This document shows positions 1-64,000 of a DNA stretch of 64,000 nt, piece by piece. The notes beneath the pieces are model-generated. The model was not told the DNA's origin. It worked only from the letters and a program-made list of their open reading frames with translations, and made no database searches. How positions within the stretch are numbered: position 1 is the first letter of the stretch; the number at the start of each line of letters is the position of its first letter. The position numbers and the translations under genes are program-made. The stretch lies in contig OY282448.1 of the NCBI GenBank assembly GCA_958296175.1, forward strand, positions 1,984,472-2,048,471, written 5' to 3'. Source of the stretch: an uncultured Chloroflexota bacterium. GTDB lineage: Bacteria; Chloroflexota; UBA11872.

Positions 1-1
1 G

Positions 2-424
2 GCCGACCCGTTTGGCATTCGCATCGCGCTGGAAACACACGACGCCTTTTCCAGCGGCCGGCGGGTGCGCGCCGTGCTCGATCTGGCGGACCACAGCGGC
101 GTGGGCGCCGTGTGGGACCTGGCGCACCCGCAGCGGCACGGCGAGAGCGCGGAGGAAACCTGGCGCTTGTTGGGGCGCGACATCGTGCACGTGCACTTCA
201 AGGACATGAAGCAGACCGGCGGCGGCCGCGACGGCTGGGAGTCCGTGCCGCCGGGCGCCGGCGATCTGCCGCTGGCGGCCATGGTGTCCCAGCTCGCGGC
301 GGCGAACTACGACGGCTACCTGTCGACCGAGTGGGAAGGCCGCGACCCGCACGGCGCCGACGACCCGACGGACGTGCTGCGCGCGCACACGGCCTATCTG
401 CGGAACCTGATCGACGCCGCCTGA
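2..424 (+). CDS. Sugar phosphate isomerase/epimerase (xylose isomerase-like TIM barrel), 3' part
   Basis: The reading frame is open from the first bases of the window to a TGA at 422-424, so only the last 140 residues are seen. They carry features of the AP-endonuclease-2/xylose-isomerase TIM-barrel family: ALETHD near the start (metal-ligand strand), VWDLAHP, then HVHFKDMK, and STEWEG near the C-terminus. Members isomerise or epimerise sugars or inositol derivatives using a divalent metal. The substrate cannot be told. Two complete relatives lie at 44979-46912, so this family is expanded in the genome. The next gene downstream is the trp operon with its own promoter, so this is probably the last gene of its transcript. 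Confidence 0.75.
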   Translation, partial: ADPFGIRIALETHDAFSSGRRVRAVLDLADHSGVGAVWDLAHPQRHGESAEETWRLLGRDIVHVHFKDMKQTGGGRDGWESVPPGAGDLPLAAMVSQLAAANYDGYLSTEWEGRDPHGADDPTDVLRAHTAYLRNLIDAA

Positions 425-521
425 GCGCTGCCGCGTCCTCCAGGACGAAGGGAAGTCCACCGAGGGAGGGAGAACGTGGGACGGGGAGGGGAAAGAGTGC
501 GTGGGGGGTGTTGGTTGGGCG

Positions 522-551
522 TTGACATGGGGGGCGGGGGTTGCTTAGGCT
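522..551 (+). promoter_or_regulatory. Sigma-70-type promoter of the trp operon
   Basis: A perfect -35 hexamer TTGACA lies at 522-527, followed by an 18-bp spacer and a -10-like TAGGCT at 546-551. The spacer is nearly pure G/C. The predicted transcript would start near 557, just ahead of the T-box stem I. Position and match are seen; activity is inferred. Confidence 0.6.
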
Positions 552-556
552 CGCGC

Positions 557-840
557 GTTGTAGGCGATGACCGGGACGAGTACGCCCCGTTCACCCACGC
601 CAGAGAGCCGGACCTCGAGCTGCAAGTCCGGTCGTGGGCACGGTGCCGAATGGCCCCGCGAGCTGCGGACCGAACGGCTGCGCTCAGTAGGCTCCGCCGG
701 CCGCCCACCGTGATCTGGGCAAGGTATCGAGCTTCGGGCTCCGTACCGCGGAGGAGCGCTGCGGCGCTCGAATAGGGGTGGCACCGCGAAGGCCGCGAGA
801 CCTCTCGCCCCCTGGGGTGAGAGGTTTTTTCGTTTGCATT
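557..840 (+). promoter_or_regulatory. T-box riboswitch, tryptophan-specific, upstream of trpE
   Basis: The leader has the ordered elements of a class I T-box. Stem I contains GATGA (566-570), AGTA (579-582), CAGAGAG (601-607) and GGTGCCGAA (642-650). Its helices can be paired by eye: 572-575 with 655-658, 587-590 with 640-643, 594-599 with 633-638, and 608-613 with 626-631. The specifier loop then exposes TGG at 651-653, the Trp codon. The T-box proper is at 771-788 (AGGGGTGGCACCGCG core), followed by a terminator at 800-830. The bulge reads UGGC; the C would pair with a G discriminator base, as expected for bacterial tRNA-Trp. Known: uncharged tRNA stabilises the antiterminator. Inferred: Trp starvation turns on the trp operon that follows. 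Confidence 0.9.
800..830 (+). terminator. Rho-independent attenuator terminator of the T-box leader
   Basis: The arms at 800-810 and 815-825 pair over about 11 bp with one G-U, leaving a small loop, and are followed directly by a run of T (825-830). It lies just after the T-box and 26 bp before the trpE start, the usual place for the regulated terminator. Confidence 0.85.
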
Positions 841-856
841 CGAGGGGAGGCCAGCA

Positions 857-2342
<1,486 letters not shown>

Positions 2343-2362
<20 letters not shown>

Positions 2363-2933
2363 CTACGACTCGTTTACCTACAACCTGGTGCAATACTTGC
2401 AGGTGCTGCACCCGCAGGTGGAGGTGCATCGCAACGACGCTATTTCCGTCGACGACGCGGCCGCCATGCGGCCGGATGCCGTCGTGATCTCACCCGGCCC
2501 CTGCACGCCAACCGAGGCCGGCATCTCTGTCGAGCTGATCCGCCGGCTGGGCCCGCGCGTGCCCACGCTGGGGGTGTGTCTGGGCCACCAGGCCATGGGG
2601 GCGGCGTTCGGCGGCCAGGTGGTGCGCGCCCCGCAGCTGATGCACGGCAAAACCTCGCCCATCGCGCACGACGGCTGTGCGCTCTTCGAGGGGTTGCCCA
2701 ACCCTTTCGAGGCCACGCGCTACCACTCGCTGATCGTGGAACGCGAGGGGCTGCCGGACGAATTGCAGATCACGGCCACCAGCCCCGACGGGCTTATCAT
2801 GGGGATGCAACACCGCTCGCACCCCATGTACGGCGTGCAGTTTCATCCCGAATCCATTCTGACCAGCGCCGGCCCCGCGTTGCTGCGCAATTTCTTGGGG
2901 CTGGCCGGGGTCGAGGTGCAGGAACAGCCATGA
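2343..2933 (+). CDS. trpG: Anthranilate synthase component II, glutamine amidotransferase (TrpG)
   Basis: 196 residues, class I glutamine amidotransferase. GTG start inside the end of trpE. The N-terminus [13 protein letters not shown] is the TrpG/PabA signature; the nucleophile is Cys79 in GVCLGHQ and the His/Glu pair is in HPES (168 and 170). It releases ammonia from glutamine for TrpE. The same subunit could also serve para-aminobenzoate synthesis, since no separate pabA is visible here. The stop overlaps the trpD start in an ATGA junction. Confidence 0.96.
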
Positions 2934-3955
2934 TTGCCGAGGCCATTCGCACCGTGGTCGAAGGCCGCGATCTGGACCGGCGGCTGGCCTGCGGTCTGAT
3001 GGATTCGATCCTGGACAACGCCATGACGCCGGCGCAGTTCGGGGCGCTGGTCGTGGGCCTGCGGCTCAAGGGCGAGACGGCCGCCGAGCTGGCGGGGTTT
3101 GTGGACAGCATGCGCCGCCACGCGCGGCGCGTGGAGATCGACCTGCCCGCGTTGCTGGACACGTGCGGCACGGGCGGCGGGCGCACGCGCTGGCTGGGCG
3201 TTTCCACCAGCGCCGCCATCGTGGCGGCCGGCGCGGGCGCCGTGGTGGCCAAACACGGCAACCGCGGCGTGACGCGGCCGGTGGGCAGCAGCGACCTGAT
3301 GGAAGCGCTGGGCGTGAACCTGACGGCGGGACCGGAGCAAGTGCGCCAGGCGCTGGCGGAAGCGCGCGTGGGCTTCATGTTCGCGCAGGCGTTTCATCCC
3401 GCCATGCGCTTCGTTGCGCCGCTGCGGCGCGAAATCGGCGTGCGCACGGTGTTCAACGTGCTGGGGCCGCTCACCAGCCCGGCGGGCGCGCGGCGGCGCT
3501 TGCTGGGCGTGGGCGACCCCGCGCTGGCGCCGCGCATGGCCGAAGCGCTCGGCCAGCTGGGCGTCGACCGCGCCCTGGTCGTGCACGGGCACGGCGGCGT
3601 GGACGAAGTCTCGCTGACCGGCCCGACGCAGGTCGTCGATCTGGCGGACGGCGCGGTGTCGCGCTACGAGCTGACGCCGGACGACTTCGGGCTGCCGCCG
3701 GTGGACGCGGCGGAGCTTGCCATCGACGACGCGGCGGAAGCGGCCGCGGCCACGCGCGCCTTGCTGCGCGGCGAACCGGTCGGCGCGCGCCGCGGCGTGG
3801 TGCTGGCCAACGCCTCGGCGGCGCTGGTGGCCGCGGGGGTCGCCGCCGACTGGCGCGACGGCGTGCGGCGCGCGGCCGCAGCCGTGGCCAGCGGCGCGGC
3901 GCTGGCCTGTCTGGACACCTTGGTCGAGGTCTCGAATCGAACCAACGGAGCCTGA
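2930..3955 (+). CDS. trpD: Anthranilate phosphoribosyltransferase (TrpD), altered PRPP loop
   Basis: 341 residues; ATG overlaps the trpG stop (ATGA). It transfers phosphoribose from PRPP to anthranilate. Fold and context are clear: GTGG at 80-83, KHGNR near 108, RREIGVRT and NVLGPL in the middle, HGHGGVDE later. The PRPP/magnesium loop is unusual, however. Families normally read GTGGDGxxTxN followed by ST; here it is [14 protein letters not shown], so the Asp, Thr and Asn positions are Gly84, Trp88 and Gly90. The KHGNRxxSS element reads KHGNRGVTR. From memory, the equivalent Asp-to-Gly change in an archaeal TrpD relieves magnesium inhibition, so the enzyme may still work with changed kinetics. 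A complete trp operon around it argues against loss of function. Confidence 0.92.
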
Positions 3956-3958
3956 GCC

Positions 3959-4738
3959 GTGATCCTGGACGAGATCGTTGCGCGCAAGCGAATCGACGTG
4001 GCCGCGCGCGCCGCGCGCACGCCCCTGCGCGGCCTGGAGGCGCGCGCTGCCGACCGCAGCCCCGCGCGCTCGCTGTGGCACGCGCTGGACATGGCGGGCG
4101 TGGGCGTCATCGCCGAGATCAAGCGCCGCTCGCCCACGGCGGGCGCGCTGGCCGACCACGTGGACCCCGCGGCCTGGGCCGCGCGCTACGCCGCCGGCGG
4201 CGCGGTCGCGATTTCCGTGCTCACCGACCAGCCCTACTTTGGCGGCTCGCACGCCGACCTGCAGGCCGCGCGCGCCGCCGTGGACGTTCCGGTGCTGCAA
4301 AAGGACTTCGTGATCGACGACTACCAGATATACGAAGCCGCGGCCTACGGGGCCGACGCCGTGCTCGTCATCACGGGACTCACCGAGGACCAGGACGTGC
4401 GCCGTGAGGTCGAGCTGGTCGAGCGCCTGGGCATGGAAGCGCTGGTGGAAGTGCACACCGAGGACGACGTGGACGCGGCGCTGCTGGCAGGGGCGCGCAT
4501 CATCGGCGTCAACAACCGCAACCTGCGCGAGTTCACCACGGACCTGGCGGTGACCGAGGCCATGTGCCGGCTGATCCCGGACGACGTCACCGTCGTGAGC
4601 GAAAGCGGCGTGCACACGGCGCACGACGTCGAACGCCTGGCCGCCTCCGGCGTGAGCGGCGTGCTGGTGGGCGAATCGATCATGTCCGCCGCCGATCCCC
4701 TGGAACAGCTGCGCATGCTGGTCGCGGCGGGTGAATAA
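3959..4738 (+). CDS. trpC: Indole-3-glycerol phosphate synthase (TrpC)
   Basis: 259 residues, GTG start 3 bp after the trpD stop. A beta/alpha barrel that closes CdRP to indole-3-glycerol phosphate with loss of CO2 and water. Seen: MILDEIVARKRIDV N-terminus, IAEIKRRSPTAG (substrate loop with catalytic Lys), VLTDQPYFGGS, VLQKDFVIDDYQIYEA, LVEVHTEDD, GVNNRNL and VSESGV, all in family order and spacing. Length is normal. TrpF follows after a 6-bp gap, so the two are separate proteins, not the fused form of enterobacteria. Confidence 0.97.
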   Translation: MILDEIVARKRIDVAARAARTPLRGLEARAADRSPARSLWHALDMAGVGVIAEIKRRSPTAGALADHVDPAAWAARYAAGGAVAISVLTDQPYFGGSHADLQAARAAVDVPVLQKDFVIDDYQIYEAAAYGADAVLVITGLTEDQDVRREVELVERLGMEALVEVHTEDDVDAALLAGARIIGVNNRNLREFTTDLAVTEAMCRLIPDDVTVVSESGVHTAHDVERLAASGVSGVLVGESIMSAADPLEQLRMLVAAGE

Positions 4739-4744
4739 TCAGTC

Positions 4745-5353
4745 GTGCTAGTAAAGATTTGCGGGCTGCTGGAACCGGCCGACGCCGCGGCTGCCGCAGC
4801 GGCCGGCGCCGACATGCTGGGCGTGATCTTCGCGCCCGCGCGGCGTCGGCGCACGCTGGCGGAAGCGCAGGCAATCTTCGCCGCCGCGCCGCCGCACGTG
4901 GAGCGGGTGGGCGTGTTCGTCGACGCGCCGCCGGCCGAGGTGCGCGAGGCGGTCGACGCCTGCCGTCTGGACCGCACACAGTTTTCCGGCGGCGAATCCC
5001 CGGCCTACTGTGCGGCCTTCGGCGCCTGCGCCGTGAAGACGCTGCGGCTGCCGGCGGACCGCGCGGCGTTTGCGGCGTACACGCTCGACCTGTTCCACCT
5101 GGACGCGCCCGTGAAGGGACGCGCGGGAGGCACCGGCGAGTGCTGGGACTACGCCCAAGCCGCCGAGGCCGCCTACACCTACCGCGTGCTGCTGGGCGGC
5201 GGGCTGACCTGCGGCAACGTGGCGGGCGCCATCGCCGCGGCGCGGCCCTTTGGCGTGGACGTGAGCAGCGGGGTGGAGACGGACGGGCGCAAGGACCACG
5301 ACACGATCGAGCGCTTCATCCGCGCCGCCCGCCAGGCGTTCGCCGCGCTGTGA
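4745..5353 (+). CDS. trpF: Phosphoribosylanthranilate isomerase (TrpF)
   Basis: 202 residues, GTG start. It performs the Amadori rearrangement of PRA to CdRP, the step before TrpC. The catalytic Cys is in KICG at residues 4-7, the general-acid Asp in DAPVKGRAGGTG, and the phosphate site in VLLGGGLTCGNV and GVDVSSGVETDGRKD. One deviation: the usual VQLHG motif reads TQFSG, losing the His. Its stop overlaps the start of the next gene (GTGA), an unknown lipoprotein. Confidence 0.94.
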   Translation: MLVKICGLLEPADAAAAAAAGADMLGVIFAPARRRRTLAEAQAIFAAAPPHVERVGVFVDAPPAEVREAVDACRLDRTQFSGGESPAYCAAFGACAVKTLRLPADRAAFAAYTLDLFHLDAPVKGRAGGTGECWDYAQAAEAAYTYRVLLGGGLTCGNVAGAIAAARPFGVDVSSGVETDGRKDHDTIERFIRAARQAFAAL

Positions 5354-6398
5354 CGCGCATTCGCTGGCGGCTGGCGGCGGCGATGCTGGGGCTGCTGGCG
5401 TTGGCCGGCTGTACGCACGGGATGGAGCTGGAGAACGGCGCGCGGCCGGTGCGCCAGATCGCACAGATCAATTTCCTGTTTTCCGAGGGGCAGTCGGAGT
5501 TCCCGATTGCGCCGCCGGCCGCTCCGGCCGCTGCCCAGGCCGGCGCCGCGCCGACCCCGCCGGTGACGCTCGCGCCGCCGGCCGTGCAGGTCCAGCCCAG
5601 CCCGGCGGCGCCCCAGCGGCGGGTGACGCCGCCCGACCTGCTGCCGGCGGAGACCCAAGCGCCGTCGCCAACGTCCCCGGCCGCGCCCACAGCCGCGCCC
5701 ACCGCCGCGTCGACGGCGGCCGCAACACCGACACCGACGGCGGCCGCAACACCGACACCGACGACGGTGCCGGCCACGCCCGAGGAAATCGCCGCCATCG
5801 CCGCGGACGACACCGCCGCGTCGCTGGCAATTCCCGCCGCCGAGATCGACCCGGGCCTGGAGGTGTTCGACGAAGACACGGACCCCGCCAACTATCTGGC
5901 GCCGGAGCTGATCGCCGAGTCGAACCTGGTCAGTTTCATCGTCACCGGCGGACGCCGCCAGTCTGCGGCCGGCGCCTCGACCGGGCGTCCTGTCCAGCTG
6001 GTGCAGCGCGTGTTCGTGCACGCCGACGCGGCAGGCGCGTCCGTCATGTACCCGCGCCTGCGCGACGAAGCGGCGCCGGCCTTCGCCGTCGCGGCGCTGG
6101 ATTTCTTCCGTGAAATCTATCCCGACCTGACCCAATCCTCGCGCGCCGCCAATCAGTTCAGCGCGGCGGACGAGAATCATCTGATCGAGGTGCGCATCGA
6201 CCCGCAGGTCGAGCCGTCCGAACGCGCCTTGGGCCCGGGCGACCCGCACGTGTACTACTTGATCATGCGGCAGGGGCGGGTGACGGCCATCTTCGAGGTG
6301 TTCTATCTGAGCCAGCAGAACCCGCCGACCGTTGCCCTGTTGGTGGAACGTCTGGTGAACCGTCTGCCGCAGGAGCTGAGCGGCGCGGCGGCGCCGTC

Positions 6399-6402
<4 letters not shown>
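5350..6402 (+). CDS. Unknown lipoprotein embedded in the trp operon
   Basis: 350 residues from a GTG that overlaps the trpF stop; its own stop overlaps the trpB start (ATGA). Residues 1-20 form a signal peptide with lipobox LAGC (Cys21), so the mature protein should be anchored outside the membrane. Residues about 50-145 are a low-complexity Ala/Pro/Thr linker, which includes a 24-bp perfect tandem duplication at 5713-5760. The C-terminal 170 residues look folded ([42 protein letters not shown]) but I recognise no family. Because translation is coupled on both sides it must be co-expressed with the trp enzymes. Any role in Trp physiology is unproved; it could be a hitchhiker. Confidence 0.8.
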
Positions 6403-7597
<1,195 letters not shown>

Positions 7598-7601
<4 letters not shown>

Positions 7602-8386
7602 ACCGAATCGACGCCGCGTTCGCGGCGGCGGCCGACGCCCGGCGGCTGGTGCTGGCGCCTTACACCACCGTGGGCTTCCCAACCCTGGCCGCCTCTCTAG
7701 AGCTGGCGCTGGCCTACGTGGACGCCGGCGCCGACATGCTGGAGATCGGGATGCCCTTCAGCGACCCGATCGCGGACGGCCCCACGGTGCAGGCCGCCTC
7801 GCAGATCGCGCTGGACGGCGGCGTGCGGCTGGACGACGCGCTGTCGCTCATTGCCCAGATTCGGGCGCGCACCGAGATTCCGCTGCTCCTGATGGGGTAC
7901 GCCAACCCCTTCATGCGGCGCGGGTTCGGCGCCTTGGTTCGGGAGGCGGCGGACGCGGGCGCCGACGGTCTGATCGTGCCCGACGTGCTGCCGGAGCACG
8001 CCGGCGGCCTCGAGGCCCTGGGCGCAGAGCTCGACCTGCACGTCATTCGCTTCGCCGCGCCGACCACGCCGACCGAACGGTTGGCGCGCATCGGCGAGGG
8101 AGCGCGCGGGTTCGTCTATTGCGTCAGCGTGACCGGCGTCACCGGCAGCCGGCCGGAGTTGGCCGCCAGCCTGCCGGCCTATCTGAAGCGCGTCGGCCGC
8201 GCCGTGCGGGCGCCGCGCATGGTGGGATTCGGCATTTCCACGCCCGAGCACCTGCGGCGGCTGCGCGGTTTGGCCGAGGGAGCAATCGTGGCCAGCGCGT
8301 TGATCGACATCGTGCGCGCCAACGGCGCGCGGCGCGGCGCGGCGGCGGCCGCGAACCACGTGCGGAAGCTCGCAGCCGCGCGGTGA
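7598..8386 (+). CDS. trpA: Tryptophan synthase alpha chain (TrpA)
   Basis: 262 residues, GTG start overlapping the trpB stop. A TIM barrel that cleaves indole-3-glycerol phosphate and channels indole to TrpB. The catalytic Glu49 ([10 protein letters not shown]) and Asp60 (IADGP) fall at the classical numbering. Also seen: [23 protein letters not shown] and GFGIST. Last biosynthetic gene of the operon; a hydrolase gene starts in its stop codon. Confidence 0.97.
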
Positions 8387-9324
8387 CCGGCGTCCTGGCC
8401 CTGGCGCTGGGGCTGGCGGCGGCGCTCTATGCGTTCGTCACTGCGCACACCGCCTGGCGCATCACGCATCCCAACCGCGTCTGGCGTCCGCAGGATTGGC
8501 ATCCACCGCCGCTGGACGAGCGCCGCGTGTTCTTCAAGGCGTCCGACGGCATCCGTTTGACCGGATGGATACGCGCGCACGACACGCCGCACGCAACCGT
8601 CGTCTGCGTGCACGGCCTGGGCGTCAACCGCACCGCCATCGAGTGGCGCGCCTGGCGGCTGTTCCAGCGCGGCTTTTCGGTGATGCTCTTCGACTTGCGC
8701 GGCTGCGGCGCCTCGGAAGGCCGCGTGACGACCGGCGGCGCGCTGGAGGTCTACGACGTATGCGCCGCCGTGGACGTGTGCCTGGCGCAGCCGGAGTTCG
8801 GCGGCGCGCCCATTGTGGTGCTGGCCGACTCGATGGGTGCGACGGCGGCAATCGCCGCGGCGGCGCAGCGGCCCGAAATCCGCGCGCTGTGGAGCGACGC
8901 GGCCTTCGTCTCGCTGGAGAGCGCCATCGGCTGGGGGTTCGCCGCCTACACCGGGCTGCCGCCGCGCCTGTTCCAGCGCGCCGTGGTGGCGCTGGCCGAA
9001 CGCTTCGCTGGCGCGCCGGTGTCAGCGGTGGACGTCGCCCTGGCCATCGCGCGCATCGCGCCGCGTCCGGTCATGCTGGTGCACGGAACCGACGACCCGC
9101 TGGCGCCCTGCGCCGACGCCCGCCGGCTGCACGCGCAGGCCGGCGAATCGGCGGAACTCTGGCTGGAGCCCGCGGCCGGGCACGTGGTGGCCGGCTTCGT
9201 GGATCCCGAGGTCTACGCCGACCGCGCGGCCGCGTTCTTCACGCGCGCCGCCGCGGCGGACCTTCGGGACGACAGGAGTCCCGCAGCAAACGCCGCCAAC
9301 GGCGAATCCTCAGCACCCTCCTAA
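8383..9324 (+). CDS. Membrane-anchored alpha/beta hydrolase
   Basis: 313 residues from a GTG overlapping the trpA stop. An N-terminal hydrophobic stretch (residues 3-25) suggests a signal anchor. The hydrolase core has VVCVHGLGVNR (oxyanion region), FDLRGCGASEG, the nucleophile Ser150 in LADSMGA, an Asp in HGTDDPLAP and a His in AAGHVVAG. The nucleophile elbow begins with Asp rather than the usual Gly. Similar proteins are described as serine aminopeptidase S33-like or BAAT-type hydrolases; the substrate is unknown. It is transcriptionally and translationally tied to trpA, with no evident metabolic reason. Confidence 0.82.
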   Translation: MTGVLALALGLAAALYAFVTAHTAWRITHPNRVWRPQDWHPPPLDERRVFFKASDGIRLTGWIRAHDTPHATVVCVHGLGVNRTAIEWRAWRLFQRGFSVMLFDLRGCGASEGRVTTGGALEVYDVCAAVDVCLAQPEFGGAPIVVLADSMGATAAIAAAAQRPEIRALWSDAAFVSLESAIGWGFAAYTGLPPRLFQRAVVALAERFAGAPVSAVDVALAIARIAPRPVMLVHGTDDPLAPCADARRLHAQAGESAELWLEPAAGHVVAGFVDPEVYADRAAAFFTRAAAADLRDDRSPAANAANGESSAPS

Positions 9325-9403
9325 AGCACGCCCACGCAGCGGTCTCCCACCGCCGCCGCCTGCACCAGCACCACGCCGCCCCTGAACCGCGCCCGCGCAG
9401 AAT

Positions 9404-9445
9404 CCCCTCTCCCCGCGCCTGCGGGGAGAGGGTTAGGGTGAGGGG
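9404..9445. repeat. Dispersed palindrome, CCCTCTCCC/GGGAGAGGG family (copy 1)
   Basis: Inverted arms CCCTCTCCCCGC and GCGGGGAGAGGG around a 4-nt loop, followed by the tail TTAGGGTGAGGGG. It sits in the 195-bp gap between two convergent genes and could also act as a terminator. The same element recurs near 26.8, 28.4-28.8, 32.5-32.7 and 44.1 kb. Confidence 0.8.
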
Positions 9446-9519
9446 CGGTCCCGAGGCTGGATCGGAGCGATCTGGGCTTTGTCCTGATCGTCGATGCGTT
9501 ACGTTCGCGTGAACGCGAC

Positions 9520-10032
9520 CTAGACAGCCTCGTCCCAGCGGGTGCTGCGGGTGTCGGCTTCGATGTCGGGGGTGCTGTAGGCCTCGGTTTCCAGCAGTTC
9601 CTTGAGTTTGTCCAGCGCGACGGTCATCACGAGGTTGGCGTCGCGCTTGGCGCCGCCGCCGATGCCCAGGAAGCTGAAGCCTTCATCGGCCAGCTGGAGC
9701 ACCCAGTCGACCTCCACGCCGGTGAGCGAGAACTTGACCTGCACGCTGGCCGTGTGGGGGCGGAACTCCGCGTAGCGCGTGGGCAGGCGGTAGGTGAAAA
9801 CGCGGTGTTCGGGGTCGAATTCCAGAATCTCGATCTGGGCGGATGCCGCGCCGCTCACCGCCACCTTCGCGCCAGCCGCCGGTTCGCCTCCGTCCACAAG
9901 CGCGGCCTCGGACACGCCGGGGAACCAGCGCACCAGCTCCGCGCGCGAAGTCCAGGCGCGCCAGGCGGCGTCGGGGTCGGTGTGGATGAATTTCTCGGCG
10001 CGGATGCCCGAGACGATCCGGTGCGACTGCAT
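9520..10032 (-). CDS. SRPBCC-fold protein (AHSA1/START-like)
   Basis: 170 residues starting at MQSHRIV; I chose this ATG because GAGGAG lies just upstream, whereas an in-frame start 26 codons earlier encodes only low-complexity sequence. The pattern RIVSGIRAEKFIHTDPDAAWRAWTSRAELVRWFPG is typical of activator-of-HSP90-like SRPBCC proteins, which bind hydrophobic ligands in a helix-grip cavity. No catalytic residues are predictable. The ligand is unknown. It is convergent with the trp-operon hydrolase and divergent from the tRNA-Ser genes. Confidence 0.75.
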   Translation of the reverse strand: MQSHRIVSGIRAEKFIHTDPDAAWRAWTSRAELVRWFPGVSEAALVDGGEPAAGAKVAVSGAASAQIEILEFDPEHRVFTYRLPTRYAEFRPHTASVQVKFSLTGVEVDWVLQLADEGFSFLGIGGGAKRDANLVMTVALDKLKELLETEAYSTPDIEADTRSTRWDEAV

Positions 10033-10153
10033 GGCAGCTCCTCGCCGTCGGCGGCTTCTATCGCCGTCATGGTACGCGGACGCGCCGCCGGCGGCATCCG
10101 AATCGGACATGCCGCCCGGGCGTCCGACCGTCGTGCGGCGGTAGACTTACGGC

Positions 10154-10241
10154 GGAGGGGTGCCCGAGCGGCTTATGGGGCTCGTCTCGAAAACGAGTAG
10201 GCGTGATGAGCGCCACGTGGGTTCGAATCCCACCCTCTCCG
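10154..10241 (+). tRNA. tRNA-Ser (CGA)
   Basis: 88 nt. The acceptor GGAGGGG pairs with the 3' arm CCTCTCC over 7 bp with one G-U. Anticodon loop CTCGAAA with anticodon CGA at 10188-10190 reads TCG. The long variable arm of tRNA-Ser is present and the T arm is GTGGGTTCGAATCCCAC. CCA is not encoded. Confidence 0.95.
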
Positions 10242-10280
10242 CCCCGGTCCAGCCCGACGGCGGACCGGTGTCACTGCGGC

Positions 10281-10370
10281 GCCCGGCCCGCGCGCGCGGG
10301 CGCCAACGGGTTTCGCGCCCGTGCCCAGTGCACACCCGTAGGCCCGGCCCGCGCCGGCGGGCGCCAACGG
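10281..10370. repeat. Direct repeat doublet, 61-bp period, between two tRNA-Ser genes
   Basis: Two 29-nt copies (10281-10309 and 10342-10370) differ at two adjacent bases. Each contains a GC palindrome (CCCGCGCGCGCGGG in the first). The 32-nt sequence between them is unrelated to the stretch following the second copy. The spacing equals that of the repeats at 10676, 50129 and 51294. Confidence 0.7.
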
Positions 10371-10418
10371 CGGGCACGGGGTGTGCCGTGGCCGTCGGTT
10401 GCTAGCATCCCAATACGC

Positions 10419-10503
10419 GGAGAGGTCGCCTAGAGGCTTAGGGCGCACGCCTGGAAAGCGTGTAGGGGGCAACCCCACGTGGGTTCGAATCCCACCCTCT
10501 CCG
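10419..10503 (+). tRNA. tRNA-Ser (GGA)
   Basis: 85 nt. The acceptor GGAGAGG pairs perfectly with CCTCTCC. Anticodon loop CTGGAAA with anticodon GGA at 10453-10455 reads TCC/TCT. A long variable arm is present and the T arm is identical to that of the upstream tRNA-Ser(CGA). CCA is not encoded. Two serine isoacceptors lie side by side. Confidence 0.95.
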
Positions 10504-10675
10504 CCCAAACGCGCCTACCCCGCGCGCCCGAGAAGCGCCGTGGGCGCGGCGAGCCTTCCTTTCCGGCAACGCGCTTGCCCCTCGTCCCCTCCCGCGGCTC
10601 GGATGCGGGAAGGCGAGAGAGGCGCGCTGTGTGCGGGGCGGAAGGCCGCCGCGGTTGGGTGTTGGGCGGGGGCTG

Positions 10676-10827
10676 AAGAAAAACCCGCCTGCGCTGGGAA
10701 TCCCCAGTACGGCCGCCGCCGCGCCATGTCGAGGGAAAGAAAAACCCGCCTGCGCTGGGAATCCCCCTGCTGCCAGCGGGGTCTACGGCTCCGTCCCAGG
10801 AAAAACCGCCTGCGCTGAGAAATCCCC
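10676..10827. CRISPR. CRISPR-like mini-array, 3 repeats and 2 spacers, no cas genes
   Basis: Two identical 30-nt repeats (10676-10705 and 10737-10766) and a degenerate third (10798-10827) are placed exactly 61 bp apart, with unrelated 31-nt spacers. The repeat has a central imperfect hairpin (CCCGC/GC-T-GGG). The third copy has two compensating indels and two substitutions, like a decayed terminal repeat. Size and period match type I-E arrays. Against this: the repeat resembles common dispersed REP palindromes, a single related copy occurs at 20866-20889, and no cas gene is in the window. It could therefore be a REP cluster. It occupies most of the 399-bp gap between tRNA-Ser and the next gene; the rest shows nothing recognisable. 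Confidence 0.45.
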
Positions 10828-10902
10828 TTGCGTTAGTCGATGGTGATACTTACAGTTCGCTATGGTCGAATGTCAGTCAATACGAACAAATAGTCTCAGT
10901 CC

Positions 10903-12015
10903 ATGCTTGATAGTGGTCGGAGTTCTCGGATCGCTGCGGCGGGCGCGCGCTGTCTTTCGCGGCGGGGCGTGCTCCGGCTGGCGGCTGGCGGCGGCGCCGC
11001 CGGGGCGCTGCTGGCCGCGTGCGGTGAGCCGCAGGTGGTCACGGTCGAGAGGGTCGTGACCGTGCAGGTTCCGGCGCCCGCGCTGCCGAAAGGGACGCTG
11101 ACGGTGTACTCCGGGCGCAGCGAGTCGCTGGTCGATCCCATTCTGACCCAGTTCGGCGACATTTCCGGCGTGGACGTGCAGGTCAAGTACGCCGGCACGC
11201 CCGCCATGGCCGCAACGCTGCTGGAGGAGGGCGAGCGTTCGCCCGCCGACGTGTTCTACGCGCAAGACCCGGGCGGCCTGGGGGCGGTGCAGGAGATGCT
11301 GGCGCCGCTGCCGGAGCACATCCTGAACCGCGTGCCGGCCTGGGCGCGCCACACCGAGGGCCGCTGGGTCGGAATCTCCGGCCGCGCGCGCACGGTCGTT
11401 TACAACACGGACGCGCTGTCCGAGGACGACCTGCCTGACGACATGTTCGGATTCACCGATCCGCGGTGGAAGGGGCGCATCGGCTGGGCGCCGCCGAACG
11501 GCTCCTTCCTGGCCATGGTCACCGGCATGCGCTTCCTGTGGGGCGAGGCGCGCACGGAAGAATGGCTGACCGGCATCCGCGGCAACGAACCAATCGAGTA
11601 CCCCAAGAACACGCCGCAGGTGGCGGCGGCGGCGGCCGGCGAGATCGACGTGGGGTTCGTGAACCACTATTACCTACACCGCTTCCTGTCGGTGGAAGGC
11701 GAGGCGTTCCCAGCGCGCAACTACCACGTGCGCGGCGGCGGGCCGGGGGCGATGGTGATGGTGTCGGGCGCTGGCGTGCTGTCCACGGCCCAGAACCCCG
11801 AGGCCGCGCAGGCGCTGCTGGCCTTTCTGCTCTCCGTGATCGGGCAGCGGTACTTCGTCTCCACCACGTTCGAGTATCCGCTCGCGCCCGAGATTTCGGC
11901 GCATCCCGGCGTGACGCCGCTGGACGCGATCGAGCGGCCGCAGATCACGCCGGCGGACTTGACAGACCTGGTGGGGACACAGGACCTTTTGCGCCGGCTC
12001 GACATTCTGCCGTAA
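10903..12015 (+). CDS. Iron(III)-type ABC transporter substrate-binding lipoprotein
   Basis: 370 residues. The N-terminus has a Tat-like SRRGVLRLAAG and a lipobox LLAAC, so the protein is probably exported folded and lipid-anchored. The body matches the FbpA/AfuA family: LTVYSGRSESLVDPIL, YAGTPAMAATLLEEG, DVFYAQDPGGLGAVQ, GISGRARTVVYNTD, YPKNTPQVAAAAAGEIDVGFVNHYY. Known members deliver ferric iron to an FbpB-type permease, which is the next gene. The upstream region is less GC-rich than its surroundings and has a weak promoter-like TTGCGT (828-833) to TACAGT (851-856) pair with a 17-bp gap; no clear Fur box is seen. Fe specificity is inferred from the family. Confidence 0.88.
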   Translation: MLDSGRSSRIAAAGARCLSRRGVLRLAAGGGAAGALLAACGEPQVVTVERVVTVQVPAPALPKGTLTVYSGRSESLVDPILTQFGDISGVDVQVKYAGTPAMAATLLEEGERSPADVFYAQDPGGLGAVQEMLAPLPEHILNRVPAWARHTEGRWVGISGRARTVVYNTDALSEDDLPDDMFGFTDPRWKGRIGWAPPNGSFLAMVTGMRFLWGEARTEEWLTGIRGNEPIEYPKNTPQVAAAAAGEIDVGFVNHYYLHRFLSVEGEAFPARNYHVRGGGPGAMVMVSGAGVLSTAQNPEAAQALLAFLLSVIGQRYFVSTTFEYPLAPEISAHPGVTPLDAIERPQITPADLTDLVGTQDLLRRLDILP

Positions 12016-12042
12016 GCGCGCCTCATCGCCTCGATTCCGTCG

Positions 12043-13659
12043 ATGCAGCTGGCCGCGCCGTTGCGCGAGCGCCGCCGCCGCCCGCCCCTGGGGCTGGCGC
12101 TGGCGGCGGCGCTGGTGACGGCGCTCCTGCTGCTGCCGCTGGTCTATCTGGGCGTGCGCTCGCTGGAGTCGGGCCTGGAGGCCTGGCAATCGCTGGCGCG
12201 GCCGCGCCTGCTGGCCGTGGCCGTGCGCAGTCTGACGCTGACGGCGGCCGTGACCGCCGGTTCCATCGCGCTGGCCGTGCCGATCGCCTGGCTGTTCACG
12301 CGCACGGACCTGCCGGGCCGCCGCTGGTGGATGGTGGCCGCCAGCCTGCCGTTGGTGGTGCCCAGCTACGTCTACGCGCTGGCCGTGATCAGCGCCCTGG
12401 GGCCGCGCGGGCTGATTCAGCAGGGGCTGGAGGCGCTGGCGGGGGTGGACGAACTGCCCTCGATCTACGGCTTTCCGGCCGCGCTGACGTCACTGGCGCT
12501 GCTGACCTATCCGTACGTGCTGCTGCCCACGGCCGCGGCTTTCAGCCGGCTGGACCCGGCGCTGGAGGACGTGAGCCGCACCCTGGGCCGCGGCGCCTGG
12601 CGCACCTTTGCCGCGGTTACCCTGCCGGCGCTGCGGCCGTCCATCGCCGCCGGCGCCTTGCTGGCGGCGCTCTACACGCTGTCGGACTTCGGCGCGGTCT
12701 CGCTGCTGCGCTACGAAACGTTCACCGCGGCGATATTCGTGCAGTACGAGTCCGCCTTCGACCGCTCGGCCGCCGCCGCGTTGTCGCTGGTGCTGGCGGC
12801 GGCGGCGGTTGGGGTGGTGGCCTTGGAGGCGCGCACACGCGGCCGGGCGCGCAATTACCAGCTCGGCTCGCATGCGGCCCGCACGCCGCACCGCACCCGG
12901 CTCGGCCGCTGGCGCTGGGCAGCCATGGCGGGCCTGGGGCTGCTGGTTGCGGCCACCACGCTCGGCCCCGGCGCGGTGCTGCTGCTGTGGCTGGTGCAGG
13001 GCGCGGCGGCGGGCGAGACGTTGGGCAACCTGGGCGCGCCGCTGGTCAACTCGATTCTGATTGCCGCGCTTGCGGCCGGCGCGCTGCTGGCCGCGGCGGT
13101 TCCGCTTGGCGTGCTGGTGGTGCGCTATCCCGGCGCGGCCGCGCGCCTGGTCGAGCGCAGCGCTTACGTGGGCTTCGCCCTGCCTGGCCTCACCGTGGCG
13201 ATAGCCATGGTGTTCGTGGGCGTCAACCTGCTGCGGCCCGTCTATCAGACGCTGATCTTGCTGCTGCTGGCCTACGTGGTGATGTTCCTGCCCACCACGC
13301 TGGGGGCGGTGCGGGCGGGGCTGGCGCAGGTCGACCCACGGCTGGAAGAAGCGGCGCGCACGCTGGGCGCGCGCCGCCGCCAGGTGCTGTGGCGCGTGAC
13401 GATTCCGCTGATGCGCGGCAGCATGCTGGCCGGGACGGCCATGGCCTTCCTGCTGGTGATGAAGGAGCTGCCCGCCGCGCTGATTCTGGGACCCGTCGGG
13501 TTCCGCACGCTGGCCACCGCTGCGTGGTCGGCGGCGTCCGAGGCCTTCTTTGCGCAGGCGGCGGCGGCGGCGCTGGTGCTGATCCTGGTGTCCTCCGCGC
13601 CGCTGGCGTTCCTGGTGGCGGGCCGCGGCGGCCGCGGCATCCTGCGCTCGTCCGACTGA
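12043..13659 (+). CDS. Iron-type ABC transporter permease, fused two-domain (FbpB/ThiP-like)
   Basis: 538 residues, about 12 predicted TM segments in two homologous halves. Each half carries an EAA loop for docking the ATPase: EDVSRTLGRGAWRTFAAVTLPAL (about residue 175, first 20 bases of that motif are the diagnostic part) and EEAARTLGARRRQVLWRVTI (about 438). The fused arrangement is typical for ferric-iron, thiamine and spermidine-type importers. It lies 27 bp after the binding-protein gene. No matching FbpC-type ATPase follows; the next gene is a beta-propeller protein, so the ATPase must be encoded elsewhere. Confidence 0.9.
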   Translation: MQLAAPLRERRRRPPLGLALAAALVTALLLLPLVYLGVRSLESGLEAWQSLARPRLLAVAVRSLTLTAAVTAGSIALAVPIAWLFTRTDLPGRRWWMVAASLPLVVPSYVYALAVISALGPRGLIQQGLEALAGVDELPSIYGFPAALTSLALLTYPYVLLPTAAAFSRLDPALEDVSRTLGRGAWRTFAAVTLPALRPSIAAGALLAALYTLSDFGAVSLLRYETFTAAIFVQYESAFDRSAAAALSLVLAAAAVGVVALEARTRGRARNYQLGSHAARTPHRTRLGRWRWAAMAGLGLLVAATTLGPGAVLLLWLVQGAAAGETLGNLGAPLVNSILIAALAAGALLAAAVPLGVLVVRYPGAAARLVERSAYVGFALPGLTVAIAMVFVGVNLLRPVYQTLILLLLAYVVMFLPTTLGAVRAGLAQVDPRLEEAARTLGARRRQVLWRVTIPLMRGSMLAGTAMAFLLVMKELPAALILGPVGFRTLATAAWSAASEAFFAQAAAAALVLILVSSAPLAFLVAGRGGRGILRSSD

Positions 13660-13703
13660 GCGCGCGCGTATCATGCGCGGGCCGGGCGCAGCGCCGATGC
13701 GAT

Positions 13704-15062
13704 ATGTATGACCCGCACCTGCATCTCTTGATCGACGACCGCGAGGTGCTCTACCGCACCAACCTCACGCGGTTCGTGGAACACCCGCAGCGAGTCTCGC
13801 TGGACCCGGTGCTGCGCGCCGAAGCGCCCTGGGAAGGCGGCGATCACATCTCGCTGTGGGGGTCCGTGCTGAACTACGGCGCGCACTATCAGATGTGGTA
13901 TCTGGCAGGGTTGGATGCGCGGCGAACCGACCCGGGCCGGATTTGCTACGCAACCTCGCCCGACGGCGTGGCGTGGACGCGCGGCGACTTCGACCTGCAC
14001 CCGCTGCCCGACGCGCCGCGGAACAGCCTGGTGTATCGGGACGACCTGCAGCCGGCGATCCGGCGGGCGTATCCCTTCACGGTGTTCCGCGAGGCGGACG
14101 ACCCCGACCCGCAGCGGCGCTACAAGCTGATCGCCTACATGCACGACGCGGCCGGCAACCGCGGCTATTCGGTGGGCCACAGCCCCGACGGCGTGCACTG
14201 GACTGCGTCGGCGCGCGCGCATCTGCCGCGCGGCGACCGCACGGCGGTTGGCCGGGACTATGCGGCGGGCGGCTACGTCATGACCTGCCGCGGCGACCAC
14301 CGCGCCCGCGACCGCAACACCGGCCACCTGCCGCGGCGCGACATTGCGGTGTCGCGGTCGCCCGACCTCGTGACCTGGACGCCCGGCGTGCGCGTGTTCG
14401 ACGCCGACGACGACGATCCCCCCGCCACCGAGTTCTACGGCATGCCCGTGTTCATGTGGGGCAACCAGTGGATCGGGTTCCTGGAGTACTACGACCCGCT
14501 GAACGAGATCTTGAACGTGCAGCTGGCCACCAGCCGCGACGGGGACCATTGGGAACGCGCCTGTTCGCGGCGCACCTACTTCGACGTGGGGTCGTCGGAC
14601 TCGTGGGACAGCGCCTGGGTGGCGTTTCCGCCCTCGCCGCCGCTGGTGGCGGGCGGCGAGATGCTGCTCTGGTACACCGGGCGGCCGCTGGCGCATCGGC
14701 GGCCGGACGGCCACCCGTTTCCATCGGCCATCGGGCTGGCGCGCGCGCCGCGCGACCGCTTTGCCGGCCTGCGCGCGGGACCCGACGGCGGCGTCCTGAC
14801 CACGGACTGGGTGGAGGTTGGCGCACCGCGGCTGCTGCTCAACGTGGGCGCGGCCGCCGGCCCCCTGGCGGTGGCGGTGACGGGCGGCGACGGCGCGCCG
14901 ATTCAGGGGTTTGCCGAGGACGACTGCGACCTCGGGATCCAGCAGGGGGTGGACGTGGAAGCGACCTGGGGCGGGCGCAACCTGGCCGCGCTGGTCGGCC
15001 AACGCGTGCGCTTGCGCATCCGCATCACCTACGCAAGCTTGTATGCCTACCGTTTTGCCTGA
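13704..15062 (+). CDS. Five-bladed beta-propeller protein, glycoside hydrolase family 43/32-like
   Basis: 452 residues starting at MYDPHLHLLIDD. Repeated motifs such as YATSPDGVAWTR, GHSPDGVHWT, SRSPDLVTWTPG and SRDGDHWERA mark propeller blades like those of GH43/GH32-related proteins annotated as glycosyl hydrolases or hypothetical. No signal peptide is seen, so it is probably cytoplasmic. Catalytic acids cannot be placed with confidence. A relative of similar size lies at 24111-25616. Neighbours (aminotransferase, oxidoreductases, sulfatase) suggest carbohydrate or polyol metabolism, but the substrate is unknown. Confidence 0.7.
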   Translation: MYDPHLHLLIDDREVLYRTNLTRFVEHPQRVSLDPVLRAEAPWEGGDHISLWGSVLNYGAHYQMWYLAGLDARRTDPGRICYATSPDGVAWTRGDFDLHPLPDAPRNSLVYRDDLQPAIRRAYPFTVFREADDPDPQRRYKLIAYMHDAAGNRGYSVGHSPDGVHWTASARAHLPRGDRTAVGRDYAAGGYVMTCRGDHRARDRNTGHLPRRDIAVSRSPDLVTWTPGVRVFDADDDDPPATEFYGMPVFMWGNQWIGFLEYYDPLNEILNVQLATSRDGDHWERACSRRTYFDVGSSDSWDSAWVAFPPSPPLVAGGEMLLWYTGRPLAHRRPDGHPFPSAIGLARAPRDRFAGLRAGPDGGVLTTDWVEVGAPRLLLNVGAAAGPLAVAVTGGDGAPIQGFAEDDCDLGIQQGVDVEATWGGRNLAALVGQRVRLRIRITYASLYAYRFA

Positions 15063-15131
15063 GACCGCCGGGCGCGCCGCGCCCTCGTCGTCGGCGCGGC
15101 GCGCGCCCAAGCCGCGCCGCGCGCCGCGGCC

Positions 15132-16427
15132 ATGAGCCGTCCGGCGCTGCTGGGCGGCCAGCCCGTGCGTTCCACGCCGTATCCCGCGTGGCCCGTGGTG
15201 GACGAGGCCGACGTGCAGGCCGTGGCGGAGGTCGTGCGCGGCGGGCGTTGGGGGCGCCTGGGCGCGACCCAGGTGCACGAGTTCGAGAAAGCCTTCAGCG
15301 CCTATCAAGGCGCGGCGCACGGCCTGGCCGTCACCAGCGGCGCCGGCGCGCTGGAACTGGCGCTGCTGGCGCTGCGGCTGCCGCACGGCGCCGAGGTGCT
15401 GGTGCCGGCCTACACCTACATGGCCACCGCCACCGCCGTGCTGCGCGCGCGGCTGGCGCCGGTGTTCGTGGATATCGACCCCGACACCTACAACCTCGAC
15501 CCTGCGCGCATCGACGCGGCCGTCACCGCGCGCACGGCCGCCATCCTGCCCGTGCACTTTGGCGGGCTGGCCTGTGACATGGCGGCGATCATGGACGCCG
15601 CGCACCGGCATGGGCTGCGCGTGGTGGAAGACGCGGCGCACGCGCACGGCGCGCGTTGGAACGACCGCGGCCTGGGCACGATTGGCGATATCGGCTGTTT
15701 CAGCTTTCAGGCCAGCAAGAACCTCAGCGCCGGCGAAGGCGGCATGCTGCTCACCAACGACGCCGAGTCGTACACCCGCGCCATCGAGTATCACGACCTC
15801 TGGGCCGGCGGCATGCTGGAGCGTGAAGGGCAGCTGGGGCGCGGCAGCATGCGCTCCGGCGCCCACTGGGACTACCCCTTCGCCGCCACCAGCATGCGCA
15901 TGCCGACCTACCAGGCCGTGCTGCTGCAGCGGCAGTTGGCGCGCCTGGAGGAGCAAACCGAGCGCCGCGCGCGCAACGGCGCGTATCTGGACGGGCTGCT
16001 GGAGGACCTGGAAGGCATGACGCCGCGCCGCCGTGACCCGTTCGCGACCCGCAACTCGCTGCACGTGCACGTCTGCCGTTACGACGCCGCGGCCTTCCAG
16101 GGTCTGCCGCGCGAACGCTTCATCGAGGCGCTGAACGCGGAAGGGGTTCCATTCGCCGCCGGTTACGGACTGCCCCTGCACCGCACGGCGCTGTTTCAGG
16201 ACCGCGGCGGCGAGCTTGCGCGCTTCTGGCCGCGCAACGACGGCGCGCCCGACGTTGCGTATGCGCAAGGCGACTGCCCCGCGGCCGAACGCCTGTGCAG
16301 CGAACAGACGCTGTGGCTGAGCCAGAACGTTTTTCTGGATACGCGGGAAGGGATGGAGCAGATCGTGGAGGCCATCGAGAAGGTGCGCGCCTCGGCGGGA
16401 GACCTCGTGCGGGACTCGGACCTGTAA
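15132..16427 (+). CDS. DegT/DnrJ/EryC1/StrS-family PLP aminotransferase
   Basis: 431 residues. Family signatures: a substrate loop GGRWGRLG, TSGAGALELAL, VLVPAYTYMATATAV, FVDIDPDTYNLDP, DAAHAHGARW and the PLP-binding Lys in SFQASKNLSAGEGG. Such enzymes aminate keto-sugars (AHBA synthase-like and GDP-perosamine-synthase-like branches) or act on keto-inositols. It begins about 70 bp after the propeller gene on the same strand and is followed by a hairpin that may end the transcript. In this catabolic setting a role in amino-sugar or inositol conversion is plausible but not shown. Confidence 0.88.
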   Translation: MSRPALLGGQPVRSTPYPAWPVVDEADVQAVAEVVRGGRWGRLGATQVHEFEKAFSAYQGAAHGLAVTSGAGALELALLALRLPHGAEVLVPAYTYMATATAVLRARLAPVFVDIDPDTYNLDPARIDAAVTARTAAILPVHFGGLACDMAAIMDAAHRHGLRVVEDAAHAHGARWNDRGLGTIGDIGCFSFQASKNLSAGEGGMLLTNDAESYTRAIEYHDLWAGGMLEREGQLGRGSMRSGAHWDYPFAATSMRMPTYQAVLLQRQLARLEEQTERRARNGAYLDGLLEDLEGMTPRRRDPFATRNSLHVHVCRYDAAAFQGLPRERFIEALNAEGVPFAAGYGLPLHRTALFQDRGGELARFWPRNDGAPDVAYAQGDCPAAERLCSEQTLWLSQNVFLDTREGMEQIVEAIEKVRASAGDLVRDSDL

Positions 16428-16474
16428 GCGCGGGCAGGCGCTGCGTTGCGTCGGTCCGCGCGCCGCCCTTTCGT

Positions 16475-16524
16475 CGGAACTTCAGGAGGCTCTGTGCCAG
16501 AGCCTTGCGAAGTTCCGTTTCTCT
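16475..16524 (+). terminator. Hairpin with T-rich tail after the aminotransferase gene
   Basis: Outer arms CGGAACTTC (475-483) and GAAGTTCCG (509-517) pair perfectly, and inner arms GGCTCT (488-493) and AGAGCC (499-504) pair perfectly, with a 5-nt loop and an internal loop AGGA/TTGC. TTTCTCT follows. It lies 48 bp after the stop at 16427 and fits an intrinsic terminator for the plus-strand operon. Confidence 0.6.
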
Positions 16525-16611
16525 ATCGCGGCTCATCGCCAGCGTCGGGCGAAACGCGGCCGCCCGGGCGCGGCGGATTCCTCCCACGGTCCGCGGCGGC
16601 TCCAGGCAATC

Positions 16612-16776
16612 TCAGCGCGGCGTGTGCTGGCCGCGCAGCCAGGCCCTGGCCTCACGCGCCCAGCGCGGAAACTTCCAGAGCACGAGCAATCCTGCGACCG
16701 TCCAGAAGGCGGGGGCCACGATTTTGCCCGCGTACTCGGCCGCTAGCTCCAGATTCAAGTAGATCGTGGGATCCAT
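16612..16776 (-). CDS. Small single-TM protein, tandem paralogue 3
   Basis: 54 residues, ATG at 16776 with GGAG about 10 bases upstream. The order is a short N-terminal stretch, a hydrophobic segment (FWTVAGLLVLW), then PRWAREARAWLRGQ rich in Arg. It matches its two upstream neighbours in the pattern hydrophobic-GLLVLW-x-P-R-x-x-R-x-x-x-x-W-L. Likely an integral membrane protein with a basic cytoplasmic tail. It starts 3 bp after the previous stop. Function unknown. Confidence 0.65.
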   Translation of the reverse strand: MDPTIYLNLELAAEYAGKIVAPAFWTVAGLLVLWKFPRWAREARAWLRGQHTPR

Positions 16777-16779
16777 ACG

Positions 16780-16998
16780 TCAGTGCTCCAACCCACGGTT
16801 ACGGCGGGACATCCAGGCGACGGACTCGCGCAGCAGGCGCGGAACGTGCCAAAGCACCACCATTCCCACCAATGCCCACACCGCAGCCGCAGCGACCTTG
16901 ACCCAGGCGAACGCCGTATATGCCAGCGCCCACGCCATGCCAACGGCCTCGAAGGACGCCACGGTTTCCGAGACCACGTTCATCGATGTCTCACCCAT
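16780..16998 (-). CDS. Small single-TM protein, tandem paralogue 2
   Basis: 72 residues. GGAGGAATAGCC precedes the ATG, an ideal ribosome-binding site that lies within the end of the upstream gene. After an N-terminal helix comes a hydrophobic stretch ending VWALVGMVVLWHVP, then RLLRESVAWMSRRN. It is clearly related to the 60-residue gene upstream (VWLVVGLVVLRYVP, LLRDAAAWLSRQN). The three genes are separated by 2 and 3 bp and must form one transcript. Function unknown. Confidence 0.72.
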   Translation of the reverse strand: MGETSMNVVSETVASFEAVGMAWALAYTAFAWVKVAAAAVWALVGMVVLWHVPRLLRESVAWMSRRNRGLEH

Positions 16999-17000
16999 GG

Positions 17001-17183
17001 CTATTCCTCCCCAACGTTAGACGAGTTCTGGCGGCTGAGCCATGCCGCGGCGTCGCGCAGCAGGCCGGGGACGTACCGCAACACGACGAGCCCAACGACG
17101 AGCCAGACTGACGCGGCTACGATAGGCGCCCAGGCTTCGATCAGGATAAGCGCGTTCCTCAGGTCAAACGCTGCCGCTTGCAT
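17001..17183 (-). CDS. Small single-TM protein, tandem paralogue 1 (first of operon)
   Basis: 60 residues, ATG with AAAGGA a little upstream. Hydrophobic core from about residue 20 to 38 (APIVAASVWLVVGLVVLRYV), then GLLRDAAAWLSRQN. First gene of a three-gene minus-strand run of paralogues. The 225-bp gap upstream is AT-richer than its surroundings and includes TACAAT on the minus strand, a possible -10 element. Such tiny basic-tailed membrane proteins could be regulators or subunits of a membrane complex, phage-like or stress-related; none of these can be chosen from sequence. Confidence 0.7.
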   Translation of the reverse strand: MQAAAFDLRNALILIEAWAPIVAASVWLVVGLVVLRYVPGLLRDAAAWLSRQNSSNVGEE

Positions 17184-17408
17184 GGCTTGTCATCCTTTCC
17201 ATGCAGGTGCCCGGCGGGGTATCTTCGCCGCGTCGCTGACAGCTTCTGCTGCATAGCAGACCTTGTCTTTAGGCCCTTTGATTGTAGTACGACGAAATTT
17301 CTATCTGTGTCATTTCTTACGAGAGGCGTCGCGAAGAAGTGCGCGGTGATTTCTCCAGACGAGCTTCGCTTCCACGCCCCCGCGGCGGGAGCGCGACAAC
17401 GAACGGCG

Positions 17409-19610
17409 TTACCCCCAGTCGCCGGTCGGTTCCGGCCAGGGGAGCTGGTCGGCGGGGATGCCGTTGGGGACCCAGCCGAAGTCGGCCCAGCCGCGCGAAA
17501 GGTAGAGGCGCGGGGCGGGGAATTGGTCGTAGAGGTGCAGGTGGATGGGAAGGCCGTCGCGGCCGTCGCGGCCGCGAAACAGGACGTAGCTGCCCCGATA
17601 GTCCGTGAACCTGCCGATTTGCACGCAGGCGGCGAAGCGTTCGGGCTCGACGTCGAACGCGCGCGCCGCATGGTCGAGCGCCGCGCGCGCGTCCGGGCCG
17701 CGCTCCTGCGGCGCCGGCGGCCAGACCATGTCGCACCACAAAGGCAAGCCGCCGCCGTCGGCCGCGCCGTCGGCCGATGCCACCCAGGTCGGGGTGGACC
17801 AGGCGAAGCCGCCGTTGGCCTGCGTCACGCGCACGTAATACCAGGTCTCGCCGGCCAGGGGCGCGGGGTCCGTCCAGGTGAGGTGCGCGTCCAGGTCGTT
17901 CGGAAACACCGCGTGCGCCAGCCGGTCGCCGCGGATGACGTCCAGACGTTCGATGTCCGCCGTCCCGTGCGCCTCGACCTGCACCTGCACGCGGCCGTCG
18001 GCGGCCAGCTCGCTGCCTGCGGGCCGGCCGTTGACCCGCACGTCGAGCAGGATGCGGTCGCCGCTGGTGGCGTAGGTGCGGCGGTCGAAGAACGCGCGGC
18101 GCAGAGCCTCGCGGGTCAGTTCCGGCGCCGCCGCGGCCGTCAAGCCGCTGCGCACCGAGAACATGCGGCGCGGCCGGTGCATCTGGCCAAAGCGGGGCCA
18201 GACGTCGTAGCCGGGGTGCCCGGCGTGTTCGTCGGCCATGCCAACCGCGGCGAACTTGTAGCCGCGCTGCAGCGCTTCCAACAGATACCACTCGGCATGC
18301 TGGTGCATGGCGGAGATTTCCAGCGTGGGCATCACCGTCTCGACGTCGGCGGGGTAGTGCTCCCAGTCCGGGCGCTGCGCGGCGTGGGTGCCGACGAAGA
18401 CCTCGCCGCCGGCCTGGCGTACCGCCGCGATGGTTGCGGCGATGGTGTCTTCGATCAGCAGCTCGGCGTCGTCGCGCATGAACCAGACCGTCAGGTCGCC
18501 GGCCGCGCGGCGCCGTTCCCAGGGCGTGCGCTCGTAGCCCAGAAAGGTGACGAAGCGGCCTGGCTGGTGCCAGGCGCGCGCTGCGCGTTGCAGCTCGGCC
18601 CACATCCTGCGCACGTCCAGCACCGGCGGCCGGTTGAACGCGCCCGTGGCGCGGCCGGGCGTGCTGTAGATGTGGTCGGTCAGGCTGTAGAAGTCCAGCC
18701 GCGCTTTGGTGCGGGCAAAGTCGTAGTTCCACGCCGCCGACCCCGTGCCGTCGGCAAAGTCGGCGTGGCAGTGCATGTCGCCCCAGTAGACGCGCTCGGC
18801 GGGGTCGGCCTCGCAGCGCAGCGGGTTCGCGCGCGTGGCCAGGCGCCCGTCGGCCGTTGCAACCTCCAGGCGGTGGATGCCGGGCTGGTCGATGCGCAGG
18901 CCTTCGATCTCGACGATGCCCGCGTCCGCCGCCCCCATGGACGCGCGGGCCAGATCGGCGCCGTCCAGGCGCACGTGAAGGTCGCCCGCGTACGCCGCGC
19001 CGGGATTGGCGTTCACGTCCTCGGCGCGCACGTGCAGCGCGAACGGCTCGCCGGCGGCTATCACCGACGGTGCCGTGGCGGTGAGCGTGACGGGCGGCCC
19101 GGGCACGATGGCGGCCGTGACGGCGTAGGGCAGGTACGTCCACACGCCGCTGCCCGTGTAATCGACGGCGCAGTAGAAGGTGATGCGTTCGACGCTGTAC
19201 GCCGGCGCGGCTGTCGGGTGGCCGCCGGCGCGCGCGTCTCCAACGCGCAGGACGACCGCGTCGCCGCGCCGGAGTTCGCCGCGCTCCACCTGAACCTCGC
19301 AGAAGCGGTTGTCTTTGTAGTCCGGCGTCAGGTGCGTGACGCGCAGATCGACGTCCGCGGAGGTTTCGACCGTCACGTAGTCCCAGCCCTGTGGGTCGTC
19401 GGCTTGCAGCCGGTAGCCGCAGGGGATGTTGGTCTGGTCGTTCCAGAAGCTGACCGTGCCGCCCGCGCGCACCGGCGTGTCGCCGGCGGTGTAGGTGAAC
19501 GTCCAGGTTCCCAGGCTGCCGGCTTCGATCTGGATGGCGTGGCCCGCCGGCCCGTCGAACGCGACGGTCAGGTCTTCCTGCGGGCGGTCGTCGATCAGCG
19601 GTGTCGGCAT
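17409..19610 (-). CDS. DUF3604 / PHP-like metal-dependent protein
   Basis: 733 residues, ATG preceded by GGGGGAG. The N-terminal 260 residues are beta-rich and probably immunoglobulin-like. From about 270 follows a PHP-type phosphoesterase-like core: YWGDMHCHADFADG (metal-ligand H-x-H), YSLTDHIYS, FVTFLGYERTPWERR, EVFVGTHAAQRPDWEH, AVGMADEHAGHPG and TSGDRILLDVRVNGRPAG. This is the pattern of DUF3604 proteins, common in marine and soil bacteria that degrade organic matter; no reaction is firmly established for them. No signal peptide. Its gene follows a Gfo/Idh/MocA oxidoreductase gene on the same strand, 160 bp apart, so the two may act in one pathway. Confidence 0.8.
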   Translation of the reverse strand: MPTPLIDDRPQEDLTVAFDGPAGHAIQIEAGSLGTWTFTYTAGDTPVRAGGTVSFWNDQTNIPCGYRLQADDPQGWDYVTVETSADVDLRVTHLTPDYKDNRFCEVQVERGELRRGDAVVLRVGDARAGGHPTAAPAYSVERITFYCAVDYTGSGVWTYLPYAVTAAIVPGPPVTLTATAPSVIAAGEPFALHVRAEDVNANPGAAYAGDLHVRLDGADLARASMGAADAGIVEIEGLRIDQPGIHRLEVATADGRLATRANPLRCEADPAERVYWGDMHCHADFADGTGSAAWNYDFARTKARLDFYSLTDHIYSTPGRATGAFNRPPVLDVRRMWAELQRAARAWHQPGRFVTFLGYERTPWERRRAAGDLTVWFMRDDAELLIEDTIAATIAAVRQAGGEVFVGTHAAQRPDWEHYPADVETVMPTLEISAMHQHAEWYLLEALQRGYKFAAVGMADEHAGHPGYDVWPRFGQMHRPRRMFSVRSGLTAAAAPELTREALRRAFFDRRTYATSGDRILLDVRVNGRPAGSELAADGRVQVQVEAHGTADIERLDVIRGDRLAHAVFPNDLDAHLTWTDPAPLAGETWYYVRVTQANGGFAWSTPTWVASADGAADGGGLPLWCDMVWPPAPQERGPDARAALDHAARAFDVEPERFAACVQIGRFTDYRGSYVLFRGRDGRDGLPIHLHLYDQFPAPRLYLSRGWADFGWVPNGIPADQLPWPEPTGDWG

Positions 19611-19770
19611 GACGTGCTCCCCCTGCTATGTGCCGCGGCCGTCCGCGGGCCGCAGCCGCGCGTGCGGCCGGCAGCTCGGCGCGTGCGCGGCTGGAACGGC
19701 CCGCCGCCCGTCCGCGCCCTCCCGTCGGCGCGCGCCGACGTTTCCGAGCCTCCGGACGTTTCCCCCGCGT

Positions 19771-20817
19771 CTACACCCAGCCGTGCTCGATGGTGACGGG
19801 CGAGCCGCTGGTCTGCGTCGTCCAGTCCAGGCCGGACTCCAGGACGACCTCTTCGCTGGTGATGGCCGACTGCTCGGCGGCAAAGAGGATTTCCATGACG
19901 TGGCGGCCGTAGGCGCCGTGGGTCGGCGGCTCGATGTTTTGCTCGATGGCGTCCACGAAGGACTTCCACTCGTACTTCATCTCGGCCGCAGGGTCCTCGA
20001 AGGGGCGGTCTTCCCACTGGTCGCCCTTGCCCACGCGCACGTAGCGCTCGCCGTGCTGGCTGAAACGCAGGGTCCCGTTGGCGCAGATGACCTGGCAGGA
20101 ATAGTCGGGCATGCCGTCGGCGAACCCCACCGACACCGCCACGCCGGCCAAGCCGTTCTTGTAGCGGATGAAGGCCGTGGCCGAATCGTCCGACGCCTGG
20201 TAGTGCGCGCGCGTGCCGATGGAGGCGCTGACCGACATGGCCTGCGACGCCATCACCCACGTCAGGCGGTCGACCACGTGCACGCCGTTGCTCAGCCACA
20301 TGCCGCCGCCGTGGTAGCGGCTGCGGTATTGCGGACGGCGGCCCCGGTGCCCCCAGTTCTTGGACATGTAGCACACGGCCGTGATGAGCGGGCCCAGCTC
20401 GCCCGAATCCAGAATGGCCTTGGCCGCCAGGCTGGTGCCGTAAAAGTGCTGTGAGAGGCCCACCATCAGCTTGCGGTCGTTGGCGTCGGCGGCCGCGATC
20501 ATGTCGTCGCACTGCTCCAGGCTGAGCGCCATCGGCTTCTCCACCAGCACGTGCTTGCCGGCGTTCAGCGAGTCCACCGTAAGCCGATGGTGCAGCTGGT
20601 GCCCCAGCACCACCGCCACGGCGTCGATGTCGTCGTCCTGGAGCAGCTCGGTGTGCGAGGAGTACTCCTTGGGGATGCCGTAGGTGTCCATGTAGTGGCG
20701 GCGGGGCGCTTCGAACAGGTCGGCCACGGCTGTCACCTGCACGTTGTCGAGGCAGGCGATGGCCTCGCAGTGCGCGCGGGCGATGCCGCCGCACCCAATG
20801 ATTCCGACGTTCAGCAT
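19771..20817 (-). CDS. Gfo/Idh/MocA-family NAD(P)-dependent oxidoreductase
   Basis: 348 residues. The Rossmann N-terminus GIIGCGGIARAH binds NAD(P); the catalytic EKP motif is in HVLVEKPMALS. The C-terminal half is the usual alpha/beta dimerisation domain (GGGMWLSNGVHVVDRLTW). Members oxidise or epimerise sugars, inositols or their keto derivatives. AAAGGA lies about 9 bases before the ATG. It is divergent from the sulfatase gene, sharing a 271-bp intergenic region with a 10-base G run. Substrate unknown. Confidence 0.9.
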   Translation of the reverse strand: MLNVGIIGCGGIARAHCEAIACLDNVQVTAVADLFEAPRRHYMDTYGIPKEYSSHTELLQDDDIDAVAVVLGHQLHHRLTVDSLNAGKHVLVEKPMALSLEQCDDMIAAADANDRKLMVGLSQHFYGTSLAAKAILDSGELGPLITAVCYMSKNWGHRGRRPQYRSRYHGGGMWLSNGVHVVDRLTWVMASQAMSVSASIGTRAHYQASDDSATAFIRYKNGLAGVAVSVGFADGMPDYSCQVICANGTLRFSQHGERYVRVGKGDQWEDRPFEDPAAEMKYEWKSFVDAIEQNIEPPTHGAYGRHVMEILFAAEQSAITSEEVVLESGLDWTTQTSGSPVTIEHGWV

Positions 20818-20865
20818 GGGAGGAGTCCTTTTCGCGAGCCTGCCGCAGTCTCGAACGGCAGCCTA

Positions 20866-20889
20866 GGGGATTTCAGGCGCAGGCGAAAC
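20866..20889 (-). repeat. Solitary copy related to the repeat of the array at 10676-10827
   Basis: Read on the minus strand this 24-bp stretch resembles the degenerate third repeat of the array: GGGGATTTC followed by AGGCGCAGGCG on the plus strand. It suggests the array repeat also exists as a dispersed element. Confidence 0.4.
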
Positions 20890-21088
20890 TGCGCGGCGGC
20901 GGCGCGCCGCCGCCGTTGTTCCCTTGCTCGTGGACCGAGCGCGCCCGCTCCGCCCGCCCAAACAGGCGCGCATGGTCGTTTCCTCGCCCTCGAGACTGTG
21001 GGTGGTCGGCGGGGGGGGGGTGCGCCGGGCGGCGCTGTTGGTGACGGCGCGCGTCGGTCGGTAAGCTTCACGGCGAACGCACGGTCTG

Positions 21089-22762
21089 GTGTTTCGCGTG
21101 GCGCGGCGGCCGAACTTTCTCTTCATCACCACCGACCAGCAGCGCTGGGACACGCTGGGCTGTGCGGGAAACGCCGGCATTCGCACGCCGCATCTGGACG
21201 CGCTGGCGGCGCGCGGGGTGCGCTTCAGCCGCGCCTATCCCAGCACCCCCATCTGCATGCCCGCGCGCGCCACCATGATCACGGGCCGCAGCCAGCGCGG
21301 GCACCAGGTCTTCGAGCACGAGATCAACCTGAGCGAAAACATTCCCGTGCTGGGAGACGCGCTGCGCGCGGCGGGCTATGCAACCGCGCTGTTCGGCAAG
21401 CCGCACTTCAAAGCCTGGGAACTGGAAGACTCCCTGCCGGAGCATCCGCCCGCCGGCGCGTCCGTCGACCCGCGCGACGGCCTCTGGCACGGGCCGTACT
21501 ACGGTTTCGACCACGTGACGCACTTCACCGGGCACCGGCGGCCAAACGGGCACTGGCGCCTTTGGCTGGAGCGCGAACACCCGCAGAGCCTCCAGCTCTG
21601 GGAGCCCGAGCGCTCGCCCGAACCGCTCGTGCGGCCCGGCGCCTGGCACAACGCGATTCCCAGCCAGCACCATCACACGCACTTCTTCGCGGACCAGCTG
21701 ATCGAATGGCTGGACCGGCGCGCGCAGGACGGCGGCCAGCAGCCGTTCTTCCTCTGGCTGTCGTTTCCCGACCCGCACGGCCCCTTCTGTCCGCCGGCGC
21801 CGTATTGCTGCATGTACGACCCGGCCGCCACGCCCTCGCCCGCGGCGGCCGACGACGACTTCGACGCGAAGCCGCCGCACTACCGCTGGTCGGTGGAGGG
21901 CCGGCATTCCTGGTATGGCGGCGGCATTGCCGCGAACATTCCTGACGACGTGAGCCGGCGCACCCGCGCTCTGTATTACGGGATGATTACGTTCATCGAC
22001 GACATGGTGGGGCGGGTGCTGGCGGCCCTGGAGCGGCACGGCCTGGCGGCAAGCACGCACGTGGCGTTCACCTCGGACCACGGCGAGATGCTGGACGACC
22101 ACGGGCAGGGTGGAAAACCCCCCATGACCTACGAATCCGTGATCCGCGTCCCCATGCTGTGGGCCGGGCCAGCCGTGCGGCGCGGGTACGCGCACCACGA
22201 CCCCATGACGCATCTCGACCTGGTTCCAACCTTCATCGACCTGGCCGGCGGCGCGCCGCTGCCGGGCATGGAAGGGCGCTCGTTCGCCGGGCTGCTGCAC
22301 GGCGAGACCGACGCCCACCGTGACGCGGTCATCGTCGAACGCATTGGCCTGGAGCGCCATTCCAGCGAGCCGGTGGTGCGGCAGAAGATTCTGGTGACCC
22401 CGCGCTACAAGCTGGCGCACTACGGGTCGGCCTGGCCGGGCGAACTCTACGACGTGCAGCGCGACCCGGAGGAACTGACCAACCTCTGGGACGACCCGCG
22501 GCACGCCGCGCTCCGCGCGCGGATGGTGGAGCGGCTGCTGACGGAGATCATCGACGACGAGCTGGGCGACCCGGTGGACATTTTCCTGCGCCAGCCGCTG
22601 GCGCCGGTCGGCGCATTCCGCGACCCCGCCCTGCGCGAAGCCACCGAGGGCTACCGGCGGCGCACGCTGAGCCCGGCGTCGCGGATACGCAAACAGAAAG
22701 ACCCGCGCATGATGGAGAACGAACGGCTGGCGGAGGAACGGCAGCAGGCCGCGGACGACTGA
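21089..22762 (+). CDS. Sulfatase (type I, formylglycine-dependent)
   Basis: 557 residues, GTG start; another GTG three codons in is possible. Sulfatase signature CMPAR (Cys56) fits C-x-P-x-R, the site turned into formylglycine by a maturase. Metal ligands and active site: TTDQQRWDTLGC at the N-terminus, RSQRGHQVFEHE, TSDHGEMLDDHG and GKPPMTYESVIRVPM later. No signal peptide is obvious, so it may act in the cytoplasm on imported sulfated sugars. No maturase gene is in the window. It is divergently oriented from an oxidoreductase gene and convergent with a polysaccharide deacetylase gene, consistent with use of sulfated carbohydrates. Confidence 0.92.
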   Translation: MFRVARRPNFLFITTDQQRWDTLGCAGNAGIRTPHLDALAARGVRFSRAYPSTPICMPARATMITGRSQRGHQVFEHEINLSENIPVLGDALRAAGYATALFGKPHFKAWELEDSLPEHPPAGASVDPRDGLWHGPYYGFDHVTHFTGHRRPNGHWRLWLEREHPQSLQLWEPERSPEPLVRPGAWHNAIPSQHHHTHFFADQLIEWLDRRAQDGGQQPFFLWLSFPDPHGPFCPPAPYCCMYDPAATPSPAAADDDFDAKPPHYRWSVEGRHSWYGGGIAANIPDDVSRRTRALYYGMITFIDDMVGRVLAALERHGLAASTHVAFTSDHGEMLDDHGQGGKPPMTYESVIRVPMLWAGPAVRRGYAHHDPMTHLDLVPTFIDLAGGAPLPGMEGRSFAGLLHGETDAHRDAVIVERIGLERHSSEPVVRQKILVTPRYKLAHYGSAWPGELYDVQRDPEELTNLWDDPRHAALRARMVERLLTEIIDDELGDPVDIFLRQPLAPVGAFRDPALREATEGYRRRTLSPASRIRKQKDPRMMENERLAEERQQAADD

Positions 22763-22948
22763 ACGGGGGGCGTCCTTCCTCTCTCCGCCCGGTGGCGCCT
22801 GGGGAAGCGGTCAGGGTCTGAGGGTCCAGCGCTGCCCCTGCCTGCGGGCCCCTGGGGAAGCGCCGCGTCGTTCCCGTTCCCTGGCAGGCAGGGCAACGAG
22901 GCAACCGCGGCGGACGCTCAGGATCGCGCCGCGGCGGCGCTGCCCCTG

Positions 22949-23869
22949 TTACGCCTCGCGCAAGAACCCCACCGCCTCGCGCACCGTGCACACCAGCACC
23001 GGGTCGGCCTTCGATCGGGCGTGCGCCAGCAGCGCCGGCAGCGCCTGGTTGTGCGGGTCGTGCAGGTAGTGGGTGTAGGGGTGCCAGACTGGCGTCCACA
23101 GCAGGCCGTGGTCGTAGGCGTGGTCCAGCGCGGCCAGGTTGTAGTCGATCCAGTCCCCCAGCGCCTGCGCGCCGGTCCAAGGGCACGTCCAACCGTCCGC
23201 CGTCGGCTGGTGGCCCGCCGTGCGCCGCCAGGCGTCTTGTGCGTCCCAGTCCCGGCAGCGGTGGAAGTCGAAGAAGATGCGGTCCATCCAGCCCTGAATG
23301 GGCAGCTCGATCAGTCCGCTCGCGTAGGCGTAGGCTTGCAGACGCGAGGGCGCCGCGGCGTCGTGCGCCGGGCCGTAAAGCCCCATGCTGCTGTCCATGT
23401 GGCAGCTCACCCAGCGGAACCCGCTGTCCAGCACGGCCTGCTGGTTGTGCCGCATCAGGGTAAGGCCGCCGGGTTCGCCGCCCGGCCCGCGCAGCACCAT
23501 GGAGCGCACGCCCAGCCGTTCCTCCAGCCGTCGGTTCGTCAGGTCCAGTTCCTGCCGCAGCAGGTCGGTATCGGCCATGGTCAGCCGCACGTGGTTGTAG
23601 GTGTGGTTGTCGATGGCATGGCCGCGGCGCACGATCTGCTCCAGATACCCGACGTCCGCGTCTTCCAGGCCGTTGCCCACGTAGAAGAACTGCAAGCGCA
23701 CGCCAAAATCCTCGGCCGCGGCGCACAGCCCCAGGGTGTAATCGCGCAGCGGCGGCATGATGCGCCCGTGGTTGACCAGCACCGGCGAATAGCCGGCGCA
23801 CATTTCCAGGTCGTAACTCAGAGCCACGGCGCAGCGAACCCCCACAGGCAGGTCGACACGCACGCTCAC
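22949..23869 (-). CDS. Polysaccharide deacetylase-like (NodB fold) protein
   Basis: About 306 residues counted from the GTG at 23869. The open frame runs further upstream but there it only encodes a tandem DNA repeat, so I exclude that part; the true start is uncertain. Seen: VALSYDLEMCAG (first Asp of the NodB motif), GHAIDNHTYNH (H-x3-H metal pair), LRGPGGEPGG (R-x-P-like) and WHPYTHYLHDPH near the C-terminus. Family members remove acetyl or related groups from sugars or act on non-peptide C-N bonds such as allantoin or ureides. The gene lies between the sulfatase and a glycosidase-like gene. Confidence 0.8.
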   Translation of the reverse strand: MSVRVDLPVGVRCAVALSYDLEMCAGYSPVLVNHGRIMPPLRDYTLGLCAAAEDFGVRLQFFYVGNGLEDADVGYLEQIVRRGHAIDNHTYNHVRLTMADTDLLRQELDLTNRRLEERLGVRSMVLRGPGGEPGGLTLMRHNQQAVLDSGFRWVSCHMDSSMGLYGPAHDAAAPSRLQAYAYASGLIELPIQGWMDRIFFDFHRCRDWDAQDAWRRTAGHQPTADGWTCPWTGAQALGDWIDYNLAALDHAYDHGLLWTPVWHPYTHYLHDPHNQALPALLAHARSKADPVLVCTVREAVGFLREA

Positions 23870-23876
23870 GCGGGCA

Positions 23877-24070
23877 CAGCGCCCGACGTGCGCGTCCGCG
23901 GCCCGACCGTGCTGGCGCTGGCCGGCCTCGTGCTCGCAGCGCCCGACACGCGCGTCCGCGGCCCGACGGGGCGCAGTACGCAGATCGTGTCGTCGGCAGC
24001 GCCCGACACGCGCGTCCGCGGCCCGACCGTGCTGGCGCTGGCCGGCCTCGTGCTCGCAGCGCCCGACGCG
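23877..24070. repeat. 60-bp tandem repeat, three full units and part of a fourth
   Basis: Units start at 23881, 23941, 24001 and 24061. The first 27 bases of each unit and the last few are conserved; the middle of about 28 bases is the same in units 1 and 3 but different in unit 2. It lies between the deacetylase start and the end of the next minus-strand gene. It looks like a CRISPR array in spacing, but the repeated middle segment argues for duplication. Confidence 0.8.
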
Positions 24071-24110
24071 CACGGCCCAGGCGCCGTGCCGTCGGCTGCT
24101 GGACGGCCGC

Positions 24111-25616
24111 TCACTCGAAGGCGAAGCCGTACAAGCGCGCCCGCTGGATGAAAAAGCGCACCGCGGCGCTTTCCCTGGGGCAGACCTCGCCGCCCGCCCA
24201 GCGCAGCGGCTGCGCCTTGGCGTCGCCGCTCCAGGGCGCAAAGTCGCCGCGCCCAAAGCCCTCTATCACCCGGCCGCCGGGGTCCACCAGTTCGGCGCTC
24301 AGCGAGCCTTCCGCCACCGTGGACGTGGCGGCGTTGACCACCAGCCGCTTGCCGCCTGCGGGCAGCGGGTGCGAGGTGAAGCTGCCCGCCTGCGGCCCGC
24401 CCGAGCCGCTCACCAGCGCCCAATAGCGGTCGACCTCCCAACTGGCGCGGCAGATCGCGCCGTAAAACGTGTACAGCGACGGCTCCACCGCGTAGGGGTC
24501 CCCGTGCAGCCCTTCCAGCGCCCCGTAATACATGTACACGCGGCCGTCGTCTTCGACGAGATTGCGCGTGGGCCACAGCATGCCGCCGCCGTAATCGCCC
24601 AGCGGCGCGTTGGGCAGCGTGGGGCGGCGCGACGGCCGCGACCAGATGCGCCGGTCCGCGCTGCCGGCAAACTGCCAGTCGATCGTCTGCTCGCGCACGT
24701 TGTAGGACGTCAGCAGCCCCACGTAGCCGCCGCGCACCTTCATCGGCGCCAGTTCCATGAACTGCTGGTCGTGCGGGTCTTTCCAGTCAGGCTCGACGTT
24801 GACTTCGATGGGCGACCAGACCGACCCGTCGGGGCTGGTGCGCCGCGCCATCACCCGCCGCCCATAGGGAAAGAAGATGTCGTAGGGCAGGAACCCGCCC
24901 GGGTGCATCTCCGTGCCGACCTTCTGGATCAGCTCGTAGGAGCCGTCCTCCAGTTGGTAATACCAGGCCTGGTCTGCGCCGCCGATCGGCGTGGTGTAGG
25001 GCATAGTCAGGCGGTTGCCCGGCGCCTGAATCTTCAGCAGCGGACCTTCGTGCGCCGTCCAGTGCAAGCCGTCCGGCGAGAAATAGCGGTAGGTGGCGTA
25101 GGGATGCGCCGCGGCGCCAGGTTCGCGCGGGATGCCCGGAATCCAGCCCGACCCCTCCCCCTTGGGCCGGCGGCTGGGCGCGCGGATGATGAACATCTCG
25201 TAGCGCCGCGCCGGCTCGGCCTCCGGGTGCACCAGCACCGAGGCGTATTGCGACGACCCCCCAGAGTCGAAGTCGAAGATGATGTTGGTCTTGGGATAGC
25301 CCGGCTGCGGGCAGATATCCAGCTCCGGGCGCGTCCAGGTCACGCCGTCCTCGGACTCGCAATACGTCAGCCGCCGATACGCCTCGAAATTCTCCCAGTC
25401 GATGGGCGTGCTGACGTGCCAGCCCTTCCACAGCCCGTCGATCGGGTCCTTCAGGAACGTGCCGTGCGCGAACACCGAGCCGCTGTCCCAGGGATAGTGC
25501 GGCTCGATCAGCGGGTTGGCCGGGTCGGGAACCGCCGGCTCCACGCGCCAGGCCACGTTCTCACGGGCCGCGATGTCCTCGTCCAGGATCATTGACAAGC
25601 AATCGATGCGTGACAC
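24111..25616 (-). CDS. Beta-propeller protein, glycoside hydrolase-like (paralogue of the 13.7-kb gene)
   Basis: 501 residues from a GTG; an ATG eight codons in (MILDEDIAARENV) is an equally good start. Blade motifs: GSVFAHGTFLKDP, CESEDGVTWTRPEL, RYFSPDGLHWTAHEG, RRTSPDGSVWSPI, and a late GGGMLWPTRNLV. The pattern of SPDG-x-x-W blades relates it to GH43/32-like propellers and to the gene at 13704-15062. No signal peptide. Adjacent to the deacetylase and sulfatase genes, so a role in carbohydrate breakdown is likely; the substrate is unknown. Confidence 0.7.
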   Translation of the reverse strand: MSRIDCLSMILDEDIAARENVAWRVEPAVPDPANPLIEPHYPWDSGSVFAHGTFLKDPIDGLWKGWHVSTPIDWENFEAYRRLTYCESEDGVTWTRPELDICPQPGYPKTNIIFDFDSGGSSQYASVLVHPEAEPARRYEMFIIRAPSRRPKGEGSGWIPGIPREPGAAAHPYATYRYFSPDGLHWTAHEGPLLKIQAPGNRLTMPYTTPIGGADQAWYYQLEDGSYELIQKVGTEMHPGGFLPYDIFFPYGRRVMARRTSPDGSVWSPIEVNVEPDWKDPHDQQFMELAPMKVRGGYVGLLTSYNVREQTIDWQFAGSADRRIWSRPSRRPTLPNAPLGDYGGGMLWPTRNLVEDDGRVYMYYGALEGLHGDPYAVEPSLYTFYGAICRASWEVDRYWALVSGSGGPQAGSFTSHPLPAGGKRLVVNAATSTVAEGSLSAELVDPGGRVIEGFGRGDFAPWSGDAKAQPLRWAGGEVCPRESAAVRFFIQRARLYGFAFE

Positions 25617-25768
25617 GCTGCCGTCCGTTCGAGGGAGCGCCCGCAGACGTTCGGGCGCGGCTGGCCTGAGCGCCGAAAATCCCTGCGAGCCTAGCAGCAG
25701 CCCGCCAAGCCATTTAGGCTGCGGCCAGGGCGCGGCGGCCGCCCGATCCGCCGGCGCGTGCAGGAACG

Positions 25769-26782
25769 GTGGGATTCGTGGCGGTGGCAGACGCGGCGCC
25801 GCTGACCCTGCGCGCCGGCTGGCTGATCGACGGCGTGGACGGGTCGGCGGTTCCCAATGCGGCGCTGCGCATCGAGGGCGGGCGCGTGGCCGCCTGCACG
25901 CCTGCCGACGCCATGCCGCGCGAACGCGGCGGCCAGCTCATCGACCTTTCGGACTTCTGGGTGCTGCCGGGCCTGATCGACGCGCATCTGCATCTCTGGG
26001 GGCTGGCCGCGGGCGATACCGCGCCGCCCAACATGGAGGTGCGGTTGGAACGCGCGCGCCGCCAGGCGCGCGCGCTGCTGCTGGCCGGGTTCACCACCGT
26101 GCGCGACCTGGGCTCGCCCGCCGCGCCCCTGCTGCGCGGTGAGCGCGGCCCCAGCCTTCCCCGCATCCTCGCCGCCGGCGCCGGCCTCACCGGCGCGCGC
26201 GGTCCCTGGCTGCTGCCCCAGCCAGCCTGGTGGGAAGCGCGCGTCATCCGCGGCCCCGCCTCCGCGCGCCGCGAAGCGCAGCGGCTCTGCGGCGAAGGCG
26301 TGGACGTCGTCAAGATCGGCGCATCCACCGGGCCGCGCGGCCATGACGACGACCGCGCCGCGGCCCGCGCCCAGCGGAGGTCGCGTGGCCATGACGCCGA
26401 CCGCGCCGCCGACCGCGCCGTGGCCCGCGCCCAGCGGAGGTCGCTGCGGCTGGGCGCCGCGGCCGGCGTGCGCTACGCCGCCGGCACCGACTCCGTGGGC
26501 GGCGCGCTCACCCCCCACGGCCCAGGCAACGCCCTGGAAGTCGCGCTGCTTGGCCAAGAACTGCCGCCGGCGCCGGCCATCCTGGCCGCCACGCGCGACG
26601 CCGCCCGCGCCCTCGGACTCGCCGACCGACTCGGCACGCTGGAACCCGGCAAGCTCGCCGACCTCATCGCCGTCCGCCGCGACCCGCGCCGCGACCTCAC
26701 CGAACTCCAACACGTCGAGTTCGTAATGAAACACGGCCAACCAATCCATCCCCGCGCCCGTCTTTTCCCCTCTCCTTCTTAA
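25769..26782 (+). CDS. Amidohydrolase-family protein with most of its core missing, possibly non-functional
   Basis: 337 residues, GTG start (another GTG three codons in). The N-terminal part is a normal imidazolonepropionase-like amidohydrolase: ALRIEGGRV, LPGLIDAHLHLWG (H-x-H metal site), GFTTVRDLG, and VDVVKIGAS (carbamylated Lys position). Then about 40 residues of Arg/Ala/Asp repeats, encoded by a 60-bp period DNA repeat (26351-26444), replace the stretch that should hold two metal-binding His and the GIKxxVDSIEH region. The frame rejoins at VRYAAGTDSVGG (catalytic Asp) and ends with LGTLEPGKLADLIAV. Frame is kept, but two metal ligands appear lost. A dead or altered enzyme is likely. 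Confidence 0.7.
   Translation: MGFVAVADAAPLTLRAGWLIDGVDGSAVPNAALRIEGGRVAACTPADAMPRERGGQLIDLSDFWVLPGLIDAHLHLWGLAAGDTAPPNMEVRLERARRQARALLLAGFTTVRDLGSPAAPLLRGERGPSLPRILAAGAGLTGARGPWLLPQPAWWEARVIRGPASARREAQRLCGEGVDVVKIGASTGPRGHDDDRAAARAQRRSRGHDADRAADRAVARAQRRSLRLGAAAGVRYAAGTDSVGGALTPHGPGNALEVALLGQELPPAPAILAATRDAARALGLADRLGTLEPGKLADLIAVRRDPRRDLTELQHVEFVMKHGQPIHPRARLFPSPS
26351..26444. repeat. 34-bp direct repeat with 60-bp period inside the amidohydrolase gene
   Basis: Copies at 26351-26384 and 26411-26444 differ at one base. The 26 bases between are partly related to the flanking sequence (GGCCATGACG occurs twice). It interrupts the conserved core of the amidohydrolase. Confidence 0.75.
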
Positions 26783-26920
26783 CCCTCTCCCTGGAGGGAG
26801 AGAGCAGGGTAAGAGGGGCGTGCCCGATCCATCTTCCCCCTCTCCCTGGAGAGCCCTTCTTCCCCTCCCCCTGGATGGTCTTTCTTCCCCTCTCCCTGAG
26901 GGAGAGGGCAGGGTGAGGGG
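26783..26920. repeat. Cluster of the CCCTCTCCC/GGGAGAGGG palindrome (about 3 copies)
   Basis: Complete elements at 26783-26818 and 26887-26920, each with the GGGTAAGAGGGG or GGGTGAGGGG tail, and a half element near 26836. They fill the gap between two convergent genes. Confidence 0.8.
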
Positions 26921-26955
26921 GCACGGCGTCCCCTCGGCGCTGCGGCCGATCGTCG

Positions 26956-28155
26956 TCAGGGGGGCGGCGGCTCGGGGCGGCTGCTCCAGTCCACCGCCGC
27001 CCAGCGGCGTTCGGCCGCGCTCAGGCGCACCGCCTCGTGCACGGCCAGCTGCGCGCGGCCGTCGTGAAAGTCGGGGTAGGCGGGCGGCGGCGCCGTCTGG
27101 CCGCGCACCTGCGCGTACACCTCGCGGAAGAGCAGACGGAAAGTTTCGTCGAAGCCTTCGCGGTAGGCCCCCGGGCGCTCGATAAAGCGCCGCGCCTCCG
27201 GCCGCATGTGCCGCGGGTCGGCGGTCAGCAGTTCGTTGGGCGCGTCGCGATGGCCAATCCACAGGTCGTTGGGCCGTTCCGAGTCCCAGCTGACGCCCTG
27301 CGCCTCGGCGTCGATTTCCACGCGGATTCGATAGGGGTGGCCCGCCGACACGTGCGACATCGAGAGCACCGCCTGCGCGCCGCTGTCGAACCGCACCAGC
27401 AGCCCTGCCAGGTCGTCGCCGTCGGAGCCGCGCGCGGGCATGGGAACGTCGGCGCGCGCGCCCGACGGGCGGCGCGCCGCGTGCGCCAGGCCAAAGCTGG
27501 CGCACACCTCCACCGGCCGCGCTCCCAGCAGGAACGACACCAGGTCCACCAGGTGGCTGCCGGTCGTGGACGTCACCACGGTTGGCCCGCCCACGGCGGG
27601 ATCCAGCCGCCAGTCCCAGTCGCCGCGATGCCAGAGGGTGTCGTCGGCCACCGAGGCGCGCACCAGAAACACGCGCCCCAGCGCCCCCGCGCGGCGCCGC
27701 GCCGCAATTTCCTGCACCAGCGGGTAGAAGCGGTTGTTGAAGCAGACCGCGTGCACCACCCCCGCCTGCCGCGCCGCGTCGGCCAGCTCGGCCGCGTGCG
27801 CCGCGCTGGCGGCCAGCGGCTTTTCGCAGACGACGTGCGCCCCGGCCTCCAGCGCGGTCAGCGCCAGGCCGCGGTGCCAGGTGTTGGGCGCGCACACGTG
27901 CACGGCGTCCACGCCGCGCGCCAGCGCCGCCGCCAGGCTGGCGTCGGCGTGCGGAATCCGCAGCCGCCGCGCCGCCGCCTGCGCGCGCTCGGCCGTCGAC
28001 GCCACCACGCTTGCCACCTCCACCCCGTTGCGGCGCAGCGCGTCCACGTGCACGCGCCCGATGGTGCCCGGGCCCACCACCACGGCGCGCAGCGCAGGGC
28101 GCTCGTCTGGCCGCCGCTGGGAGGTGTCAGTCGTTGGAAGCATGTCCATGCGCAC
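26956..28155 (-). CDS. Gfo/Idh/MocA-family oxidoreductase
   Basis: 399 residues; the exact start among nearby ATG codons is uncertain. Rossmann segment VVVGPGTIGRVH, EKP in HVVCEKPLAAS, and the substrate-domain motifs FNNRFYPLVQEI, STTGSHLVDLVSFLLG and GYREGFDETFR-like end (AYREGFDETFRLLF). The last is typical of inositol dehydrogenase/UDP-sugar oxidoreductase-like branches. NAD(P)-dependent redox of a cyclitol or sugar is likely; substrate unknown. It stands alone on the minus strand between two repeat-rich gaps. Confidence 0.9.
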   Translation of the reverse strand: MRMDMLPTTDTSQRRPDERPALRAVVVGPGTIGRVHVDALRRNGVEVASVVASTAERAQAAARRLRIPHADASLAAALARGVDAVHVCAPNTWHRGLALTALEAGAHVVCEKPLAASAAHAAELADAARQAGVVHAVCFNNRFYPLVQEIAARRRAGALGRVFLVRASVADDTLWHRGDWDWRLDPAVGGPTVVTSTTGSHLVDLVSFLLGARPVEVCASFGLAHAARRPSGARADVPMPARGSDGDDLAGLLVRFDSGAQAVLSMSHVSAGHPYRIRVEIDAEAQGVSWDSERPNDLWIGHRDAPNELLTADPRHMRPEARRFIERPGAYREGFDETFRLLFREVYAQVRGQTAPPPAYPDFHDGRAQLAVHEAVRLSAAERRWAAVDWSSRPEPPPP

Positions 28156-28871
28156 GGATTGCCGCCCATGCTACGCCGCCGCCTGCGCCCGCGACCCGCC
28201 ATGCTTCCGTCCACGCGCCCCGCGTGTCACCGTCGCCGGCCCCCCCCACGCCCGCGCCGTTCCACCGAGGCCCGTTCCGCGCGGCGGCGGTCGATCTGCC
28301 CGCGCCCACGCCTACGCCGCTCCACCTGGAGAGCCAGGGGTTCGAGGACCAGCACGAACCCCCGCCCGCGCCCGCGATCAGGTTGCCGAGCGCCCACCCT
28401 ACCGACCCGCCGCCTTTACCTTTTCCCTCTCCCCCTCCGAGAGGGAGAGGGCCGCACCGGCGGCGCGAGCGCGCGCACGCGCGGCTTTTCCCCTCTCCCC
28501 CTGGGGAAGAGCACGCCGCAGCGTTGCAGTCCGCGCGGGGGGGGGCGCCGTTTCGAGTCCGATGGCGGCCAGCTTCTGGCCCGCAGCGTTGCAGTCCGCG
28601 CCGGGGCCGCTCTTCGGCCTCTCCCCCGCGGGGAGAGGAGCCGTCCGCGTCTGACAGGCGGTTGTCTTCTCTTCCCTCTCTCCCTGGGGAGAGATGCGCG
28701 TCCATCGAGGAAAAGCGGGCGTCCGTCTCTTTCTCCCTCTCCCCCCGCGGGGGGAGAGGGTTGGGGTGAGGGGGGGAGGGGCGGCAGCGCCCTGGGGCGT
28801 TTGCACGCCCCGCCGCCCGTTGGGTAGCCTCCGCCACCCACGGATCGTCGATCTCACCGAAGCGGGACCCA
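28156..28871. repeat. 716-bp intergenic region packed with palindromic repeats
   Basis: No credible gene. It holds at least five members of the CCCTCTCCC/GGGAGAGGG palindrome family (28424-28451, 28490-28509, 28616-28638, 28672-28694, 28732-28778). There is also a 21-bp direct repeat (28516-28536 and 28581-28601), a run of nine G (28537-28545) and long C or G runs. The promoter of the following LRR gene must lie here but I cannot pick it out. Confidence 0.8.
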
Positions 28872-31800
28872 ATGCGACGCAGCGCGACCGCCCGTCCAGG
28901 GCACTTGGCCGTCCTTGCAATCACCCCCCCCGTGCTCCAATTGAGTACACGGCGCCTGACGCGCCGCGCCGCGGTCGGCGCGCTGCTGGCGGCCGGCGCG
29001 CTGCTAGCCGCCGTGCTCTGGGCCGCGGCCGGGCCGGCCGCCGCCGCCACCGACTTCGGCTGCGACACGGACAACCCCACCGCGTCCGCCAGCGGCGCGC
29101 ACGCCAACATCGCCCGCGACTGCGAAATCCTGCTGAATCTCAAGGACGACCTGCGCGGCACGGGCACGCTCAACTGGGCCGTCGCCACGGCCATGTCCAG
29201 CTGGGACGGCATCACTATGACCCCCAACGGGGTTGCCAATCTCATCCTCCGGAATAAGTCGCTGACCGGCACGCTTCCGCCGGCGTTGGGCGGCTTGTCG
29301 AGTCTCACGCAGATCATGCTCGACCAAAATGCGTTGACCGGGAGCATCCCCACCGAACTGGGCAGCCTCTCGAGTCTCCAGATACTCCAGCTCTACCGAA
29401 ATGAGTTGAGCGGAGAGATTCCGTCGCAGCTCGGCAACCTGTCGAATCTCCTGCAGCTCTGGCTCAACAGCAACCAGTTGAGCGGCAACATCCCGTCGTC
29501 GTTGGGCAGCTTGTCGAATCTCACGCATCTCAATCTCAACGAAAATGAGTTGGACGGGACCATCCCCGCCGAACTGGGCAACCTCTCGAGTCTCACAATC
29601 TTAGAGCTCAGCGGCAATAATTTGAGTGGAGCAATTCCGTCACAGCTCGGCGATCTCTCGAGCCTCACGTCCCTCCGCATCTCCCGCAACCGGTTGAGCG
29701 GCGCCATCCCCGCCGAACTGGGCAACCTGACGAGTGTCACAGCCATGTACCTCGACAACAACCAGTTGAGCGGCAGCATCCCGTCACAGCTGGGCAGCAT
29801 GACCGCCCTCCAGTACCTTTACCTCTCCAGCAACCAGCTGAGCGGCAGCATCCCGTCCGAACTGGGCAGCCTGACGAATCTCAGGTGGCTCTTCCTCCAC
29901 GAAAACGATTTGAGCGGAGCGATTCCGACGCAGCTGGGCAGTCTCTCGAGTCTCAGGTGGCTCGGGCTCTACAACAATCGATTGGACGGGAATATTCCGA
30001 CGCAGCTGGGCAGCCTGACCAACCTCCAGCGGCTGCGCCTCGAAAACAACAGACTGACCGGCAGCATCCCGACGGAGTTGGGCAGCCTCTCGAATCTCCA
30101 GTACCTCTTCCTCCACCGCAACCAGTTGAGCGGCAGCATTCCGTCGTCGTTGGGCAGCTTGTCCAGTCTCCAGCGGCTCTTCCTGCAAGACAACAACCTG
30201 AGCGGCAGCATTCCAACGCAATTGGGCAGCCTCTCGAGCCTCCGGATGCTCTACCTGCACCGCAACCAGTTGAGCGGCAGCATCCCATCGTCGTTGGGCA
30301 GCCTGTCCGGCCTCTGGCACCTTATCCTCTTCGACAACAAACTGACCGGCAGCATTCCAACGCAATTGGGCAACCTCTCGAGTCTCACTTTCCTCTACTT
30401 GCAGCGCAACCAATTGAGCGGCAGCATTCCGTCGTCGTTGGGCAGCTTGTCCAACCTGCATAACTCAGCGCCGCTCTACCTGAACTGCAACCAGTTGAGC
30501 GGCGCCGTGCCGACGCAACTGAACAACCTGGCGTCGGGGCTGCAGATCTGGCTGCACGGCAACCCGATCACCGTGCCCACCACGCCGGCCGGGCTGGTGA
30601 ACCGCCTGCGGCTGACGGGCGCGGCCGGCGCGGACGGCACCCCCGCGGCTGACTGGTGCGGCCCGCCGGCGTTTGCGGCGGCTACCGATGCCCGCTCGAT
30701 CGTCGAGCAGCTGGCCGACACGGCCGTGGGGGCGCCGCTGGCCGCCGTCGACCCGGACAACCAGCCGGTGGCCGGCACGCAGCCGACGACCTACACCCTC
30801 AGCGGCCCCGACGCGGCGGTCTTCACCGTCGACGGCGGCGGCCAGGTCTCGATCAAGGAGCCGCTGGACTTCGAGTTCCCCCTCGACGCGGATGGCGACA
30901 ACCAGTACCAGATCACCCTCACCGCGGACGACGGCGTCGCCCCCGAGGCCCGCGGCGGCATGGACAGCATCGACGTGACCATCACGGTGACCGACGGCGC
31001 GGACGACGTGCTGCGGGTGGGAACGCTGGGGGCGGTGTCGCTCCATACCGGCGCGTCGCGCACGCTGGACGTGACGGACGCGTTCAGCGAGACCAACGAC
31101 CTGCCGCTGACGTACACGGCCTCGTCGTACAACCCGGCGGTGGCCAGCGTGAGCGTCGACGGCGCGCGGGTCACGATCGGGGCGGGGAGCGCCGGGACGG
31201 CCACGGTGGTCGTATCGGCCAGCAACGGCACGCTGTGGGCGGCGCACCGCATCACGGTGACGGTCACCGACCGGCCGTCGTCGCGGCACCCGCGGCTGGA
31301 GGTGGCGCTGGCCGGCCCGCCCAGCCCCGTGCGGGTGGGCGAGACTATCGAGTGGCGCTTCACGCTGCGCAACACGGGCACGGTGCCGCTGAGCGGGGTG
31401 TTCTGGCGCTCGCCGCAGCTGGGCGTCGCGCGCCAGACGGTGGGCGACGGCACGCTGGCGGTGGAGGCGGAAGCCGTGGTGCGGGCCAGCCTGACGGTGA
31501 CGGCGGCGCACCTGCCGGGGCCGCTGTCGGTGAGCTTCCACGGCGACAGCGACCAGACGAACGACCCGAGCGCGTCCTGGAGCGCCGCGGTTGCGGCGGC
31601 CGGCGCGCCGACGGCCACCCCCGCGCCCGGCGCCACGCCGGCGCCTGGGGCCACGCCAGCGCCCGGACCCACGCCAGCGCCGACGCCCGCGCCGACGCCG
31701 CGGGCGGCCCCCGAACCCGCGGACGAACCCGCGGAGGGCGCCGACCGCCGCGTGGTGGTGGAGGCGGTGCGCCACACCGAGCCCGACGTTCACCTGGCCC

Positions 31801-32501
31801 ACAACATCCCCACGCTGCGCGTCACCTTCGCGGCCGCGCAGGAGGGAGGCGCCGAGGAATCCGTGGTCTGTGACTTCCTGGGGCACTACGACGCCACCGG
31901 CGGCCTGGAGCGCTGGGGTTGGCCCACCTCCGAAGTGATGGTGGAACGGCCCAGAGTCTTCACGCAGTACTACCAACGCGGCGTGGTCGACTGTCAGCAG
32001 CGCGAGGGCGTCTGGCGCATGGAGCGGCGGCTGGTCTGGGACTACCTGGGCGGCGGCCTGGCCGGCAGCCTCGACCTGGGCGTGGAGCCAGACCTGCTCT
32101 CCGAGCAGCCCGGCCAGGAGCTGGGACCCTGGGGTCACCGCGTGTCCAACACCGCGGTGGACGGGACGCCCACGGGCTTCCTGGACTTGTTCGAGCGGCT
32201 GGGCGGGGTGGAGGCGTTCGGCTATCCGAAGACGGACGCGCGCGCCGACACGCACCCTGACGCGGTGCTGGCGCTGCCGGGCGCCACGCCCGGGTTCATC
32301 CGGCAGTACTTCCAGGCGGCGGTGTTCGAGTACCACCCCAGCGACCCCGACCAGCCAGTGAAGCTGGCGCTGCTGGGCGACGCGGTGCGCGACCTGCTCT
32401 ACCCGGACGAGACCTGGATGGAGTTCGACGTCTTCGCCCCCGCGCTCGCCCTAACCCCCTCCCCCCAGGAGGGAGAGGGGACGGAACCCTCTTCCTCCTA
32501 G
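28872..32501 (+). CDS. Secreted LRR protein with plant-like repeats, cadherin-like domains and C-terminal Chloroflexota-type tail
   Basis: 1209 residues. An N-terminal basic stretch and a hydrophobic segment (about 31-60) form a signal peptide. Residues about 82-130 resemble the plant LRRNT cap (LLNLKDDLRGTGTLNW, SSWDGI). Residues 131-565 hold about 18 repeats of 24 residues with the consensus LSGSIPxxLGxLSSLxxLxL, the plant-type LRR. Then a cadherin-like domain (about 610-715), an Ig-like domain, a CARDB-like domain (about 810-905), a Pro/Thr/Ala linker (about 915-955) and a 230-residue tail with YYQRGVVDC, GGVEAFGYPKTDAR and FIRQYFQAAVFEYHP. I recall that tail from other Chloroflexota secreted proteins. 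The last 16 codons (ALTPSPQEGEG) are read from a dispersed palindromic repeat. A C8 tract lies at nt 53-60 of the gene. Probably an adhesin or binding protein. Confidence 0.88.
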   Translation: MRRSATARPGHLAVLAITPPVLQLSTRRLTRRAAVGALLAAGALLAAVLWAAAGPAAAATDFGCDTDNPTASASGAHANIARDCEILLNLKDDLRGTGTLNWAVATAMSSWDGITMTPNGVANLILRNKSLTGTLPPALGGLSSLTQIMLDQNALTGSIPTELGSLSSLQILQLYRNELSGEIPSQLGNLSNLLQLWLNSNQLSGNIPSSLGSLSNLTHLNLNENELDGTIPAELGNLSSLTILELSGNNLSGAIPSQLGDLSSLTSLRISRNRLSGAIPAELGNLTSVTAMYLDNNQLSGSIPSQLGSMTALQYLYLSSNQLSGSIPSELGSLTNLRWLFLHENDLSGAIPTQLGSLSSLRWLGLYNNRLDGNIPTQLGSLTNLQRLRLENNRLTGSIPTELGSLSNLQYLFLHRNQLSGSIPSSLGSLSSLQRLFLQDNNLSGSIPTQLGSLSSLRMLYLHRNQLSGSIPSSLGSLSGLWHLILFDNKLTGSIPTQLGNLSSLTFLYLQRNQLSGSIPSSLGSLSNLHNSAPLYLNCNQLSGAVPTQLNNLASGLQIWLHGNPITVPTTPAGLVNRLRLTGAAGADGTPAADWCGPPAFAAATDARSIVEQLADTAVGAPLAAVDPDNQPVAGTQPTTYTLSGPDAAVFTVDGGGQVSIKEPLDFEFPLDADGDNQYQITLTADDGVAPEARGGMDSIDVTITVTDGADDVLRVGTLGAVSLHTGASRTLDVTDAFSETNDLPLTYTASSYNPAVASVSVDGARVTIGAGSAGTATVVVSASNGTLWAAHRITVTVTDRPSSRHPRLEVALAGPPSPVRVGETIEWRFTLRNTGTVPLSGVFWRSPQLGVARQTVGDGTLAVEAEAVVRASLTVTAAHLPGPLSVSFHGDSDQTNDPSASWSAAVAAAGAPTATPAPGATPAPGATPAPGPTPAPTPAPTPRAAPEPADEPAEGADRRVVVEAVRHTEPDVHLAHNIPTLRVTFAAAQEGGAEESVVCDFLGHYDATGGLERWGWPTSEVMVERPRVFTQYYQRGVVDCQQREGVWRMERRLVWDYLGGGLAGSLDLGVEPDLLSEQPGQELGPWGHRVSNTAVDGTPTGFLDLFERLGGVEAFGYPKTDARADTHPDAVLALPGATPGFIRQYFQAAVFEYHPSDPDQPVKLALLGDAVRDLLYPDETWMEFDVFAPALALTPSPQEGEGTEPSSS

Positions 32502-32680
32502 GGTGATGCCGGGCAGCCGGTGATAGCGCGCCCCCGCTCCCCCAGGGGAGCGGGGGCGCCCGCATGTCTCCTGCTCGCCGCAAAGCCTCTGTGCGCCCTC
32601 CCCCAGAGGAAAGGCAGAAATCGCTTCCCCCTCTCCCCGGAGGCCTCTCTTTTCCCTCGCCCTCCAGGGAGAGGGGAAAG
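32450..32680. repeat. Palindromic repeats at the end of the LRR gene and in the following gap
   Basis: One CCCTCTCCC-family element (32450-32483) overlaps the 3' end of the LRR coding region and its stop. A different GC hairpin (CCCCCGCTCCCC/GGGGAGCGGGGG, about 32530-32556) and another family member near 32630-32672 follow. The rest of the 374-bp gap to the next gene shows nothing else. Confidence 0.7.
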
Positions 32681-32875
32681 AAGGGAACGAGGGGCGGCGA
32701 ACGAGGGGGTGGAGGTTTCGGTTGACGCGGGGGAGGGCGAATCGATACTTTGCGGTGACCGCGTCTGCGCCGACGGGGTCGGCCCATCGACGGCCGGATC
32801 GGCGCCCGGCGCGGTGTTTTGCGTACGACGCGCGGCGCCGGCGGCGCATCCCGGCGGCAGGCGCTCGGTTTTGGC

Positions 32876-34936
32876 ATGGGAAGGCGCCTGGTGGGCATTC
32901 GCATCGGCATCGATACCGGCGGCACGTTCACCGACCTGATCGTGATGGACGAAGCCAGCGGGGAGCTCCGCGTGGTCAAGCGGCCGTCCACGCCCGACGA
33001 CCCCAGCCGCGCGATCTTCGAGGCGCTGGCGCATGGCGCGGTGGACCTGCGCGGCGCCAGTTCGCTGGTGTTGGGCACCACGGTGGCGGTCAACGCGCTG
33101 CTGCAGCGGCGCGGCGCGCGCGTGCTGTACATCACCACCGAGGGGTTCGAGGACGTTCCTTTCCTGCAGCGCGTCGACCGCAAGTTCCATTACGACCTGG
33201 ACTGGCAGCGCCCGCTGCCGCTGGTGGCCCGCCGCGACTGTCTGGGCGTGCGCGAGCGCGTCGACTACCGCGGCCAGACCGTGACGCCGCTGTCGGACGC
33301 CGCCGTCGGCGAGCTGGTGCAGGCGGTGCGCCGCCGCGTGGACGACGGCGCGAGCGGCGATCTGGCCTTTGCGCTCAGCTTCCTGTTCGCCTACGCGCAG
33401 CCGGAGCACGAGGCGCGCGTGCGCGGCGCGTTGGCGCGCGAGTTTCCCGGCGCGTCCATTTCGGCCTCGCACGAGGTGGCGCCGATCTGGCGCGAATACG
33501 AACGCGCCAGCACCACCATCGCCGACGCCTCCGTGAAGCCCTTGATGCGCCGGTTCGTGGACGTGCTGGACCGCGGCCTGCGCGCGCAGGGATTGCAGCG
33601 CCCCTGGACGGTGATGAAGTCCAACGGCGGGCAGATGGCGGCGCGCGCGGCTGGCCAGCGCCCCGTGCAGACCCTGCATTCCGGGCTGGCCGGCGGCATC
33701 ATCGCCGGGCGCGCGCTGGGCCAGGCGTCGGGCGAGGCCAACGTGATTACCTTCGACATGGGCGGCACCAGCACCGACGTCGGGGTAGTGGCCGACGGCG
33801 AGATCGGCTACACCACCGCCTGGGAGATCGAGTTCGGGTTGCCCGTGGCTGCGCCGTTCATCGACATGACCACCATGGGGGCGGGCGGCGGCTCCGTCGC
33901 CTGGGTCAACAAGGGCGGCATGCTGCAAGTCGGCCCGCAGAGCGCCGGCGCCGTGCCGGGGCCGGCCTGCTACGCCCAGGGCGGCGGCGACGCCACGGTG
34001 ACCGACGCCAACGTGGTGCTGGGGCGCTTGAATCCCGACAACTTCCTGGGCGGCGAGCTGCCGCTGGACCCCGACCTTGCCCATCGGGCGCTGGGGCGGC
34101 TGGCGCGGCGCATTGGGCTGGACGTGATGGACGCGGCGCGGGCGGTGGTGCAGATTGCGGTGGAGAACATTGCCGAGGCCGTGCGGCTGCTGACCATGGG
34201 CCGCGGCCTGGACCCGCGCACGTTCTGCCTGGCGGCGTTCGGCGGGGCCGGCCCGCTGCACGCCGCCGCCATCGCGCGCGTGGTGGGCGCCCGCGCCGCG
34301 CTCGTCCCGCCGCACCCCGGCCTGTTCTCGGCTTACGGCGCTTTGCTGGCCGACGTGCGCGTGGACAAGACCTGGACCCACGTGGTGCGCTCCGACTCGC
34401 TGGACCTGGCCGACCTGGAGGCGCGCCTGCGTGCGCTGGAACGCGAGGCGGCGGCGGAACTCCGCAGCGAAGGGTTCGCCGGCCAGCCGCGCGTGCAGCG
34501 GTCGGCCAACATGCGCTACCTGGGGCAGAATTACGAAGAGGAAATCCCGATTCCCGACGGCCCGCTGTCGCCCGCCGGCTGGCGCGCGCTGCTGGCCAGC
34601 TTCGAGCAGCACTACGAGCATGCCTACGGCTACCGCATTGCCAACGAGATTGTGGAACTGGTGCAGCTGAACGTCACCGCCTCCGGCGCGTCGGTCAAAC
34701 CCCAGCTGGCCGTCCTGCCGCGCAAGCCGCCGGCGCGGCCCCGCGCAACGCGCCGCGTGTGGTTCCAGCGGCAGGCGGGGGTCGAGTGCCCCGTCTACGA
34801 CCGCGCCGATCTCTCGCCCGCCGACGTTATCGAAGGCCCGGCGGTTATCGAGGAGCTGGACTCCACCACGCTGGTGCATCCCGGCCAGCGGCTCACGGTG
34901 GGCGAGCGCGGCGTTGCCACGCTGGTGTGGAGGTGA
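32876..34936 (+). CDS. Hydantoinase/oxoprolinase subunit A (HyuA-like)
   Basis: 686 residues from the ATG of MGRRLVGIRIGIDTGG; the open frame upstream is not conserved in kind. Two actin/ASKHA-like phosphate motifs are visible: GIDTGGTFTDLIV (about 10-22) and ITFDMGGTSTDVGVV (about 298). Further on are LTMGRGLDPRTF and AAFGGAGPLHAAA. This is the ATP-dependent half of N-methylhydantoinase or 5-oxoprolinase-type enzymes, which open cyclic amides. Subunit B follows with a 4-base overlap, then two ABC ATPase genes, suggesting uptake and hydrolysis of a small cyclic amide or peptide-like compound. Confidence 0.93.
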   Translation: MGRRLVGIRIGIDTGGTFTDLIVMDEASGELRVVKRPSTPDDPSRAIFEALAHGAVDLRGASSLVLGTTVAVNALLQRRGARVLYITTEGFEDVPFLQRVDRKFHYDLDWQRPLPLVARRDCLGVRERVDYRGQTVTPLSDAAVGELVQAVRRRVDDGASGDLAFALSFLFAYAQPEHEARVRGALAREFPGASISASHEVAPIWREYERASTTIADASVKPLMRRFVDVLDRGLRAQGLQRPWTVMKSNGGQMAARAAGQRPVQTLHSGLAGGIIAGRALGQASGEANVITFDMGGTSTDVGVVADGEIGYTTAWEIEFGLPVAAPFIDMTTMGAGGGSVAWVNKGGMLQVGPQSAGAVPGPACYAQGGGDATVTDANVVLGRLNPDNFLGGELPLDPDLAHRALGRLARRIGLDVMDAARAVVQIAVENIAEAVRLLTMGRGLDPRTFCLAAFGGAGPLHAAAIARVVGARAALVPPHPGLFSAYGALLADVRVDKTWTHVVRSDSLDLADLEARLRALEREAAAELRSEGFAGQPRVQRSANMRYLGQNYEEEIPIPDGPLSPAGWRALLASFEQHYEHAYGYRIANEIVELVQLNVTASGASVKPQLAVLPRKPPARPRATRRVWFQRQAGVECPVYDRADLSPADVIEGPAVIEELDSTTLVHPGQRLTVGERGVATLVWR

Positions 34937-37002
34937 GCGCTCCCGCGCCGCGCCGCGGCGCCGGGTCGGCCGATCCCGCGGGCGACGTGGTGACCATGAC
35001 CGTGATCCACAACCGGCTGGTGGGCATCTGCCGCGAGATGGGCGCCACCATGATGCGCACGGCCTATTCCCCCATCTTCAGCGAGAGCCGCGACTTTTCC
35101 TGCGTCCTGTTCGACCGCGATGGGCGCATGCTGGCGCAAACGGAGTTCTGCCCGGCGCAGGTGGGTGCCATCCGCTTCGTGGTGAAGTGGCTGATCGCCG
35201 AGCTGGGCGAGGACGCGGTCAAGCCTGGCGACGTGGTCGTGCACAACGACCCTTACCGCGGCGGCGTGCACATGCCCGAACACGTGGTGGTCAAGCCGGT
35301 GTATTACGAGGGCGAGCTGTTTGGCTATGTGGCCAACATTGCGCATCTGGTCGAAATCGGCGGCATGGCCGTGGGCGGCTTTGCCGCCACCGCCACCGAG
35401 GTCTACCAGGAAGGCCTGCGCCTGCCGCCCGTCTGGCTGATGCGCGAAGGCCGCTACAACCACGACGTCTGGCGCGTCATCATGGCCAACCACCGCGCGC
35501 CGCGCTATTCGTGGGGCGATCTGCACGCCATGATCGCCTCGCTCACCGTGGCCGAGCGCCGCTGCCACGAACTGCTGGACACCTTTGGCCTGGCCGCCGT
35601 GCGCGAGGTGAGCGACGCGCTGCTCGACCACGCCGAGCGCTGGATGCGCAACGAAATCCGCGCCATCCCCAGCGGCGAGTACGAGTTTGCGGACCACATG
35701 GAGGACGCCAGCGACCCGCCCGCGCGCGACTGGATACGGCTGCGGCTGGTGGTGCAGGACGACGAAATCATCGCCGACTTCACCGCCAGCGACCCGCAAG
35801 CCGCCAACGTGCTCAACTGCACCTACGGCGTCACGGCCTCCGGGGTGTACAACGCGGTCTTCCACTTCGCGGACAACGACGTGCCGCACAACGACGGGGC
35901 GTATCGACCGATCACCGTCATCGCGCGGCCGGGGTCCATCGTGAACGTGGTGCATCCCGGCGCCTCGGTTGGCGGCAACACGGAGACGCATCCGCGCATT
36001 TGGGGCATTATGATGGGCGCGCTGGCGCAGGCCGTGCCTGACCGCGTCTCCGCCGCGACGGGCGGAACGTCGTGCAATTTCCTCTTTGGAGGCACGCATC
36101 CCGACACAGGGCAGTATTACGTGCACTATCACTTCGACGGCGTGGGCTGGGGCGGCCGCGCGCAGGCCGACGGCAACAGCCACCAGGTCGTCCCCAATGG
36201 CAATTGCCCGGCCACGCCGGTGGAAGTGTTCGAAACGCGCTATCCATTGATGGCGCGCGCGTATCGGCTGCGCCGGGACTCGGCGGGCGCAGGGGCGCAG
36301 CGCGGCGGCCTCGGCTCCGACCGCGTGCTGGAAGTGCGCGCCCCCTCGATCACCGTGTCGGCGCTCTTCGACCGCATGGTCACGCAGCCCTGGGGATTGT
36401 TTGGCGGCGGCGGCGGCGATCCGTCGCGCCTGCTGGTGCGCCGCGCCGGCCAGCCCTCGTTCCAAACCTTCCGCGACGCTTTCGGCACGTCCAGCAACTC
36501 GCGCGTGGCCAACGTGGAACTGCGCGAGGGCGACCAGGTGATGATCAGCAGCCCCGGCGGCGGCGGCTATGGGCCGCCCGCGCGGCGCGACCCGGCGCTG
36601 GTCCTGCGCGACGTGGCCGAGGGGTTCGTCTCGCCCCAGGCGGCCCGCGGCGTGTACAAAGTCGCGCTGGATGCGGCGGACGACGGTTACCGCATCGACC
36701 ATGCGGCCACGGCCGAGCTGCGGCGGGACGAGCCTGGCCCCGAACCGAGCCGGGAACCGACCGTGCGCGCGCCCGCCGCCGCGGCCCAGGCCGCGCCGCC
36801 TCCGCCGGGCGCCTGGGAAGAGCTGACCGTCGACTGGTGGCAGACCGACGTCGTCAACTGCGAGTGCTGCGGTCAGGTGATCGTGCGCAACCGCTGGCGC
36901 GCGGGCGACGGCCGCCAGTTCTGCACGCCGGCCTGCGACGAACGCTTCCGCACCTACTGGCTGCCGCGCTATGGGACTCCCTCGGAGCGCCGCCCCCAAT
37001 GA
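34933..37002 (+). CDS. Hydantoinase/oxoprolinase subunit B (HyuB-like) with C-terminal Cys-rich extension
   Basis: 689 residues, GTG overlapping the hyuA stop. HyuB signatures: [25 protein letters not shown] (opening), [41 protein letters not shown] and [15 protein letters not shown]. Residues about 625-689 are an unusual tail: after a low-complexity Ala/Pro stretch comes CECC, then C-x20-C-x3-C (FCTPAC). This resembles a TRASH-like or zinc-ribbon metal site. The main domain ends before this at the usual place. The tail may help metal delivery or subunit docking; that is inference. Stop overlaps the next ATG. Confidence 0.92.
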
Positions 37003-37994
37003 CCAGCGCCGACCCGCTGCTGCGCGTGAACGACCTGGCCGTGGAGTTCCAAACGGACGAAGGCACCGTCCACGCGGTCAACGGCATTTCCTACGAGATC
37101 AGCGCCGGCGAATCGCTGGGCATCGTTGGCGAGTCGGGCTGCGGCAAGAGCGTCAGCTCGCTGGCCATTATGGGCCTCGTGCCGCGCCCTGCCGGCCGCG
37201 TGACCCAGGGCGAAATCACGTTCGGCGAGCGCGACCTGCTGAAGCTTTCCACCCACGAGATGCGCTTGGTCCGCGGCCAACAGATCGCCATGATCTTTCA
37301 GGACCCCGTCAGTTCGCTGAATCCCGTGTACCCGGTCGGGCGCCAGATCGAAGAAGCGCTGCGGCTGCACCTCAAGATGAGCCGGCCCGACGCGCGCGCG
37401 CGCGCGGCGGAACTGCTGGACACCGTGGGCATCCCCGCGCCGGAAGAGCGCGTCAAGGATTATCCGCACCAGCTCTCCGGCGGCATGCAGCAGCGCGCCA
37501 TGATCGCTATGGCCATTTCCTGCCAGCCCGACTTGCTGATCGCCGACGAGCCGACCACCGCGTTGGATGTGACCATTCAGGCGCAGGTCATCGAGCTGCT
37601 GGCCGGGCTGCGCCGCGAGCTGGGGATGGCTGTGATTCTGATCACGCACGAACTGGCGCTGGTGGCTGGGTTCTGCGACCGCGTGGCCGTGATGTACGCC
37701 GGCTATATCGTCGAATACGCCCCCGTGCGCGAGCTCTTCGCGCGCCCGCAGCACCCCTACACGGTGGGCCTGATGAAAGCGGTGCCCACGCTGATCGGGG
37801 AGCGCACCGAGCAACTGGCCAACATCCCCGGCTCCCCGCCCGATCTGCTCGACCTGCCGCACGGCTGCCCGTATGCCCCGCGCTGTCCGTTCGTGCGCGA
37901 CGAATGCCGCGTCGAGGTGCCCGACCTGCGCGACCGCGGCGACGGCCACCCGGTGCGCTGCATCGTCGATCCGACGACAGGAGACCTCCGGTGA
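36999..37994 (+). CDS. Peptide/nickel-type ABC transporter ATPase (DppD/OppD-like)
   Basis: 331 residues, ATG overlapping the hyuB stop. Walker A GESGCGKS (about 45), Q-loop [10 protein letters not shown], signature LSGGMQQR, Walker [15 protein letters not shown]-loop ITHELALV. The C-terminal oligopeptide-transporter extension is present ([17 protein letters not shown] with clustered Cys). It should pair with the next ATPase. The only permeases of this type in the window are at 46967-47947 and 50241-51212 on the other strand. Operon with hyuAB by overlap. Confidence 0.95.
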
Positions 37995-39106
37995 CCACGT
38001 CGGCCCATCCCCCCGCGGACGCCGCGCCCGCCACCGGCGCGGCTGCGAACGCGAACGGCGCTGCGTCCAACGGCGCCCTGCTCGACGTGCGCCAGCTGGT
38101 GAAATACTTCCCCGTCACCCGCGGCGCGATCATCCGGCGCCGGGTCGGCTGGGTGCGCGCGGTGGACGACGTGTCGTTTTCGATTAGCGCCGGCGAAACC
38201 CTGGGACTGGTGGGCGAGTCGGGCTGCGGCAAGACCACCACCGGCAACGCCGTCATGCAGCTGGAGCCGCCCACGTCCGGCGAGGTGGTGTTCGAAGGCC
38301 GCAACCTTCTCAAGCTTGATCCAAGCGAACGCCGCAAGGCGCGCCGCCGCATGCAGATGATCTTCCAGGACCCCTACGGCTCCCTGAACCCGCGCATGTC
38401 GGTGGGCAAGATCATCGAAGAACCCATGTACGTCCACCGGCTGCACGCCAGCCGCAAGGAGCGCCGCGACCGCGTGCGCGAGCTGCTGGAACTGGTGGGT
38501 CTCAGCCCCTGGCATGCGGCGCGCTATCCGCACGAGTTCTCCGGCGGCCAGCGCCAGCGCATTGCCGCGGCGCGGTCGCTGGCGGTCGAACCGTCGTTCA
38601 TCGTCTGCGACGAACCGGTCTCGGCGCTCGACGTTTCCATTCAAGCCCAGATCATCAACCTGTTGCGCGGCCTGCAAGACCGTCTGGGCGTGGCCTACCT
38701 GTTCATCGCCCACGACCTGAAGGTCGTGCGCCACATCAGCAACCGCATCGCCGTGATGTATCTGGGCAAGATCGTGGAGCTTGCCGGCAGCGACGGTCTG
38801 TACGACCGCCCGCTGCACCCCTACACGCGCGCGCTGCTGTCCGCGGTGCCGGTGGCCGACCCGGAGATCGAGACGCGGCGCAAGCGCATCATCCTGCCGG
38901 GCGACGTGCCCAGCCCGGTGAACCCGCCCAGCGCCTGCCGCTTCCATCCGCGCTGCCCCTGGGCGCAGGCGCGCTGCGCCGACGAGGAACCCAAGCTGAC
39001 CGCCGTCGACGGCGGCCGCCAGGTGGCATGCCACTTCTGGCGCGAGATCGAGGACTCGGGCGGCGTGCCGCCGGTGGCGCCGTCCGAGGCGCTGCGGGCC
39101 GGCTGA
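37991..39106 (+). CDS. Peptide/nickel-type ABC transporter ATPase (DppF/OppF-like)
   Basis: 371 residues, GTG overlapping the previous stop. After an Ala/Asn-rich start comes [10 protein letters not shown], Walker [14 protein letters not shown]-loop [15 protein letters not shown], signature FSGGQRQR, Walker [14 protein letters not shown]-loop IAHDLKVV, and the C-terminal [22 protein letters not shown] region. This is the second ATPase subunit of a DppBCDF-type importer. It is the last gene of the hyuA-hyuB-ATPase-ATPase string; the next gene starts 55 bp later. Confidence 0.95.
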
Positions 39107-39161
39107 CACGCCGGCGGCGCGCGCCAGGCTCGGGTGTCCGTTTGACCACGACTCCCTGCCC

Positions 39162-41042
39162 ATGAGCTGGCAACGTCTCGCTGCCTTCGAAGGCGGAACG
39201 GTAACCGCGCTGGCCGCGGCGCCGCAGCCGTCCGCCGTGGTGTTTGCCGCCACGCTCACTGGCGTGTTTCGCTCCGACGACGGCGGCGATTCCTGGGCAT
39301 GGGCGGGCCGCGGCCTGGTCAGCCCCTTCGTGCAAGACGTGGCCGTCTCGCCGCACTACGAGCGCGACGGGTTCGCAGCGGCGGCTACCACGGTGTCGGG
39401 CCTGCACCTGTCCAGCAGCCGAGGCGCGGTTTGGACGCGCCAGGACTTCTGGGGCGTGCGCCCCACGGTGACCCGCGTGGCCGTCTCCCCAAGCTTTGCC
39501 GCCGACCAGACGATCGTGGCCGGCACGCAGGGCGAAGGCATCTACGTGTCGCGCAACGCCGGGCGCAGCTGGTCGGGGTTCGTGCGCGGCATCGACGGCG
39601 TCGAAATCTCCGCGCTGGCGGTTTCGCCCCAGGGCGCCCGCGGCGCCGCGATCCTGGCCGCGACCGACGCCGGCGGAATGCTGCGCTCCACCGACGCGGG
39701 GCGAACTTGGGAGGCGGCGGCCGATCCGCTGGACGACCCCGTGGAATGCTGCGCCTGGGTCGACGCCGACACCGTCGTGGCGGGAACCGCCGGCGGGCGG
39801 CTGTTGCAGTCGCGCGACGCCGGCCGCAGCTGGGCAACGGTGCGCCGCGGCGGCGGCGCGGTGAACGGCATCGCTGTCGCCGCGTCCACGGTTTTCGCCG
39901 TCACCGGCGCGGGACTGCTGTGGACCTCCCGCGACGCCGGTGCGTCGTGGACGGACGAGCGCATCGCCCCAGCCGCAGGCGTTGCCGCCTTGTGCGTGGC
40001 GGCTGTCGGTGATCGGGTCTTGGTTGGCGCTGACGGCCTCGGCGTGTTCCAACGAACCGGCGGCGGTGGGTTTCGTCCCGCCAACACCGGGTTCGTCAGC
40101 CGCCCGCTGTTGGACTTGGCCGCGTCGCCCAGCTTTGCCGACGACCAGACGCTGATGCTGGGAACGCTGAGCGACGGCGTGCTGGTCTCGCGCGACGGCG
40201 GCGCGACCTGGAGTCCCGGGCGCGGCGGTCTGCGCGGCGCGCCGGTCTCCACGGTTCGGCCGGCGCCTGGTTTTTCGACCAGCGGCGCGGCCGCCGCCAT
40301 CGCCGGCGGCGAGCTGCACTGGACGGACGACGCCGGCGAAACGTGGGAGACCCGCGCGGGCGCAGCCCTCGACGGCGCGGCCACCGCGCTCGAGTTCTCG
40401 CCCGAGTTCGTCGACGACGGCATCGTCGGCGTCGGCGGCGCGGATGGCCGCGTGCGCGTCTCGCCCGACCGCGGCCGCACCTGGCGCGCGGCCGGCGCGG
40501 GCCTGCCGCCAGGCGCCGTGCTGACCATGGCCTTCTCGCCTGGCTTCGGCGCGGACCGCACGCTGCTGGCGGCCGTCGGCGGCGCGGCCGGCGTGGTCGT
40601 GGCGCAGTCCACCGACGGCGGCGCCTCCTGGGCGCCGTGGGTCGCGGACGAAGAGCCGTCGGGGTGGGCCTCGCTGGCGCTGCCGGCGAACTTTCGCCCG
40701 CGCCGCGGCCCTGTCGTCTTGGCGGTCGGCGGCCGCGTGCTCATGCCGCCGGACACGGAGCGCGGCGCCTGGTCGGCGCTCCAGCTGGGCCGCGGCGGTC
40801 TGGCCGTTCGGCAGGCCGCCGCCTCGCCGTCGTTCACCCGCGACGGCCTCCTGGCCGCCGCCACCAGCGAGGGCGTTTACCTGTCCTGCGACCACGGGCG
40901 CGTGTGGGAATCCTCCGGCAGCCCGTTCGCCGGGCAAGCCGTGGAGCGCGTCCTGATGCTGCAACACCCCGACCTCGGCCACGTCCTCTACGCCGCCCTC
41001 GCCCGCGGCGAAATCTGGCGGTTTGCGAGCAACGGCGGGTAA
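39162..41042 (+). CDS. Asp-box (BNR) beta-propeller protein
   Basis: 626 residues with about eleven Asp-box-like turns (S-x-D-x-G-x-x-W type: SDDGGDSW, SRNAGRSW, STDAGRTW, SRDAGRSW, SRDAGASW, SRDGGATW, TDDAGETW, SPDRGRTW, STDGGASW, SCDHGRVW). These mark a sialidase-like or VPS10-like propeller, probably of ten or more blades or two stacked propellers. No signal peptide and no visible sialidase Arg triad, so catalysis is not supported. A shorter relative is at 55472-56455. Function unknown. Confidence 0.78.
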   Translation: MSWQRLAAFEGGTVTALAAAPQPSAVVFAATLTGVFRSDDGGDSWAWAGRGLVSPFVQDVAVSPHYERDGFAAAATTVSGLHLSSSRGAVWTRQDFWGVRPTVTRVAVSPSFAADQTIVAGTQGEGIYVSRNAGRSWSGFVRGIDGVEISALAVSPQGARGAAILAATDAGGMLRSTDAGRTWEAAADPLDDPVECCAWVDADTVVAGTAGGRLLQSRDAGRSWATVRRGGGAVNGIAVAASTVFAVTGAGLLWTSRDAGASWTDERIAPAAGVAALCVAAVGDRVLVGADGLGVFQRTGGGGFRPANTGFVSRPLLDLAASPSFADDQTLMLGTLSDGVLVSRDGGATWSPGRGGLRGAPVSTVRPAPGFSTSGAAAAIAGGELHWTDDAGETWETRAGAALDGAATALEFSPEFVDDGIVGVGGADGRVRVSPDRGRTWRAAGAGLPPGAVLTMAFSPGFGADRTLLAAVGGAAGVVVAQSTDGGASWAPWVADEEPSGWASLALPANFRPRRGPVVLAVGGRVLMPPDTERGAWSALQLGRGGLAVRQAAASPSFTRDGLLAAATSEGVYLSCDHGRVWESSGSPFAGQAVERVLMLQHPDLGHVLYAALARGEIWRFASNGG

Positions 41043-41086
41043 TCCAATGGGTCATGGTCGGCATGCCTCCGCCCGTTCGCTGCCCC

Positions 41087-41115
41087 CGTCATTCCGACGC
41101 ACGACGGAATCCAGC
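41087..41115. repeat. REP-like palindrome (CATTCCG...CGGAATCC type)
   Basis: Arms ATTCCG and CGGAAT surround ACGCACGA. This is the dispersed repeat form seen in many bacteria. It is the only copy of this exact kind in the window. Confidence 0.5.
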
Positions 41116-41216
41116 GCCGCAGCGCGCACGCCTGCGCCAGGCAGCCTGATACCATCCGCGGCGATGAGCGCAACGACCCCTCCCCAGCGAGCGAATCACG
41201 GAAAGGCCGCTCCCTG

Positions 41217-42296
41217 ATGGCCATCTACCGCATGACGAAAGAACACATCGAATCCATCCAGCACACCGACTTCGCAGGCGAAGGGATACTCGAAGGCGAC
41301 ATCCAAGCGCTGCTCAGAGACCGCATCGACGTCGTTTCATCCGACACGCTCGTCATCGCTGAGGAGTTTGGTGACTGGGAAGACAGCGGCCGGTCTATCG
41401 ACCTGTTGGGCGTCGACAAGAACGCTAACCTCGTCGTGATCGAACTCAAACGCACCGGCGACGGCGGGCACATGGAGCTGCAGGCGCTGCGTTACGCAGC
41501 CATGGTCTCGACCATGACCTTCGATCAGGCCGTCGATACGTATGCGCGCTACCCGAGGGGCCGACGAATCGAGCGAGATGCACGGGCAGAATTATTGGAC
41601 TTCCTCGAATGGCCCGATCCGGACGAAACACGCTTCGCGCAGGACGTGCGCCTCGTGCTCGTGTCGGCAGACTTCTCGAAGGAGGTCACCAGCGCGGTGC
41701 TGTGGCTCAACGAGCGACAGCTCGATATTCGTTGTGTGCGGATGCGTCCGTACAAAGACGCGGCTGACATTCTGGTCGACGTGCAGCAGGTCATTCCGTT
41801 GCCGGAGGCCGCCGACTACCAGATTGCAATCAGCGGCAAGAGGGCTCGGGCGAGGGAAGATGGAGGGCGAACCTGGAACCGCGAGTCGTTTGTCAGCGTC
41901 CTGGCGAGGAATACGGACCCCAGTGTTGGTGACGTGGCGCGTGAACTGATCAAGTGGTTCGAGTCGAAGTCCGCTGACATTAGCTGGGGCAAAGGGAAAG
42001 ATGAAGGAAGTTTCACGCCAAAATATAGCGTTAAGGGCAAAGCATATAACCTTGGCACTTATTATACAGACGGGAAATCGCGGCATGTAATCAAGCCGGA
42101 GGATAGAAATCTTGACATAAAGGTTATCGGCGCTTTCCGTAATAAAGTCAATTCGATTCCACGCAGCGATGTATTCAAGGCTCGTACGTTGTTCGGATTT
42201 GATATGTCGTCACTGTCCAATCCTGAATCGATGAAAATGTTCAAAGACGCTTGTGAATACCTGATCGATGAGATTCGCAAATTGGATACGACATGA
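41217..42296 (+). CDS. PD-(D/E)xK nuclease-like protein (NucS/DUF91-type), lower GC
   Basis: 359 residues, GGAAAGG upstream of the ATG. The N-terminal nuclease core is visible: Asp62 in SIDLLGVDKN and Glu76/Lys78 in VVIELKR, with a Gln-rich helix GHMELQALRYAAM after it. This is the D-ExK pattern of NucS/DUF91-like endonucleases. The C-terminal half (from about 215) is a separate domain of unknown role. Base composition falls strongly, most in the last 300 bases, unlike every neighbour; codons with A/T third bases are common. This suggests horizontal acquisition. Its stop overlaps the next ATG by 4 bases. Similar orphan nucleases occur in defence or DNA-repair settings; role here unknown. Confidence 0.78.
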   Translation: MAIYRMTKEHIESIQHTDFAGEGILEGDIQALLRDRIDVVSSDTLVIAEEFGDWEDSGRSIDLLGVDKNANLVVIELKRTGDGGHMELQALRYAAMVSTMTFDQAVDTYARYPRGRRIERDARAELLDFLEWPDPDETRFAQDVRLVLVSADFSKEVTSAVLWLNERQLDIRCVRMRPYKDAADILVDVQQVIPLPEAADYQIAISGKRARAREDGGRTWNRESFVSVLARNTDPSVGDVARELIKWFESKSADISWGKGKDEGSFTPKYSVKGKAYNLGTYYTDGKSRHVIKPEDRNLDIKVIGAFRNKVNSIPRSDVFKARTLFGFDMSSLSNPESMKMFKDACEYLIDEIRKLDTT

Positions 42297-43933
42297 GCGA
42301 ACCATCCAGGCGGCAAGCTCCATCCACCACCGCCCACGCCTTCGTTCCCGGGCCGCCGTACGACACGTCGCGCCGCCCGCCCGCGCGGGTGCAGAACGTC
42401 AACACCACCGACATCCGCGCGGCCGTCGAGCTGGCCTGCCGGGCGATGGGGGAGATCTTCAACCCCGCCGACAACCACTATGCCTACATGTACACGCGCA
42501 TCTGGCCCGACGGGTGGCTGGGGTTCAGCCCCTACCACGGCGCCATTCAGATGTCCGGGCGGCACCTGGACGCGCTGCTGGGGGCCGAGGACGTGTTCGG
42601 GATCGAGGTTCCCGAGCGCGTGCTGGCGCGGCACGCGGCGGCCGTCTGGTTTTCGCTCAGCGCCGGCCCCCTCCCGTGCAACCACGACACGCCCGGCGGG
42701 CCGCTGAGCGGTGTGGACGAGCATTCGATTCGGGAAGCCGTGCACGGGCTGCACGCGCTGGCGCGCTTTCGCGCCTCGGACCGCGCCGCCGCAGCCGCGC
42801 TGGCGCTGATCGCCGACGTTCGCCGCTTCTGGCGGCCCGAATCCGACTGGGACTGCACCGCGCTGCAGCAGGCCTACGGCGTGCCGGCGGTCGTGCGCCC
42901 GACCTTCGTGGAAGGCGTGGGACGCGCCATCGGCCCGCTGGTCGAACTGCATCAGGCCACCGGCGAATCCGCCGCGCTGGACCTGGCGCGCGACCTGGCC
43001 GCGCACGCCGTCGACCAGTTCTATCCGGCCGACGGCGCTTACGACGCCGAGCGACTGGGCGCGCACACCCACTCCACCACCTGCACGCTCTCCGGCCTGG
43101 CGCTGCTGGGCGACCACATCAACGACCGCCGGCTGCTGGAGCGCGTGCGCGCGTTCTACGACAACGGCCTGCGCGTCATCCGCGACGAGGTGGGCTGGGT
43201 GCGCGAGCGGCATCACCCGTCGTTCCATCCCGAACAGGGCGAGATGAACAACGTGGGCGACGTGATCGAGACCGCCGTGATCCTGGGACGCCGCTTTGGC
43301 GACGCCTACTTCGAGGACGCCGAGCGCTATCTGCGCTCGCAGCTGCTGCCCTCGCAAGTGCGCGACCTGTCGTTCATGGACGAGACGCCGGGCGGCGACG
43401 AGCGGCGCGACTTGCGGCGGCGGCTGCTGGGCGTGTTCGGGTTCAACGCCGTCTACGGCCACCTGCCGCTGGGCAAGACGGAGGTCGCCCCCAGTCTGGA
43501 CATCGTGGGCGGGGCGGCGGCCTCGCTCTGCGCGGCGCAGCGCGCCGCCGCGCCCAGGCGCGGCGGCGTGACGTACGTCGACTTGCTGTTCGACGACGAG
43601 AGCCCCTGGGTGCGCGTCGAATCGCCCTACACGCATCCCGCGCTGCGGATTACGCCGCTGGCCGCCGGCGACGTCAGCGTGCGTATCCCGTCGTGGGCCG
43701 ACCTGTCGTCGCTGCGTGTCGACGGCGCGCCGGCCGCCGCCAGGGTCGAGAACGGCCGCCTGTGGTTTCGCGGCCCGCCGGTCGGCCGCGCGATTCGCAT
43801 CGATTTCCCGCTGACCGAGCGCACGCTCACCATCCACCACCAGGACCACGACATCCAGGCCCGCCTCCGCGGCGACGCTGTCACCGCCATGGACGACCTC
43901 GGCGCCGGCCTGGCCTACTTCCCGCCCGTGTAG
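42293..43933 (+). CDS. Glycosidase-like alpha/alpha-barrel protein (GH127/DUF1680-like)
   Basis: 546 residues; ATG overlaps the nuclease stop. The long helical part (about 35-400) has HTHSTTCTLSGLALLGD, ERHHPSFHPEQGEMNNVGDVIETA and YFEDAERYLRSQLLPSQ, which recalls beta-L-arabinofuranosidase/DUF1680 and related six-hairpin glycosidases. It is followed by beta-rich modules (VRIPSWADLSSLRVDG) as in that family. Catalytic Cys/Glu residues are not recognised with certainty. Codon use is back to the high-GC type of the window. Probably cytoplasmic; likely carbohydrate catabolism. Confidence 0.65.
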   Translation: MSEPSRRQAPSTTAHAFVPGPPYDTSRRPPARVQNVNTTDIRAAVELACRAMGEIFNPADNHYAYMYTRIWPDGWLGFSPYHGAIQMSGRHLDALLGAEDVFGIEVPERVLARHAAAVWFSLSAGPLPCNHDTPGGPLSGVDEHSIREAVHGLHALARFRASDRAAAAALALIADVRRFWRPESDWDCTALQQAYGVPAVVRPTFVEGVGRAIGPLVELHQATGESAALDLARDLAAHAVDQFYPADGAYDAERLGAHTHSTTCTLSGLALLGDHINDRRLLERVRAFYDNGLRVIRDEVGWVRERHHPSFHPEQGEMNNVGDVIETAVILGRRFGDAYFEDAERYLRSQLLPSQVRDLSFMDETPGGDERRDLRRRLLGVFGFNAVYGHLPLGKTEVAPSLDIVGGAAASLCAAQRAAAPRRGGVTYVDLLFDDESPWVRVESPYTHPALRITPLAAGDVSVRIPSWADLSSLRVDGAPAAARVENGRLWFRGPPVGRAIRIDFPLTERTLTIHHQDHDIQARLRGDAVTAMDDLGAGLAYFPPV

Positions 43934-44086
43934 ACGGCTTTACATAATCCCCGATCGACCAGCAGGAACGATCCACAAGAGACGCGCACAGACAAGAAGC
44001 AGCAAGAACGCGGCGAAGGCGCGCGCGTCCCCTCCGCCCCCCCCCGCGTGTGGGAGAGAGCAGAGGAGATAGTTCGTGCGCCGTCG

Positions 44087-44173
44087 TCTCCCTCTCCCGC
44101 GCGGGAGAGGGTTCGCTTGCCCGACCTCTGTCGTCTCCCTCTCCCGCTCGCGGGAGAGGGCGGGGGTGAGGGT
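44087..44173. repeat. Two CCCTCTCCC/GGGAGAGGG palindromes
   Basis: Elements at 44087-44112 and 44134-44173; the second has the GGGGGTGAGGG tail. They lie between two convergent genes with a run of nine C (44037-44045) just before. Otherwise the 257-bp gap is empty. Confidence 0.8.
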
Positions 44174-44190
44174 TCGGGCGCGGCCCGCCG

Positions 44191-44925
44191 TCAGACCTTC
44201 GACCGCGCCCCCGGAACCTGCAAGATCGAGCGCTGCCGCTCGGTCAAGCCCTCCAGGCCGCCGCTGAGCGGGTAGTCCTCCCACCAGGCCAGCGACTTGG
44301 GGCTGTACTTGTAGAAGATCGTGCGGCGCTCGTGGTCGGCGGTCCAGGGCAGCGGGCCGTGGGTCAGAGCTTCCGTGAAGATCACCGCGGTGCCGGCGGC
44401 CCCCGTGACCTTTTGTACCGCTGGATGCGGCTGTGTGAGGTCTTTCCACGCCTCGGGGAAGGCCAGGTTGCTCTTGTGGCTGCCCGGCACGCAGGCGAAC
44501 CCGCCGTCCCCCGGGTTCACGTCCGCCAGGTTGTAGGCCACCACCGTCAGCCCGTTGTAGATGCGGTTTTCGCTGAAGCGGTAGAAATACAGCGGGTCGT
44601 AGGGCACCGCGCCGCCGTGCAGCGTCGCGCCGATGGGACTCAGCCCCGAGCGGATGATGTCCAGGTACGTATGGTCGAGCCTGACCTGCGGCCCCAGCAG
44701 CCCGTCCAGGTACGGCACGATCGTTGGCGGGTCCAACAGGTCCACGTACGGCCGCCCCCAGTCCAGCAGGCCGACGAAGCGGTGCGTACCGGCGTTTGGC
44801 GCGACCTCGGCCGCGATGCGCCGGTCCAGGATGTCGTTCAGGCGGCGCAGCGTGTCGGCGTCGAGCGCGTTCGGCACGGTGAGATAGCCCTGCAAGTCGA
44901 ACAGGTAGCGCTCGTGCTCCGTCAT
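44191..44925 (-). CDS. Phytanoyl-CoA dioxygenase (PhyH)-family protein
   Basis: 244 residues, ATG with GGGAGGG upstream. N-terminus LFDLQGYLTVPNALD is typical of PhyH Fe(II)/2-oxoglutarate dioxygenases; later come FACVPGSHKSNLAFP and HGPLPWTADHERRTIFYKYSP with the distal His and 2-oxoglutarate-binding Arg. The proximal site reads LHGGAVPYDP, so the usual H-x-D is H-G-G; the Asp ligand is not at its normal place. This could be a halogenase-like or altered site, or a non-enzymatic homologue. Downstream of two isomerase genes on the same strand. Confidence 0.8.
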   Translation of the reverse strand: MTEHERYLFDLQGYLTVPNALDADTLRRLNDILDRRIAAEVAPNAGTHRFVGLLDWGRPYVDLLDPPTIVPYLDGLLGPQVRLDHTYLDIIRSGLSPIGATLHGGAVPYDPLYFYRFSENRIYNGLTVVAYNLADVNPGDGGFACVPGSHKSNLAFPEAWKDLTQPHPAVQKVTGAAGTAVIFTEALTHGPLPWTADHERRTIFYKYSPKSLAWWEDYPLSGGLEGLTERQRSILQVPGARSKV

Positions 44926-44978
44926 GCAGCCCTCCCGATTTCCGGCGCGGCGCACCGCGCCGCCGGCGCGTTCCGCAC

Positions 44979-45974
44979 TCACTCGCGCACGTCGAACCCT
45001 CGAACTGTAGCAAGGGACGCCGTCAGCCACGCTTCCACGTCGTGCTCCGGGCGCGTGACGGTTTCCAAGCAGTGCGTCAGGCCGTCCGGGTCCGGCGCGC
45101 CCTGCTGCATGATGCGCAGGATGTCCTGGATGGGCACGTGGCCCTCGCCGATGGGCGCGTGAAAAAACGCGCCGCTGGCAATTTCGGTCAGCGCCTGCAC
45201 GCGCATGTCGCGCAGATGCGTTGCCGCGGTGAACGGCGCCGCGCGCCGCGCGGCCTCGAGCGGGTCTTCGTTCGCGGCCAGCGGCGCGGCGGTGTCGAAA
45301 ACCAGGCGCAGGTGCGGCGAATCCACGCGCTCGACGACCTCGACCAGCTCGGCGCAGCGGTAGTCCATGTGCGGCTGCACGGCCAGCGTCAGACCGAGGT
45401 CGCGGGCGAGCGGCAGCAAGCTGCGCACGTTGCGCTCGATGCGCGCCAGTTGCACGGCCAGGGACGGGCGCCGCGCGAAGCGGTCGACGCGCCCGGGTTC
45501 TCCATGCACCAGGCTCAGGAGCGGGGCGCCCGCGGCGGCCGTCGCGCTCATGGCCGCCGCGGCGATCGACGCTTCGGCGTCGCCGTCCCAACCGCTGCGC
45601 AGGCTGGTCGCCCGGGCGGGATCGAAGCGCGCCCAGGCGCCGGCGGCCGCGGGCCGCTGCCAGCACTCGGGGTCGGCGGCCAGATTTACCGATACGGCGC
45701 CCAGCACCTGCACGCCGGCGTCGGCGCACCACGCGCCAAACTCCCGCGCGCGCGCGGCGTCCCCCAGCCAGCCCACGTCCAGCGACAGCGCGGTCAGGTC
45801 GTGCGCCAGCGCGCGTTCCAGCAGCCAGTCCGGCAGATCGTCGATCCCGTCCGGCGGCTCGACGGTCAGGTCGTAAGGCGCGTGGTGGCTCGTGGCGCGG
45901 AATTCCGGGCGGTCGACCCGCATCCAGGGGAACGCGACCCAGCGGTAGGTCTGCGCCGAAAGTCCCAGTCTCAC
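44979..45974 (-). CDS. Sugar phosphate isomerase/epimerase-family TIM barrel (second of a tandem pair)
   Basis: 331 residues, GTG overlapping the stop of the upstream paralogue (GTGA). Motifs: RLGLSAQTYRW, LTLAVQPHMDYRCAELVEVV, LRLVFDTAAPLAANEDPLEAA, ATHLRDMRVQ, FFHAPIGEGHVPIQDIL. Metal ligand positions seem partly changed compared with the paralogue: QPHMDY instead of ENHMDY and THLRD instead of AHLKD. It may therefore have lost the metal site or bind another substrate. Cytoplasmic. Co-transcribed with its paralogue and probably with the importer upstream. Confidence 0.82.
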   Translation of the reverse strand: MRLGLSAQTYRWVAFPWMRVDRPEFRATSHHAPYDLTVEPPDGIDDLPDWLLERALAHDLTALSLDVGWLGDAARAREFGAWCADAGVQVLGAVSVNLAADPECWQRPAAAGAWARFDPARATSLRSGWDGDAEASIAAAAMSATAAAGAPLLSLVHGEPGRVDRFARRPSLAVQLARIERNVRSLLPLARDLGLTLAVQPHMDYRCAELVEVVERVDSPHLRLVFDTAAPLAANEDPLEAARRAAPFTAATHLRDMRVQALTEIASGAFFHAPIGEGHVPIQDILRIMQQGAPDPDGLTHCLETVTRPEHDVEAWLTASLATVRGFDVRE

Positions 45975-46912
45975 GGCGCCGCCTGAGTTGGAAAGTGACG
46001 CGCCCACAGCCGCCGCGCGTGGGCGGCGCCGGCGCGCACCCAGCGGTCGGGGTCGGTTTGCGGCAGGCCGGCCGTCTCGATCTGCGCCAGCAGCCCGTCC
46101 GGGTTCGGCGCTTGGGCGGCCAGCAGGTCCAGCACCTGCGCAATCGGCGCGTTGCCGCGGCCGACCGGCGCCCAGTGCAGCTCGGGCTCCCAGGTTTCCG
46201 TCAGGGGGTGCAGCGTGAAGTCCTTCAGATGTGCCGCCGCCGTGTAGGGCGCCGCCAGCCGCGCGCCTTCCAGCGGGTCTTCCAGCACCAGATACGAGTT
46301 GGCCGTGTCCAGCGTGATGCGCGCGAACTCCGACCCCAGCCCTTGCACCAGCGCCGTCACTTCGCCGAGCCGGTAGTCCATGTGGTTTTCGAAGGCCAGC
46401 GTCACGCCGTGGGTTTCGCAGGCGGGCAGCAGCGTGCGGAAGTTGCGGATGGCCCGGTCGATCTGCTCGCTGACGGGCGGGTTGGTCGTGAAGTGATTGT
46501 GCTTCCCCGGCAGGCGGTGCGTGACCGTGGCGATGGACGCTCCGGCCGCGGCGTTGAGCGCCACGTTGGCGATGGCGCCGCTGCGCCATTCACGGTCCCA
46601 CTCGTCGGCGTCCGCCGCCCAGTTGGCGGAGAGGCCGCCGTTGAACTCGAGGCCCGCGGCGCGCATGCCCTCGCCCATGCGCCGCACCTCGGCAGCGCCG
46701 CCCACGTCGGCGGCGTGCATGTAGAAGCTTTCCAGCCCGAGTTCTCGCGTCTTGTCGAGCATCCAGGCCCAGCGGGCCGTGCCGGGCGGGGGCGGCGCTT
46801 CGGTTTGCAAGAACGCGGGCGGCCAGCCGAAGTTGCGGTGCTCGGGCCGGTCGCGGCGCCGGTGCTCGTCCAGCAGCCAGCGGTAACAGGCGGTGGAAAG
46901 GCCGAGTTTCAT
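45971..46912 (-). CDS. Sugar phosphate isomerase/epimerase-family TIM barrel (first of a tandem pair)
   Basis: 313 residues. Motifs in order: KLGLSTACYRW, FYMHAADVGG, VTLAFENHMDYRLGEV (Glu metal ligand), ITLDTANSYLVLEDPLEGA (Asp), AAHLKDFTLH (His/Asp) and HWAPVGRGNAPIAQVLDLL. These match the xylose-isomerase-like superfamily. The upstream gene on the same strand is an importer permease, with a perfect 30-bp palindrome between. The next gene is a paralogue overlapping by 4 bases. Substrate probably a sugar, inositol or uronate derivative. Confidence 0.85.
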   Translation of the reverse strand: MKLGLSTACYRWLLDEHRRRDRPEHRNFGWPPAFLQTEAPPPPGTARWAWMLDKTRELGLESFYMHAADVGGAAEVRRMGEGMRAAGLEFNGGLSANWAADADEWDREWRSGAIANVALNAAAGASIATVTHRLPGKHNHFTTNPPVSEQIDRAIRNFRTLLPACETHGVTLAFENHMDYRLGEVTALVQGLGSEFARITLDTANSYLVLEDPLEGARLAAPYTAAAHLKDFTLHPLTETWEPELHWAPVGRGNAPIAQVLDLLAAQAPNPDGLLAQIETAGLPQTDPDRWVRAGAAHARRLWARHFPTQAAP

Positions 46913-46936
46913 CCGAATGCGCCGCCAGAGCGTCCG

Positions 46937-46966
46937 CTGCGCTGTCCGCCGCGGCGGACAGCGCAG
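46937..46966. other. Perfect 30-bp palindrome directly after the permease stop
   Basis: CTGCGCTGTCCGCCG followed by its exact reverse complement, with no loop, immediately abutting the TAG of the permease gene. There is no T run, so an intrinsic terminator is unlikely. It may limit readthrough, stabilise the upstream mRNA or be a protein-binding site. Confidence 0.7.
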
Positions 46967-47947
46967 CTAGGTCGCCGTCTGTTCCGTGAGCCGCACGCGG
47001 GGATCGACATAGGTGTACAGGATATCCACCAGCAGGTTCATCACCGCGTAGACCACGGCGGCCAGCAAGACCAGCCCCTGCACCACCGGGTAGTCGCGCG
47101 ATACGATGGCGTCGATCAGGCGCAGTCCCAGCCCCTGGCGGTGGAACACCGCCTCGATGACCACGGCGCCTGCCAGCAAGCCGCCGAACTCCAGCCCGAT
47201 GACCGTAATGACGGGGATCAGCGCGTTGCGCAGCGCGTGAACCCAGATCACGAACCGCTCGCGCAGCCCTTTGGCGCGCGCCGTTCGGATGTAGTCGCGG
47301 GAAAGCACGTCCAGCATCGAGGAGCGCGTCAGCCGCGCCAGGATCGCCGCCGCCGCCGTGCCCAGCGTGATGGAGGGCAGGAGCAACTGCGGCCCGAACC
47401 CGTTCGAGATGGCCGGCAGCCAGTCCAGGTTGATGGCGAAGATCAGAATCAGGATGTAGCCCAGCAGGAAGCTGGGAAACGACACGCCCAGAATCGCGAA
47501 CACCTGCGCGCCGTAGTCGACCGCGGTATGGCGGCGGATGGCGGAGGCGATGCCCGCCCCTACGCCGAGCACGATCGCCACGGCCATGCTGGTCATGGTC
47601 AGCTGGAAAGTAGCCGGCCAGTGGTCCTTGATGATGTCGTTGACGGAGCGGCGGTATTGAATCGAGTCGCCCAGGTCGCCGCGCACCACGTCCCACACGT
47701 ACAGCACGAACTGGTGCGGCACCGCCTTGTCCAGGTTGTAGCTCTCGCGCAGCTTCTCCAGCGCGCGGCGGGCAACCTCGCCGCCCTCGCCCGTGGTGGC
47801 GCCGGTGCCGCCGCCCTGATCGCCTGCCGAAAAGAAAATCTCGACCGGGTCTCCCGGCACGAGGCGCATCAGCACGAAGACGACGACCAGCACCCCCAAG
47901 ATGACGGGGATGGTGTAGAGCACTCGCCGCAGGATGTAGCCGCCCAT
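46967..47947 (-). CDS. Peptide/nickel-type ABC transporter permease (DppB/OppB-like)
   Basis: 326 residues. N-terminal TM segment in MGGYILRRVLYTIPVILGV, then VPGDPVE, a periplasmic loop with GEGGEVARRALEKL and YNLDKAVPHQF, further TM helices, and the EAA loop YIRTARAKGLRERFVIWVHA, ending YTYVDPRVRL. This is the typical DppB layout with about six TM helices. It is preceded by its binding-protein gene and a hairpin-bearing 83-bp gap. Its partner permease lies at 50241-51212. Confidence 0.95.
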   Translation of the reverse strand: MGGYILRRVLYTIPVILGVLVVVFVLMRLVPGDPVEIFFSAGDQGGGTGATTGEGGEVARRALEKLRESYNLDKAVPHQFVLYVWDVVRGDLGDSIQYRRSVNDIIKDHWPATFQLTMTSMAVAIVLGVGAGIASAIRRHTAVDYGAQVFAILGVSFPSFLLGYILILIFAINLDWLPAISNGFGPQLLLPSITLGTAAAAILARLTRSSMLDVLSRDYIRTARAKGLRERFVIWVHALRNALIPVITVIGLEFGGLLAGAVVIEAVFHRQGLGLRLIDAIVSRDYPVVQGLVLLAAVVYAVMNLLVDILYTYVDPRVRLTEQTAT

Positions 47948-47980
47948 GCTTCAGTGTCGTCCTGGTCTCGCCCATGCGCG

Positions 47981-48013
47981 CAGGCACCCGGCCGTCTGAC
48001 GGCCGGGCGCCTG
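47981..48013. other. Long hairpin between binding-protein and permease genes
   Basis: Arms CAGGC-A-CCCGGCCGTC and GACGGCCGGG-C-GCCTG pair over 15 bp with one mismatch and a one-base loop. No T run. It sits within an operon after the gene for the abundant binding protein. Such hairpins often protect the upstream mRNA segment; that role is inferred. Confidence 0.65.
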
Positions 48014-48030
48014 TGGCATCGGGAGCCGGG

Positions 48031-50001
48031 TTACTCCTGGGTGCTGTACCACTGCCCGTAGTAGGGCAGGTAGTCGATACCCATGAAGAGCTCGCCGCCG
48101 ACGCGGTCCGGGTTGGTGAGCCACGGCAGGTAGTCGTGCACCAACGGAATCGCCACGGCGTTCTCCATGAGGTAGACCTCGGCCTCTTCCCAGAGAGCGC
48201 GCTGCTCGTCCGGGTCGAAGCTGGCGCGCGCCGATTCCAGCAGCTGGTCGATCTTGGCGCCAGGGGTCGCGCTGCCCGGGATGCCGTCGTACTCGAAGAA
48301 CGAGTACGCGCGGCCCGGACGCCCGTACGACGAGGTGTGGAAGCGGTCGTACATCACGTCGCCACTGGCGCTGGCCACGCCGATCCAGGTGGTGTGGTAC
48401 AGCTCGCCATTCTGCGCGCCTTCGCGGAACGTGGCGCCGTCCATCTTGGGAATGTCCACGAAGATGCCGAGCGTCCGCTCGACGTCCAGCTTGAACAATT
48501 CCACCACCGGGTCGCCGCGGTCGGGGTAGTTGATCTCCAGCCGCCGACCGTCAGCCGCGTAGCGGAAGCCGTCGTCGCGCCGCTCGTAGCCGGCCTCGTC
48601 CAGAATCTGGTTGGCCCGGCCGGGGTCGTACGAGTACAGCTTGCCCGCGTCCTCGCTGCGGCCGATCGTGCCCGGCACCAGCAGGTTGCTGATGTTGACG
48701 GGCGCGGTGCCGCCGTTGGCGCGCACGGTCACGGTGCGCCGGTCGACGCCGAAGAGCATCGCCTTGCGCACGTTCAGGTCGTCCAGCGGCCACAGCTGCG
48801 TGTTCAGCGGCATGTACTGGCCCATGCCCGGCGCCGCGTACCCAATCACGTGGTACCTGGGGTCTTCCGACACCCGCAGATAGTCGGCGAACGACCAGTT
48901 CAGCAGGATGTCGACCTCGCCCGCCTCGAAGGCCGCGGCGTTGTCGGTCATGTTGTAGCCGAAGATCTGGATCCGCAGCTGGTCCGGATACGGCGCGCCC
49001 TGGTGCCGCAGGAACGACGGCCCCCAGTTATACGCCTCGTGCCGATCCAGCATGATCCGCACGTCGTCGTCCCAGCTGTTGAACACGAACGGCCCGGTGC
49101 CCACCGGGTCGCGGTTGAAGTCCTCGCCGCGCTCCGTGATCGCCTTGGGCGACGCCATGCCGGTGTGCTGGTGGGCGATGGAGTGCAGGAACGAGGCCGG
49201 CGACTGCGGCTGTGCCGTGTGCAGGCGAATCGTGAAGTCGTCGATCTTCTCCACGTTCGACATGCTGGGAATGTCGCGCACCACGTGCCCGCGCGGCAGC
49301 TCCTCGTCCAGGAAGCGGCGGAAGTTGAAGACCGCCGCGTCCGCGTTGAACGACTCGCCGTCGTGGAACTTCACGTCGTCGCGCAGCGGCACCACCCAGG
49401 AGAGCTGGTCGTCCGCCACTTCCGGCAGGTCGGACGCCAGCATCGGGTAGATGAGGTTGCCCTTGCCGTAGGTGTACAGCAGCTCGAACATCGCGTTGGC
49501 CGGCTCGGCCGTGCGTCCGCCCCAGGTCGCCGGGTCGAAGCCCGTCGGGTTGCCGAAGGTGAAGTAGCTGACCTCGCCGCCCGGCTTCGGGTCCCACGGC
49601 TTCAGGCCGATGGACACCGATTCGTCGAGATTGTGGATGTCGATGCCCGGCGCGCGCTCGGCCGCCTGCTCGACGATCTTCTCCACGACCCGCTCGACGA
49701 TCTTCTCGACCTCGACCGTGCGCGTGACGACGCGCTCGACCGGGACCTCGACGCGCTGCGTCACAATCTTCTCTTGCGTGACGACGCGCTCGACCGGGAC
49801 TTCCTTGATCTCGGTTTCCCGGACGATCCTCTCGACCGGGACTTCCTTGATCACGGTCTTCTCGACCGGGACTTCCTTGGTGATGACCTGCGGCTCGGTT
49901 TCGCCGCAGGCCGCCAGCGCCGCAGCTCCCACGCCGCCAGCCAAGCCGGCCAATCCCGCTCGGAGCGCGCGACGCCGGCTCATGCTCGGCAATTTGACCA
50001 T
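48031..50001 (-). CDS. Peptide-type ABC transporter substrate-binding lipoprotein with Val/Pro/Glu linker
   Basis: 656 residues, ATG after GGAGGGAGG. Tat-like SRRRALRAG and a lipobox LAAC put it on the outer face of the membrane. Residues about 35-115 form a long linker with repeated EVPVE and KIVERVVEK units, probably an extended stalk or coiled coil. Then comes the SBP family 5 domain: GGEVSYFTFGNPTGFDPATWGG, LLYTYGKGN, LRDDVKFHDGESFNADAAVFNF, RDPVGTGPFVFNSW, MPLNTQLWPLDDLNVRKAMLFGVDR. Known members bind peptides, nickel, opines or glycosides. It is flanked by the two permease genes on the same strand. Confidence 0.94.
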   Translation of the reverse strand: MVKLPSMSRRRALRAGLAGLAGGVGAAALAACGETEPQVITKEVPVEKTVIKEVPVERIVRETEIKEVPVERVVTQEKIVTQRVEVPVERVVTRTVEVEKIVERVVEKIVEQAAERAPGIDIHNLDESVSIGLKPWDPKPGGEVSYFTFGNPTGFDPATWGGRTAEPANAMFELLYTYGKGNLIYPMLASDLPEVADDQLSWVVPLRDDVKFHDGESFNADAAVFNFRRFLDEELPRGHVVRDIPSMSNVEKIDDFTIRLHTAQPQSPASFLHSIAHQHTGMASPKAITERGEDFNRDPVGTGPFVFNSWDDDVRIMLDRHEAYNWGPSFLRHQGAPYPDQLRIQIFGYNMTDNAAAFEAGEVDILLNWSFADYLRVSEDPRYHVIGYAAPGMGQYMPLNTQLWPLDDLNVRKAMLFGVDRRTVTVRANGGTAPVNISNLLVPGTIGRSEDAGKLYSYDPGRANQILDEAGYERRDDGFRYAADGRRLEINYPDRGDPVVELFKLDVERTLGIFVDIPKMDGATFREGAQNGELYHTTWIGVASASGDVMYDRFHTSSYGRPGRAYSFFEYDGIPGSATPGAKIDQLLESARASFDPDEQRALWEEAEVYLMENAVAIPLVHDYLPWLTNPDRVGGELFMGIDYLPYYGQWYSTQE

Positions 50002-50128
50002 GAACTACCTCCCTCCAAGGCGCACCACGACTAAAGGTTCGTAGGCGGAGCCTTGGAAACGTTTGGGCATCCTACACAACCCGCGCCCAGCCGCCAACCG
50101 TTCGCAAGCCCTTTCGCGTTCCCTCCGC

Positions 50129-50218
50129 GCGTCTTGCGCGTCCGCGCGGCCGGCGCGTTGGTATGCACGAGCACCGCGGGGTCGGGCCAGCGTCTTCCGC
50201 GTCCGCGCGGCTGGCACG
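50129..50218. repeat. Direct repeat doublet with 61-bp period
   Basis: Two 29-nt copies (50129-50157 and 50190-50218) match at 26 positions. Each contains CGCGTCCGCGCGGC. Sequence between them (about 32 nt) is unrelated to the flanks. It lies in the gap between a binding-protein gene and the upstream permease gene. Confidence 0.65.
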
Positions 50219-50240
50219 GACGGCGTGAGCGCGCGGCCGC

Positions 50241-51212
50241 CTAGTGCGACCAGGAGCTGGCCTGCGGGTCCAGCGCCTCGCGCAGACCGTCGCCCAGCAG
50301 GTTGATGGACAGCACCGTCACGGCAATGGCGGCGCCGTTGAAGATGGTGATCCACCACAGGCTGCGCAGCAGGTGGCGGTTCTTGGCCACTTCCAGCCCC
50401 CACTCCGGCGAGGGCGACTCTGCGCCCAGCCCCAGGAAGCTCAACCCCGCGGCGGCCAGAATCGCGCCGCCCAGACCCAGCGTGGCCATGATGAGAATGG
50501 GGCTGACCACGTTGGGCAGGATGTGGCGCAGCATGATGCGCAGGTCGGACATGCCCACGGCGCGCGCCGCGCGCACGTAGGTCAAGTCGCGCGCGGCCAG
50601 GGTGGTGCCGCGCACGACGCGCGCGTAGAACGGCACGCCCGCCACCCCCAGCGCAATCATGGCGTTGTTCAGCCCGGGGCCGATGGACGCCACGACGGTC
50701 ATGGCCAGCAGCAGGCCGGGGAACGCCAGCATCACGTCCAGAATGCGGCTGATGACCATGTCGGGCCAGCGCGCGAAGTAGCCGGCCGTCAGCCCCAGCA
50801 CGCTGCCCACCACCAGGGAGATGGAGACGGCCGAAAAGCCGATGCGCAGGGAAATGCGCGCCCCGCGCACGATGCGGGTGAACACGTCGCGCCCGATGTC
50901 GTCCGTGCCCAGCACGTGGCGCTGCGCCCAGGGCCGCCAGTCGTCGATCGGCTCCAACCGCTCGGACAGCGGCGGCAGCCCCTGGGACAGGATGTCGAAG
51001 TGTCGATCGGATTCCGTGGCGAGCAGGTCGGCAAAGACGGCCGCCAGCGAAATCACCGCCAGCACGCCCAACCCCGCCATGGCGGCGCGGTTGCGGCGCA
51101 GCCGCAGCCACGCCAACCGCCACTCGCTGCGGACGGGCGCTGCCGACCCGACCTCGTTCACCGTCTGCTCGGCCACCGCCACCGACGACACTCCACTCCG
51201 CGGGCTGCCCAC
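50241..51212 (-). CDS. Peptide/nickel-type ABC transporter permease (DppC/OppC-like)
   Basis: 323 residues from a GTG; a GTG a few codons in is also possible. LAWLRLRRNRAAMAGLGVLAV at the N-terminus, the loop RHVLGTDDIGRDVFTRIVRGARISL typical of DppC, several TM helices, the EAA loop YVRAARAVGMSDLRIMLRHI, and an ending EWGLEVAKNRHLL...DGLREALDP. It is the first gene of the minus-strand importer set. No ATPase is in this set; the two ATPase genes at 36999-39106 fit. Confidence 0.95.
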   Translation of the reverse strand: MGSPRSGVSSVAVAEQTVNEVGSAAPVRSEWRLAWLRLRRNRAAMAGLGVLAVISLAAVFADLLATESDRHFDILSQGLPPLSERLEPIDDWRPWAQRHVLGTDDIGRDVFTRIVRGARISLRIGFSAVSISLVVGSVLGLTAGYFARWPDMVISRILDVMLAFPGLLLAMTVVASIGPGLNNAMIALGVAGVPFYARVVRGTTLAARDLTYVRAARAVGMSDLRIMLRHILPNVVSPILIMATLGLGGAILAAAGLSFLGLGAESPSPEWGLEVAKNRHLLRSLWWITIFNGAAIAVTVLSINLLGDGLREALDPQASSWSH

Positions 51213-51293
51213 GCAATCGCGGCGGCATGATAGCCGCTCGCCGCCGCCCCGCGCCGCGCCCGGCGGGTCTTTTTCCCGCGCAGCCGCGCCAGC

Positions 51294-51389
51294 ACGGGGG
51301 GCGAGCCGCCTGGACGGAAGGCGAATCTGGCGTGCTTTGGGAACTGGGCGTACTACGCGGGGCGAGCCGCACGGACGGAAGACGAAATC
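51294..51389. repeat. Direct repeat doublet with 61-bp period
   Basis: Two copies of about 31-33 nt (from 51294 and 51355) share GGGGCGAGCCGC and GGACGGAAG with few differences. The roughly 29 nt between are unrelated. It lies upstream of a permease gene and downstream of an oxidoreductase gene, both on the minus strand. Confidence 0.65.
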
Positions 51390-51408
51390 CTTCCGGCGCG
51401 TCCGCCGC

Positions 51409-52455
51409 CTACAGGTCCTCGAACGGCCGCCGCTCGTTGCGCGCCAGCGGCAGGTCCACGCGCCGGCCGTCCGCGGCGCTCAGGTACGCCGCCTGCAGGA
51501 TTTCCACGCAGCGCAGGCCGTCCTCGCCCGTCAACACCGGCGGTTCGTCCCGCAGCACCCAGGCGGCGAAGCTGGCCCATTCCTTGTCGTAGGCGCCGTC
51601 GGCGGCGTTGTGGTCCAGGCGCGTCTGGCGCGGCTGCCCACCCTCCCGCTGCCAGGTGATGGCCAGCGTGTGCGGGTCGTAGGCGATGCCGCCGTGTTCG
51701 CACACCACGTCGAACCCGAACGCCGTTTGATACGCCGCCATGGGGTAATAGGTCGATACCTGGAGCGACCCCACCATGCCGCTGCGGAAGGTCAGCGTCA
51801 CCGCAATGGCGTCCTCCTGGTCGGAAACCTCGGGGTGCAGCTTGGGGCCGAGCACGGCGTAGACGGAGGCCGCCTCGCCGAACAGATGGCGCAGCGTGTC
51901 CACGTCGTGCACGCCGGCCCAATACAGCAGGCCGCCGCACTCCGCGCGGTTGCGCCAGAACCCGCTGATGCGGCGCCCGAAGAAGCCGCGCACGTTGACC
52001 GCCAGCGGCCGACCCAGCCCGCCCGTGTCCAGGATGCGCTTGAGTTCCACGAAGGCCGGGCGAAAGCGCCGCTTGTGGCCGACCATCAGCTTCACGCCGT
52101 GTTTGGCGGCCGCGTCCAGCATGTCGTGGCAGTCGGCCACGGTGATGGCCATGGTTTTCTCGCAGAACACGTGCTTCCCCGCGGCCGCCGCGTCCACCAC
52201 GATGCCGCGGTGCGTGGCGTGCGTGGTCACCACCGCTACGGCGTCGCAGCTGCACTCGGCCAGCAGCGCGCGATGGTCGTTCCACCAGGGCGCGCCGCGT
52301 TTGGCGCCGAGCCGCTCGGCCGCCGCGGCGTCGATGTCCGCCACGCCCGCCAGCTCGATCTCCGGCTGCCGCTCCAGCAGGTCGGTCGTGTAGGCGCCAA
52401 ACCCGCCCGCGCCGATCAGCGCCAGGCGCAGCGGGCGCGCCGCAGTTGCGTGCAT
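51409..52455 (-). CDS. Gfo/Idh/MocA-family oxidoreductase with EKT instead of EKP
   Basis: 348 residues from the ATG of MHATAARPLRLALIG, with GGGGAGG upstream; a longer frame exists but lacks such a site. Rossmann motif LIGAGGFGAYT. The catalytic loop reads HVFCEKTMAIT; the Lys is kept but the usual Pro is Thr. Further on: GHKRRFRPAFVELKRIL, RNRAECGGLLYWAGVHDVDTLRHLFG with His near the active site. A sugar or cyclitol dehydrogenase is likely. Divergent from a class III aminotransferase gene. Confidence 0.88.
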   Translation of the reverse strand: MHATAARPLRLALIGAGGFGAYTTDLLERQPEIELAGVADIDAAAAERLGAKRGAPWWNDHRALLAECSCDAVAVVTTHATHRGIVVDAAAAGKHVFCEKTMAITVADCHDMLDAAAKHGVKLMVGHKRRFRPAFVELKRILDTGGLGRPLAVNVRGFFGRRISGFWRNRAECGGLLYWAGVHDVDTLRHLFGEAASVYAVLGPKLHPEVSDQEDAIAVTLTFRSGMVGSLQVSTYYPMAAYQTAFGFDVVCEHGGIAYDPHTLAITWQREGGQPRQTRLDHNAADGAYDKEWASFAAWVLRDEPPVLTGEDGLRCVEILQAAYLSAADGRRVDLPLARNERRPFEDL

Positions 52456-52481
52456 GGTGATGGACGTCCTCCCCGGACGCT

Positions 52482-52506
52482 GGCCGGCCGCGCGCCGCGG
52501 CCGGCC
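52482..52506. promoter_or_regulatory. Perfect inverted repeat in a divergent promoter region
   Basis: GGCCGGCCGCG, 3-nt spacer CGC, then the exact reverse complement. It lies 27 bp from the oxidoreductase start and 73 bp from the aminotransferase start. It could be an operator for both genes or a simple GC hairpin. Confidence 0.4.
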
Positions 52507-52578
52507 GCTGTGGATTGGCGCTAGTATGCGCAACGATGCGCAGCGGGACGCCGCGGCGCCCCACGAAGTGAGCACTCC

Positions 52579-53919
52579 ATGGCCGCGACGCACGCGCCCG
52601 GGCAAACCTCAGCCTCGAACGCCGAGCTGCTCCAGCTCGCCAGGCGCGTGCTCAGCGGCGGAGCGCTCGGCTTCTTGATGCTGCCCAGCGACGACGACGT
52701 CGTCGTTCGCGAAGGGCGCGGCAGCCGTCTGTACGGCGTGGACGGCCGCGAATACATCGACTATCTCTTGGGCTCCGGCCCCATGCTGGTGGGCCATTGC
52801 CATCCGCGCGTCGTGGAGGCCGTGGAGCGCCAGCTCCGCCAGGGCACCACGTTCTACTTCCTCAACGAGCCGGCCATCCGCCTGGCCGAACGCGTGATCG
52901 ACGCGGTTCCCTGCGCCGAGCAGGTGCGCTACGTCACCACCGGCTCCGACGCCACCTTCCTGTCCCTGCGCGCCGCGCGCGCCTACACCGGGCGCTCCAA
53001 GATCCTCAAGTTCGAAGGCGGCTGGCACGGCACCAACGACTACGCCATGTTCGGCACGGTCCCGACCGAGGCCAGCGACTATCCCCACGCCGAGGTCGAT
53101 TCGCTCGGCGTCCCCGCCGTGCTGGCCGACGAAGTGCTGGTCGCGCCCTACAACGACACCGAGCTTGCGGTGCAGCTGATCGACGAGTACGCCAGCGATT
53201 TGGCCGCCGTCATCATCGAGCCGCTGCAGCGCGTGCTGCGGCCAGCGCCGGGCTTCCTGGAAGCCGTGCGCGCAGCCTGCACGCGGCGCGGCGTGGTGAT
53301 GATCTACGACGAAATCGTGACTGGCTTCCGCCTGGCCTGGGGCGGCGCGCAGGAGGCTTACGGCGTCGTGCCCGACATGGCCTGCTACGGCAAGGCCATG
53401 GCCGGCGGGTTTCCGCTGGCCGTCATCGCCGGGCGGCGCGACCTGATGGACACGTTCGGGAACGTGGGCCGCGCGCCGCAGACCATCGCCTGGGCCAGCG
53501 GCACGTTCAACGGCAACCCGCTGGCCGCTACCGCCGCGCACGCCGCTCTGGACATCCTCAGCGAGCCGGGCGTCTACGACCAGCTGCACCGCATTGGCGG
53601 GCGTTTGCGCGCCGGCATCCAGGAGGCGGGCCGCCGCCGCGGGCTGCCCGTGCAGGCGCTGGGCGAGGACATGGTTTTCGGCGTCCGCTTCATGCACAAC
53701 AGCCAGCCCACGCAGTGGGTGGACCTGCTGGAAAACGACCGCAGCCTGGGCGCGCGCTTCGCCGTCCAGTGCGTCAAGCGCGGCATTCTTATCGTGCCTA
53801 ACGAGAAGTTCTACATCTCGATCGCGCACACCGACGAGGACGTGGACCGCACGCTCGAGGTCGTGGACGACGCGCTCGCCGCCTGCCAGGCGGGCGCGGC
53901 CGAGACGCCCGCGGCGTGA
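52579..53919 (+). CDS. Class III PLP aminotransferase, glutamate-1-semialdehyde aminomutase-like
   Basis: 446 residues. Family motifs: GVDGREYIDYLLGSGPMLVGHCHP, YVTTGSDATFLSLRAARAYTGR, KFEGGWHG, IIEPLQRVL, YDEIVTGFRLAWGG, the PLP Lys in CYGKAMAGGFPLAVIAG, and GTFNGNPLA. It is close to HemL but in a catabolic setting, paired with a 2-hydroxyacid dehydrogenase gene 13 bp downstream and no heme genes, so it is more likely an amino-acid or amino-polyol transaminase. Substrate unknown. Confidence 0.88.
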   Translation: MAATHAPGQTSASNAELLQLARRVLSGGALGFLMLPSDDDVVVREGRGSRLYGVDGREYIDYLLGSGPMLVGHCHPRVVEAVERQLRQGTTFYFLNEPAIRLAERVIDAVPCAEQVRYVTTGSDATFLSLRAARAYTGRSKILKFEGGWHGTNDYAMFGTVPTEASDYPHAEVDSLGVPAVLADEVLVAPYNDTELAVQLIDEYASDLAAVIIEPLQRVLRPAPGFLEAVRAACTRRGVVMIYDEIVTGFRLAWGGAQEAYGVVPDMACYGKAMAGGFPLAVIAGRRDLMDTFGNVGRAPQTIAWASGTFNGNPLAATAAHAALDILSEPGVYDQLHRIGGRLRAGIQEAGRRRGLPVQALGEDMVFGVRFMHNSQPTQWVDLLENDRSLGARFAVQCVKRGILIVPNEKFYISIAHTDEDVDRTLEVVDDALAACQAGAAETPAA

Positions 53920-53932
53920 CGGGAGGACCGCA

Positions 53933-54877
53933 ATGCGCCTGCTGATGTGCAGCCCCGAGCTGGCGGATATTACCGACGCGCTGTGCCAGGAGCTGCCGGG
54001 GCACGACGTGCTCCCCTGCGCCCCCGAGTCGCTGGCCGCCGAAGCGCCGCACGCCGACGTCATCATCCCGGCGCGCACGCCGATCAGCGCGGAGGTGATC
54101 GAGGCCGCCGCCCGGCTGCGCCTGATTCAGCAGTTCGGCGCAGGCGTGGATCACGTCGATCTGGACGCGGCGCGGCGCTGCGGCGTGCCCGTGGCCAACG
54201 CCCCCGCCGCCGCCTCGGGGCTGGGCAAAGCCGTGGCGGAGTTCGCCTTGATGCACATGATCGCCGCCGGCCGCCAGTTGCCGGCGCATGCGCGCGCCCT
54301 GGCCGCCCGCTCCATTGCCGTGCCCTTCGGCGCCTCGCTTTTCCAAGCGCGCATCTGCCTGGTGGGCGTCGGCGGCATCGGCAGCGAAATCGCACGGCTG
54401 CTGCAACCCTTCGGCGCTGCGCTCGTCGGTGTCAAGCGCTCGCCAGACCCGCAGCTGCAACAGGAACTCGGCCTGGCCGAGCTATACACGGCCGACCGGC
54501 TGACGGAGGCCGTGGCCGACTGCGGGTTCGTGGTGCTGGCGGTGCCGCTGACCGCGCAGACCGACGGGCTGATCGACGCGCAGGTGCTGGGCGCCATGCG
54601 GCCCGGCGCGGTGCTGGTCAACGTCTCCCGCGGCCAGGTGGTCGAGCGCGAGGCGCTGCTGGCGGCGCTCGACGCCGGCCGCCTGCGCGCCGTTGGCCTG
54701 GACGTCTTCTGGGAGGAACCGGTGGACCCCGCCGACCCGCTGTTCCAGCGCGAAGTCTTTGCCACCCCGCACGCCGCCTCGTCCTGCGACCTCTTCCTCC
54801 GCGGCGCGTCGGCCGTCGTTCGCGGCAACCTGGCGCTCGTGCAGGCCGGCCAAGCCCCGCGCTACCGCGTGGCCTGA
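53933..54877 (+). CDS. D-isomer-specific 2-hydroxyacid dehydrogenase
   Basis: 314 residues, ATG with GGGAGGA upstream. NAD-binding fingerprint GVGGIGSEIAR (about 143), QQFGAGVDHVDLDAA earlier, and the catalytic Arg in NVSRGQVVE, Glu in FWEEPVDP and His in ATPHAA. It interconverts 2-keto and D-2-hydroxy acids, or oxidises phosphoglycerate-like acids. Directly downstream of the aminotransferase, which could supply its keto acid. Length is normal. Confidence 0.92.
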   Translation: MRLLMCSPELADITDALCQELPGHDVLPCAPESLAAEAPHADVIIPARTPISAEVIEAAARLRLIQQFGAGVDHVDLDAARRCGVPVANAPAAASGLGKAVAEFALMHMIAAGRQLPAHARALAARSIAVPFGASLFQARICLVGVGGIGSEIARLLQPFGAALVGVKRSPDPQLQQELGLAELYTADRLTEAVADCGFVVLAVPLTAQTDGLIDAQVLGAMRPGAVLVNVSRGQVVEREALLAALDAGRLRAVGLDVFWEEPVDPADPLFQREVFATPHAASSCDLFLRGASAVVRGNLALVQAGQAPRYRVA

Positions 54878-55040
54878 GCTGCCGGCGGCCCAGGCTGCAC
54901 GCAGCCCGGGGGTATCGTCCTGGACGGCGAGCGCCCGCCGCCGTGCTGCCCACCGCCCGCAGGTGCGGCGCAGTCCGCACGAACCTGCCAACCCGTCGAC
55001 GTGTGCGGGGCGCTCGCAGAGCGGCGTTCCCTGACCAAGC

Positions 55041-55319
55041 CTATTCTGCGTCCTCGACTCGAGGCGCAGCCGCCACCGCAATCAGTGCAAAGAACGAGAA
55101 GTAAAACCCCAGGCAGAACCAGTTAAAATTGGATCGCCCTTTCTGGTCTGCAATCCATCCAGTAAAAAACCCGAAGACCAAAGCCTGAAGGAGAAGGAAA
55201 AGAAACACAAAACCCACTCCCGATTCGATACCAGACGTAGGTGTGAATAAGAGGGATACCGTCAACGTAAGGAAAAACGCCATGCCCATAAAGGCGATCA
55301 CGCGCCCGACTGTACGCAT
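55041..55319 (-). CDS. Small two- or three-TM membrane protein, lower GC
   Basis: 92 residues. I chose the ATG at 55319 because GGGAGG lies 7 bases before it; a TTG eight codons upstream is less likely. Hydrophobic segments: VIAFMGMAFFLTLTVSLLF, VGFVFLFLLLQALVFGFFTG, then the loop IADQKGRSNFNWF and a third segment LGFYFSFFALIAVA. The KGRSxxxW-x-x-G motif between helices is common in small bacterial membrane proteins of unknown function. The gene and its upstream gap are AT-richer than the neighbours, suggesting recent acquisition. Confidence 0.7.
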   Translation of the reverse strand: MRTVGRVIAFMGMAFFLTLTVSLLFTPTSGIESGVGFVFLFLLLQALVFGFFTGWIADQKGRSNFNWFCLGFYFSFFALIAVAAAPRVEDAE

Positions 55320-55471
55320 CCAAAAGCCTCCCAATCGAAGCAACGGCTATAAAGCATCCTGTACGAGTTCCGGCCTACGGAATCCGTACGTACACTATGC
55401 GGTCGTACTGTCCCTGCGTGAGTTCCATACGCCTCAGCCTACCAGACGCAGGCGCTTAGTGTGAACACGCT

Positions 55472-56455
55472 CTAGTTCGGACTCAAGGCCAGTGTCCGAA
55501 TCTCCCCGAACTCTTTTCGCAACTTGCGCCACGACTCGCCGCCGTCGCTGCTCAGGTACACGTAGCCGTAGAGACAAGCTGCCGCGATGGTGTCGGGCAG
55601 CTCCGGGTGCGAGCCGAAGCAGTAGAGCACCGAGTTCGGCGCCACCGGCAGCTCCGCCGCCTCCCAGGTCAGCCCCCCGTCGCGGCTGCGGCGAATGGTT
55701 CCCTTGGTGCCGGGGATGCCGTTGCCGTTGCCCACCAACAGCAGGTCGGGGTCGTCCGGCCTCATCAGGATGGCGCGGCAATACGTGTGCCGCTCGCCCT
55801 CGCTGTTGTCGGGGAAGCCGTGGTGCGTCCAACTTTCGCCGTCGTCCATGCTGGTGGACACCCCGAACGGGCTGGTCGAATACAACGCCGCGCCGCCGGG
55901 ATCGACGGCCAGCCCGTGAATGTCGCCGTACATGACGTCCGGTCCCACGTCCGGCAGCCGCTCCCAGCTGTCGCCGCGGTCCCGGCTGCGGTACACCCCG
56001 TCCACCTCGGTGCCGGCCCAGATGGTGCCGCGGTCGCGCGGGTCGATCAGCATGATCGTCGTGCGCGGCGCACCGAGGGGGCCGTCCATGCGCACGTCCA
56101 GGCGCAGCCGTTCCCAGGCGGCGCCGCCGTCCGTCGAGCGAAACGCGCCCGGCCGCACCCCGGCAAAGATCACGCCGCTGTCCGACGGATCGACGGCCAA
56201 CGACCAGACCTGTTCGCCGTCCAGGGGCGAGTCCAGCTTCTCCCAGCCGCGGCCCTGGCGCTCGCTGCGGTACACGCCGGCGCCGTCCGTCCCGGCCAGG
56301 ATGCGCTGCGGGTCGTTGGGATAGACGGTCACCGCGCGCACGTTGCATTCGGAGGGTATCGGGTTGCGCACCTGCGCCCAGGATTCGCCCTGGTCGTGGC
56401 TGATGGACAACCCGCCCCCAACCGTGCCCACGAACATCGTGAAGTCCTGCGCCAT
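55472..56455 (-). CDS. Asp-box (BNR) beta-propeller protein, short form
   Basis: 327 residues beginning MAQDFTMFVGTVGGGL; GAGAGG lies upstream. About seven Asp-box-like turns: SHDQGESW, SERQGRGW, STDGGAAW, SRDRGDSW, SMDDGESW, SRDGGLTW and SSDGGESW. This would suit one seven-bladed propeller of the sortilin/sialidase type. No signal peptide. Annotated relatives are called exo-alpha-sialidase or glycosyl hydrolase without proof. A larger relative is at 39162-41042. Confidence 0.78.
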   Translation of the reverse strand: MAQDFTMFVGTVGGGLSISHDQGESWAQVRNPIPSECNVRAVTVYPNDPQRILAGTDGAGVYRSERQGRGWEKLDSPLDGEQVWSLAVDPSDSGVIFAGVRPGAFRSTDGGAAWERLRLDVRMDGPLGAPRTTIMLIDPRDRGTIWAGTEVDGVYRSRDRGDSWERLPDVGPDVMYGDIHGLAVDPGGAALYSTSPFGVSTSMDDGESWTHHGFPDNSEGERHTYCRAILMRPDDPDLLLVGNGNGIPGTKGTIRRSRDGGLTWEAAELPVAPNSVLYCFGSHPELPDTIAAACLYGYVYLSSDGGESWRKLRKEFGEIRTLALSPN

Positions 56456-56668
56456 CGTCGGCCTGCCTCTCCCTGCGCTGGCGGCGCCGTCGGCCTCGTG
56501 AGCGCGCCTGAGGAACCGACGCGCGCCCGCCGCCTCGCGTGCGGAGTCTAGCCGCAATTCGCCGCGGACGCGCCGCGCCAGGCCGCGGGCATGGACGCCG
56601 CGCCCGATCGGTGGTACACATCGCGCACGTGATGGGCGCTGCGAGCGCCTGCCCCACGCGAGGGTTGC

Positions 56669-57847
56669 ATGCAGGCCGCGGTGCGGAAACTGGCCACTTG
56701 GGTTGGAATGGTGTCGCTGCTGGCGCTGGCGGCGGCGTGCGGCGACGGCGCTTCGGACGCCGGGCCGTATCGAATCGGCGTGCTGGCCTCCGTCACCGGC
56801 GCCGGCGAAAGCTACGGCACCGTCATTTCCCAGGCCGTACAAATGGCCGTGGACGAGATCAACGAGGCCGGCGGCGTGGACGGGCGCATGCTGGAAATCC
56901 TCGTCGAAGACTCCAAGTGCTCTGCGCAAGACGCGATCACGGCCTACAACAAGCTCACCGACGTCAACGGCGTCAAGATCATCCTCGGCCCCACGTGCAG
57001 CGGCGCGATGCTCGGCGTGGCGCCGCGCGCCGAGCAGGACGGCGTCGTGCTCTTCTCCGGATCGACCACCAACCCGGACATCGCCGACGCCGGCGATTAC
57101 ATCTTCCGCACCGCGCTCAGCGACGCTGTGGGCGGCGTCCAGGCGGGCAACATGCTCTGGAACGACGGCATTCGCCGCCTGGTCACCATCACCGAGGCCA
57201 CCGACTACGCCGAGGGGCTGCGCCGCACGACCGCCGGGCAGTTCGAATCGCGCGGCGGCCAGGTCGTGGCCGAGGAACGCTATGCGTCGGACACCACCGA
57301 CTTCAGGTCGCAGATCGAAAAGCTGCTGGATGCGAACCCCGACGCGCTGTATATCTCCGCCCAATCGGAGTTCACCGCCGGCACCGTGGTCAAGCAAGTG
57401 CGCGAGCTGGGGTCCGACGTTCCGCTGTACGCCGACGTGATCACGGTTGGCACCACGGCGCTCGACATTGCCGGCGACGCCGCCACCGGCCTGAAGGCGC
57501 TGACGCCGGTGCTCGACCCCGCCAACACACTGGCGCAAACCGTGCTGGCCAACTTCCGCGAACGCTACGGCTACGTCACCCTGGATTGGTACATCGGATC
57601 GGTGTACGACGACGTACACATCACCGCCGAATGCCTGAAGCAAACCGGGGACGATCAAGACGCTGACGGATTCCGCGACTGCCTCTACGACATCACCTGG
57701 ACTGGCGCCATCGGCGTCGACTACAGATTCGACGAGCGCGGCGACGTCGTGGGGTTGTCGAAGGCGATCGTCGAAGTCCTCCCGGTGGATGAACGCTTCG
57801 CGGACGGCCTGGGCTTCAAGATTCTGGACCTGTCGCCCGAGACCTGA
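56669..57847 (+). CDS. Branched-chain amino acid-type ABC transporter binding lipoprotein (LivK-like)
   Basis: 392 residues with signal peptide and lipobox LAAAC (Cys24). Periplasmic-binding fold type I, family 6: PYRIGVLASVTGAGESYG, AVQMAVDEINEAGGVDGR, VKIILGPTCSGAMLGVAP, FRTALSDAVGGVQAG. It should bind amino acids, amides or short acids. No LivHMGF permease or ATPase genes follow, so it is an orphan in this window. Divergent from the Asp-box gene. Confidence 0.9.
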   Translation: MQAAVRKLATWVGMVSLLALAAACGDGASDAGPYRIGVLASVTGAGESYGTVISQAVQMAVDEINEAGGVDGRMLEILVEDSKCSAQDAITAYNKLTDVNGVKIILGPTCSGAMLGVAPRAEQDGVVLFSGSTTNPDIADAGDYIFRTALSDAVGGVQAGNMLWNDGIRRLVTITEATDYAEGLRRTTAGQFESRGGQVVAEERYASDTTDFRSQIEKLLDANPDALYISAQSEFTAGTVVKQVRELGSDVPLYADVITVGTTALDIAGDAATGLKALTPVLDPANTLAQTVLANFRERYGYVTLDWYIGSVYDDVHITAECLKQTGDDQDADGFRDCLYDITWTGAIGVDYRFDERGDVVGLSKAIVEVLPVDERFADGLGFKILDLSPET

Positions 57848-58109
57848 TCTCGAAGGTTTGGCTTCGCTGCGCGCGCTGGCGTGAGGCGGCGCACCGCGCG
57901 CCGCCGCCGTCAGGGGAGCGACGCGGGTATTCAGACCGTTGCATCGACCTCAGAGGGGCGAGGTAGAGCTCCTCGCGCGCCCACGCCAAACGCGGCGGCG
58001 GCAGCGCGCTGGGTCAGTCGTCAGCCGCCCCGCCCGCCCACACGAAACCTGACCGCTGCCGCCGACGGGTGTTCGCGGGCGCCGGAACGCCGCAGGCTGC
58101 CACGATCGG

Positions 58110-58634
58110 TTATTGCGCGAAGCGGTGGTAGATCTCTTCTTCGGTCAGCGCCTCGCGGCCGAACCACGTGTCCTCGACCGATTGCCCAACCCCGATGAGG
58201 CCGGCCATCACCCCCGCCGCGGCCTCGCTCAGCTGCCGCGGTGAATCGAACGACGCCGGGTCGACGGCCTCGTACGCCAGGATGACGTCGCAAATCGCGC
58301 GCACCACCTCCACCGGCGCCACCTGTGTGGCGTTGCTGCGGGCGTTGCGCAGGCATTGCAGAATCGACGACGATTCGTTGCGGAGCATAATTTCCTGCGC
58401 GGGGTCGGCGTCGTCGACCAGGATGATTCCCAGCGACGCGGCCAGGGTGCGCAGGGCGGCGTCCAACGCCGCGGCGCCGCCGCCGTCCCGCTCCACGCGC
58501 AGCACGGCGGCGTTCGTGACCCGCGCAATGTTCTCCGCGCGCTCCAGCCAGCGGCCGAGCCAAATCAAGTTGTAGACCCTGGAATCCGTGATCCAGCGGT
58601 CCTGGGCCAGCGATACCGAGCGCGGTTCTGTCAT
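58110..58634 (-). CDS. Alpha-E domain protein (DUF403), short form
   Basis: 174 residues. VYNLIWLGRWLERAENIARVTNAAV matches the opening of alpha-E proteins (normally SLYWMSRYLERAENTARLL), which are usually about 300 residues. The rest is helical but the family's second half appears absent, so this copy is truncated or a compact variant. It is the last gene of a cluster ATP-grasp, transglutaminase, alpha-E. That trio is known from comparative genomics as a predicted amidoligase/peptide-modifying system. The reaction of alpha-E is not known. Confidence 0.75.
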   Translation of the reverse strand: MTEPRSVSLAQDRWITDSRVYNLIWLGRWLERAENIARVTNAAVLRVERDGGGAAALDAALRTLAASLGIILVDDADPAQEIMLRNESSSILQCLRNARSNATQVAPVEVVRAICDVILAYEAVDPASFDSPRQLSEAAAGVMAGLIGVGQSVEDTWFGREALTEEEIYHRFAQ

Positions 58635-58727
58635 GGCGCCTCCTCGTGGCGGGTGCTCTGGCGTCTGGCAACGCCCCGCCGCCGGCCAGGCGTCCGACGC
58701 GGCAGCGGATGGAGCTTTACGGAACAG

Positions 58728-59633
58728 TCAGGTCGAGGCATCGATCAGTCGTCGGGCGTCGTCGAACGATACGGAATCACCGTTGGGCAGCACCTGCGCC
58801 ATCACAGCTTCGAGCCAGCCCGACCCCCGCGACACGAAGTTGCCCTCGACCGGCGAGGCTTGCGTGTAGTCGCCGCCCACCGCGAACTTCAGCAGGTCGT
58901 TGCCCGCGGCGATGAACTGGCCGCGCGTCGGGTCGCAGGGCAGCCAGCCCTCGCGCGGGTGAAAGAACTCCAGCCAGGCGTGCGTGTCCCCGGCTTGCGT
59001 GGACAGCAGCCCGCTGACGTAGCGCGCCGGGATTCCCAGCGACCGCAGCAGCCCCAGCGCCAGGTGCGTCATGTCCTGGCAGACGCCGCGGCCCGAAGCG
59101 AGCACGTCCTCGGCGGTCGTTCGAACGTTCGTGCTGCCGCGGTCGTACGTGATGTTGGCGTGTACCCAGTCGGTGATGCGGCTGACGCATTCCAACAGAC
59201 TCGAGGGTTTGGCCGCGATGTCCCTCGCGGCCGCGACCAGTTTGTCTGGGGCAACCAGCGGCGACGGCGCGACGAAGCGCTCGGCAAACAGCTCGTATTC
59301 GAAATGCTCCAGAGCCACGTCGGCGGGCACGGCCTGCGGCTTGGCCATGCGCACCATCCCAATGGCCAGAATCTCCAGCTCCTGGTGCGGCGCCGTCAGG
59401 CGCACGCGGTGCGTCAGGTTGCCGAACCGGTCCTCGAATTGCACCGCCCGCGCCGACGGCGTGGTCGTCACCGCACGGCTCAGCGGCGCCTGTCGGTCGT
59501 CCGCATACGCCGCAATCCGCAGGAAATTGTCGCTCAGAAGCACCTGCTCCGAATACCGGTATCTGGCTGCGTAGGTATACCCGGCCACGACGCGGTCGTC
59601 GGGGTCCACCTGACCAGCACCGGCCGATGCCAT
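58728..59633 (-). CDS. Transglutaminase-like cysteine protease/peptidase
   Basis: 301 residues. The ATG directly follows the TAG of the ATP-grasp gene. An N-terminal beta-domain (about 15-110, typical of bacterial transglutaminase-like proteins) is followed by the catalytic core: Cys185 in GVCQDMTHL, His218 in GDTHAWLEF and Asp234 in CDPTRG. In this gene context the enzyme is thought to hydrolyse or transfer the amide or peptide tags made by the ATP-grasp enzyme. Cytoplasmic. Substrate unknown. Confidence 0.9.
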   Translation of the reverse strand: MASAGAGQVDPDDRVVAGYTYAARYRYSEQVLLSDNFLRIAAYADDRQAPLSRAVTTTPSARAVQFEDRFGNLTHRVRLTAPHQELEILAIGMVRMAKPQAVPADVALEHFEYELFAERFVAPSPLVAPDKLVAAARDIAAKPSSLLECVSRITDWVHANITYDRGSTNVRTTAEDVLASGRGVCQDMTHLALGLLRSLGIPARYVSGLLSTQAGDTHAWLEFFHPREGWLPCDPTRGQFIAAGNDLLKFAVGGDYTQASPVEGNFVSRGSGWLEAVMAQVLPNGDSVSFDDARRLIDAST

Positions 59634-61064
59634 CTACCGAACGACCCAGGTCGGTTTGCAGAGTCCGCCCGACGAATTGTTCGTAATTCGGCCGTCGCTG
59701 CGCGCCACGCGGGTCAGACCGCCGGGGAACGCCTGCGTCTCGCCGTGGCCGTTCTGAATCGCAAACACGCGCAGGTCCACGTAGCGGTCCTCGAACGTCT
59801 TCGTCTCGTCGTCGAAGATCACGTGCTTCGAAAAGTCGATCGTTTCCTGCGCAATGTAGCCGCGCGGTTCCTCGATGATCTGCCTGGCCAGCCGGCTGCG
59901 GTAACTGGGGTCCATGTCGGGCAGGATGTACACGCCCAGCCCGCCGTATCCCTGGCGCACCTTCAACACCAGCTCGTCCAGATTTCCCAGCACGTAGCGC
60001 ATGGTCTCCTGGTCGATCAGGTCGTAGCTCTTCGCCTGCTCCAGAATCGGCTCTTCGCCCAGATAGTGGCGAATCATCTCCGGCACCCACAGAAACACCA
60101 GCTTGTCGTCAGCCGCGCTGGTCCCCATCCCATTGACCAGGATGACCTTGCGCTGCAAATACGCTTCGGTGAGGCCGGGCACGAAGATTTCGAGGTCTTC
60201 CACGCGGCGGTAGATCAGGTCGACCGCCGCGTCGCCGTCCAGCTTCTTCACCCAGACGCGGCCGTCGACGCCGATATACAAGTCCGACCCGTCCACCAAC
60301 GGGATTCCCAGCAAGTCGGACAAGTAGCGGTGTTCGAAGAACGCCGCGCCGTACTTGCCGTCGGTCAGCAGCACGCACGTCGGATCCTCGCTGTCGCACA
60401 ACGAGCCCAGCATGCGGCGGTAGGCGGCCGCGATGTCGTACGGCACGACCTGATAGGCGCTGGCAAACTCTGGAAACAGGCGCTGTGAAATCTCCACGGC
60501 CTTGAGCTGATACGAAATACCCGACGGAATCCGCAGGTTGTCCTCCAGAATCACGTACGAGCCGCCGCCGACGTGAACCAGATCGATGCCGTAGACGTGC
60601 ACGAACACGTCTTTGGCCGGGCGAAATCCCTGATAGTCCGGATAGAAGAACTGACTCGAGTAGATCACGTCGTCCGGCACGATGGTTTGCGTGCCGCAAT
60701 ACAGGTCCAGCAAGAACATGTTGAGGGCTTTGAGCCGTTGCTCCACGCCGGCGCCGATCCGGTCCCACTCGTCCTTGTGGATGATGCGGGGGATCCAGTC
60801 CGTGGGCGTCGAGCGGAACGTCTTGGGGTCGAGCAGGAAGGAAAACGCGTTCACGTCGACGTCGCGCTTGGCCCGGCGCCAACGCTCGCGCAAACCCTGC
60901 GGGCCCAGCTGCTGCGCGGCTGACATGAGGTTCTGGTACATCGGGTGAACGGCGCCGTCCGCGTCGACGTATTCGCGGACAGGCCCGTCCGCCGCGGGGC
61001 GCGGCAGGTCGAGCGTGGAGGTCAAGACGTCCGCCTTTCGCGAGGCCGCCCGAGGCCGGGGCAC
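59634..61064 (-). CDS. Circularly permuted ATP-grasp protein (DUF404/DUF407 type)
   Basis: 476 residues from a GTG; the N-terminal 30 residues are uncertain. Motifs: YQNLMSAAQQLGPQGLRERW, FSFLLDPKTFRSTPTDWIPRII, YPDYQGFRPAKDVFVHVYGIDLV, YVILEDNLRIPSGISY, GTSAADDKLVFLWVPEMIRHYLGEEPIL and VLKVRQGYGGLGVYILP, with a late YVDLRVFAIQNG. This is the circularly permuted ATP-grasp amide-ligase family. It would ligate an amino acid or peptide to a carboxylate with ATP. First gene of the three-gene cluster; stop and next start abut (TAG-ATG). Confidence 0.92.
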   Translation of the reverse strand: MPRPRAASRKADVLTSTLDLPRPAADGPVREYVDADGAVHPMYQNLMSAAQQLGPQGLRERWRRAKRDVDVNAFSFLLDPKTFRSTPTDWIPRIIHKDEWDRIGAGVEQRLKALNMFLLDLYCGTQTIVPDDVIYSSQFFYPDYQGFRPAKDVFVHVYGIDLVHVGGGSYVILEDNLRIPSGISYQLKAVEISQRLFPEFASAYQVVPYDIAAAYRRMLGSLCDSEDPTCVLLTDGKYGAAFFEHRYLSDLLGIPLVDGSDLYIGVDGRVWVKKLDGDAAVDLIYRRVEDLEIFVPGLTEAYLQRKVILVNGMGTSAADDKLVFLWVPEMIRHYLGEEPILEQAKSYDLIDQETMRYVLGNLDELVLKVRQGYGGLGVYILPDMDPSYRSRLARQIIEEPRGYIAQETIDFSKHVIFDDETKTFEDRYVDLRVFAIQNGHGETQAFPGGLTRVARSDGRITNNSSGGLCKPTWVVR

Positions 61065-61239
61065 GGCGGCCCGTCGTCCGTGTGCGCGGGAGCTGCGGGG
61101 CGCACGGACGGGGCGCCGGGCATGGCCACGGCTGCGGCAACGGTCAGGGAAATCCGGCCGCTACTCTACGCGGCCGCCATTCTCGCGGCAACCGCCCGCT
61201 GACGGGCGGGCGCTCCACGTCGGTCTGGCAGACGGCTGG

Positions 61240-61312
61240 TACCCCCGGTAGGACTCGAACCTACAACCAACTGATTAAGAGTCAGCTGCTCTTCCAATTG
61301 AGCTACGGAGGC
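61240..61312 (-). tRNA. tRNA-Lys (CTT)
   Basis: 73 nt on the minus strand. The acceptor GCCTCCG pairs with CGGGGGT (two G-U pairs). D arm TAGCTCAATTGGAAGAGC, anticodon loop CTCTTAA with anticodon CTT (61277-61279), T arm GTAGGTTCGAGTCCTAC, discriminator A. CCA is not encoded. Confidence 0.95.
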
Positions 61313-61566
61313 GCGGGGCCGGACGCCCAGCGCGCCCGCATACCCGAACGACACGATCCTAGCAACACACCGACCAGGCGCTCCAGCTCGCCGCTGCGCG
61401 CCGCCGTAGTCCCGACCCCGTCCAGCGGCATACGACGCCCGACGCGCAACCGCGCCCCGCCGCCTCCGTGTATCCGCCGCCGGACCCGAGCGCCGCCGTG
61501 CGCAATCTCACGGATTTCACATCCACCGCGGGCGAATATGCTTGTGATGGACATTCGTGACGGTGG

Positions 61567-62553
61567 ATGCACGTGAGTTGGATACGTTCTGCGCGCGGCG
61601 CGGCTGTGCTGGGGTTGGCGGTCGTGGCCGTTGCGACCGTGGTCGCGGCGCTGGTCGTCGCGCTCACCCGTTCTCCCGAAGCCCGCATGGCCGAGCACGC
61701 CGCCGCCGAGACCGAGCCGGCCGCCGCCATCGATGCGTCCGTCTCCGGCGACGCCATGCACAAAGACGCTGAATACGCGGTGCGGCATCGCGAGGACCGT
61801 AGCGGCGGCGGCGGCGATGGCAAGTCGAAGCACGCCTACGGGCGGTCCGACGACCGCGACCGCGACTCCCGCATATCCAAAGACTGGCGCCGCGACCCCC
61901 GCATGTTCGAAAGCTGGCACGGCAAGCAGCGCGGCACGTTCGGCGATGCGGCGTTCGAAGCTCACCTGTACGAGTTGTTCGAGCGCTTTATGGCTGGAGG
62001 GTTCGGCGACCGCGCGTTCGACGACCGCGCATTCGGCGACCGCGCATTCGACGACCGCGCGTTCGACGGCTGGCGCGGCGGCTGGGTCGAAGGCGTGGTG
62101 GTCGAGCTGGACGACGACAGCGTCGCCATCGAAGGCGCCGACGGCGCCCGCTGGCGTGTTTGGGATGCCGCCTCTGCGGCCGAGCGTCTGGAGCAAGCCA
62201 TGCGCGAGGCTCGCCCCGTGCGCGTTGCCGTGTCCCGCTCCGCCGATGGCGAGTTGATCTTTCACGGTCTGGCGGACGAAGGCTCGCAGTCTTCCGGCAT
62301 GACCCGGCAGATGGTGATTGCCATCGGTGAAGTCGCCGCGGCGCGCGACGGCGAAATCGACGTGAACACCGTGCTCGGCAACCACGTCACGTTCGACGTG
62401 AGCGGCGTGCCCGACGCCGACGCGCCTGCTGCCGGCGACGTCGTCCTGGTGTTCGCAACCCGCGTCGACGGTCAGCTCGCCGCCCAGTCGGTGACCCCGA
62501 TCGACATCGACCTCGAGCAGGCCTTCGCGCAGGAAGCGCCCTCCGCTCCATAA
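61567..62553 (+). CDS. Unknown membrane-anchored or exported protein with DRAF repeats
   Basis: 328 residues. A hydrophobic segment at about 10-34 is a signal anchor or signal peptide. Then comes a charged low-complexity stretch (about 60-115, many Asp/Arg/Gly). About residues 147-165 hold four near-perfect 5-residue repeats (DRAFD/DRAFG), encoded by 15-bp repeats at 62005-62070. The C-terminal part contains two beta-rich DUF5666-like segments: GVVVELDDDSVAIEGADGARW and FHG...GEVAAARDGEIDVNTVLGNHVTFDV. DUF5666 identity is only a resemblance. Function unknown. Confidence 0.7.
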   Translation: MHVSWIRSARGAAVLGLAVVAVATVVAALVVALTRSPEARMAEHAAAETEPAAAIDASVSGDAMHKDAEYAVRHREDRSGGGGDGKSKHAYGRSDDRDRDSRISKDWRRDPRMFESWHGKQRGTFGDAAFEAHLYELFERFMAGGFGDRAFDDRAFGDRAFDDRAFDGWRGGWVEGVVVELDDDSVAIEGADGARWRVWDAASAAERLEQAMREARPVRVAVSRSADGELIFHGLADEGSQSSGMTRQMVIAIGEVAAARDGEIDVNTVLGNHVTFDVSGVPDADAPAAGDVVLVFATRVDGQLAAQSVTPIDIDLEQAFAQEAPSAP

Positions 62554-62572
62554 GAACCGGCCGACCATTCGT

Positions 62573-62607
62573 CCCGCCCCGTCCCCGCCGTCGGCGGACG
62601 GGGCGGG
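62573..62607 (+). terminator. GC-rich hairpin after the DRAF-repeat gene
   Basis: Outer arms 573-582 and 598-607 pair over 10 bp, inner arms 585-590 and 592-597 over 6 bp, with a two-base bulge. It starts 20 bp after the stop. No T run, so it may act only as a transcript end stabiliser or a rho-assisted terminator. Confidence 0.45.
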
Positions 62608-62733
62608 GCGGGCCGCGCCCACGTCCCCGCCGACGGCTGCCCACGTGCGGGCCGCGCGCCGACCATGCCAAGCGCCGCCGGGCTTCAGTAGGCTTGCGGG
62701 ACGCCGCATTACAACCGGAGAACGCTTGGCCGC

Positions 62734-63375
62734 GTGCGCTCCCACTGGACCGACCTGCGGGAATCAGGGCTGCTGATCGCCATCTACACCGCGGTCGGCG
62801 CCGGCGCGCTGTTTGCGGCGTCCATTCCGGCGGACGGCTTTTTCGACCCTGAAGACGCGGGCAGTCTGGCGGCGCAGTCGCCGCTCATCTTCTGGCTGGC
62901 CATCGTCATCATTGGCTACTTCTTGGGATGGACGCTCAGCGGGCTGGCGGTGGACTACGAGCCGTTCTGGCGGCTGCCCGGTCGCACGCTGGCCTTCGCC
63001 CGGCTTGCGGCGGAGGCGGGCACGGGCCCCCTGCGCTCGGCCGCCCAGCGCCCCAGCGGGGTCGCGGACGCGCTGCGCTACCGGGCGCTGCGCCGCCGCG
63101 GGATCGAGGTTGCGGCCGCCGCGCCGCTGACATTCGTATATATATACGTGCGCGGCGCCTGGCTGGGGGCGGCGCTGGCCAGTGCCGCGTTGGCCGTGGA
63201 GGTCGTCCGCGCGGCCGCCGCCCAGGAACTCTCGGCGGCGCCAGTCGGCGGGCTGGCCGCCAGTCTGCTGGCGCTGGGGTGCGCCAGTGTGCTGACCGTG
63301 CGCTTGGGGCCGCCGGCCGCGCGCCAGGCCGCGGCCGCCATCCAGGCGGCGCACGATCGGGCGAGGGCCGCCTGA
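62734..63375 (+). CDS. Integral membrane protein of unknown function
   Basis: 213 residues, GTG start with CGGAG upstream. Predicted TM segments at about 12-30, 50-70, 125-145 and 165-195, rich in Ala. A central hydrophilic part (about 75-115) holds WRLPGRTLAFARLAAEAGTG. A perfect AT palindrome cgtatatatatacg at 63135-63148 is inside the coding region (FVYIYVR). No family recognised. Convergent with the NIF3-type gene. Confidence 0.7.
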   Translation: MRSHWTDLRESGLLIAIYTAVGAGALFAASIPADGFFDPEDAGSLAAQSPLIFWLAIVIIGYFLGWTLSGLAVDYEPFWRLPGRTLAFARLAAEAGTGPLRSAAQRPSGVADALRYRALRRRGIEVAAAAPLTFVYIYVRGAWLGAALASAALAVEVVRAAAAQELSAAPVGGLAASLLALGCASVLTVRLGPPAARQAAAAIQAAHDRARAA

Positions 63376-63385
63376 ACGGCGCCGC

Positions 63386-64000
63386 TTACGCGTTCGTCGG
63401 CAGGTCCAGAAACTCCGCCTCGCAGCCGCGCTGGTCGTTCAGGAGCTCGGCGAGCGCCTGTACCCCAAAGACCTCGGTGGCGTAGTGGCCGGCCGCCGCG
63501 AAGTGCACGCCCAGTTCGCGGCTCCACATCTCGGCTGGTTCGTCCATGTCGCCGGTCACCAGCGCGTCGCAGCCGCGGGCGGCAATCTCCGGCAGGTAGC
63601 GCGGGCCGCCGCCGCTGCAGACGGCAATGCGCCTGATCTCGTCCGGCCCGTTTGCATACACGGCATGGGGCGGTCCAATGGCGCCGCGAATGCGCGCGGC
63701 GAACTCGTCGACGGCCACGGGTGCGTCCGCCGAACCGAACCAGCCGACCGCGCGCCCGCCCGCGTGGGCGAATCCTTCGTCGTCCCGCTCGAACCCCAGC
63801 GCCGCCAGGATGCGCGCGTTGTTGCCCAGGGTGGGATGGCCGTCCAGCGCCAGGTGGTAGGCCGCCAGACTCATGCCATGGTCGAACAGCGGGCGCAGAC
63901 GCTCGCGCAGCAGCGGGTCGATCACGCGCGAATCCTTGTTCCAGAAGAGGCCGTGATGCACCACAATCAGGTCCGCGCCGCGCGCGGCCGCCGTCTCGAA
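63386..64000 (-). CDS. NIF3-family dinuclear metal-centre protein (GTP cyclohydrolase I type 2-like), 5' end beyond window
   Basis: 204 residues seen; the frame is open to the last base of the window, so the N-terminus is missing. Metal-site signatures of the NIF3/YbgI family: VVHHGLFWNKD (His pair), YHLALDGHPTLGNN (Asp), and GHYATEVFGVQAL (His/Glu) at the C-terminus. Family members form hexameric toroids with two metals per subunit; their reaction is debated. Cytoplasmic. Confidence 0.9.
   Translation of the reverse strand, partial: FETAAARGADLIVVHHGLFWNKDSRVIDPLLRERLRPLFDHGMSLAAYHLALDGHPTLGNNARILAALGFERDDEGFAHAGGRAVGWFGSADAPVAVDEFAARIRGAIGPPHAVYANGPDEIRRIAVCSGGGPRYLPEIAARGCDALVTGDMDEPAEMWSRELGVHFAAAGHYATEVFGVQALAELLNDQRGCEAEFLDLPTNA

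Follow-up and report, generated by a model that had tools for sequence, protein, structure and literature searches.

A compact operon of three genes lies on the minus strand of the window, by which we mean the whole 64,000-nucleotide stretch of DNA analysed here (Table 1). Its three ORFs are real, homologous, coding genes, separated by 2 bp (genes 1 and 2) and 3 bp (genes 2 and 3), in agreement with a preliminary description of this DNA that had listed ORFs of 60, 72 and 54 codons at 2-3 bp spacing.

Table 1. The three-gene operon and its surroundings, in window coordinates
Feature	Coordinates	Strand	Evidence and remarks
Gene 1, 60-aa single-TM protein	17001-17183	minus	ORF; SD GGAAAGGAT; related to genes 2 and 3
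Gene 2, 72-aa single-TM protein	16780-16998	minus	ORF; SD GGGGAGGAA; related to gene 1
Gene 3, 54-aa single-TM protein	16612-16776	minus	ORF; moderate SD TTGGAG; related to genes 1 and 2
Leader/promoter region of the operon	17184..17405	minus	AT-richer, ~57% GC; -10-like TACAAT by eye
Flanking DegT/DnrJ/EryC1 aminotransferase gene, outside the operon	15132..16427	plus	Pfam PF01041, E 1.8e-91
Flanking DUF3604-like gene, outside the operon	17409..19610	minus	Pfam PF12228, E 6.9e-8
Strong hairpin separating the operon from the convergent DegT gene	16475..16517		Inverted repeat; fold z -4.9 (16430-16530)
Extra DNA relative to congeners (three genes plus leader), approximate edges	16598..17408		DegT-DUF3604 gap comparison; left edge, shared CCACGGTCCG after the hairpin; right edge, DUF3604 stop

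The ribosome-binding sites are of unequal quality. Anti-SD energies for genes 1, 2 and 3 are -10.0, -10.7 and -6.2 kcal/mol, respectively, against a background of random 22-mers from the window whose 5% and 25% points lie at -8.4 and -5.6 kcal/mol. The sites of genes 1 and 2 thus outdo 95% of random 22-mers, whereas that of gene 3, which beats the 25% background but misses the 5% background, belongs to the better quarter and can only be called moderate. Good sites inside the preceding genes had been described; the location is right for genes 2 and 3 and the strength for genes 1 and 2. Codon log-likelihood is best in the true frame, at ~0.0 per codon versus -0.16 to -1.1 in the other five, the runner-up being the best antisense frame. 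Between the 60- and 72-aa genes, identity at codon positions 1, 2 and 3 is 0.59, 0.78 and 0.41; position 2 is the most conserved, a pattern that marks selection on the protein. No sigma-70 consensus site was called in the leader, and the RNA fold of the part adjoining gene 1 is not unusual (z -0.45).

Homologous copies at three loci

All three operon proteins align across a core of ~38 residues, with identities between the copies of 54% (genes 1 and 2), 43% and 41%, and with A23, W27, G31, V34, L35, P39, R43, A47 and W48 (60-aa numbering) invariant. In local alignment every pair outscores all 2000 shuffles (z 8.5 to 13.7), although the shuffles preserved hydropathy class and with it the hydrophobic/polar layout of each protein; the likeness is not due to chance. 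The shared motif previously written as GLVVLWxVP is approximate, the actual strings being GLVVLRYVP, GMVVLWHVP and GLLVLWKFP, and the tail LLRxxAAWLSRQN is exact in the 60-aa copy and only there.

The host genome, searched as one 3.0-Mb contig, holds further copies. With the 60-aa protein as query, two more tandem copies were found at 2,583,893-2,584,278 (locus 2, the operon of the window being locus 1), encoding proteins of 59 and 71 aa whose start and stop overlap. A profile built from these five members gave a weak match at 1,120,169, in a 59-codon frame (locus 3). Here, between groEL and rpoD, two adjacent ORFs of 55 and 40 aa stand in that order, each showing W...(L)..(I/L)L(K/R). When 4834 frames were scored with the five-member profile, from which locus 3 had been left out, these two took the top two places among the non-members (E 1.1e-4 and 0.027). 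The least secure member of the family is the 40-aa gene, whose RBS is poor. This gives seven members at three loci with three, two and two copies, tandem at every locus. The earlier reading of the operon as a set of diverged paralogous single-TM proteins is upheld, and because two further loci also carry tandem copies, two at each, the presence of several diverged copies side by side is a repeated property.

Small ORFs also occur near the additional loci. At locus 3 (L058 4700-5530; C1:~1119700-1120530 of the same genome) a possible 27-codon leader ORF with a strong RBS (-11.9 kcal/mol) directly precedes the 55-aa gene, and a terminator follows the 40-aa gene, as judged by eye. The surroundings of locus 2 include, upstream of the 59-aa gene, a hydrophobic ORF of 26 codons (L007 7787-7867) and, downstream, a 50-aa lipoprotein-like ORF ending ...LLAACGGEERKSGAFKIHKTIGDGPGM (L007 8437-8589).

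All seven proteins have an acidic N side and a single hydrophobic stretch (mean Kyte-Doolittle 1.6-2.3). Six members are net basic in the segment that follows their best hydrophobic window, the exception being the 60-aa copy (0), and in six the amphipathic tail has a moment of 0.59-0.73. Each operon protein (54-72 aa; net charges -1, +1 and +3 among the three copies) is laid out as an acidic N-end, one TM helix, a proline and a Trp-containing amphipathic helix. Based on the positive-inside rule, with the N side acidic and the C side basic, an N-out/C-in topology is predicted. AlphaFold2, with an input alignment of three rows, models the 60-aa protein as one continuous helix over residues 2-58 (mean pLDDT 81, pTM 0.38). 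The columns invariant in the three operon copies fall at -4, 0, +4, +8, +12, +16 and +20 from the Trp, with extras at +7 and +21. The permutation p of this i,i+4 stripe rises from 0.003 with the three copies to 0.034 with five members and 0.28 with all seven, the stripe weakening as members are added. A stripe of this sort would be expected of a conserved face, with small residues along it, through which helices pack.

Genomic setting and distribution

Orthologues of the flanking DegT gene are 73-76% identical in 10 congeners, and those of the DUF3604 gene, 72-73% identical, adjoin it convergently in nine. The gap between the two genes is 981 bp here versus ~65-150 bp in eight of the nine congeners, where it is empty. 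In the ninth, G010, it holds a 289-aa DUF3800 gene (L044 7555-8424; Pfam E 5.3e-12), which is unrelated to the operon; the gap evidently tolerates inserts. Since the flanking genes are convergent neighbours in all nine congeners, the operon is an extra unit of ~0.8 kb. The adjacent hairpin carries a T-rich tail on the plus strand only, so it is probably the terminator of DegT and possibly shared; a similar hairpin lies 3' of DegT in congeners L039, L044 and L045. Because inserts follow terminator hairpins, group II introns were also considered, and Rfam gave no intron.

Locus 3 offers a parallel. Its groEL-rpoD gap measures ~825 bp here versus ~85-90 bp in seven congeners, and in the outgroup genus the gap is longer, of variable length and without a family member. 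The congener gap comparison covers loci 1 and 3, both of which occupy convergent intergenic gaps; at locus 2 the gene order is broken. In the rpoD tree the host genome (G000) falls outside a very tight clade of congeners, which are 98-100% identical among themselves and 87-89% identical to it. Because they form one tight clade, their agreement amounts to about one observation, and at locus 1 a loss in the congener clade is as parsimonious as a gain. By codon usage the operon falls within the bottom 0.3% of windows from host genes, and its GC3 is 0.81 versus 0.89-0.94. Genes that are short, new or weakly expressed often show atypical codon usage as well. Taken together, the codon usage, the GC3 and the absence from all other relatives favour acquisition.

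Comparison of the DNA of the loci for mobile-element ends returned just coding-region similarity and short GC-rich matches, with no convincing flanking repeat or flank DNA common to the loci. A role tied to conserved neighbours, which had been proposed as something to look for, finds no support: the three loci have no neighbouring gene in common, and congeners with the same gene order lack the operon. The proteins are therefore unlikely to be subunits of an adjacent system.

Outside the host genome, the profile search of related genomes that had been recommended gave no convincing relative. It covered 12 congeners and 40 members of the class as well as ~400 phylum genomes, with 16 candidates per genome scored in the last set; the weak partial matches seen there lay nearly all within long or stop-containing frames. 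Pattern scans demanding a 10-residue near-match gave no confirmed relative in 84,980 species genomes or in IMG/VR viral contigs, and phage and plasmid records held no match. BLAST masks low-complexity hydrophobic stretches, so that absence here means absence at such sensitivity. That no known family was recognised at first reading agrees with Pfam, NCBIfam and PADLOC, none of which gave a family match, and with PHROGs, where the best E of 0.03 is not convincing and sensitivity is limited for short hydrophobic queries. The one PDB sequence match, to a synaptonemal protein (17.6 bits), was set aside as the chance similarity of a helix, and Foldseek against the PDB with the single-helix model returned nothing. 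Rfam found tRNAs only, with no riboswitch and no intron, and no description of such a protein family was found in the literature. On these searches the family appears new to the libraries consulted and would occur only at three places in one genome.

Proposed function and alternatives

The reading we prefer, to which we give somewhat less than even chances, is that the operon is a self-contained micro-operon, dispersed and probably acquired, and that its paralogous products co-assemble in the inner membrane and act there alone. They would represent a family of small inner-membrane proteins that is orphan and restricted to the lineage. Every one of them would be a single helix, with an acidic periplasmic N-end followed by a TM segment of ~20 residues, and the Trp/Arg amphipathic segment would rest on, or leave, the cytoplasmic face. 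The tandem paralogues may be produced together and pack via the common face Ala-x3-Trp-x3-Gly-x3-Leu-x3-Pro-x3-Arg-x3-Ala into a small hetero-oligomer, channel-like or membrane-modulating, that would work at the membrane by itself and not within a neighbouring system as one of its subunits. The family would have arrived at its three unlinked intergenic sites most likely through horizontal acquisition followed by dispersal or duplication. Co-assembly is the best-supported reading of the paralogues because the i,i+4 stripe is joined by a constant tandem arrangement; the hetero-oligomeric complex put forward in the preliminary description is plausible and fits the stripe on one predicted helix. 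A bolder version, namely a new class of dispersible micro-operons of two to three diverged single-helix proteins that assemble obligately into a membrane pore or modulator and spread, with no partner gene, through the intergenic gaps of one lineage, strikes us as rather improbable.

Small membrane proteins are under-annotated, and orphans among them are usually dismissed for want of homologues. With seven diverged copies, always in tandem and spread over three unlinked loci, this family provides comparative evidence that a lone orphan cannot give, and by virtue of that comparison it is a testable case for the origin, spread and grouped retention of lineage-specific membrane peptides.

Two other readings are each unlikely. 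The proteins could be membrane-active type-I toxins of the Ldr, Ibs or TisB kind, present in multiple copies and silenced by antisense RNA or a structured leader. Like those toxins they are small hydrophobic proteins, repeated and lineage-restricted; the copies have a single TM, are dispersed and show atypical codon usage, no partner protein is encoded nearby, and locus 1 has a leader of ~220 bp. However, neither the Rfam search nor the promoter calls revealed an antisense RNA, and the fold beside gene 1 is unremarkable. A type-I toxin usually has a gene and an RNA to itself, whereas here two to three cistrons share one message with good RBSs and the products are longer (40-72 aa).

The second holds that the genes are morons of a prophage or mobile element, for example small superinfection-exclusion membrane proteins, that now persist as autonomous cassettes in intergenic gaps, and we consider this unlikely to a like degree. 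The extra DNA sits in insert-tolerant convergent gaps, one of which houses the DUF3800 gene in a congener, the outgroup gap at locus 3 varies in length, the codons are atypical, and locus 3 appears by eye to have its own terminator. Against this, the searches of phage, plasmid and viral-contig sequences found nothing beyond the weak PHROGs hit, at the limited sensitivity that short hydrophobic queries allow, and neither flanking repeats nor flank DNA shared between loci were convincing.

Secretion as a multi-peptide leaderless bacteriocin is a distinctly weaker proposal, and we judge it very unlikely. Garvicin KS (three peptides) and aureocin A70 (four) likewise consist of homologous small peptides encoded in tandem, and the two to three tandem short products per operon, dispersed and lineage-restricted, resemble them. 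Yet leaderless multi-peptide bacteriocins are 27-34 aa long, carry a net charge of +2 to +5 and lie beside conserved determinants (PMC6131525), whereas the operon copies, at 54-72 aa with net charges of -1, +1 and +3, do not fit this pattern of length and charge and adjoin aminotransferase and DUF3604 genes, neither a transporter nor an immunity gene being adjacent. Membership was rejected on length, charge and neighbouring genes.

Still less probable is a far-diverged TatA/TatB-like scaffold or pore. TatA, TatB and TatE share the predicted architecture of an N-out TM, a Pro hinge and a cytoplasmic amphipathic helix, and occur as several paralogues per genome; a similar LP-x-L-x-R stretch was paired by hhalign with the Tat amphipathic helix. 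The hhalign probability, however, is 2.6% over 18 columns (against five Tat proteins), and no member matches Pfam MttA_Hcf106 at E<1. The Phe-Gly-Pro (or FGT) hinge is missing after the TM, where the alignment has W/R-x-(V/L/F)-P, and 15-35 residues precede the TM here versus ~5 in Tat. Tat membership was thus discarded on the hhalign, profile and hinge tests alike.

In photosynthetic bacteria the light-harvesting (LH) alpha/beta antenna is likewise encoded by tandem genes, whose single-TM paralogues of ~50-60 aa build a hetero-oligomer. The operon proteins lack the conserved membrane His ligand, and their basic segment is C-terminal; with no conserved His in the alignments, they were not assigned to this family. 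That the frames are chance ORFs or decayed remnants in a GC-rich gap is scarcely credible, for although they are short and no homologue was found outside the same genome, the coding-frame signal and the codon-position pattern speak against it, as do the RBSs and the occurrence of seven homologues spread over three unlinked loci.

Two repeats elsewhere in the window may be recorded here. A long tandem array at 29277-30457, with a 72-bp unit and higher-order units of 144 and 216 bp, resembles leucine-rich repeats, and an imperfect 60-bp tandem repeat of ~3.2 copies at 23877-24071 overlaps the start of a predicted ORF.
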